Assembly (NCBI GenBank): GCA_030532905.1
Contig: JAUNKE010000020.1
Location: forward strand, 1-35,932
Length of the DNA stretch: 35,932 bases
Origin: Peptostreptococcaceae bacterium
GTDB taxonomy: Bacteria > Bacillota > Clostridia > Peptostreptococcales > Filifactoraceae
Direction: 5' to 3'
The notes beneath the pieces are model-generated. The model ran no database searches. It was not told the DNA's origin and saw nothing but the letters and a program-made list of their open reading frames with translations. Positions 1-35,932 of the stretch are shown piece after piece. Positions within the stretch are counted from its first letter, which is position 1. Every line of letters begins with the position of its first letter. The position numbers and the translations under genes are program-made.

Positions 1-48
1 GCCTGTAGTGGACTTTCACCACCAAGTTATTGCCCATGCCGAGCACAC
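1..48 (-). mobile_element. 5' end of a group II intron (partial)
   Basis: Read on the minus strand from position 48 downward, the sequence starts GTGTGCTCGGCATGGGC and continues with a GGTGGTGAAAGTCC element. GTGYG is the consensus 5' boundary of group II introns, and the GTGTGC-CGGCATGGG opening with a GGTGAAAGTCC-type stem soon after is typical of bacterial intron RNAs. The rest of the intron, including any reverse-transcriptase ORF, would lie to the left of the window. Its position a few bases past a strong terminator hairpin (54-78) matches the known preference of class C group II introns for intrinsic terminators. No protein-coding sense was found here on either strand. Intron identity is fairly likely; the class is inferred. 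Confidence 0.72.
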
Positions 49-49
49 T

Positions 50-80
50 ACAAAAGCGAGACGAAAATCGTCTCGCTTAT
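50..80 (-). terminator. Intrinsic terminator of the secreted-protein gene
   Basis: Positions 54-64 and 68-78 form a perfect 11-bp inverted repeat with a 3-base loop, 22 bases past the stop codon of the minus-strand gene ending at 101. On the minus strand the stem is followed by a short T-run and then directly by the intron boundary. Confidence 0.8.
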
Positions 81-100
81 TTGGAACTTTGTATTGATTT

Positions 101-2296
101 CTATTGATTCCACAGTGAGCGCGGCATAAATCCGAGTTTTACCGGCGATGCGGAACCATTCGCAAGCATGTAGCGGATGGTCGTGCTCTGTCCTCCAGGA
201 ATTCGTCCGAGATAACGCGCATCATGCGGCCCGAAGCTGCTTACGGTTCGATTGATTCCGTCCGGCCAACCGATGAATCCTCGGAAAGCACCGCCGCGAC
301 AATTTACAAACAGTAAGGTGTCTTCTTCCGGCGTAACGGTGATTTTGTACTCGATTCCGTAATTTCCTTTGTTTTCCGTAACCTCGGCAGTGATTCCGTC
401 GGTTCCTTTAATCCACTCGTCCGCATCTCGTCCAAGCAAGATACTGCTCGCCTCGCGTCCAGGAACTTTGATGGAAGTATGTCGCTCAACGACATTGAAT
501 GTTCCGCGCGGATGCTGGTCTCTCGGCTGATAAGTCAACAGTGGCAAATGCTCAAGCTGCGTGCTCGGTCCGACTGCGGCAACGATGATTTTGACCGTTC
601 CGCTGGTCTCAAATTCGCTGAGCATCGAAATCAGATTGTCCGGTTTCCATTTCAAATGCGCTCTGGAGTCATAAACGATGGCGGATTGTCCGACATCGAT
701 CGTCGTTGTCGCCCATGGTGAATTTGCATTAAAGTGAGTTTCCAAAACCTTTCCACCGACTTCATGCGGGTCGGGAGAAGGACCTTTCATTCCCGTTTTT
801 TCAAGATTGAAATTCACCGGAACCGAATCCGCGTTCTGTACGATGACCACGACGCCGGCACCGTTGGATTTCGGTGCGGGAATTTTGTTGACATGATAGG
901 TCAGCAATCTTCCTCTTTGTGCAGTAATCGTATCTTCATATAAAATTCCGTAGTCGAATACATTCTCCGGTGAGTCGCTCATGATAAGCAGTCCCGGTGT
1001 ATCTTCAAAACTCAATGTGCCCAAGTCCTTGAACAGCTCCAAATAATTCGTACCGTTGAAGTTTTCAAGCGGCGTGTTGACAAAGCCGCCACCGTTGGCG
1101 AAATAGTCGAGCTGTGTTTGCACGATTCTTGTGCCGATATTGACTTCAATTTCGTGCGGCTCACTCAAATTGCCGAATTCGTCTTTGAGCTGAAGGGTGA
1201 CGAAGTATTTTCCGGATGAGAAAAATTTGGTCGGCTTCGCTTTTACAGCTTTGCTCGGGTCCTGACTCTCATGACGGTAGCTCCAAATCGCTTCCGTAAT
1301 CATTTCCCAAGGCTCATTGTTCTGCGTATAGACGATTTCAAAATCCTCGCCGCGTCCGATGTCGGTTTTGTTGACGAAAACATTTGACAGCGTAGGCGGT
1401 TGATTTTGTTGAAGCGTGAAAGGTTTTTTAATCCATTCACTCCATACTTTTCTGTTGTTTTGAACACGATACATCACTTCGTAATCTCCCGCAGGCAGAC
1501 CGTCGAACAATTTGTTGATGTCGCTGAATTTTGCGCTCGGGTTGGTCGATACGGCAAATTCTTTGGCGGTGATGGTGTCGCCGTCGATGTCGCTGCTCTT
1601 GTCGGTGACTTCAATTTTTTGTCCCTGAATATATTCCGGAGCGACAAATTCAAAATCGGCAACCGGCGGATTGAGGTCGGCGATTTTTTCTTTGACGACC
1701 ACTTCTTTTTTCGCCGGGTCATAGCTGACGCTCAAACCGAAATTATCGACGAAAAATTTCAGCGGCAACAGCGTCGTGTTGTCTTTTACAATCGGCACAT
1801 CGTCAATCTTCACTTTTTTGCCGTTGACGAGCGCTTCTTTTTTATCGATGGTCACCGTCGCTTTGGTCGTTTGCGTTTTGACGGTGATTTGTTTTGTCTT
1901 ACTGTTAAAATTCGGTGCGGCGCTTAGAATCTGCTCGGACAAAAACCGGAGCGGAAGATAGGTTCTTCCGTTGAGGGATTGTGCCGGAACGGGAAGCGTC
2001 ACTTTTTTGCCGTTGACGGTTGAATTTTTGCTGCCGAGAACCAACTTGACTGTTTTTGCCGAAGCGCCGTTGTTTTTCGGAGCGGGAGCAGGTGTGGGTG
2101 CAGGCGCGGGCTCCGTCGGTTGTTGCGGAGCGAGCGTTGCATTCGGGTCGGGAGTTGTCGGCTCCGACGGCTGCTCGGTTTGAGTCGGCGGATTCGGCTC
2201 ATCGAACAGAGAATCCCCCTCGTCTGCAAAAGCGAACATGCCGAGTGCCATATTCGCTGCGAGAATCACACTTAACATTCTTTTCAATCTTTTCAT
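101..2296 (-). CDS. Secreted protein with copper-amine-oxidase-N repeats and a large uncharacterised C-terminal region
   Basis: This 731-residue protein begins with a clear signal peptide (MKRLKRM, hydrophobic core, cleavage likely after AFA near residue 24). A Pro/Thr/Ala-rich spacer fills about residues 30-75. Residues 80-205 carry two copies of the copper amine oxidase N-terminal-type fold (LNGRTYLPLRFL and DNTTLLPLKFFVD), a domain common on clostridial surface proteins that is not itself an oxidase. Residues 210-395 look like two beta-sandwich (PKD/Ig-like) segments (PPVADF..., QPPTLSNVF...). The last 330 residues are not recognised; they are rich in beta-strand-like stretches and contain no obvious protease or hydrolase motif. 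It starts 20 bp after the LacI-type gene, with an AAAGGA ribosome site, so the two are probably co-transcribed. A role at the cell surface is inferred; substrate unknown. Confidence 0.85.
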   Translation of the reverse strand: MKRLKRMLSVILAANMALGMFAFADEGDSLFDEPNPPTQTEQPSEPTTPDPNATLAPQQPTEPAPAPTPAPAPKNNGASAKTVKLVLGSKNSTVNGKKVTLPVPAQSLNGRTYLPLRFLSEQILSAAPNFNSKTKQITVKTQTTKATVTIDKKEALVNGKKVKIDDVPIVKDNTTLLPLKFFVDNFGLSVSYDPAKKEVVVKEKIADLNPPVADFEFVAPEYIQGQKIEVTDKSSDIDGDTITAKEFAVSTNPSAKFSDINKLFDGLPAGDYEVMYRVQNNRKVWSEWIKKPFTLQQNQPPTLSNVFVNKTDIGRGEDFEIVYTQNNEPWEMITEAIWSYRHESQDPSKAVKAKPTKFFSSGKYFVTLQLKDEFGNLSEPHEIEVNIGTRIVQTQLDYFANGGGFVNTPLENFNGTNYLELFKDLGTLSFEDTPGLLIMSDSPENVFDYGILYEDTITAQRGRLLTYHVNKIPAPKSNGAGVVVIVQNADSVPVNFNLEKTGMKGPSPDPHEVGGKVLETHFNANSPWATTTIDVGQSAIVYDSRAHLKWKPDNLISMLSEFETSGTVKIIVAAVGPSTQLEHLPLLTYQPRDQHPRGTFNVVERHTSIKVPGREASSILLGRDADEWIKGTDGITAEVTENKGNYGIEYKITVTPEEDTLLFVNCRGGAFRGFIGWPDGINRTVSSFGPHDARYLGRIPGGQSTTIRYMLANGSASPVKLGFMPRSLWNQ

Positions 2297-2316
2297 AAAT
2301 CATCCTTTCCTTTCCG

Positions 2317-3420
2317 CTAAAATATCCAATCGTCATGAGTGTATATATCTTTGACAAAAGGCACATTTTGTTTGTTGACGATATGCGGAAAGATAAAATT
2401 TGTTGTTGAAACGGGTTTGTTTTTGCCGGAGATGCTTTTGTAAAGTCTTTTCAAGCAACTATATACCACTTTTCGCGGGTTTTGATAAATGGACGCGTTG
2501 ATGGTTCCGTTTTGGATGGAGCTGATGATGTCATTGGAGAGTTCATGACCGATGACGACGATGTCATTTTGCTTTTTCTCCTGCTTGATGACTTTGGCAA
2601 CATGCTCGGTCATCGAATTCGTGACATACAGACCCGCAAGGTCGGGATTGGTTTCCAGCACATGATGGGTCAGCTCGTTCATCTCTTCAATGTATAAATT
2701 TTCGTGCGCATCGCTGAGCATTCGGGTGTTAAAGATTCTCTCCAATTGCAATTTCGGAAAATCCTTGTGTACCGTCGAAAGAAATCCGAGAATTCGATTT
2801 TCGATGCAGAGTACATCGCGATGGACGCCGACGATGGCGATTTTCCCTTCGCCCTGCAGATAGAGTCCCATCAGATGCGCGGCGATTTCACCGGCAGCCA
2901 CATCATCCAGTCCGGTGTAACATTCCCGAAGGCTGTTCGGCGCATCCGAGATAAAAGTGTTCACAACGATGTCGTTTTTCACCAGCTTGGCAATATAAGG
3001 GTCAAGCTTGTATGAATTGTATGGAATGGCTGCAATTCCTTTGATGTCCGAGTCATTAAGTTCTTCGAATAAACGAATTTGGTCGTCGATGCGATAGCTC
3101 GATGTTTTGAAAGGAATGATTTCGACGCCGTAAAACGAGTAGCTTTTTTCAAAATCCTGAATTCCTTTTTCAACCTGTGACCAAAAATGCGGCTCCGCAT
3201 CCGGATAGATGACCGCTATCTTGATGGGATTTCTCTTGGCAACGAGTGCACGCGCCACGGAACTTGGTGTATAGTTGAGTTCTTTCGCAATCCGCCGAAT
3301 TTTTTCTTCGGTTTCTTTGGACACGCCTCCGCGAGAATGCATCACGCGGTCAACCGTGCCGATTGAAACATTGGCGGCGGCGGCGACATCTTTGATGGTC
3401 GCTTTTTTTGTGTTTATCAT
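2317..3420 (-). CDS. LacI-family transcriptional regulator
   Basis: The 367-residue protein opens with a textbook LacI helix-turn-helix (TIKDVAAAANVSIGTVDRVM, residues 8-27) and hinge region (YTPSSVARALVAKRN). It is followed by a periplasmic-binding-protein-like effector domain (IKIAVIYPDAEPHFW onward, with VVIGHELSNDII near the C-terminus). The domain resembles sugar-binding members (Peripla_BP_4 type). The usual length for the family is 330-370. A GGGAGG ribosome site precedes the ATG. It is the first gene of a likely two-gene unit with the secreted protein downstream, suggesting it senses a small ligand, perhaps a sugar, and may autoregulate. The ligand cannot be read from sequence. Confidence 0.9.
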   Translation of the reverse strand: MINTKKATIKDVAAAANVSIGTVDRVMHSRGGVSKETEEKIRRIAKELNYTPSSVARALVAKRNPIKIAVIYPDAEPHFWSQVEKGIQDFEKSYSFYGVEIIPFKTSSYRIDDQIRLFEELNDSDIKGIAAIPYNSYKLDPYIAKLVKNDIVVNTFISDAPNSLRECYTGLDDVAAGEIAAHLMGLYLQGEGKIAIVGVHRDVLCIENRILGFLSTVHKDFPKLQLERIFNTRMLSDAHENLYIEEMNELTHHVLETNPDLAGLYVTNSMTEHVAKVIKQEKKQNDIVVIGHELSNDIISSIQNGTINASIYQNPRKVVYSCLKRLYKSISGKNKPVSTTNFIFPHIVNKQNVPFVKDIYTHDDWIF

Positions 3421-3450
3421 ATTTGCCTCCCGACAATAATAGTCCTAAAT

Positions 3451-3459
3451 ATTATAGCA
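3451..3459 (-). promoter_or_regulatory. Extended -10 promoter of the LacI-type gene
   Basis: On the minus strand TGCTATAAT lies about 30 bases upstream of the start codon. It is a perfect extended -10 element; no good -35 is seen at the expected distance. Confidence 0.5.
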
Positions 3460-3540
3460 AATATAATCTAATCTTGCTTAGATTTTCATACAAATTAACA
3501 CAAATGTAATCTTTCAACGCAAGCTAAATTCCCACAAGCA

Positions 3541-3569
3541 TTGCAAAGTTGTCGGATTAAAGATATAAT
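3541..3569 (+). promoter_or_regulatory. Promoter of the ruvC-ruvA-ruvB operon
   Basis: TTGCAA (3541-3546) and TATAAT (3564-3569) are separated by exactly 17 bases and sit about 55 bases upstream of ruvC. This is a near-consensus housekeeping (sigma-A) promoter, arranged divergently from the LacI-type gene. Confidence 0.7.
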
Positions 3570-3623
3570 AAAGGATGGAAAAGCAAGCGCAAGAGAAGTT
3601 TTTGACTTCGGGCAGGAGGAAAA

Positions 3624-4115
3624 ATGAGAGTTCTTGGAATTGACCCGGGACTTGCCATCGTCGGTTATGGCATTATCGATTTTGACGGAAACAAATACAA
3701 GGTGGTGGACTACGGTGTGATTACGACGCCGGCGAAAACCGGTTATGCAAAAAGAATAAAGATGCTGTACGATTCGATGGAAATTTTACTTAATCAGTAT
3801 GAAGTTGACGAAGTGGCGATTGAAGAATTGTTTTTTAATCAAAATACGAAGACGGCAATTGATGTGGCGCAGGCGAGGGGAGCATTGGTTCTGTCGGTGA
3901 TGAACAAGGGCGTGGAGCTTTTTGAATACACACCGCTTCAGGTCAAGCAAAGCGTATGCGGTTACGGACGCGCGGATAAAAGACAGGTTCAGGATATGGT
4001 TCAGCGTCTGCTTTCGCTCAAGAGCATTCCCAAGCCCGACGATGCGGCGGATGCGCTGGCAATCGCGATCGGTCATTGCAGCACGAATCGCTTCTCGAAA
4101 TTGTTCAAAGTCTAG
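3624..4115 (+). CDS. ruvC: Holliday junction resolvase RuvC
   Basis: RuvC is the endonuclease that cuts four-way DNA junctions moved by RuvAB during recombinational repair. The 163-residue product has the RNase-H-like opening MRVLGIDPGLAIVGYG with catalytic Asp7, the second acidic motif AIEELFFNQN (Glu67/Glu68), and the C-terminal PDDAADALAIAIGHC with Asp140 and Asp143. Length is normal (about 160-175). An AGGAGGA ribosome site lies at 3614-3620, and the gene is the first in a tight ruvC-ruvA-ruvB cluster, the usual order in Clostridia. Confidence 0.98.
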   Translation: MRVLGIDPGLAIVGYGIIDFDGNKYKVVDYGVITTPAKTGYAKRIKMLYDSMEILLNQYEVDEVAIEELFFNQNTKTAIDVAQARGALVLSVMNKGVELFEYTPLQVKQSVCGYGRADKRQVQDMVQRLLSLKSIPKPDDAADALAIAIGHCSTNRFSKLFKV

Positions 4116-4137
4116 CTTGCAAAATTTAGGAGAAATT

Positions 4138-4731
4138 ATGTTTGGATATATCACCGGAATTGTGACGGAAATTTATTTGGATTATGTGATTTTGGAAACG
4201 GGCGGCATCGGTTTCAAGATGACGACTTCGCAGTTTACGAATCGCAGTTTGGAAATGGGAAAATCGGCAAGGCTTTATACGAAGCTCAATGTGCGCGAGG
4301 ATGATATTTCATTGCTCGGTTTTTCGGACAAACGGGAGATGAAGATGTTTGAACTGTTGACCTCGGTTTCGAAGGTCGGGCCGAAAGTGGCGTTCAGCAT
4401 TTTGTCATCCTATGATGTCGAAAGCCTGCAAGCGATAATTTTGCGCGGCGATGTCAATATGTTGTCCAAGGCGTCGGGCGTCGGCAAAAAAACGGCGGAG
4501 CGAATTATCGTGGAGCTCAAAGACAAGGTGGACAAGAATTCGGCAACCGAGATCGTCAACATCGGAAATATTTTGGATTCGAGTTTTGATGAAGCGCTGG
4601 AAGTTTTGCTCAGCCTCGGCTTCAGCAAGTCGGAGGCGAGCGTTTCGGTGGAAGATGCGCTTGCCGTCGATTCCAAATTGCAGACCAATGAGCTTGTCAA
4701 AATTGCGCTCGGCAAATTGAGTAAGTTGTAG
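4138..4731 (+). CDS. ruvA: Holliday junction branch migration protein RuvA
   Basis: RuvA binds the four-way junction as a tetramer and loads RuvB. The 197-residue protein has the N-terminal OB-fold ([20 protein letters not shown]), the helix-hairpin-helix pair ([17 protein letters not shown] and [19 protein letters not shown]) and the C-terminal three-helix domain that contacts RuvB ([16 protein letters not shown]). The open frame extends upstream to 3922, overlapping ruvC. The ATG at 4138 is chosen because it follows a TTAGGAGA ribosome site and gives the exact family N-terminus. It begins 22 bases after ruvC and ends 8 bases before ruvB. Confidence 0.98.
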
Positions 4732-4739
4732 GAGGAGTC

Positions 4740-5741
4740 ATGTTTGATGAAGAAAGATTGATAAGCTCCGGCTATCTCAATGAAGATTATGAGATTGAAA
4801 GCTCGCTTCGGCCGAAACGATTGGATGAATATATCGGACAGGAGCGCGCGAAGGAGCAGTTGGATATTTTTATACAGGCGGCGCGACAACGAGGCGACCA
4901 GCTCGACCATGTGTTGCTCTACGGTCCGCCGGGATTGGGAAAGACGACGCTCTCGACCATCATTGCCAATGAGATGGATGCGAATATCAAGGTCACATCG
5001 GGGCCGGCGATTGAGCGCTCGGGAGATTTGGCGGCGATTTTGACCAATCTGATGGACGGCGATGTGCTCTTTGTCGATGAGATTCATCGGCTGCATCGAA
5101 CGGTCGAGGAGATACTCTATCCGGCGATGGAGGATCGCGCCATCGACATTATTATCGGAAAAGGTCCGTCGGCTCGCTCGATTCGATTGGACTTGCCGAA
5201 ATTTACTTTGGTCGGCGCGACGACTCGCTCGGGAATGCTCACCTCGCCTTTGCGCGACCGATTCGGCGTGATTCTCAACTTGGATTTATACAAGGACAAT
5301 GAATTGCAGCAGATTATCGAGCGCTCCGCCGGAATCTTGGGTGTCGATATCGATGAAAAATCTTCGCTCGAATTGGCGCGACGCTCTCGGGGAACGCCGA
5401 GAATTGCGAATCGACTGCTCAAAAGAGTGCGCGATTTTGCGCAGGTTAAAGGCTCGGGGAGAATCGACCTTGAGAGTACGCAGGCGGCATTGGATATGTT
5501 CGAAGTGGACAAGGAAGGCTTGGATGTGACGGACAAGAGAATGCTTTTGACCATCATCAACAAATTCGGCGGCGGGCCGGTCGGGGTGGAAACCTTGTCG
5601 GCGGCAATCGGGGAAGATAGGGAGACGATTGAGGAAGTGTATGAGCCGTATTTGATACAGAGAGGATTTTTGAATCGAACCAATCGCGGTCGAATGGCAA
5701 CGGATTTTGCGTATCAGCATTTTAATATTCAAAAGAGGTAA
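4740..5741 (+). CDS. ruvB: Holliday junction branch migration ATPase RuvB
   Basis: RuvB is the AAA+ hexameric motor that drives branch migration. In this 333-residue protein, Walker A is GPPGLGKTT with Lys68, Walker B is [10 protein letters not shown] with Asp113/Glu114, sensor 1 is LVGATTRSG, and the winged-helix C-terminus ([34 protein letters not shown]) is intact. Length is typical (330-345). It starts 8 bases after ruvA behind a GTAGGAGG ribosome site, and the next gene starts 2 bases after its stop, so the operon continues into the SpoIID-like gene. Confidence 0.98.
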
Positions 5742-5743
5742 CT

Positions 5744-7317
5744 ATGAAGAAAAGATGGATAACAATATTGATTTTGTTAAGCACCCTTTCCAGTAGTCTT
5801 GTGGCATGGGGGAATGGATATGACAACAATTTCAAAGTACGAGTCGGAATTTTTTACGGCAGCAATGCAAAGCCGAGCTATACGATTGGCGGAACGCAAT
5901 TGTATGTGGCGGCGAACAATCAGGTGTTGATGCAGACATCGGCGAATCAGATGCAGGTCAGTCGGGCGAATATCTATTATTTTAATCAAAGTTCGAATTC
6001 CTATGAGGAAGCGAGCGCGCAAACCGGATTGGCTTATTATTCGAACGGAAGTTTTTATCCCGCTTCGACAAGTTCCGCGGCGGGCTTTACACCGACGGGG
6101 CAGGCGGATATTTTGATAACGGCGAACGACGGGCGTAATTTGGCATTGGTCGGAAGTGTCGACCAATTTATCGGCAGTACGGATGATGTTGTCAGCATCA
6201 ACGGAACGAGATATCGCGAAAAGGCGAATATCATCAACAACGGGCGCTCGCTTGTAGCGGTCAACATCGTCGGGCTCGACCATTATCTGATGGGCGTCGT
6301 GCCGAAGGAGATGTCGCCGTCTTGGAATATGGAAGCGCTGATGGCGCAGAGCATCGTGGCGCGAAACTATGTGGTCACGAATATGAACAAGCATCGCTCG
6401 GAAGGATTTAATATTTGTAACACCACGAGCTGTCAGGTTTACGGCGGAATGTCCGCGGAAACGCAGCGAACAAATGCGGCGGTGATGCAGACCTCCGGCA
6501 TGATGATGTACTACGGCGGCTACCTGGTCGAAGGCTATTTCCATTCGAGCAGCGGCGGTCGCACCGAGAGCAGTGCGAATGCATGGGGCGGATGGAAACC
6601 TTATCTGCTCGGTACGGATGACCCTTTTTCATTAGGCAGTCCGCATGATTTGTGGGTGGTGCAGATGAGCGGAGAAGAAATCAGACAACAACTTGCGAGA
6701 AGCGGCGTGAATGTCGGCGAAGTGACGGGAATTACGATTTCGAAGATATCGGAAAACGGTCGCGTACTCGAGATGGTCGTTCACGGCAGCGGCGGCTCGC
6801 ATACTATAAAGAAGGATAAAATAAGAAAAACATTAGGAAGTAATAAATTCAAGAGCACCTTTTTCACGATTGCCAATCCGGCGATTGTAGGGGGCGCGGT
6901 TCGACCGAAAACGGCGGACAAAAATGAATCGCAGACGCCGAATTTGAAAAAAGCGGAGCCGCTTGAAAAAGTATTCGGCAACTTGGGCATCGTGATTGAC
7001 AAACAGAGCGCGGGCAAAGAGCCTGCCAAAGCGCCGGAGAAAGTGGAGCAGAAAGAGCAACAACCGGCTTCGAATCCGAAACCGGTATTGCAACCGACAT
7101 CGCAACCGGTGCCGCCGACTGCACAGTATAAACCGCAGTATTTGCCGCAACCGATTATGCAAAACTTTACGGTGACGGGCAATCAGTTCGTTTTCTACGG
7201 CAGAGGTTACGGGCATGGCGTCGGCATGAGTCAATACGGAGCGAAATCCATGGGCGACCGCGGATATAATTTCCAATCGATTCTGCAATATTACTTCAAA
7301 GGTGTGACGATTGCAAG

Positions 7318-7321
<4 letters not shown>
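5744..7321 (+). CDS. SpoIID/LytB-domain exported protein
   Basis: This 525-residue protein has an N-terminal signal sequence ([23 protein letters not shown]). It contains the SpoIID/LytB domain ([37 protein letters not shown], the disulfide-like [11 protein letters not shown], and YHSSSGG-type [12 protein letters not shown]), ending with the family signature [17 protein letters not shown]. SpoIID is a peptidoglycan lytic transglycosylase acting with SpoIIP in endospore engulfment; LytB-type relatives act in vegetative wall turnover. About 85 residues of Lys/Pro/Gln-rich sequence (roughly 385-470) interrupt the domain just before the GRGYGHG signature, which is unusual. The gene sits between ruvB and queA, as in other Clostridia, and its stop overlaps the queA start. 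Confidence 0.9.
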
Positions 7322-9469
<2,148 letters not shown>

Positions 9470-9613
9470 GGAAAAGTTTCGAGCCGAATTTGAGCTATAT
9501 CGAAAATGAAGTTCGACCCCGAAAGATTTTCAAAAAGATTCGAGCGAAAACGCTTTGATTGACATCTTTTGAATCGGGGTATTAAGTTTATAATTGTAAA
9601 GTCAGGAGGATTT
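9470..9613 (+). promoter_or_regulatory. Upstream region of yajC, with probable -10
   Basis: A TATAAT sequence at 9589-9594 lies 19 bases before the yajC start. A TTGACA at 9559-9564 is present but 24 bases away, which is too long for a standard promoter. A promoter here is plausible but its exact elements are uncertain. Confidence 0.35.
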
Positions 9614-9892
9614 ATGAATAACCCGGAAAGTGCAAAAATAATTAACTTGATAGTGCCTTTATTGTTTTTGGTCATTGCCTATTTTTTGATGGTAAGACCG
9701 CATAACAAAAGAGAGAAGGCGGCGAAAGCAATGCGCGATTCACTCGTGGTCGGTGATGAAGTGGTGACCATCGGCGGATTTATCGGCAAGGTCGTGAAGG
9801 TGAAAGACGACTATGTGACGATTGAAATCGGTGCCGACAAAGTCAAACTCAACATAGAAAAATGGGGAATCGGAAAAAGAATAAACAGTTAG
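9614..9892 (+). CDS. yajC: Preprotein translocase accessory subunit YajC
   Basis: YajC is a small inner-membrane protein associated with SecDF and the Sec translocon. This 92-residue protein has one N-terminal transmembrane helix (LIVPLLFLVIAYFLMVRP, residues 12-29) followed by the family motif HNKREKAAKAMRDSLVVGDEVVTIGGFIGKV and a short beta-rich cytosolic domain. ATG 9614 follows an AGGAGGA ribosome site; the frame is open further upstream but without one. Placement right after tgt is the classical arrangement, although secD/secF do not follow here. Confidence 0.95.
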   Translation: MNNPESAKIINLIVPLLFLVIAYFLMVRPHNKREKAAKAMRDSLVVGDEVVTIGGFIGKVVKVKDDYVTIEIGADKVKLNIEKWGIGKRINS

Positions 9893-9902
9893 TGAGGTAA
9901 AT

Positions 9903-10430
9903 ATGATTCTAAAAACATTTCGTGGGAAATTGCCGAAGGTTTCCGAGCAAGCTTATGTGTCGGAAAATGTAGTATTAACGGGAGACATTGAGATTGCGGA
10001 AGATGCGAATATCTGGTTCGGCGTGGTGATGCGCGGCGACATCAACAGCATTCGAATCGGAAAAGGAACCAATGTTCAGGACTTGACAATGGTGCATGCG
10101 GATGCGAATTGCCCGACCAAGCTCGGCGACAATGTGACGATTGGCCATTCCTGCATCATTCACGGCTGCGTGATTGAAGACAATGTGCTCATCGGGATGG
10201 ATTCGACGGTGATGAACGGCGCGGTGGTCGGAAAAAATTCCATCGTCGGCGCGGGCAGCTTGGTGACGGAAGGGAAACAATTCCCAAGCGGCGTGCTTGT
10301 GATGGGGCGTCCGGCAAAAGTCGTTCGAGAGTTGAGCGAAGAAGAAATCGCCGGCATTACGAAGGCGGCGCAGGGCTATGTTGCCAACTCCAAAGCGTAT
10401 TTGGAAGAAAGAGCGAAAGAAAATAAATAA
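9903..10430 (+). CDS. Gamma-class carbonic anhydrase family protein
   Basis: The 175-residue protein is a left-handed beta-helix built of hexapeptide repeats (VVLTGDIEI, ANIWFGVVMRGD, NSIRIGKGTNVQD, VTIGHSCIIHGC, NVLIGMDSTVMNGA) with a C-terminal helix (EEEIAGITKAAQGYVANSKAYLEE). Putative zinc ligands His65, His82 and His87 and the conserved Arg44, Asp46 and Gln59 are all present. Cam-type enzymes hydrate CO2; close homologues (YrdA/PaaY group) often show weak or no measured activity, so the reaction is an inference from the intact metal site. It begins 10 bases after yajC with a GAGGT ribosome site and is the last gene before a terminator. Confidence 0.92.
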   Translation: MILKTFRGKLPKVSEQAYVSENVVLTGDIEIAEDANIWFGVVMRGDINSIRIGKGTNVQDLTMVHADANCPTKLGDNVTIGHSCIIHGCVIEDNVLIGMDSTVMNGAVVGKNSIVGAGSLVTEGKQFPSGVLVMGRPAKVVRELSEEEIAGITKAAQGYVANSKAYLEERAKENK

Positions 10431-10436
10431 AACAAC

Positions 10437-10496
10437 AAAACCTAACCGAAGCGAAAAGCAGTTGAAACGCTGCTCACAGCTAAAGTTAGGTTTTTT
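10437..10496 (+). terminator. Terminator after the carbonic anhydrase gene
   Basis: AAAACCTAAC (10437-10446) pairs with GTTAGGTTTT (10485-10494), followed by more T residues. The loop holds a second small hairpin (AGCAG/CTGCT). Confidence 0.75.
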
Positions 10497-10531
10497 ATTC
10501 CGACAAGGATTGACGGATTTTTTACATCGAT

Positions 10532-10990
10532 TTAATCGCCGAAGATACCGTGACGCTTCAAAATATAAAGCGCGACCAGAAGCACGATGGCAAAAGGAAA
10601 GACGATTTTGTAAAAACCGAATCCGATGCCGATGCCGAGACAACCGGTTATCCAAATCGTCGCAGCGGTTGTGATACCCGACACCGTATTTTTGGAATGC
10701 AAGATGACGCCGCCACCCAAAAATCCGATTCCGGAAACAATTTGCGCAGGGATACGCGCGGTATCTACCTTAAGCGTTTGAATCACATCGGGATATTGTT
10801 TTGCCAGCTCCAATGTGCTGAAGTCGATTTCCATTTGAATCAGCGTGAGCAATGTGGATGCCAGACAAACGACGATATGCGTGGCGATGCCCGCCGGTTT
10901 GCCGCTTTTCTTTCTCTCGTTCCCGATGAGGCCGCCAATCAAAATGGCGATGAGTATTTTGAAAAATATATCCTGTATCGTCATATTCAT
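10532..10990 (-). CDS. MgtC/SapB family membrane protein
   Basis: This 152-residue membrane protein has the MgtC signature: KILIAILIGGLIGNERK with the conserved Glu-Arg, GIATHIVVCLAS, the RIPAQIVSGIGFLGGGVIL motif and the TTAATIWITGCLGIGIGFG helix. Family members have four to five transmembrane helices; MgtC influences Mg2+/phosphate homeostasis and inhibits the F-type ATPase in Salmonella, but most Gram-positive homologues are uncharacterised. A GGAGGG ribosome site lies 4 bases before the first ATG and 10 before a second in-frame ATG two codons later, so either could be used. It is a single-gene unit, convergent with the carbonic anhydrase gene. Confidence 0.93.
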   Translation of the reverse strand: MNMTIQDIFFKILIAILIGGLIGNERKKSGKPAGIATHIVVCLASTLLTLIQMEIDFSTLELAKQYPDVIQTLKVDTARIPAQIVSGIGFLGGGVILHSKNTVSGITTAATIWITGCLGIGIGFGFYKIVFPFAIVLLVALYILKRHGIFGD

Positions 10991-11058
10991 ACTACCCTCC
11001 CTCTCTTTTCTTACCTTTATTTCGTCCGAAGCATAAAAAGCTTTATAGCCTTTGCAAT

Positions 11059-11067
11059 ATTATACCA
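11059..11067 (-). promoter_or_regulatory. Extended -10 promoter of the MgtC-like gene
   Basis: On the minus strand TGGTATAAT lies about 70 bases upstream of the start codon, directly after the terminator of the gene upstream. No clear -35 is seen at 17 bases. Confidence 0.5.
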
Positions 11068-11086
11068 TTGGCTGTCAAGTTTGCAC

Positions 11087-11114
11087 AAAAAAACCCGACC
11101 GAAGTCGAGTTTTT
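11087..11114 (-). terminator. Terminator with a UUCG tetraloop
   Basis: On the minus strand a stem closes on C(TTCG)G, an exceptionally stable tetraloop, and the 3' arm runs into seven T residues. One mismatch interrupts the stem. It lies about 95 bases past the methyltransferase-like gene ending at 11209. Confidence 0.8.
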
Positions 11115-11208
11115 AGGTAAAGGTAGAAAATTTTTACGGATATCTTAAAAAGGGAACGGGAGAAAAACTCCTACAAGATATCAATAAAAAGTTGCTTGCA
11201 AATTTTAA

Positions 11209-11745
11209 TCAGCATTCCTGAATTCCGTTCGGCAGAATGATTTCCTGAATCAATCGTTCTTCCTCGCGAATTCGCACAAACAATACATAGGTATAGAGCG
11301 GCAAAATCAATATTGCGCTCGTCCAAGCGTGGCAGAGCAGGGTCAGCCCCAGAAGCTCCGGTGCGATATTCAAAAAATAATTCGGATGCTTTATTGTACG
11401 AAACAACCAATGGTTGTTGAATTTGTGATTTTTGACAATCATCAGCTTGACCGTCCAAATTCCGCGAAGCAGATTCACAACGGTATAAAGCATACACATT
11501 GAAAAAAGTATAAGTCCCAAACCGATCAGACTGACGGTATCAAAACTGCTCTTGCGCAGAATCGCTTCAATTACGCAGGACAGATAAAATAAAATATGCA
11601 ATATCGTCAATCGTTTCGAGTTTTCAGCGCCGTACTCCCGGCCACCGTTTTCCAGAATCGTCTTTTCGTTCTGCTTGGATATTTTCAAAAACAACAATCG
11701 AATAATAAAAATCGCCGCGACGATGCCGTAAATTAAAAATGTCAT
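11209..11745 (-). CDS. Isoprenylcysteine carboxyl methyltransferase (ICMT)-family membrane protein
   Basis: The 178-residue protein has four or so hydrophobic segments. Its C-terminal half matches the ICMT/phospholipid-methyltransferase-like fold: NNHWLFRTIKHPNYFLNI with the conserved His-Pro-Asn, and FVRIREEERLI with the Glu-Glu pair, which together form the SAM-binding region. Bacterial members (for example YpbQ of Bacillus) have unknown or lipid-related substrates, and protein prenylcysteine is not expected in bacteria. The frame is open upstream to 11880, but ATG 11745 follows an AGGAGG ribosome site and begins the first membrane helix. The gene is divergent from the micro-peptide cluster. 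Substrate unknown. Confidence 0.88.
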   Translation of the reverse strand: MTFLIYGIVAAIFIIRLLFLKISKQNEKTILENGGREYGAENSKRLTILHILFYLSCVIEAILRKSSFDTVSLIGLGLILFSMCMLYTVVNLLRGIWTVKLMIVKNHKFNNHWLFRTIKHPNYFLNIAPELLGLTLLCHAWTSAILILPLYTYVLFVRIREEERLIQEIILPNGIQEC

Positions 11746-11810
11746 AATACCTCCTTGTATATGCGCGAAGCTTGCAAAATCAAAATCTTGTTGCGCTCGC
11801 TCCATGGATA

Positions 11811-11864
11811 TTCTACAATAAAAAGGGACTTCAATCAATCGATTTTGATTGCCTTTTTGTAGAA
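11811..11864. repeat. Imperfect long palindrome between divergent genes
   Basis: The sequence starts TTCTACA and ends TGTAGAA, with AAAGG/CCTTT and CAATCAA/TTGATTG as inner pairings and two small bulges, forming a roughly 54-base hairpin. It lies in the 5' leader of the methyltransferase-like gene and just upstream of the promoter at 11873. It could be an operator, an RNA structure or an element remnant. Confidence 0.6.
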
Positions 11865-11872
11865 AATGATTT

Positions 11873-11901
11873 TTGACCATTCGTTGTTCTTATGCTACAA
11901 T
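11873..11901 (+). promoter_or_regulatory. Promoter of the micro-peptide cluster
   Basis: TTGACC (11873-11878) and TACAAT (11896-11901) are 17 bases apart, and TG one base before the -10 makes it an extended -10. It lies 35 bases upstream of the first small ORF, and no larger gene uses it. Confidence 0.72.
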
Positions 11902-11935
11902 TTGGTTGAGAAATGATTTTTGAACGGAGGTGTCT

Positions 11936-12037
11936 ATGATGGTATTTTCTTTCAGCTTTTTTATCATTCCCGTCATAGTGATTTTGGCACTCGTCGTTGC
12001 TTGGGTGCTCAAAGGTCGAAACGAGGATGACGAATAG
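11936..12037 (+). CDS. Small single-helix membrane peptide A (33 aa)
   Basis: The ORF follows a GGAGG ribosome site (11926-11930) and reads MMVFSFSFFIIP, then a hydrophobic run VIVILALVVAWVLK, ending KGRNEDDE. It is a one-helix membrane peptide with a short charged tail, basic next to the membrane and acidic at the end. A second ATG directly follows the first. The stop codon TAG is embedded in the ribosome site of the next copy, so translation of A and B is probably coupled. It is a divergent paralogue of peptides B, C and E. No known family is recognised. Size and shape resemble type I toxin peptides or small regulatory subunits, but nothing shows which. Confidence 0.75.
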   Translation: MMVFSFSFFIIPVIVILALVVAWVLKGRNEDDE

Positions 12038-12180
12038 GAGGCTTTATGATTCTGCTTATAATGATTGCGCTTGTCGCTTTGATTGGGATATGGGTGCTCA
12101 AAGGTCGAAACGAGGATGACGAATAGGAGGCTTTATGATTCTGCTTATAATGATTGCGCTTGTCGCTTTGATTGGGATAT
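12003..12180 (+). repeat. Perfect 89-bp tandem duplication
   Basis: Positions 12003-12091 and 12092-12180 are identical over all 89 bases. Each unit spans the tail of one small ORF, its stop, the AGGAGG ribosome site and the body of the next ORF, so the duplication adds one complete translatable copy. Confidence 0.95.
12046..12126 (+). CDS. Small single-helix membrane peptide B (26 aa)
   Basis: This ORF has an AGGAGG ribosome site overlapping the stop codon of peptide A. The product is MILLIMIALVALIGIW followed by VLKGRNEDDE: an 18-residue hydrophobic helix and a charged tail. Comparison with peptide E shows the shared LVALI..WVLKG core encoded with different third bases in several codons (CTT/CTC, GTC/GTT, TTG/TTA, GTG/GTA, GGT/GGA). 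This is a sign that the amino acid sequence, not merely the DNA, has been kept. Confidence 0.78.
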   Translation: MILLIMIALVALIGIWVLKGRNEDDE

Positions 12181-12215
12181 GGGTGCTCAAAGGTCGAAAC
12201 GAAGACAAGGAATAG
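12135..12215 (+). CDS. Small single-helix membrane peptide C (26 aa)
   Basis: A duplicate of peptide B created by the 89-bp tandem repeat, with the same ribosome site overlapping the previous stop. Only the last codons differ: the tail is GRNEDKE instead of GRNEDDE. The duplication is therefore recent but the distal end has already diverged. Confidence 0.76.
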   Translation: MILLIMIALVALIGIWVLKGRNEDKE

Positions 12216-12219
12216 GACT

Positions 12220-12294
12220 ATGGTTGTACCGATTTTTGCGCTCATAGAATTGATTGCAATTGTTGCTCAAGGTCGAAACGAAGATAACGAATAA
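12220..12294 (+). CDS. Degenerate small membrane peptide D (24 aa)
   Basis: The ORF reads MVVPIFALIELIAIVAQ followed by GRNEDNE. The conserved WVLK before the tail is lost: one A is missing from the CTCAAAGG stretch seen in the other copies, and an upstream change restores the frame. Only a weak AGGA stands before the ATG. The helix carries a Glu and is shorter. It is probably a decaying copy, though it is still open and might be made. Confidence 0.5.
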   Translation: MVVPIFALIELIAIVAQGRNEDNE

Positions 12295-12407
12295 AGAACT
12301 GTGCCGATTGCGGCGTTCATTGGATTGCGGCGTGCTCGAAAGTTCAAAGTGACAAGTAAATTTGTAATAAAAACTCTTTTGACAAGAGAGTAGAAAACGG
12401 AGGAGTT
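12295..12407 (+). pseudogene. Remnant of a further small-peptide copy, and leader of peptide E
   Basis: Bases 12295-12360 resemble copy D (GTGCCGATT-GCG, TTCATTGGATTG, GTGCTCGAAAG) but the conserved hydrophobic core and charged tail are gone. The frame from GTG 12301 gives an unrelated basic peptide. The rest of the stretch, to the ribosome site at 12399-12403, holds a small CTCTT/AAGAG hairpin (about 12374-12388) just before peptide E. Confidence 0.45.
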
Positions 12408-12491
12408 ATGCCTATCTTTTTGGTACTGATAATTTTTGTGCTCGTTGCTTTAATTGCGATGTGGGTACTCAAAGGAAAAGACGATGAATAA
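12408..12491 (+). CDS. Small single-helix membrane peptide E (27 aa)
   Basis: A strong GGAGG ribosome site (12399-12403) precedes ATG 12408. The product is MPIFLVLIIFVLVALIAM followed by WVLKGKDDE. It is the most diverged intact member: the helix is the same length and the WVLKG junction is exact, but the tail lost RNE. Its distance from the B/C copies, with mostly synonymous changes at shared residues, argues that this is a real protein family. Confidence 0.75.
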   Translation: MPIFLVLIIFVLVALIAMWVLKGKDDE

Positions 12492-12693
12492 ACTTTGTTT
12501 CGGAGAGAAGCGGAAAATTTTTCTTAAAAACATAAGTGATATGTCGCTCGAATCGTAGGTGAATATTGCAAGGCGGATTTTCTTAAAAGCTTGAAAGGAT
12601 ATTCGTTTTTCGAAGCGTCAAAGGGTGAATGTGATGAATGCGGTACTGCTGATTCGCCCGATATGTCGCCAACTATAAACAACAGGAGGAACA
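12492..12693. other. Intergenic region without a recognisable gene
   Basis: Two hundred bases between peptide E and the VOC gene. Only very short frames are seen, none with a good ribosome site apart from the GGAGG belonging to the next gene. No further copy of the micro-peptide is present. Confidence 0.6.
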
Positions 12694-13299
12694 ATGAAAT
12701 TAAGTCATATTATTTTGAAGGTCAAAAATCTGGACGATGCGGTTAAGGAGTATCGAGATAAAGGATTTGTTGTGGAATACGGGAAATCCAAAAATCCGTA
12801 CAATGCGCTGATTTATTTTTCGGAAGGTCCCTATGTGGAGTTGTTGGCTTCGACGGGAATGCCGGGCATCATTAAATTTCTGATGCGTCTGTTTGGAAAA
12901 GGGAGTATGATTGACAGATTGGAGAAGCTCGACAACAGCGAAATCGGCTACTGCGAATTGGCGCTGGAGAACTACAAGGACAATTTGTCGGAGGAGATGG
13001 CGATTTTGAAAAAACATGGGATAGGAAGTGTCAGCATGCCGAGTCATCGTTTGGACACGCATGGCAGAGACCTGCGATTTCAAATCGCTATGCCGGATGT
13101 GCTCAATGTTCCTTTTATGATGACTTATTTTTCAGAGGATCCGAAGCCGAAGAATTTTGTTCATCCCAATGGAATCCAAAGGGTCAAAAAGGTGATTTAC
13201 AAAACCGATGTCAATCGATTCGATGTGATTCGGGAATTATGCGATGACGAAGGATTGGAGTTGGCGGAAGGAAAAGGAATCGAAGTGGAATTTGAATAA
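12694..13299 (+). CDS. VOC (glyoxalase-like) family protein
   Basis: The 201-residue protein begins MKLSHIILKVKNLDDAVKEYRDKGFVVEYG, the typical beta-alpha-beta opening of vicinal-oxygen-chelate proteins of the Glyoxalase_3-like group, with His5 as a candidate metal ligand and AL IYFSEGPYVELL as the second motif. The second half (FVHPNGIQRVKKVIYKT) looks like a degenerate second module. Substrate and even catalytic activity cannot be inferred: the family includes dioxygenases, isomerases and resistance proteins. An AGGAGGA ribosome site precedes the start. It stands alone and ends at a strong terminator. Confidence 0.82.
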   Translation: MKLSHIILKVKNLDDAVKEYRDKGFVVEYGKSKNPYNALIYFSEGPYVELLASTGMPGIIKFLMRLFGKGSMIDRLEKLDNSEIGYCELALENYKDNLSEEMAILKKHGIGSVSMPSHRLDTHGRDLRFQIAMPDVLNVPFMMTYFSEDPKPKNFVHPNGIQRVKKVIYKTDVNRFDVIRELCDDEGLELAEGKGIEVEFE

Positions 13300-13303
13300 A
13301 AGC

Positions 13304-13370
13304 GACCGTCGCTGCAACGGCTCAAAAACTTCCGATTGGAGTTCTGAAGAGTTGTAACGACGGTCTTTTG
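13304..13370 (+). terminator. Terminator after the VOC gene
   Basis: GACCGTCG (13304-13311) pairs with CGACGGTC (13358-13365), followed by TTTTG. Inner GCAAC/GTTGT-type pairings extend the stem. Confidence 0.8.
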
Positions 13371-13496
13371 TTTTGAGATTTTAATAATGAAGCTTTTTCA
13401 ATTCATTGTTTCGGTAATCCGTTTTGATTGGGATTGCTTTGCACCTGACTCGTAGGATTCTCCACTTTCTACATTCGTTTCAAAAATAAATTTCTA

Positions 13497-14609
13497 TTAT
13501 TTGTATAGAGAAATGATTTCAAGTACAAGTTCAGAAACCTTCACCAAGTCTTTGACATAGAGATGCTCGTCAAGCGAATGGGCTTTGCGCTCACCTATTC
13601 CGAGATTGATGGCGGTGATGCCTTTGCCGTTGATGATATTCGTGTCCGAACCGCCGCCCGTCGCCTGCGTAAACGGATTGAGCCCCACATTTTTGCAAGC
13701 GGTAAAAGCATTTTTGACAATCTCATCGTCCGCATTCACTTGGAATGAAGAATACATGCGATTGTGCTCGACTTCGACCGAGCCGCCGAATTTTTGCGCC
13801 GCTTTTTCAAAGCAATCGATCATGTGCTTGGATTGCGCTTCAAGTTTGCTGTCCACCAAAGAGCGCGCTTCCGAAGTGACATAGACTTCCTCCGCAACGA
13901 TGTTGGTGACACTTCCGCCTTCGATGCGGCCGATGTTCGCGGTGGTTTCGCTGTCGATACGCAGCAATTTCATATTAGCAATCGCCTCCGCTGCGATAAC
14001 GATGGCGGAAATTCCGTCTTCCGGTGCAACGCCGGCATGTGCAGCACGACCTTTTACTTTGAAATTGATTTTGTCCTGCGCCGGTCCCTGAATGATAATC
14101 TGTCCCGGGTCGCCGCCGCTGTCGAGTACGAAACAATGTCTTGCACCAAATTGACTGTAATCGAGTGCCTTCGCTCCATGCAGACCGCCTTCTTCAAAAA
14201 CGGAGAATGCGAGATGGATGTCACCGTGTGACAAGTTATTTTCATTTATCACGCGAATCGCCTCAATGATTGCGGCGATGCCCGCCTTATCGTCCGATGC
14301 CAAAATCGTCGTTCCGTCGCTTCGGATAACGCCGTCCTTCAAAATCGGTTTGATATTCATGCCCGGTGAAACGGTGTCCATGTGACAGCTGAAAATAATC
14401 GGCTCGCCCTGCGTGTTTCCTTTGAGCGTCGCGATGAGATTGCCGGTATCACTTCCGGTTTGCGCCATCGTATCGTCGATATGCACCGCCAATCCAAGAC
14501 CTTCCAATTCTTTTTTGAGAAAATCCGCAAATTCTTTTTCCGATTTCGTAGGAGAAGAAATCTGCACATAATCCATAAAATTTTTTACAACTCTTTCCTG
14601 ATTTACCAT
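13497..14609 (-). CDS. M20-family metallopeptidase (peptidase T-like)
   Basis: A 370-residue cytosolic zinc peptidase of the M20 clan, most like the peptidase T-like (PepT-related) branch that releases amino acids from short peptides. Metal site residues are readable: His76 and Asp78 in FSCHMDTVSPG, Asp106/107 in ASDDKAG, the Glu139/140 pair in SVFEEGGLHG, Asp163 in CFVLDSGGDPG, and His344 in KAHSLDEH. The dimerisation (lid) domain lies around residues 175-290 (GRAAHAGVAPEDGISAI). An AAGGAGG ribosome site precedes the ATG. It is monocistronic. The peptide substrate is inferred only from family. Confidence 0.93.
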   Translation of the reverse strand: MVNQERVVKNFMDYVQISSPTKSEKEFADFLKKELEGLGLAVHIDDTMAQTGSDTGNLIATLKGNTQGEPIIFSCHMDTVSPGMNIKPILKDGVIRSDGTTILASDDKAGIAAIIEAIRVINENNLSHGDIHLAFSVFEEGGLHGAKALDYSQFGARHCFVLDSGGDPGQIIIQGPAQDKINFKVKGRAAHAGVAPEDGISAIVIAAEAIANMKLLRIDSETTANIGRIEGGSVTNIVAEEVYVTSEARSLVDSKLEAQSKHMIDCFEKAAQKFGGSVEVEHNRMYSSFQVNADDEIVKNAFTACKNVGLNPFTQATGGGSDTNIINGKGITAINLGIGERKAHSLDEHLYVKDLVKVSELVLEIISLYK

Positions 14610-14634
14610 AGCTCCTCCTTAAGTTCTTTTTTCA

Positions 14635-14643
14635 ATTATACCA
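14635..14643 (-). promoter_or_regulatory. Extended -10 promoter of the M20 peptidase
   Basis: On the minus strand TGGTATAAT lies about 26 bases upstream of the start codon. No clear -35 is visible. Confidence 0.5.
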
Positions 14644-14767
14644 TGTCGAGAACGAATATTAAATGGAATTTGTTTAATCTGAGTTTTTGTCTCAAATTTG
14701 GGTAAAATAATTTATAGTGTTCGATTATAAAAATACAACAAGCATTCGACATATATAAGGAAGCGAT

Positions 14768-14851
14768 ATGAGATTTATTCAAAAACAATTTTACAAAATA
14801 ACGGCAAGAAACAAAATTTCGCGTCGAGACATGCAGGCGCTTTTGAAATAA
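14768..14851 (+). CDS. Possible small basic peptide (27 aa)
   Basis: An ATG preceded by AAGGAAG reads MRFIQKQFYKITARN and ends SRRDMQALLK, a basic, non-membrane peptide. It lies in the gap before the lipoprotein gene. It has no recognised family, and no paralogue in the window supports it. Confidence 0.25.
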   Translation: MRFIQKQFYKITARNKISRRDMQALLK

Positions 14852-14903
14852 CAAAACAAAATTTCGTTTTTTGTCCATAAAACAATACAGATGTCCTTAA
14901 ATA

Positions 14904-14912
14904 TGCTATAAT
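14904..14912 (+). promoter_or_regulatory. Extended -10 promoter of the lipoprotein gene
   Basis: TGCTATAAT ends 20 bases before the start codon of the substrate-binding lipoprotein. No good -35 is seen. Confidence 0.5.
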
Positions 14913-14932
14913 AATTGTGAAAGGAGGGCGAT

Positions 14933-16012
14933 ATGACAAAGAGGATTACTGCGATTTTTTGCTTTGTGTTTGCAGTTTTCATACTTCTGTCAGGATGTGT
15001 CAATCGTGAAGTGGGGGAAGAAAATACAGAGCAGGATATTCTCAATGTATTTGATAACGATTTGGAAGATGAATTGGTGGTATATGCCACGCATCCCGAG
15101 CCGATGCTCAAACGAGTGGCGGAGGTTTTTACCGAAAAAACGGGTGTTCCGGTCGAATACATCAGTCTCAAAGGAGATTTGACCGACCGTATGCGTGAAG
15201 AAAAAGACATTGCCAAAGCCGATGTGATGTACGGTGGTTCATCCACTTTGTATATTGCGATGACGAACGAAGATTTGCTCGAGGCTTATGTGCCTTCATG
15301 GGCGAATGATTTGCATAGCGATTTTGTGGATTCAAAAGGCTATTGGCATGGCGTAATGAAAACGCCGATTGTGATTTTTTACCATGAAGATTTGCTTGGA
15401 GACATTCCGATTCCGACTTGCTGGAAAGATTTGTCGAGACCGGAATATCGCGGGATGATTATTTCCAGAGACAGCAATTCATCATCTCAGGAGGCGACCA
15501 TCGTCTCATTGCTTTCTTATTTTGAAAGAACACAAAGCTTGGATAAAGGAGTTTCATGGCTAAAAGAACTGGATGCCAATACGAAAAATTATTATCCCGA
15601 CAACGAAAGTCATTTTAAGGCATTTGCGACCAAAGAAGCACCCATCGGCTACGGCGTGCTCAGCGCGGTTATCGAAAGTAAGATAAAAGACCAAACGCCG
15701 TTTTCAACCGTCAATCCGAAGGAAGGCTCCATCGTGTTGACCGATTGCATCGCCTTGGTCAAGGATGCGCCGCATCCGAATTCCGCGAAAGCATTTATCG
15801 AATTTGCCGGTAGCGAAGAAGTGCAGATTATGCTCGCGAATGAATTTGACAGAATGCCGACCTTAGACAAAGCTCGAATTGAAGGACCCGCTTGGATGCA
15901 TCAGGAAATTGAAGCGATGCCGCTGGACTGGGCATACATCGCAAAGCATGAATACGAGTGGAGCAAGATGTGGGAAGAAAAAATTAGAGATGGCAACAAA
16001 TCGATAGAATAA
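14933..16012 (+). CDS. ABC-type substrate-binding lipoprotein (iron/phosphonate/putrescine-like cluster)
   Basis: The 359-residue protein has a lipoprotein signal peptide with lipobox LLSGC (Cys22 is the lipid-anchored residue) and then a periplasmic-binding fold: DELVVYATHPEPMLKRVAEVFTEKTGVPVEYI, ADVMYGGSSTLYIAM, PIVIFYHEDLLGDIPIPTCWKDLSRPEYRGMI and HPNSAKAFIEFAGSEEVQIM. These match the family of ferric-iron / 2-aminoethylphosphonate / polyamine receptors (SBP_bac_6/8 type). No permease or ATPase is adjacent, so it is an orphan receptor; its ligand cannot be assigned. A GGAGGG ribosome site precedes ATG. Confidence 0.9.
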   Translation: MTKRITAIFCFVFAVFILLSGCVNREVGEENTEQDILNVFDNDLEDELVVYATHPEPMLKRVAEVFTEKTGVPVEYISLKGDLTDRMREEKDIAKADVMYGGSSTLYIAMTNEDLLEAYVPSWANDLHSDFVDSKGYWHGVMKTPIVIFYHEDLLGDIPIPTCWKDLSRPEYRGMIISRDSNSSSQEATIVSLLSYFERTQSLDKGVSWLKELDANTKNYYPDNESHFKAFATKEAPIGYGVLSAVIESKIKDQTPFSTVNPKEGSIVLTDCIALVKDAPHPNSAKAFIEFAGSEEVQIMLANEFDRMPTLDKARIEGPAWMHQEIEAMPLDWAYIAKHEYEWSKMWEEKIRDGNKSIE

Positions 16013-16088
16013 GCGTGGTGGTCAACGCACCACGCAGTTTACATAAATTCGATGGAAAACGGCAAACTTGTAAGAGCGAGCCGTTTTC
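16013..16088 (+). terminator. Two hairpins after the lipoprotein gene
   Basis: GCGTGGTG/CACCACGC (16013-16020 with 16028-16035) and GAAAACGGC/GCCGTTTTC (16055-16063 with 16080-16088) are perfect inverted repeats. T-runs are weak, so efficiency is uncertain. Confidence 0.5.
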
Positions 16089-16135
16089 AGTTAAAAGAGT
16101 TCGTTTTGAAAGTTCAAATCGAATCGTGCGAACCA

Positions 16136-16180
16136 AAAAAGCTGTGGCGGAATGAAAATTTCATTTCGGTCACAGCTTTT
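16136..16180. terminator. Bidirectional terminator between convergent genes
   Basis: AAAAGCTGTG pairs with CACAGCTTTT, with an inner GAAATGAAA-type palindrome. The stem is flanked by A-run and T-run, so it can serve both the lipoprotein gene (plus) and the LysR gene (minus). Confidence 0.78.
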
Positions 16181-16212
16181 GTTATACATAAAAAATGATG
16201 AAACGCGAGCGT

Positions 16213-17109
16213 TTATTTGCTCGGATTCGAAAATTTTTCGATGATGAAATTTTTGAACTGATTCTCCAGCGGCGTCAAGGTCGCTTTTTTGTGATGCACA
16301 AAATAAAATTCGCGCTTCGTTTGGATATTGTCGAGCTCATAAATCAGCACATCATCCTTTGCATATTCCAAAGCAAAAGAGCGCGGCACAAAAGCAAAGC
16401 CGGCGCCGAGCGCCACCAATTTTTTCGCGATGTGAAAACCTTCGGCAATCGCAACGATGTTGAGCTCATGCGTCAACAGATTGTGCTTGGCAAGCTCCTT
16501 GCTCAAAATCGAGCCCGAGCCTGAGCCTTCTTCACGAACAATCATCGGCAGAGCGAGAATTTGCTCCAAGCCGACGGACTTATTCGGCAGCGGATTTTGT
16601 TTCGGCCCGATGAACACCATATCTTCTTCATAAACCTTCAGCGAATCAAAATCATTGTTCGGCTTCGAACCGACAAAACCGAATGAAAATTTCTTATCGG
16701 CAATCGCGTCGATGACATCCTGTGAATCGAGATGGCGCAGCTTGAAACGGATGCCCGGAAACGCCTGCGTAAATTCAGCCACGAGTTGCGGCACGACGAT
16801 TTCGCCCGGCACCGTACTGTACGGCAATTCCACCGTACCGCCGAATTGCCCGATGATATTGTTGATTTGGAACAAAGCCGAATCACGCTTTTTAATCAGC
16901 TCAATCGCATAGTCGCGGAAAATCCGACCGACATGCGTCAGCTCAATCGTTTTGCCATGACGCTCAAAGAGCTGAGTCATCAATTCCTTTTCCAAATTTT
17001 GAATATGATTGGAAAGCGTAGGCTGCGTTAAGTACAATTCGCGGCTTGCCTTTGAAAAGCTGTTATATTTTGCAATCGTAATAAAAGATTCCAATTGTTT
17101 AAAATCCAT
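16213..17109 (-). CDS. LysR-family transcriptional regulator
   Basis: The 298-residue protein has the LysR N-terminal helix-turn-helix (MDFKQLESFITIAKYNSFSK, then ASRELYLTQPTLSNHIQNLE) and the LysR substrate domain beginning at about residue 90 (GGTVELPYSTVPGEIVVPQLV). The overall sequence resembles the CysL/CysB-like branch, including the group named selenium metabolism-associated LysR regulators; that assignment is from memory of the family and untested. The candidate target is unclear because no divergent gene lies beside it, only the repeat-rich region. An AGGGAGA ribosome site precedes the start. Confidence 0.92.
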   Translation of the reverse strand: MDFKQLESFITIAKYNSFSKASRELYLTQPTLSNHIQNLEKELMTQLFERHGKTIELTHVGRIFRDYAIELIKKRDSALFQINNIIGQFGGTVELPYSTVPGEIVVPQLVAEFTQAFPGIRFKLRHLDSQDVIDAIADKKFSFGFVGSKPNNDFDSLKVYEEDMVFIGPKQNPLPNKSVGLEQILALPMIVREEGSGSGSILSKELAKHNLLTHELNIVAIAEGFHIAKKLVALGAGFAFVPRSFALEYAKDDVLIYELDNIQTKREFYFVHHKKATLTPLENQFKNFIIEKFSNPSK

Positions 17110-17147
17110 ACATTCTCCCTTACTGATACCAAAATAAATCTCTTCCT

Positions 17148-17153
17148 ATTATA
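17148..17153 (-). promoter_or_regulatory. -10 element of the LysR gene
   Basis: TATAAT on the minus strand lies about 40 bases upstream of the start. No clear -35. Confidence 0.4.
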
Positions 17154-17358
17154 TCATTACGAAGCATTTATAAAAACATTTGTTGTCAAAAATAAAATAT
17201 TTTATAATAGAAATTTTTTATCGCAAGAATAAAGTTGTTCTATAACAAAGCGGGAACGAAATTTCTACTTTTGTTTTAAGGATTCAAATCTATAACTATA
17301 ATCTAAATCCAAATAAAAACTTATTTCAACAAAAAAGAATTCGTATATCGACGAATTG

Positions 17359-17456
17359 CATTCTTGATTCCAAATCGTAAAAACGAACTCTTTATCCCAA
17401 ACGCAAATTTATTCCGACAAAAAAATCCGTGTATCGACGAATTCCATCATAAATTC
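17359..17456 (+). repeat. About 98-bp direct repeat, copy 1
   Basis: This copy begins CATTCTTGATTCCAAATCG and runs through CGACGAATTCCAT. It matches 17941-18041 with a few substitutions and a short insertion. A further shorter copy of the CGTATATCGACGAATT part is at 17342-17357. The whole 17220-17520 stretch is AT-rich and shows no gene. Confidence 0.8.
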
Positions 17457-17528
17457 CAATCTTAAATTTCCGAACTCTAAATTTAATCTAAAGGCAAGAT
17501 TTTCTTCTCAAACTTATTTTTAATAACT

Positions 17529-17573
17529 TGTAGGGAACGGTGACCCCACCGTTCCGCCGTTCCATCGGAACGG
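17529..17573 (+). repeat. Palindromic GGAACGG element, copy 1
   Basis: A 45-base element made of two adjacent hairpins (GGAACGGTG/CCACCGTTCC-like, then CCGTTCC-AT-CGGAACGG). Identical to 17819-17863. It resembles REP-type palindromic elements. Confidence 0.85.
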
Positions 17574-17608
17574 AAAAATGTAAAAGTTGATTCACGCAAT
17601 CAAAATTT

Positions 17609-17830
17609 CAATCTCCCTGCGGTCGTTGTATATCTCGTCAACCCATACATGGAATCCACTTGAAGTTTTTTGAATATGGAGACTTTGATTTTCACCTTGT
17701 AGGGAACGGTGGCAGTAGGTTACGGATACACAATCTCCCTGCGGTCGTTGTATATCTCGTCAACCCATGCATGGAACCACTTGAAATTTTTTGAATATGG
17801 AGACTTTGATTTCCACCTTGTAGGGAACGG
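17609..17830 (+). repeat. Tandem repeat of about 122-bp units
   Basis: The unit beginning CAATCTCCCTGCGGTCG starts at 17609 and again at 17731. Each contains CTCGTCAACCCAT, a GAATATGGAGACTTTGATT segment and ends in TGTAGGGAACGGTG, the start of the palindromic element. A third, inverted and partial copy is at 19397-19512, on the far side of the CRISPR array. Confidence 0.85.
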
Positions 17831-17863
17831 TGACCCCACCGTTCCGCCGTTCCATCGGAACGG
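17819..17863 (+). repeat. Palindromic GGAACGG element, copy 2
   Basis: Identical over 45 bases to the copy at 17529-17573. A truncated copy (17699-17711) lies between them. Confidence 0.85.
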
Positions 17864-17940
17864 AATTCAAATCCAAGTTGTAAATCCAAAACTCAGGAAT
17901 CAAAGTTTTATTCTTTATCAAAAATAAATTCCCGAAATTC

Positions 17941-18041
17941 CATTCTTGATTCCAAATCGTAAAAATGAACTCTTTATCCCAAACGCAAATTTATTTCAAC
18001 AAAAAAAAGAATCCGTGTATCGACGAATTCCATCGTAAATT
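17941..18041 (+). repeat. About 98-bp direct repeat, copy 2
   Basis: Second copy of the AT-rich repeat at 17359-17456, ending 27 bases before the degenerate first CRISPR repeat. Confidence 0.8.
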
Positions 18042-18068
18042 TCTTGTGGTTTGTTTTTGTTTGAAAAG

Positions 18069-18763
18069 CAAAATATTCCTTAGAGGGAAGGTAAAACAAA
18101 GATCGGCTCCAAGCAGGCTAAGATCAATGGCGAAGTCGTGACATGTATCAATTCCTTAGAGGGAAGGTAAAACGATGCTCCTCCAAACAGCGATGAAGTC
18201 GCGCCGCCGTCAAATCCAAACGGTATCAATTCCTTAGAGGGAAGGTAAAACTTAGAAAGGAGGGGAATTACATGAGAAAAAGTAATTCTTGTATCAATTC
18301 CTTAGAGGGAAGGTAAAACGTAGGGAAATACAGGGTGGAAACCACCCACAATGACCACCAATATGTATCAATTCCTTAGAGGGAAGGTAAAACGAGCTGG
18401 TAACAGCGGAGCAAACCTCTTCACAATCCCCGCAAGAGGACAGTATCAATTCCTTAGAGGGAAGGTAAAACTTCCGGATGCTTTCGGACTGTATCGGCTA
18501 GCTCAGGTCGATACTATGTATCAATTCCTTAGAGGGAAGGTAAAACTGAGTAATCGTAAGTTGCGTGACAATATTGCTACGAAAAAGTATCAATTCCTTA
18601 GAGGGAAGGTAAAACTTTGAGGAGAATTTTGCAGGTATAGTCAAAGACCTGCTAACGTATCAATTCCTTAGAGGGAAGGTAAAACTTGATAAGCCTGGAA
18701 AAGATCTGGTGGCAATTGCTAAGGAGTTTTCAAAGTATCAATTCCTTAGAGGGAAGGTAAAAC
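18069..18763 (-). CRISPR. CRISPR array, 10 repeats and 9 spacers, no cas genes in window
   Basis: Ten repeats of 29 bases start at 18069, 18145, 18223, 18291, 18365, 18443, 18518, 18587, 18657 and 18735. Nine are identical; the one at 18069 is degenerate at its outer end, as expected for the leader-distal repeat. In the minus-strand reading the repeat begins GTTTTACCTTCC and ends AAGGAATTGATAC, like repeats of type I-B and some type III systems of Clostridia, leaving an ATTGATAC 5' handle. Spacers are 47, 49, 39, 45, 49, 46, 40, 41 and 49 bases, mean 45, which is longer and more variable than usual for type I-B (about 34-38). A promoter to the right (18800-18828) supports leftward transcription. 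No cas gene, complete or broken, was seen within the window. Confidence 0.97.
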
Positions 18764-18828
18764 AACCGAAGTTATCAGCTGTTGAGAAATTACATATTTA
18801 TTCTATCACAGATTTATGGACTTTTCAA
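18764..18828 (-). promoter_or_regulatory. CRISPR leader with promoter
   Basis: On the minus strand, TTGAAA (18828-18823) and TAGAAT (18805-18800) are separated by exactly 17 bases, with TG one base before the -10. Transcription would begin about 30 bases before the leader-proximal repeat. The stretch is AT-rich, as leaders usually are. Confidence 0.68.
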
Positions 18829-18832
18829 GACT

Positions 18833-19025
18833 AAAAAGTCGGTCGACCTCCCGAAGTCGAAATCCCGAAAAGCATTCATTTTCCAAAATTCCTTCTTCAA
18901 GTCAAAATTTGAGTATTCATCGACCGACTTTTTTGCCGAAAAACGACAAAAAATGCCATTTTTGACAATCGTCGACAGCCGTACAATCCGGTAATAGCAA
19001 TTCGTCGGAGGCCGACCGACTTTTT
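18833..19025. repeat. Set of inverted repeats upstream of the CRISPR leader
   Basis: AAAAAGTCGGTCGACCTCC (18833-18851) pairs with 19007-19025 at 18 of 19 positions. A middle element at 18920-18933 is a perfect 14-base complement to the first part of the left arm. On the minus strand the last arm ends in TTTTT directly before the array -35, so it could act as a terminator insulating the array promoter. Confidence 0.75.
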
Positions 19026-19871
19026 TGGTTTTTTGCGCGGGTTTTGGGATGCAAATACAATTCACAAATTGCAATCCATCAGGTAAATTCGAAAGTTGGA
19101 TGAAGAATTGTATTCCCGAATCGTAAATCGCAAATTGCAATCCATAAATGAAACGGTAATTAAAAATCACATCTTAGAAATATAAATCCAAAATTTAATG
19201 CCAATCAAAGTACGAATCCAAAATTGCAAATAAAATCTCCATCGCGATTTCAAATTATAAAATTAAAATCGCAAGTTCTTATTCTTGTTTTCCTGTTCGT
19301 CATTCTTTTGTTTCGACAAACGTTGTTTGTCGCGGAACGGTGGGGTTACGAACCTAACCAAATTTTTGAGCTTGGCGAAAAAAATTTCCGGTAGGTTCCA
19401 TGCATGGGTTGACGAGTTAACGGTAAAAATAAATTTCCGTTCCGTTGGAACGGCGGAACGAAGAGGTCTTCGTTCCCTACAACGTGGTAAGCAAAGTCTC
19501 CGTATTCAAGACAAGAATAAAAAACAAAACAAAAACGAAAATCATAAATCGTAAATCATAATCAAATTTTCATCTGCAACTTCGAAATCCACTTCCAATG
19601 CCGATTCAAAATATAATTTTCAAATCCCGATTTTGAAACTCATCCGGATAGGAGGCGAGAAGTTTGTTTTTGGAAATCAGAAAGTAAATCCCAAATTTAT
19701 TCATCAATCTCCATCGCAACTTTTAAATCGAAAATCCATTTTGCAATCTCCATTCCAATCTAAAAACCAAACTAAATTTCAATGCCAAAATAATTTTTCT
19801 CACTAAACTATTGATATCACGAAACTTTTTGTTGAGACTCAATTTTAACGCAAAATAAATTCTTTTTTCCC
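19026..19871. other. AT-rich repeat-derived intergenic region
   Basis: No gene is supported here. The sequence is full of degenerate short motifs (AAATTGCAATCCAT at about 19066 and 19133; AAATCGTAAATC-like runs) and includes inverted relatives of the repeats found left of the CRISPR array (19397-19512). Open frames of 60-90 codons exist but have no ribosome site or recognisable protein. Confidence 0.6.
19437..19482 (-). repeat. Palindromic GGAACGG element, inverted copy
   Basis: Read on the minus strand this is TGTAGGGAACG, a variable middle, then CGTTCCGCCGTTCC and CGGAACGG. It is the same architecture as 17529-17573 but with a different first-hairpin loop. It is adjacent to inverted relatives of the 122-bp unit. 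Confidence 0.75.
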
Positions 19872-19938
19872 TTGCATTACTTGGCTATATATAGTATAGT
19901 TGTGTTTAAGATTGGCAACAAAACACAAGATATCGTGG
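19872..19938 (+). promoter_or_regulatory. nrdDG promoter with two NrdR-like boxes
   Basis: TTGCAT (19872-19877) and TATAGT (19895-19900) are 17 bases apart. Two sequences resemble the NrdR box (acaCwAtATaTwGtgt). One has a perfect core CTATATATAG at 19885-19894, overlapping the -10. The other is ACACAAGATATCGTGG at 19923-19938, agreeing at 13 of 16 positions. The cores are 41 bases apart, close to four helical turns, as expected for cooperative NrdR binding. NrdR represses ribonucleotide reductase genes in response to dATP/ATP. No nrdR gene is in the window. Confidence 0.65.
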
Positions 19939-19949
19939 GGAGGTAGAAG

Positions 19950-22067
19950 GTGAAAATTAGAAAGCGAAATGGTGAGAAAGTACAATTTGACGGCAACAAA
20001 ATCGTGGTGGCAATCGAAAAGGCGATGAATTCCGCAACCGGTGTTTTTGAAGAAGGCTTGGCGCAACGAATCGCGGATGAGATTGAGCGTTATGCGATTG
20101 AAAATGAGTTGGAGCTTTCGATTTATGATATAGAAGATCAGGTTTATTACAAACTGATTGAGAATAAAAATGCATCGACGGCGCGCGCGTACGAAAATTA
20201 CAAGGCGGTGCAGCGATTTAAGCGAGAAACGAATACAACGGACGACAGTATCATCACGCTTTTACATAAGAAAAATGAAGAGGTGATGAAAGAGAACTCG
20301 AACAAGAATGCCGTGATTGCATCGACGCAGCGTGATTTGATTGCGGGCGAGGTTTCCAAAGACATCGCCAGACGAAAGCTGATTCCGACCGACTTGCTCG
20401 AAGCGCATGACGAAGGTGTCATTCATTTGCACGATATGGATTATATCATTCAGCCGATGTTCAACTGCTGTTTGGTCAATATGGAAGATATGCTTGACAA
20501 AGGAACGGTCGTCAACGGCAAGCTGATTGAAACGCCGAAAAGTTTTCAGGTGGCTTGCAATGTCATGACTCAAATCATCGCGCAGGTGGCATCCAATCAA
20601 TACGGCGGACAGTCCATCAATATCAAATGTTTAGGAAAATATCTGCGCCGAAGCTATGAAAAAAATCTCGGCATCGCGTTGGATGCGACGGGAAATATCA
20701 AGGCGGCGGAAAAATTGGCGGAGAAGCTGACGCAAAAAGATTTGGAAAGCGGCATCCAAACGATTCAATATCAAATCAACACCTTGATGACTTCGAACGG
20801 GCAGGCGCCTTTCGTCACTTTGTTTTTGCAAGTCGAAGAAGGACGGTATGAGCAAGAGGTGGCGCGCATCATTGAGGAAATTTTGAAGCAGCGCATTCAG
20901 GGAATTAAGAATGAGTCGGGAGTCTATGTGACACCGGCATTTCCGAAATTGGTCTATGTGCTTGACGAAAACAATACGGGCGAGAATTCGCCATACTATT
21001 ATTTGACATCGCTGGCGATTCGTTGTACGGCGAAACGGATGTATCCCGATTATATTTCCGCGAAGAAAATGCGTGAGAATTACGAGGGCAATGTCTTTGC
21101 ACCGATGGGCTGCCGCGCATTTCTTTCACCGTGGAAGGATGAGCGCGGAAAATATCAATTCGAGGGTCGATTCAACATCGGCGTATGCACCATCAATCTG
21201 CCGCAGATTGGAATTTTGGCGCATGGCGATGAGCAAAAATTCTTCGAGATTTTGGATAAGCGATTGGAACTCGTGCGTCGCGCTTGTTTGCTCCGATACG
21301 ATTTGCTCAAGGATGTGACGAGCGATTCGAGTCCGATTCATTGGCAGCATGGAGCGATTGCGCGTTTGCCGCAACATGAACCGATCGGACATTTGCTCAA
21401 GGGCGGCTATGCGACGGTGACGCTCGGCTATATCGGAATCTATGAAGCGACGCTGTTGACGAAGGGAGTCAGCCACACGCATCCGAAGGGCACGGAATTT
21501 GCAATGAAAATCATGGACGCGATGAATGAAAAAGTTGCCGAGTGGAAGGAGAAGGACGGTTTGGGCTATGCGCTTTACGGTACGCCGGCGGAGAGTCTGT
21601 GCTATTCTTTTGCACGACGGGATAAGGAGCGTTTCGGCATTATCAAGGATGTCACCGACAAAGGATATTACACCAACAGTTTTCATGTGGATGTGCGCGA
21701 AGAAATCGAGGCATTTGAAAAGTTCAGCTTTGAAGCGAAATTCCAAAACAAATCGCGCGGCGGCTGCATTTCTTATATTGAAATTCCGAATATGTGTCAC
21801 AATCTGGAGGCTTTGGAAAGCATGGTGCAATATATTTATGACAATATCACCTATGCGGAGTTCAACACGAAGAGCGATTATTGCCAAGTCTGCGGATTTG
21901 ACGGCGAAATTATGATTAACGACGACAACGAATGGGAATGTCCACAATGCCATAACAAAGATTTGTCCAAAATCAATGTCACTCGTCGTACTTGCGGTTA
22001 TTTGGGCGAGAATTTTTGGAATGACGGCAAGACGCGAGAAATCAAGTCGAGGGTTATGCATATCTGA
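19950..22067 (+). CDS. nrdD: Anaerobic (class III) ribonucleoside-triphosphate reductase NrdD
   Basis: NrdD makes deoxyribonucleotides under anoxic conditions using a glycyl radical. The 705-residue protein starts with an ATP-cone regulatory domain (IRKRNGEKVQFDGNKIVVAI). The ten-stranded barrel core follows (FNCCLVNMEDML, SNQYGGQSINIKCLGKYL, MGCRAFLSPW), then the zinc site CQVCGF...CPQCHNKD. The glycyl-radical loop RRTCGYLGENFWND places the radical at Gly683. The start is GTG (19950), preceded by a GGGGAGGT ribosome site. The stop overlaps the nrdG start by one base. Presence of this enzyme indicates anaerobic growth. Confidence 0.97.
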   Translation: MKIRKRNGEKVQFDGNKIVVAIEKAMNSATGVFEEGLAQRIADEIERYAIENELELSIYDIEDQVYYKLIENKNASTARAYENYKAVQRFKRETNTTDDSIITLLHKKNEEVMKENSNKNAVIASTQRDLIAGEVSKDIARRKLIPTDLLEAHDEGVIHLHDMDYIIQPMFNCCLVNMEDMLDKGTVVNGKLIETPKSFQVACNVMTQIIAQVASNQYGGQSINIKCLGKYLRRSYEKNLGIALDATGNIKAAEKLAEKLTQKDLESGIQTIQYQINTLMTSNGQAPFVTLFLQVEEGRYEQEVARIIEEILKQRIQGIKNESGVYVTPAFPKLVYVLDENNTGENSPYYYLTSLAIRCTAKRMYPDYISAKKMRENYEGNVFAPMGCRAFLSPWKDERGKYQFEGRFNIGVCTINLPQIGILAHGDEQKFFEILDKRLELVRRACLLRYDLLKDVTSDSSPIHWQHGAIARLPQHEPIGHLLKGGYATVTLGYIGIYEATLLTKGVSHTHPKGTEFAMKIMDAMNEKVAEWKEKDGLGYALYGTPAESLCYSFARRDKERFGIIKDVTDKGYYTNSFHVDVREEIEAFEKFSFEAKFQNKSRGGCISYIEIPNMCHNLEALESMVQYIYDNITYAEFNTKSDYCQVCGFDGEIMINDDNEWECPQCHNKDLSKINVTRRTCGYLGENFWNDGKTREIKSRVMHI

Positions 22068-22561
22068 TGCGATACGCTCAGATTCGAAAATATGATGTCG
22101 CCAACGGAAGCGGAATTCGGGTCAGCCTGTTCGTATCGGGCTGCACATTGGGTTGCAAAAATTGTTTCAACAAAGCCTATCAGGATTTTGCTTTCGGCAA
22201 GGAGCTGGACGAATCGGCGATTGAGCTGTTGACCGAGTATCTTTCATGCGATACGATAAAGGGCTTGAGCGTGCTCGGTGGCGAGCCGATGGACAATGCG
22301 CGCGAGCTCGGGGACATCATTTACAAAATAAGGCAGAAAGTGGACAAAGGCATTTGGATTTACAGCGGCTATACTTTGGAGCAAATTCTCAAAGATGAGT
22401 GGAAGAAAAAGTTGTTGATGCTTTGCGATGTGCTTGTCGACGGACGATTTGTCGAAGAGCTCAAGGATTTGCGATTGCGATTCCGAGGCTCGAGCAATCA
22501 GCGCATCATCGACATTCAAGAGAGCATTCGACATGACAAAGTTGTTTTGTGGATGGAATAG
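22067..22561 (+). CDS. nrdG: Anaerobic ribonucleotide reductase activating protein NrdG
   Basis: NrdG is the radical-SAM activase that installs the glycyl radical on NrdD. The 164-residue protein has the CX3CX2C cluster motif in SGCTLGCKNCFN, the GGEP motif in SVLGGEPMDNA, and the short family C-terminus. Length is normal for NrdG (150-175). It overlaps nrdD by one base and is therefore translationally coupled; the pair ends at a strong terminator. Confidence 0.97.
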   Translation: MRYAQIRKYDVANGSGIRVSLFVSGCTLGCKNCFNKAYQDFAFGKELDESAIELLTEYLSCDTIKGLSVLGGEPMDNARELGDIIYKIRQKVDKGIWIYSGYTLEQILKDEWKKKLLMLCDVLVDGRFVEELKDLRLRFRGSSNQRIIDIQESIRHDKVVLWME

Positions 22562-22614
22562 AAGCACGGCGATGCTTGCCCGTTTTTGAACGGGGAGTGT
22601 CGCGGTGCTTTTTT
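22562..22614 (+). terminator. Terminator after nrdG
   Basis: AAGCAC/GTGCTT outer pairing and a CCCGTT/AACGGG inner hairpin form a long stem ending in TTTTTT, directly after the nrdG stop. Confidence 0.8.
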
Positions 22615-22685
22615 GTGCGATATGCAAGAAAAATGAAAGTTGATTTCAAAAGTATGAATAATTGACAATGAAAACGCTTTGATGA

Positions 22686-22714
22686 TTGACAAATCGGACA
22701 GAAATATATAAAAT
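22686..22714 (+). promoter_or_regulatory. Promoter of the pyruvate carboxylase gene
   Basis: A consensus TTGACA (22686-22691) lies 17 bases from TAAAAT (22709-22714), about 85 bases upstream of the gene. Confidence 0.6.
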
Positions 22715-22800
22715 GGTAGGAAGAATTTTTGCAGAGAATTCAAATGATATCAATGGAATTATATTTTTGACGGATAATTTGTTTTCGGAAAGGAGTCGCT

Positions 22801-25800
22801 ATGGTAAAAAAGTTTAAACGCGTATTAGTCGCAAACCGCGGAGAAATTGCAATTCGGATTTTCAGAGCTTGCAAAGAACTGGGCATTCGCTCCGTTGCGA
22901 TTTATTCGGAAGAAGATAAGACGGCTCTCTTTCGCACGAAGGCGGACGAATCCTATTTGATTGGAAAGAACAAAAGTCCTCTGCAAGCTTATTTGAATAT
23001 GGATGAAATTATCAGGCTCGCCGTCAAGAAGGGCGTCGATGCAATTCATCCCGGCTACGGATTTCTTGCGGAGAATGCTGAGTTCTCCAAACGCTGCGAG
23101 GAGGCGGGCATCACATTTATCGGGCCGGACGAAAGAATGATTGGCATGCTCGGTGACAAAATTCAATCCAAATTGGTTGCGCAGGAAGTCGATGTTCCGA
23201 CGATTCCGGGTGTAGATAAAGCGATTCGAAATGACAAGGAGGCCGTCGAGTTTGCAAAAAAGGCGGGCTATCCGCTCATCATCAAAGCGTCCGCGGGCGG
23301 CGGCGGTCGCGGTATGCGAATCGTTCATTGTGAAGAAGAATTGCTGGAGTCCTATCACAGCGCCAGCTCGGAGGCGGGCAACGCATTCGGGATAGAGGAT
23401 GTTTTTATAGAAAAATACTTGGAAAAGCCCAAGCATATCGAAGTGCAAATTCTGGGTGATAAATACGGAAATATTGTTCATCTCTTTGAGAGAGATTGCT
23501 CGATTCAAAGACGACATCAGAAATTGATTGAGTTTACGCCGGCATTTGCCGTCAGCGAAGAAAAGCGAAACGAGATTTGCCAAGATGCGATAAAAATTGC
23601 AAAAAGAGTCGGATACAGCAATGCGGGAACGGTGGAATTTCTGCTCGATAAGAATGAGAATCATTATTTTATCGAAATGAATCCGCGCATCCAAGTCGAG
23701 CATACGGTGACCGAGATGGTAACGGGCATCGACATCGTGCAGAGTCAGATTCTGATTGCGCAGGGATACGCGCTCGATTCCAAAGAAATCGGCATCAAAT
23801 CTCAAGCGGATATTTCGTCGAGAGGATTTGCGATTCAATGCCGCGTTACGACCGAAGACCCGACCAATTCCTTCGCTCCGGATACCGGGCGATTGGATGT
23901 CTATCGCAGCGGCTCGGGTTTCGGCATTCGGCTTGACGGCGGCAATGCGTTCACCGGCTCGGTGATTTCGCCCTATTATGACAGTTTGCTCGTGAAAATT
24001 ACATCGCATTCGAGAACTTTTGAAGATGCGATTCAAAAATCGCTCCGCTCGCTCAAAGAGATGGCGATTTCCGGAGTGAAAACCAATATCGGCTTTTTAA
24101 TCAATGTGCTCAGTAGCGAGGATTTTGCGCGCGGAGTTTGCGACACGCATTTTATCACCGACAATCCGTCGCTGTTCGACATTCGCCCGAAAAATGACAG
24201 AGAGCTGAAAATGCTGAAATATCTCGGCAATATTATCGTATCGGAAACCGGCGGGAAAAAACCGGACTTTGACATCCCGATTGTGCCAAAAGTCGTGCGT
24301 GCGAAAAATCAGGAAGGCAGTCGGAAAATTTTGTTGGAACGGGGAGTTGAGGGGCTGATAGACTGGATTCATCAGCAGAAAAAGCTGCTCATCACCGACA
24401 CGACGATGCGGGACGCTCATCAGTCGTTGATGGCGACGCGTGTGCGAACCAAAGATATGCTCAAGATTGCCAAAGCGACTTCGGTCTATGGGCAGGATTT
24501 GTTTTCTTTGGAGATGTGGGGCGGCGCAACCTTTGATGTGGCGTATCGTTTTTTGCATGAGTCGCCTTGGAAAAGATTGGAGGATTTGCGCAGAAAGATT
24601 CCGAACATCCTTTTTCAAATGCTGATTCGAGGAAGCAATGCCGTCGGCTACAAAAATTATCCGGACAATGTGAATCGAGAATTTATCAAAGCATCTGCGG
24701 AAAGCGGAATCGACATATTTCGGATTTTCGATTCGCTCAACTGGATGGAAGGAATGTTGCCGGCGATTGAGGAAGTGCGCAATCAGGATAAGATTGCCGA
24801 AGCCTGCATTTGCTACACGGGCGACATTTTGGATGAGCGCAGAGACAAATACAATCTGAAATACTATGTCGATATGGCGAAGGAGATTGAAAAAGCCGGC
24901 TCGCATATTTTGGGAATAAAGGATATGTCCGGTCTGCTCAAGCCTTATGCCGCGGGCAAATTGATTCGTGCGCTCAAAGATGAAATTTCCATTCCGATTC
25001 ATCTGCACACGCACGACACTTCCGGCAACGGAGTCGCAACGATTTTGATGGCGGCGGAGGCAGGAGTCGATATTGTCGATACCGCGCTCAATTCGATGTC
25101 CGGTTTGACGAGTCAGCCGGCGCTCAATTCCGTCGTGGCGGCGCTCGAAAATACCGAGCGGGCAACCGGATTGGATTTGGACAAAATGGAAGAATTGTCG
25201 AGATATTGGTCGGCGGTTCGTCCGGTCTATGCGAAATTTGAATCTGATTTGAAATCCGGCACCACCGAAGTCTATAAATATGAAATTCCGGGCGGGCAAT
25301 ATTCCAATTTGCGTCCGCAGGTAGAAAGTTTCGGTTTGGGGCATCGCTTTGAAGAGGTCAAAGAGATGTTCAAAAATGTCAACTACATGGTTGGCGACAT
25401 CGTCAAGGTGACCCCTTCTTCAAAAATGGTGGGCGACTTTGCAATTTTCATGGTGCAAAACGATTTGACACCCGAAAATATTTTAGAAAAAGGGCAAAAT
25501 CTGACTTATCCCGATTCTGTCGTCGATTATTTCAAAGGGATGATGGGGCAACCGATGGGCGGTTTTCCGAAAGATATTCAGAAAATGGTGCTCAAAGATG
25601 AAGAGCCGATTACCGTGCGTCCCGGATTGTTGCTCGAGGATTTTGATTTTGAATCGGCGATAAAGATGCTGGAGCGCGAATACAAAATCCAAGCCGATAT
25701 GAAGGATGCGCTCGCGTATGCTTTATATGGAAAGGTGTTTGAAGATTATCTCAAGCATTATCAGGAGTTCGGGGACTTGACGCAGATGGGGAGCGATGTG

Positions 25801-26235
25801 TTTTTTCATGGGCTTGCGGAAGGCGAGATTGCCGAAATAGAAGTCAAGGAAGGAAAAACTCTCGTCACCAAATTGCTTGAAATCGGCAAGGTGGATAAAG
25901 AGGGATACAAAACTTTGGCTTTTGAGGTCAACGGCAACCGTCGCGAAATAAAAATTTTCGATTCGAAAACCGCCGTTCAGAAACCGGCGGAGTATATACC
26001 GATGGCGGATGCTTCCAACGAAAACGAAATCGGCGCGGTGATTCCGGGTATGGTTTCCAAAATTCTGGTCAAAAAAGGCGAGCGCGTCGAAGCCAACCAA
26101 AATCTAATCGTCATCGAGGCGATGAAAATGGAAACCAATATCATGGCAAAAAAATCGGGCATCATTCAGGAAATTGCAGTCGAGGAAAAACAATCGGTAA
26201 AAACCGGGCAACTGCTGATTGTGATGGACGAGTGA
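22801..26235 (+). CDS. pyc: Pyruvate carboxylase
   Basis: This single-chain biotin enzyme carboxylates pyruvate to oxaloacetate, replenishing the TCA branch and feeding gluconeogenesis. The 1144-residue protein has the full order. Biotin carboxylase comes first (FKRVLVANRGEIAIRIFRAC; the ATP-grasp glycine loop KASAGGGGRGMR; EMNPRIQVEHTVTE). The carboxyltransferase barrel follows (LLITDTTMRDAHQSLMATR, with PIHLHTHDTSGNG). The C-terminal biotinyl domain ends with VIEAMKMETN, placing the biotinylated lysine at Lys1109. Length is normal (about 1140-1150). An AAAGGAG ribosome site precedes ATG. It is a single-gene unit. Confidence 0.98.
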   Translation: MVKKFKRVLVANRGEIAIRIFRACKELGIRSVAIYSEEDKTALFRTKADESYLIGKNKSPLQAYLNMDEIIRLAVKKGVDAIHPGYGFLAENAEFSKRCEEAGITFIGPDERMIGMLGDKIQSKLVAQEVDVPTIPGVDKAIRNDKEAVEFAKKAGYPLIIKASAGGGGRGMRIVHCEEELLESYHSASSEAGNAFGIEDVFIEKYLEKPKHIEVQILGDKYGNIVHLFERDCSIQRRHQKLIEFTPAFAVSEEKRNEICQDAIKIAKRVGYSNAGTVEFLLDKNENHYFIEMNPRIQVEHTVTEMVTGIDIVQSQILIAQGYALDSKEIGIKSQADISSRGFAIQCRVTTEDPTNSFAPDTGRLDVYRSGSGFGIRLDGGNAFTGSVISPYYDSLLVKITSHSRTFEDAIQKSLRSLKEMAISGVKTNIGFLINVLSSEDFARGVCDTHFITDNPSLFDIRPKNDRELKMLKYLGNIIVSETGGKKPDFDIPIVPKVVRAKNQEGSRKILLERGVEGLIDWIHQQKKLLITDTTMRDAHQSLMATRVRTKDMLKIAKATSVYGQDLFSLEMWGGATFDVAYRFLHESPWKRLEDLRRKIPNILFQMLIRGSNAVGYKNYPDNVNREFIKASAESGIDIFRIFDSLNWMEGMLPAIEEVRNQDKIAEACICYTGDILDERRDKYNLKYYVDMAKEIEKAGSHILGIKDMSGLLKPYAAGKLIRALKDEISIPIHLHTHDTSGNGVATILMAAEAGVDIVDTALNSMSGLTSQPALNSVVAALENTERATGLDLDKMEELSRYWSAVRPVYAKFESDLKSGTTEVYKYEIPGGQYSNLRPQVESFGLGHRFEEVKEMFKNVNYMVGDIVKVTPSSKMVGDFAIFMVQNDLTPENILEKGQNLTYPDSVVDYFKGMMGQPMGGFPKDIQKMVLKDEEPITVRPGLLLEDFDFESAIKMLEREYKIQADMKDALAYALYGKVFEDYLKHYQEFGDLTQMGSDVFFHGLAEGEIAEIEVKEGKTLVTKLLEIGKVDKEGYKTLAFEVNGNRREIKIFDSKTAVQKPAEYIPMADASNENEIGAVIPGMVSKILVKKGERVEANQNLIVIEAMKMETNIMAKKSGIIQEIAVEEKQSVKTGQLLIVMDE

Positions 26236-26363
26236 TGCTTTGGAGTGAATAATATTCGTCGGATAATTCTCCAAGTTCGCATAGAGCATACGAATTTTTA
26301 TGCTTTAACATAGGAACGATTCCATATTGCGATTAAATGGGGCACATTCGACATCTCATTAAA

Positions 26364-26433
26364 TATAAAGACGACTTCTTCTTCATTGAGCGATGAGGAA
26401 TTATAGGGGTCGTCTTTTGTTTGGCAAATTTTT
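26364..26433 (+). repeat. 70-bp direct repeat / terminator, left copy
   Basis: The copy contains AAAGACGAC...GTCGTCTTT as an outer stem and a TTCTTCATT/GATGAGGAA inner stem with GU pairs, then a T-rich tail, so it is probably the terminator of the pyruvate carboxylase gene 130 bases upstream. It matches 29930-29999 at 68 of 70 positions, the two differences lying in the loop. The rest of 26236-26538 holds only the helicase promoter region. Confidence 0.85.
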
Positions 26434-26492
26434 GGTGTCCGTTTTAACAATTCTCATTGATGAAATCGGTTTTCAAAAATGCGGTGAAATGA

Positions 26493-26498
26493 TATAAT
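26493..26498 (+). promoter_or_regulatory. -10 element upstream of the helicase gene
   Basis: TATAAT lies 40 bases before the helicase start. A TTTTCA at 26470-26475 is 17 bases upstream, a mediocre -35. Confidence 0.45.
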
Positions 26499-26538
26499 TT
26501 TATTTAGAACATTGATAAGTATAGATTAGGAGAATGTC

Positions 26539-29500
26539 GTGAGTTTTTTCTCGAACTTATTTAAAGGAAAGCGAAAAGAAGATATCGCACCAAATCAAAG
26601 TCTGCCTTATGAGGTGGAGATTTTATTTGAAATTGACCGTTCTATAAAAGAATTGCTGAATAAAAATGAATATATTGCGCAAAGTGATTATTTCGAAGCA
26701 GCTGAAAAGTTCGCAAGCATTAAAAAACACTTTGAAGTTATGTTAGGAAATGATTTGTTTCGTGAGTATTGTCAAAAAAACTCGCTTGAGTTCACCAAGA
26801 CATTGGCAATGTATAATCGCCTAAATGAACTTGGGGATTTGATTGAGGAATGCAATGAAAATTATCTTGCGAGAGAAAAGAAAAATCAAAAGGATTATTT
26901 GGATAATATTCTTAAAGAAGTCGACCCCGCTATTGTGCTGGATGAAAATCAGCGTGATGTAGTTTTGACAGATGAAGATTATTGTTTGGTTATCGCGGGA
27001 GCCGGAGCGGGAAAAACCACAACGGTGGCGGCGAAGGTAAAATACTTGGTCGAGAAGAAAGGGATTGATCCAAGCCAAATTTTAGTTATTTCTTTTACCA
27101 ACAAAGCCGTCAACGAGTTAAAAGACAAAATAAACAAGGATTTGTCCATCGGCTGTCCGATTACGACTTTCCATTCGGCAGGGAATGCAATTATAAGGAA
27201 GAAATCGGATGACGAATTTCGGGTTGTCAATTCATCGACATTATACTATGTGCTTATGAATTATTTTAAGACCACATTATTGAATGATAAGCGGATGTTA
27301 AATGATATTATCATGTTCTTCGGCTCTTATTTTGATGCGCCTTTTGAAGGAGATGATTTGAATCGCTTTTTTGATTTGGTTGCCAACAAACGATTCGAAA
27401 CCATTCGAAGTGATTTGGGTGACTTTGTTGATGAGGTTCAGGATAAAAAAACCAAGAGACTGGTTACTATTTCCAATGAAATTTTGCGATCTCGCGAAGA
27501 AGTGGAGATTGCAAACTTTCTCTATTTGCATAATATCGAATACCATTATGAGCCGGCTTATCCTTATCGCATAGATAATTTTAAAAGAATATATACACCG
27601 GATTTTGTTATCAAACAGGATGATAAAGTTGCATATATTGAGCATTTCGGCATCACCGAAGATGGGAAAAACACTTTATATGATGAAGAAACTTTAGAGC
27701 GCTACAAAAAAGCAATCAATGACAAGGTTCTGATTCATAGAAAATACGGAACAAAGCTGATTTATACTTTTTCATCATATAAAGATGGTCGCACATTGAT
27801 GGAGCATCTTCGTGATGAACTTGTCAAAAACGGTTTTGAACTTAATGCGAGACCGCAGAGAGAAATTGTTGAAAAACTTGTTACTTCCGAGCAATCCCGA
27901 TATGTCAGTAAATTGATTAGATTAGTCAGCGGATTCATTTCGAACTTTAAAACCAATGCATTCGGATTGGATGACTTTTCGAGAATGAGCCATTCTACAA
28001 ATAATGTACGAACAAAACTCTTTTTGGATATTTGCAAGGGATGTTATTTGGAGTATCAACGCTATTTGAATGAGCAGCATTTAATCGATTTCGACGATAT
28101 GATCAATGAGTCGGCGCGTATTTTGCGCGAAGTCAAAGACATGAAAACGAAATTGGATTTTAAATATATCATTGTCGATGAGTATCAGGATATTTCAAAA
28201 CAGCGTTTTGACTTAACCAAGGAATTGTCCGAGATTACCGATGCAAAAATTATCGCGGTGGGCGACGATTGGCAATCCATCTATGCTTTTAGCGGTTCGG
28301 ATATCACCTTGTTTACTCATTTCGTTGAAATAATGGGATATGGAAAATTGCTTCGGATTGTGAATACTTATCGGAACGCACAGGAAGTGATTGACATTGC
28401 CGGGAATTTTATTCAAAAAAATCCGGGGCAAATTCACAAGCGATTGAAATCGCCTAAGAACATCAAGGATCCGGTCATCATCTATACCTATGATTCAACA
28501 CGAAAAAAAGCAACCGATTTTACACGAAGCGGAGCCAATTATGCGCTGGCAAAAGCAGTTGAAACTGCAATTGAGCAAATTTTGATTTATGATGAAAAGG
28601 AGAGAGGCGGGAAAAGTTCGCATATTTTGCTGCTTGGAAGATTCGGTTTTGACGGGGATCATTTGGAAAAATCCGGTTTGTTTGAGTATCAAAAACGAGG
28701 TGGGCGTGTTCGATCGGTAAAATATCCGAGAGTGGAAATGACATTTATGACGGCACATTCGTCAAAAGGCTTGGGTTATGACAATGTTATTGTAATCAAT
28801 GGAAAAAACGAAACTTACGGTTTTCCATCAAAAATTGAAGATGATCCGGTGCTTAATTTTGTCATCAAGAGAGATACCGGAATTGAATATGCGGAAGAGA
28901 GAAGATTGTTCTATGTGGCAATGACTCGAACAAAAAATCGAGTGTTTTTTATTGCTCCCGAAAAAAATCCGTCGGAATTTCTTTTAGAAATCAAAAAGGA
29001 TTACAAAACTGTCAGATTGTATGGTGATTGGCAGGAAGTATATGAGCGAATCGACCGAAAATATTGTCCGATTTGCGGCTTTCCTCTTCAATTGCGGTAT
29101 AAAAAAGCCTATGGGCTCAAATTGCATCTTTGTACGAATGAGCCGGAGCTGTGCGGTTTTATTACGAATGATTTGCGTGGAAGAAAAATGTCGATTCAAA
29201 AGTGTAATTGTTGTACCGATGGCTACATGGTTGTAAAATGTGTAGGGAATGGAGAAGCTTTCTTAGGTTGCACCAACTACAAAAAGGAAGGAAATGGATG
29301 CAACAATATGATTTCGATGGCGAACTGCTATCTGATGAATGGGTTGGGTAAGTTGGAAAGCCATACGCAAGAGGACGCTCAACGGCATGAAAATAAGATT
29401 TTAAACGAGAAAATGGAATATCAGGCAGCGGAATCACCAATCATATATCGAGCGGAAAAAATGCAGGATTATACAAAAGAACAGAAAAACACCTTGGAGC

Positions 29501-29928
29501 AACATTCAAAACCCATCCCGCGAAAAGCTGCTCTAAAGGAAATTTATTATAATTCCAACAGTCTAATCGATATCATTGGTGACATTTTGCAATGTGTAAA
29601 AGAAATCAGCGAAAAGAATTATTTCGGTATCACAATAGCGATTAGCGTATTGCGTGGCTCACAAAACGAGAAGGTTCGAAAAAATTCGTTGGATAAAACA
29701 ACGGTTTACGGAAAACGAGCCCAGATGAGTTATGATGATTTGAGAATTATTACCAAATGGTTGATTGAGAAAAAATATCTGTTGCAAACGAGAGGGCACT
29801 ACCCTGTTTTGCATCTCACTCATGAAGGGAATTACTACAAAGAGATAATAACTACACAACAGTTGAAAGCGTTGTTGAATATCTTGGAAAAAAGCAAAAA
29901 CGGAGAATCTCTTTTAGAAATTGAATAG
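26539..29928 (+). CDS. UvrD-like SF1 helicase with nuclease-like insert, zinc fingers and RQC-type C-terminus
   Basis: This is an 1129-residue superfamily 1A DNA helicase related to helicase IV/UvrD. Walker A is AGAGAGKTTT (Lys159), motif Ia is ISFTNKAVNEL, Walker B is IIVDEYQD (Asp547/Glu548), then VGDDWQSIYAFSG and the late motif MTAHSSKGLGYDNVIV with FYVAMTRTK. Residues about 318-375 form a nuclease-like insert: EEVEIANFL, then YTPDF near 352-356 and YIEHFGI, a PD-(D/E)XK-like pattern in which the usual Lys is Phe. Residues 842-930 carry Cys4 topoisomerase-type zinc fingers (CPICGFPLQL, CNCCTDGYM). Residues 1007-1100 resemble the RecQ RQC winged helix (IAISVLRGSQNEKVRK, then YPVLHLTHEGNYY). 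The start is GTG with an AGGAGA ribosome site; the ATG five bases earlier meets a stop at once. The gene looks AT-richer than its neighbours and lies between direct repeats, hinting at transfer. A role in DNA repair or defence is inference. Confidence 0.9.
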   Translation: MSFFSNLFKGKRKEDIAPNQSLPYEVEILFEIDRSIKELLNKNEYIAQSDYFEAAEKFASIKKHFEVMLGNDLFREYCQKNSLEFTKTLAMYNRLNELGDLIEECNENYLAREKKNQKDYLDNILKEVDPAIVLDENQRDVVLTDEDYCLVIAGAGAGKTTTVAAKVKYLVEKKGIDPSQILVISFTNKAVNELKDKINKDLSIGCPITTFHSAGNAIIRKKSDDEFRVVNSSTLYYVLMNYFKTTLLNDKRMLNDIIMFFGSYFDAPFEGDDLNRFFDLVANKRFETIRSDLGDFVDEVQDKKTKRLVTISNEILRSREEVEIANFLYLHNIEYHYEPAYPYRIDNFKRIYTPDFVIKQDDKVAYIEHFGITEDGKNTLYDEETLERYKKAINDKVLIHRKYGTKLIYTFSSYKDGRTLMEHLRDELVKNGFELNARPQREIVEKLVTSEQSRYVSKLIRLVSGFISNFKTNAFGLDDFSRMSHSTNNVRTKLFLDICKGCYLEYQRYLNEQHLIDFDDMINESARILREVKDMKTKLDFKYIIVDEYQDISKQRFDLTKELSEITDAKIIAVGDDWQSIYAFSGSDITLFTHFVEIMGYGKLLRIVNTYRNAQEVIDIAGNFIQKNPGQIHKRLKSPKNIKDPVIIYTYDSTRKKATDFTRSGANYALAKAVETAIEQILIYDEKERGGKSSHILLLGRFGFDGDHLEKSGLFEYQKRGGRVRSVKYPRVEMTFMTAHSSKGLGYDNVIVINGKNETYGFPSKIEDDPVLNFVIKRDTGIEYAEERRLFYVAMTRTKNRVFFIAPEKNPSEFLLEIKKDYKTVRLYGDWQEVYERIDRKYCPICGFPLQLRYKKAYGLKLHLCTNEPELCGFITNDLRGRKMSIQKCNCCTDGYMVVKCVGNGEAFLGCTNYKKEGNGCNNMISMANCYLMNGLGKLESHTQEDAQRHENKILNEKMEYQAAESPIIYRAEKMQDYTKEQKNTLEQHSKPIPRKAALKEIYYNSNSLIDIIGDILQCVKEISEKNYFGITIAISVLRGSQNEKVRKNSLDKTTVYGKRAQMSYDDLRIITKWLIEKKYLLQTRGHYPVLHLTHEGNYYKEIITTQQLKALLNILEKSKNGESLLEIE

Positions 29929-29929
29929 T

Positions 29930-29999
29930 TATAAAGACGACTTCTTCTTCATTAACCGATGAGGAATTATAGGGGTCGTCTTTTGTTTGGCAAATTTTT
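29930..29999 (+). repeat. 70-bp direct repeat / terminator, right copy
   Basis: Begins two bases after the helicase stop and matches 26364-26433 at 68 of 70 positions. Acts as the likely terminator of the helicase gene. Confidence 0.85.
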
Positions 30000-30312
30000 T
30001 TGATATAATGGTATAAAGATGCATAATGCAAAACCAAATTTACGAAAGCTATATGAATAGGAAAAAACGCAAAACAAAAATTCAAAATTGAATTTATAAA
30101 CTATATTAGGAAGAATGCAGAGTTGAAATTCGAAATAAATACCGCAACTTAATAAATCGTAGAGAAAACAATGATTGTTCCGTTTCGATGGAACGGTGGA
30201 ACGGTTATTCAAAGAATATTGATAACTATTTTCAAACAGTTATAGAATAAGGTCAAAGGTATTGCCGCGAACAGCGTCATTTGGACGGCTGTTTAATGAG
30301 AAAGGTTTGAAT
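30000..30312 (+). other. Intergenic region before the ABC importer
   Basis: A TATAAT at 30004-30009 follows directly after the terminator repeat and could be a promoter. A partial GGAACGG palindrome relative lies at 30177-30205. The sequence is otherwise AT-rich, with no supported gene. Confidence 0.5.
30177..30205 (+). repeat. Partial GGAACGG palindromic element
   Basis: GTTCCGTTTCGATGGAACGG followed by TGGAACGG matches the second hairpin of the elements at 17529 and 19437, 10 kb away from the main cluster. Confidence 0.6.
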
Positions 30313-31854
30313 ATGTTAAAAGAAATTATTATCCTATTTACCACAAATTCGGGATTCTTCATCGGGCTGCTGAGGGAGCATATTTTTGTATCCTTCGTTT
30401 CGATTATCATCGCGACGGTGCTTGGTGTAGGAATCGGAATTTGGATTAGTGAGCGTCCGAAACTGGCGAATATTGTTTTGAGCGTGGTCAATGTGTTATA
30501 CACGATACCGGCGATTGCGTTGTTCGGATTTTTAATCAGTTTGACGGGAATCGGAAACACGACCGCCATCGTGGCGTTGACGATTTATGCGCTTTTGCCG
30601 ATGGTTCGCAGTACCTATACGGGAATTCATACGATTGACCCTTTGATTGTTGAGGCGGCGGAAGGAATGGGAAGTACGAAGTCGCAAATTTTATTCAAAA
30701 TCAAATTGCCTTTGGCTTTGCCGGTGCTGATGTCGGGGCTTCGAAATATGGTGACGATGACGATCGCTTTGGCGGGTATTGCATCTTTCGTCGGAGCGGG
30801 CGGTCTGGGCGTTTCGATTTACCGCGGAATTACAACCAACAACAAGGCGTTGACGATTGCGGGCAGTTTACTCATCGCGTTGATGGCACTTTTTTGCGAC
30901 TATGTGCTCGGTTGGATGGAAAAGCGTGTGAGCAAAAAGAAGCGAGCGGACAAGCTGATTGTCGCGGTGTTGCTCATTATTTTGGTAACACCTTTGCTCA
31001 TGAGCGGGATTTTCCGATGGATGCCGCATTCAAAAACGGTAAAATTGGCGACCAAACCGATTACGGAAAGCTATATTTTGGGCGAAATCATCGCACAGCT
31101 CATCGAAGAAAAAACGGATATAGATGTCAAGGTGACGCATGGCATCGGGGGTGGAACTTCCAATATCCATCCGGCGATGATTCGTGGCGATTTTGACATG
31201 TATCCGGAATATACGGGAACGATTTGGCAAATCGTTTTGAAGAAGAACGAGCCTTATGACGAAAGCAAATTCCCGATTTTGCAAGAAGAATATGAGCGGG
31301 AGCATCAACTGCTTTGGGCGAATCTGTTCGGATTCAACGACACCTATTCGTTGGCGGTTCGTCGGGAGGTTGCGGAAGAATATAATCTCAAAACTTTTAC
31401 GGATTTGAAGCGAGTGGCGGACAAATTGATTTTCGGCGCGGAATATGATTTTTACGAGCGGGAAGACGGATTTTCCGCATTGGTTTCGACCTACGGCTTG
31501 ACTTTCAAACAGCAGATTGACATGGACAACGGCTTGAAGTATCAGGCGATGAAGGATAAAAAAATCGATGTGATGACGATATTTACAACGGACGGTCAGC
31601 TTTCGACATCGGACTTGGTCGTGCTTGAGGACGATTTGCATCTGTATCCGTCATATCTGGCGGGAACGGTCGTGCGCAGCGAGGTGCTGACGACGCATCC
31701 GGAGCTTAGTGATGTGCTCGCTCAGCTCAATGATGTTTTGGACGATACGGAAATGTCGCGTCTGAACAATGAAGTCGAAACGGGCGGCAGAACGCCGGAG
31801 GAAGTTGCGAAGGAATTTTTAGGACAAAAAGGATTGTTGGAGGTGGGCGAATGA
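30313..31854 (+). CDS. ABC importer permease fused to substrate-binding domain (betaine/choline/ergothioneine type)
   Basis: A 513-residue fusion. Residues 1-215 are an OpuB/ProW-type permease with about six transmembrane helices and the EAA loop (VEAAEGMGSTKSQILFKIKLPLALP). Residues about 235-513 form an extracellular OpuAC/ProX-type receptor (ITESYILGEIIAQLIEEKTDIDVKVTHGIGGGTSNIHPAMIRGDFDMYPEYTGT with a PEYTG motif). Fused permease-receptors of this length occur in Gram-positive importers for glycine betaine, choline, carnitine, and in the EgtU ergothioneine importer. The ligand cannot be chosen from sequence alone. ATG 30313 follows an AAAGGT site and begins the membrane part; a TTG start at 30262 is possible but less likely. 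It overlaps the ATPase gene by four bases. Confidence 0.93.
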   Translation: MLKEIIILFTTNSGFFIGLLREHIFVSFVSIIIATVLGVGIGIWISERPKLANIVLSVVNVLYTIPAIALFGFLISLTGIGNTTAIVALTIYALLPMVRSTYTGIHTIDPLIVEAAEGMGSTKSQILFKIKLPLALPVLMSGLRNMVTMTIALAGIASFVGAGGLGVSIYRGITTNNKALTIAGSLLIALMALFCDYVLGWMEKRVSKKKRADKLIVAVLLIILVTPLLMSGIFRWMPHSKTVKLATKPITESYILGEIIAQLIEEKTDIDVKVTHGIGGGTSNIHPAMIRGDFDMYPEYTGTIWQIVLKKNEPYDESKFPILQEEYEREHQLLWANLFGFNDTYSLAVRREVAEEYNLKTFTDLKRVADKLIFGAEYDFYEREDGFSALVSTYGLTFKQQIDMDNGLKYQAMKDKKIDVMTIFTTDGQLSTSDLVVLEDDLHLYPSYLAGTVVRSEVLTTHPELSDVLAQLNDVLDDTEMSRLNNEVETGGRTPEEVAKEFLGQKGLLEVGE

Positions 31855-32573
31855 TTGAGTTCAAAAATGTGAGCAAGAGCTACAACAATCGGGCAATCAT
31901 CGAGAATTTGAATTTGGTGGTCGATTGCGGAAGCTTTTTGACGATTATCGGAACTTCCGGCTCGGGCAAAACCACGATTATGAAAATGATAAACGGCTTG
32001 GTCAAGGCGGATGAAGGCGAAATTCTCATCAACGGAAAAAATATTGAGAATGAGGATTTGATTGAGCTGCGAAGAAATACGGGTTATGCGATTCAGGGAA
32101 ATATTTTGTTTCCGCATCTGACGGTTTATGAGAATATCGGTTATGTGCTCAATCTGATGAAGAAAGATAAAGCGCAGATTCGTCAAATTGTCGAAGATAA
32201 ATTGAAGATGCTCGATTTGCCGCTTGAAATTATGGAGCGCTATCCGCATGAGCTTTCGGGCGGTCAGCAGCAGCGTGTGGGAATCGCGCGCGCACTTTCG
32301 GCAACGCCGGATATTTTGCTGATGGACGAGCCTTTCGGAGCGGTCGATGCGATTACGCGAAATCAATTGCAAAACGAGCTTAAAGAATTGCATCGAAAGA
32401 CGGGTATTACCATCGTATTCATCACGCATGATATCGTGGAGGCGCTCAAGCTCGGAACGGAAGTGCTTGTGATTGATGAAGGGGTCATTCAGCAGCATGC
32501 GACACCGGATGTGATAAAGAATCAGCCGGCGAATGCTTTTGTCAAAAAACTGATTGAGCTGGCGATGGTGTAA
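31851..32573 (+). CDS. ABC importer ATP-binding subunit
   Basis: This 240-residue ATPase partners the permease-receptor upstream, sharing an ATGA overlap. Walker A is GTSGSGKTT (Lys40), the signature is LSGGQQQR (135-142), Walker B is ILLMDEPFGAVD (Asp159/Glu160), and the switch His is in IVFITHDIVEA. It lacks the C-terminal CBS pair seen in osmoregulated OpuA/OpuC ATPases (about 380-410 residues). This suggests the importer is not osmotically gated and favours an EgtV/short OpuB-like type. Confidence 0.96.
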   Translation: MIEFKNVSKSYNNRAIIENLNLVVDCGSFLTIIGTSGSGKTTIMKMINGLVKADEGEILINGKNIENEDLIELRRNTGYAIQGNILFPHLTVYENIGYVLNLMKKDKAQIRQIVEDKLKMLDLPLEIMERYPHELSGGQQQRVGIARALSATPDILLMDEPFGAVDAITRNQLQNELKELHRKTGITIVFITHDIVEALKLGTEVLVIDEGVIQQHATPDVIKNQPANAFVKKLIELAMV

Positions 32574-32611
32574 TTGGCGTTCGGAATTTTGTTGAACGAG
32601 GAGAAGGGGAA

Positions 32612-33676
32612 ATGGAGAAGGAACTGTATTTTACAGCGGGTAAATCAAAAATTGTTTGGGGAGTGTTTCAACGGTTGGTGAGATACTTTGTGCTGTTTTT
32701 TTTAGGATCGTCGTTCGTGCTTGTGGCGTACATGATTTTGATGGCTTTACTTTTTGATGACAAAAACGTATCCGGTTTTTCTTGTGTAGTTTGCATACTG
32801 TTCGTGTTTTTTGTGCTTGCTTTACCGGTGGTTGTCGGTAGGGGGATATATCGGTATTGCAAGGCTTTTGTCTCGCTAAACGGTCAAAAGCTTTCCATTC
32901 GTACACCGCAAGGCAAATATTATGAGCTGGATATTGTAGAAGATAATTTGTACCAAAGCATTGCGTTGAAAAGAGATACTTTTTATACAACCTCAAGCCG
33001 GGTTTATGCAATATGCTTTCACGTAGATGAAAAATTGGTCAGCATTCCGCTGGATTGGTTGAATCAAAAAGAACGTCATGAAATCTTTTATGCGATTAGA
33101 ACAATGAATAATTCTTGGGTAAAGGCTTTGGGGGTAAGTTTTCCTGTGAAATATCAGGTGCTGAAGAAAAAAATTATCACACAATTTCGTGTGATAAGCC
33201 TGTTTGAACTGTTGGGCAGAATAATTGTTTGCTTCTTCATTGTAATGGCGATCTCTTCTGTTTTATGCACGAATGGCGTTGACGGGAATCTTGTCAATCT
33301 GATTATTGGCGTTCTTTGGGTCATTGCATTTTTAAAACCTGTGCTATCCATGATTGTGCTCCCTAAAATTCGAAATCGGATACCGACAAATTTTGAAATG
33401 AATGAGCGAGGCTTTTGTTTTGATGAACGGGAAATTTTGTATGAAGAGATGACCCTTGTTTCGATTTGTTGCTTAGAAAACCGTTCGGATTGTTATTCTA
33501 TCGTCATTTCAACTCCTGAACAGGAGCGTTCGTATATAATCGGAACGAATCAAATTTTTGTGGAGACGATTTGTAACGAGAACTATTATCCGGACGTACC
33601 ATATCGAGAAATTCACATATCTCATATCTGCGAATGGTATCTTCAAAAAAATAATGTTCATTATTATATTATGTAG
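32612..33676 (+). CDS. Membrane protein with two PH-like segments (paralogue 1)
   Basis: No named family is recognised with certainty. The 354-residue protein has two transmembrane helices (about 22-45 and 55-77), a cytosolic beta-rich segment (YCKAFVSLNGQKLSIRTPQG, then YYELDIVEDNLYQS, and VSIPLDWLNQKE), two more helices (about 199-220 and 226-248), and a second beta-rich segment (FEMNERGFCFDEREILYEEM). The order of two helices then a beta domain, twice, resembles bacterial PH-like proteins (YcxB/DUF304 type). It is a tandem paralogue of the next gene, with many identical stretches (KSKIV, IRTP.G, PLDWL). It starts 38 bases after the ATPase gene with no terminator between, so it may be co-transcribed. 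Function unknown. Confidence 0.8.
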   Translation: MEKELYFTAGKSKIVWGVFQRLVRYFVLFFLGSSFVLVAYMILMALLFDDKNVSGFSCVVCILFVFFVLALPVVVGRGIYRYCKAFVSLNGQKLSIRTPQGKYYELDIVEDNLYQSIALKRDTFYTTSSRVYAICFHVDEKLVSIPLDWLNQKERHEIFYAIRTMNNSWVKALGVSFPVKYQVLKKKIITQFRVISLFELLGRIIVCFFIVMAISSVLCTNGVDGNLVNLIIGVLWVIAFLKPVLSMIVLPKIRNRIPTNFEMNERGFCFDEREILYEEMTLVSICCLENRSDCYSIVISTPEQERSYIIGTNQIFVETICNENYYPDVPYREIHISHICEWYLQKNNVHYYIM

Positions 33677-33724
33677 GGATGGGGAAATAACTTTTTAAAA
33701 AATATGTTGTAATGGGGAAGGTAA

Positions 33725-34729
33725 ATGGAGAATGCATTGAATTTCAGGGCGGATAAATCAAAAATTGTTAGGATAATTTTTGGTGCATTGGTACCTAGAT
33801 TATTTTTGTTTTTTACAGCAGGAACGATAGGATTTGACATACTGACGAAATTTAATTACTCTTTGGCAAAAATATTCGCGACAATTGTATTTGTAATATG
33901 CATTTTATATATGCTCGGTAAAATAAGTGGACTGCGAAAGGCAAAGGTTTATATTTACGACAATCGAATTTTTATTCGAACACCGATTGGGGAGAGTTAC
34001 GATTTGGATGTGATTGAAAATGATTTACACCAAGAATGGATTCCAATAGGATGGAGATTCTGGCAAAGAAGGAGAGTTTATCAGTACGGGCTTAGCTTTC
34101 AAATGGATGGAAAAGAAGTGAAAGTTCCGTTGGACTGGTTGAAGGATGAACATCGACAACAGATATTTTCGCAGATTGCATACTTGCATAATGAGGCAAG
34201 TGGAGATTTTGAACTTCATTTCCCAATCGAATTTGAAGTGTTGAAAGAAGAAATTGCAGATACTATTTGTTTTAATATCATTATTAATTTGATTTTACTT
34301 GGATTTTTCGGTGGACTTTTGTCGTTGTTTATTCGGGGCGGACTCGTAAACTTTCCGGCGATTGTTCGAAATTCCGTATCCTTTGCCGGCTTTGCTTATT
34401 TAACTTTTGAGCCGTTTATGGATATTCTCTCTTTTCGTAAAGTTAAAAGTAGGATACCGTCTCGAGTTGAAATCAATGAGATGGGAATTTGTTTTGACGA
34501 CGAAGAAATTCTATATGAAGACATGTTAAGTGTTACGATAAACGGTAGGGAAAAAGATTCGTTCTATTCTTTAAAGATTTCGACTGAAACGAAAGATTAT
34601 CAATATCCGTTGGGGATAGGCGAAATATTTCTCTTGGAGTCGGTTTCCAATGAAAATGAAAACAGTTCCTTCTTGAAGATATTCAAGCAAGTGATTCTCG
34701 AAAACGGTGTGGAGTATTATAAGATGTAG
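33725..34729 (+). CDS. Membrane protein with two PH-like segments (paralogue 2)
   Basis: A 334-residue paralogue of the preceding protein with the same layout: two helices (about 18-60), a first beta segment (IFIRTPIGESYDLDVIENDL and VKVPLDWLKDEHR), two helices (about 185-230), and a second beta segment (VEINEMGICFDDEEILYEDM). The stretch around the stop of each copy is also duplicated (TAGGG-TGG-GAAAT-ACTTTTTAA), showing a whole-unit tandem duplication. A GGGGAAGG ribosome site precedes ATG. Function unknown. Confidence 0.8.
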   Translation: MENALNFRADKSKIVRIIFGALVPRLFLFFTAGTIGFDILTKFNYSLAKIFATIVFVICILYMLGKISGLRKAKVYIYDNRIFIRTPIGESYDLDVIENDLHQEWIPIGWRFWQRRRVYQYGLSFQMDGKEVKVPLDWLKDEHRQQIFSQIAYLHNEASGDFELHFPIEFEVLKEEIADTICFNIIINLILLGFFGGLLSLFIRGGLVNFPAIVRNSVSFAGFAYLTFEPFMDILSFRKVKSRIPSRVEINEMGICFDDEEILYEDMLSVTINGREKDSFYSLKISTETKDYQYPLGIGEIFLLESVSNENENSSFLKIFKQVILENGVEYYKM

Positions 34730-34875
34730 GGTGGAGAAATGACTTTTTAACAACCGGATTGTAAAAAAATTGAATTTTATAGTGTAAAAACTGGTAAAAT
34801 CGCTCTAAATATGATATTGTAAATAAGAAAATGTCAATCGTTGGCAGAAGAAATTTTTATGAGAGGTATGAGTGA

Positions 34876-35334
34876 ATGAGTGAGAGTAAAATCAATTTGA
34901 TTTCGGGGATTGTTTTTACGCTGATCGGGGGGTTGTTGGTTTATTTATTTGTGAAGACGACTATTTTTGCAGAGAATTTTACAACGGATGACGGACTGGT
35001 CTTATCTTTTCTTACTATCTTTGTAGCGACTTTCTTTTTGTGTTTGGGCGGTTTTTTAATCAGCGTATATAATCGTAAAGAGCGCTCGAGAATGTGGCTT
35101 CGAAAAAGAGGAATCGTCAAAATTGCAAAAGTTACGGGTTTTCGCGACAGTTGGAGAAAATTCGGGAGATTTTCGATGGAAGAGCTTGTGGTTGAGACGG
35201 CGAGCGGAGAAATTTATTATTCCGAAGGGCTCAACAACAAAAAGTTGAGAAGAAAATACAGCATCGGGGATGAGGTGGAAGTTTTGGTTCATCCGGATGA
35301 TTCAAAAATTTATGATGTGAGAGCATCGGTTTAG
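34876..35334 (+). CDS. DUF3592-like membrane protein (paralogue 1)
   Basis: The 152-residue protein has two N-terminal transmembrane helices (about 8-28 and 43-65) and a C-terminal cytosolic beta domain ending YSIGDEVEVLVHPDDSKIYDV. The layout and closing motif resemble the DUF3592 group, whose function is unknown. It is a paralogue of the next gene, which begins 8 bases after its stop. The ATG at 34876 follows GAGAGG; an ATG eight bases earlier is closed by a stop after three codons. Confidence 0.75.
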   Translation: MSESKINLISGIVFTLIGGLLVYLFVKTTIFAENFTTDDGLVLSFLTIFVATFFLCLGGFLISVYNRKERSRMWLRKRGIVKIAKVTGFRDSWRKFGRFSMEELVVETASGEIYYSEGLNNKKLRRKYSIGDEVEVLVHPDDSKIYDVRASV

Positions 35335-35342
35335 GGGGACTT

Positions 35343-35789
35343 ATGAGAGATCGTCATGTGCAATGGATATTGGGAATAGTTTTTTCGGGAATCGGAACTT
35401 TTATAACGATGTTATCCTTCATTTTGTTGCCGGTATTTCGGGAAGACGCTTCAACGGGACGGCTTGACTTTCCGGTTCATCTGATGCTTCTTGTAATTGC
35501 ATTGCCTTTTGCCCTAATCGGATTTTTCATGTTGTGGAATGCAATTCGACAAACGATGAAAAGTCGGCGATTGCGTCAGTATGGAATTGTCAAAAGAGGT
35601 GAAATTGTAGATTTTGAGAAGACGACTTATCGGGTGAATCATCGTTACTTGGAATGTGTCATCGTTCAAACGCAGGACGGTGAGATTTATCGCTCGGAAG
35701 GTTTGTTTGATAATAAATACAATTACGGAGATGAGCTGGAAATACTCGTTGACCCGCAAGACACAAGAGTGTATGAGGTCTTGTTATAG
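35343..35789 (+). CDS. DUF3592-like membrane protein (paralogue 2)
   Basis: The 148-residue protein has the same layout as its neighbour: two helices (about 10-31 and 45-67), a beta-rich domain (GIVKRGEIVDFEKTTY, DGEIYRSEGLFDNKYNYGDE) and the ending LEILVDPQDTRVYEV. Shared positions with paralogue 1 include GIVK, GEIYYSEG/GEIYRSEG and YSIGDEVEVLV/YNYGDELEILV. A GGGGGAC region serves as ribosome site. It ends the likely operon at a terminator. Confidence 0.75.
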   Translation: MRDRHVQWILGIVFSGIGTFITMLSFILLPVFREDASTGRLDFPVHLMLLVIALPFALIGFFMLWNAIRQTMKSRRLRQYGIVKRGEIVDFEKTTYRVNHRYLECVIVQTQDGEIYRSEGLFDNKYNYGDELEILVDPQDTRVYEVLL

Positions 35790-35808
35790 AATTTGATTAT
35801 ATCGAAAG

Positions 35809-35856
35809 AAAGCTGATTGGATGCATTCTAAAGGATGGCATCGAATCGGCTTTTTT
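35809..35856 (+). terminator. Terminator after the membrane-protein group
   Basis: A 16-bp stem (35809-35824 with 35838-35853, one mismatch and one GU pair) is followed by TTTTTT. The last 76 bases of the window beyond it show no feature. Confidence 0.8.
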
Positions 35857-35932
35857 AATTTCCGATAATAATATTTAATCTCATACTAATACCTGTTTAA
35901 CCCCATAAAGTCTAGCCAATCCCTACGCGTAA

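Follow-up and report, generated by a model that had tools for sequence, protein, structure and literature searches.

A stand-alone UvrD-type helicase gene of a Peptostreptococcaceae bacterium is bracketed by two near-identical 70-nt direct repeats, both of which form the same stable hairpin and the downstream of which starts 1 nt past the helicase stop codon (Table 1). The arrangement, situated in a stretch of 35,932 nucleotides (the window) between a pyruvate carboxylase gene (pyc) and the importer genes opuBC and opuA, is probably the product of a local rearrangement in which the helicase's own terminator was duplicated upstream, with both copies insulating the gene.

Table 1. Features of the helicase locus and its neighbors (positions in the window)
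Feature	Position	Strand	Remarks and basis
pyc	22801-26235		Left neighbor; stop 128 nt ahead of copy 1
Upstream 70-nt copy (copy 1)	26364-26433	+	Terminator-like hairpin and T-rich tail; repeat search, fold
Predicted helicase promoter/leader (105 nt)	26434-26538	+	Consensus match only
SF1 UvrD-type helicase, stand-alone, 1129 aa, C-terminal RQC domain	26539-29928	+	ORF, Pfam
Downstream 70-nt copy (copy 2)	29930-29999	+	One base after the helicase; repeat search, fold
Truncated member of a palindromic family of dispersed repeats	30130-30240	+	Matches elsewhere in own genome; outside the bracket
opuBC/opuA importer genes	30262-32573		Pfam

A repeat search of the window recovered the two copies at a spacing of 3566 nt, identical at 68 of 70 positions (97%), with longest shared identical runs of 24 and 43 nt. 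Gapped alignment of their flanks returned the same 70 nt (E 6e-31) and no similarity beyond them on either side; this BLAST E-value excludes a chance origin of the pair. A single hairpin structure with a bulge, of −23.4 kcal/mol, is formed by both copies (z scores of −5.2 and −4.8; none of 200 shuffles was as good), and a T-rich tail follows it. The near-identity of the repeats and their common hairpin and T-tail, reported in a preliminary description of this DNA, are thereby borne out. The two mismatches between the copies (GAGC/AACC) both lie inside the 4-nt hairpin loop, for which the chance is 0.0025 if two substitutions fall at random; this hints that the stem has been maintained in both copies, although only two events are involved.

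The stem carries a 5-nt bulge and ends in TCTTTTG, and a longer T run follows ∼15 nt past the stem. Neither copy was listed by a simple consensus terminator scan, because a stem with such a bulge falls outside the rules of the scan and only a short T run directly adjoins it. Starting 1 nt after the stop codon, the downstream copy is placed as the helicase's own intrinsic terminator would be, and, judged from sequence and fold, both hairpins are predicted to have termination activity. A promoter-like site (TTTTCA-17-TATAAT, preceded by TG; 10/12 with the TG extension, a consensus match only) occupies positions 26470-26498, and a similar promoter, TTTTCAAAAA...TATAATTT, precedes the helicase gene of another genome of the same genus (G001). 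The terminator of the G001 gene differs and is not matched by a copy ahead of it, so that the bracket is specific to the lineage of the window.

The 70-mer occurs exactly twice in its own genome (a draft of 132 contigs, 96% complete). No copy was found in 39 relatives or in ∼390 genomes of the class, and ∼390 genomes of the order yielded only weak partial matches of 23-35 nt in two of them, taken as chance; phage, plasmid, and IMG/VR records gave nothing convincing (IMG/VR was searched by one exact 20-mer). Since it is present only as one pair, the 70-mer is neither a common genomic terminator nor a dispersed element or mobile repeat family; a dispersed mobile repeat (MITE/REP), which requires multiple genomic copies, was rejected. 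The truncated repeat in the 262 nt between copy 2 and opuBC belongs to a palindromic mosaic family with the core TTCCGTTCCGATGGAACGGCGGAACGG and alternative tails, copies of which also lie at 17527-17870 and 19379-19509; this family has 58 matches in the same genome, 12 in G001, and 7 in a further genome of the family (G002), and none in eight family genomes of other genera. Elsewhere in the window we noted a CRISPR-like array at 18050-18790 (∼10 repeats of GTATCAATTCCTTAGAGGGAAGGTAAAAC, spacing 68-78 nt) and a perfect 89-bp tandem duplication at 12002-12179, with further partial copies to ∼12296.

The helicase contains UvrD-helicase (Pfam, 1.1e-46) and RQC (6.7e-15) domains, and the PDB sequences nearest to it are of UvrD/PcrA types. 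Its best NCBIfam match is helicase IV (NF008276), an identity that we did not adopt because the score reaches about half of the curated cut-off (279.2 versus 543 bits). A sub-threshold match to RF03531, a C. difficile sRNA located inside a helicase gene (35.6 versus 65.2 bits), was observed at 28863-28963, where it overlaps conserved helicase coding sequence. The gene is patchily distributed: full-length relatives occur in two of 11 family genomes, where the remaining matches are short ones to general UvrD/PcrA-type helicases. Of 297 genomes of the order, 12 have such a relative at E ≤ 1e-60, and further relatives occur in Clostridia, Bacteroidales, Spirochaetes, and others. Phyla are largely clustered in the helicase tree, in which the window and G001 genes are sisters (99% SH-aLRT). 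These two share 59% identity, and OpuBC and OpuA of the two genomes 58-64%; ordinary genus divergence was dropped as the explanation for the helicase value, since other gene pairs reach 68-89%. The helicase genes of the window and G001 may reflect vertical descent or separate acquisition.

The G001 helicase lies in a different neighborhood from that of the window, and helicase neighbors vary between loci in general, a RecQ-domain helicase being nearby in some. A conserved protein of 177-204 aa is encoded near the helicase in 12 examined loci (L051:9321-9908 and 11 others); it had no Pfam match in the three cases tested and no convincing match in the helicase locus of the window or of G001. Among the 10 other family genomes, pyc was found in eight, all of which lack a full-length helicase; the two that gave no pyc match, G001 and G002, are incomplete. 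The opuBC gene has unrelated neighbors in G001, G002, and a third relative (G005), and pyc-opuBC adjacency was absent from the family relatives checked (one genome per species). Judged from these relatives, the pyc-helicase-importer junction is specific to the window genome, and because they lack the pyc-importer adjacency no empty site or swapped cargo is visible among them.

The base composition of the helicase gene (GC 0.373, GC3 0.386) differs from that of pyc (0.474/0.555), opuBC (0.471/0.571), and opuA (0.454/0.556), in agreement with the preliminary description, which had called it AT-richer than these genes. Low GC is not limited to the bracketed segment, since two genes at 32612-33676 and 33725-34729 are likewise AT-rich (GC3 0.39 and 0.36); their products are alike at their starts and had no Pfam or NCBIfam match. 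Across the helicase family, the gene is also AT-richer than its flanks at 59 of 72 loci, with a mean GC difference of −6 points (Wilcoxon p 5e-10); because the trait is family-wide, we no longer took a low GC content to prove that the insertion was recent. AT-richness fits a gene moving between genomes, or an intrinsic bias, and gives no insertion date here.

We analyzed the 1-kb flanks of ∼85 other helicase loci for direct repeats, and the 70-mer bracket was found at none of them. A long direct repeat on both sides was seen only at L054 (32 nt) and L082 (a 30-nt palindrome); both repeats are palindromic and unrelated in sequence to the 70-mer. At L054 the identical hairpin repeat GAAAGACAGGGGACGGTTCTCTGTCTTGTTCA at 5758-5789 and 9380-9411 brackets a helicase match (6001-9318) in which an in-frame stop cuts the called ORF short. 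The upstream GAAAGACAGGGGACGGTTCTCTGTCTTGTTCA copy at this locus lies shortly past the end of an apparent tRNA gene. As background, 400 random brackets of 3.4 kb were drawn from 40 stretches (∼0.47 Mb) of the window's own genome; two scored at least 25 (26 and 44), versus 64 for the 70-mer bracket, and both fall in a contig that carries duplicated coding sequence (L188). Brackets of 3.4 kb drawn at random from the GTDB loci likewise gave two of 400 at this threshold, one being L054. Given two of 400 in each background set, two of ∼85 helicase loci is no clear enrichment.

In the explanation that we favor, the 70-mer would be the Rho-independent terminator of the helicase gene, and a promoter-helicase-terminator unit would once have been duplicated or relocated, possibly by a tandem duplication that later lost one of its two helicase genes or by template switching at the hairpin, to leave the order terminator-promoter-helicase-terminator. 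Copy 1 probably stops pyc transcription, and copy 2 that of the helicase ahead of the importer operon; as a side effect, the helicase may rarely be deleted through recombination between the repeats. The repeat is about as long as one terminator, and the placement of both substitutions in the tetraloop fits two copies that were both kept as hairpins. Counting against duplication, no remnant of a second helicase is visible upstream of copy 1, and no intermediate state of the bracket was found in relatives. As there is no clear separate terminator between pyc and copy 1, copying may have run either way: the upstream copy could be the original terminator of pyc, from which the downstream copy would then have arisen.

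The preliminary description had proposed instead that the helicase is a mobile cargo, inserted, lost, or swapped without a recombinase by homologous recombination between terminators that act as homology arms. Mobility of the gene as such retains weak support from its patchy occurrence, its other neighborhood in G001, its AT-richness relative to the flanks at most loci, and the rarity of the 70-mer, which is not a common terminator. The part that found no support is the role of the terminators as its vehicle: the 70-mer occurs at no other helicase locus, only two unrelated palindromic brackets were seen among the ∼85 loci, and G001 has a terminator of its own and lacks an upstream copy. We therefore regard such an exchange as unlikely at this locus. 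Direct arms of 97% identity around one AT-rich, patchily distributed gene speak for it, but they are seen at a single locus, no third or empty copy of the 70-mer was found anywhere searched, and identical runs of 24 and 43 nt are short for efficient recombination. Open-licence papers yielded no description of terminator-bracketed gene exchange. That near-identical intrinsic terminators serve more generally as portable homology arms, through which operon boundaries acquire, lose, or swap single genes with no dedicated recombinase, is highly unlikely; if true, terminators as exchange points would allow single genes to be transferred at such boundaries in a simple way that needs no recombinase. 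The present value of the data lies in one documented candidate locus and a patchy helicase family whose genes mostly have a lower GC content than the DNA around them.

Direct repeats that flank a single gene also recall known islands next to tmRNA or tRNA genes, and the 70-mers might be attL/attR-like sites that bound a small site-specific element, non-autonomous and mobilized in trans. We consider this quite improbable, as the segment carries no recombinase gene and no empty att site was found elsewhere in the genome; two general tyrosine-recombinase-like matches in the genome do make action in trans possible. Two related readings were rejected. The genome (96% complete) has no integron integrase above the cut-off (best 53.7 versus 265 bits), and the attC core motifs RYYYAAC/GTTRRRY are absent from both strands of both copies, which argues against an integron cassette; an IS200/IS605-type element is disfavored by the lack of any match to the Y1 transposase family (PF01797) in the genome. 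Retention of the two 70-mers for other regulation, through antisense RNA from a minus-strand promoter or through hairpins that act as substrates of the RQC domain, would draw on a sigma-70-like minus-strand match in each copy (TTGCCA-16-TATAAT, 11/12; 26427-26400 and 29993-29966), which points back to pyc from copy 1 and into the helicase 3′ end from copy 2. These are consensus matches only, however, promoter-like matches across the region are close in number to those expected from shuffles (28 versus 22.2), and the 70-mer matched no Rfam family, making this reading very improbable. An assembly artefact that joined or duplicated a terminator is hardly credible: the genome is a draft in 132 contigs, but the copies differ at two sites, their unique flanks differ, the identical runs do not exceed 43 nt, and complete ORFs lie on both sides.

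The bracketed gene resembles known systems in several respects. Like an integron cassette, it consists of one gene followed by an imperfect-hairpin site, with a similar site on its other side, but it differs in the absence of attC core motifs from the 70-mers and of an integrase above the cut-off from the genome. The helicase gene is also far larger than the usual integron cassettes. Known islands with direct repeats at their ends insert beside tmRNA or tRNA genes (14-bp repeats in PMC12595487), and the tmRNA islands of that paper carry an integrase. The locus shares with such tmRNA islands the direct repeats around foreign-looking DNA (PMC12595487), whereas the helicase segment has no integrase, its repeat is a predicted terminator rather than a tRNA or tmRNA end, and no empty site was found. 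With E. coli DNA helicase IV and UvrD-type SF1 enzymes the protein has the helicase core domains in common, helicase IV being its best NCBIfam match; unlike helicase IV, it scores below the family cut-off and has a C-terminal RQC domain. Compared with Rho-independent terminators, the 70-mers are unusual in bracketing one gene as a near-identical pair, in the 5-nt bulge of the stem, and in the distance of ∼15 nt to the T run; they resemble such terminators in their stable hairpin, their T-rich tail, and the position of the downstream copy immediately behind the helicase stop codon.
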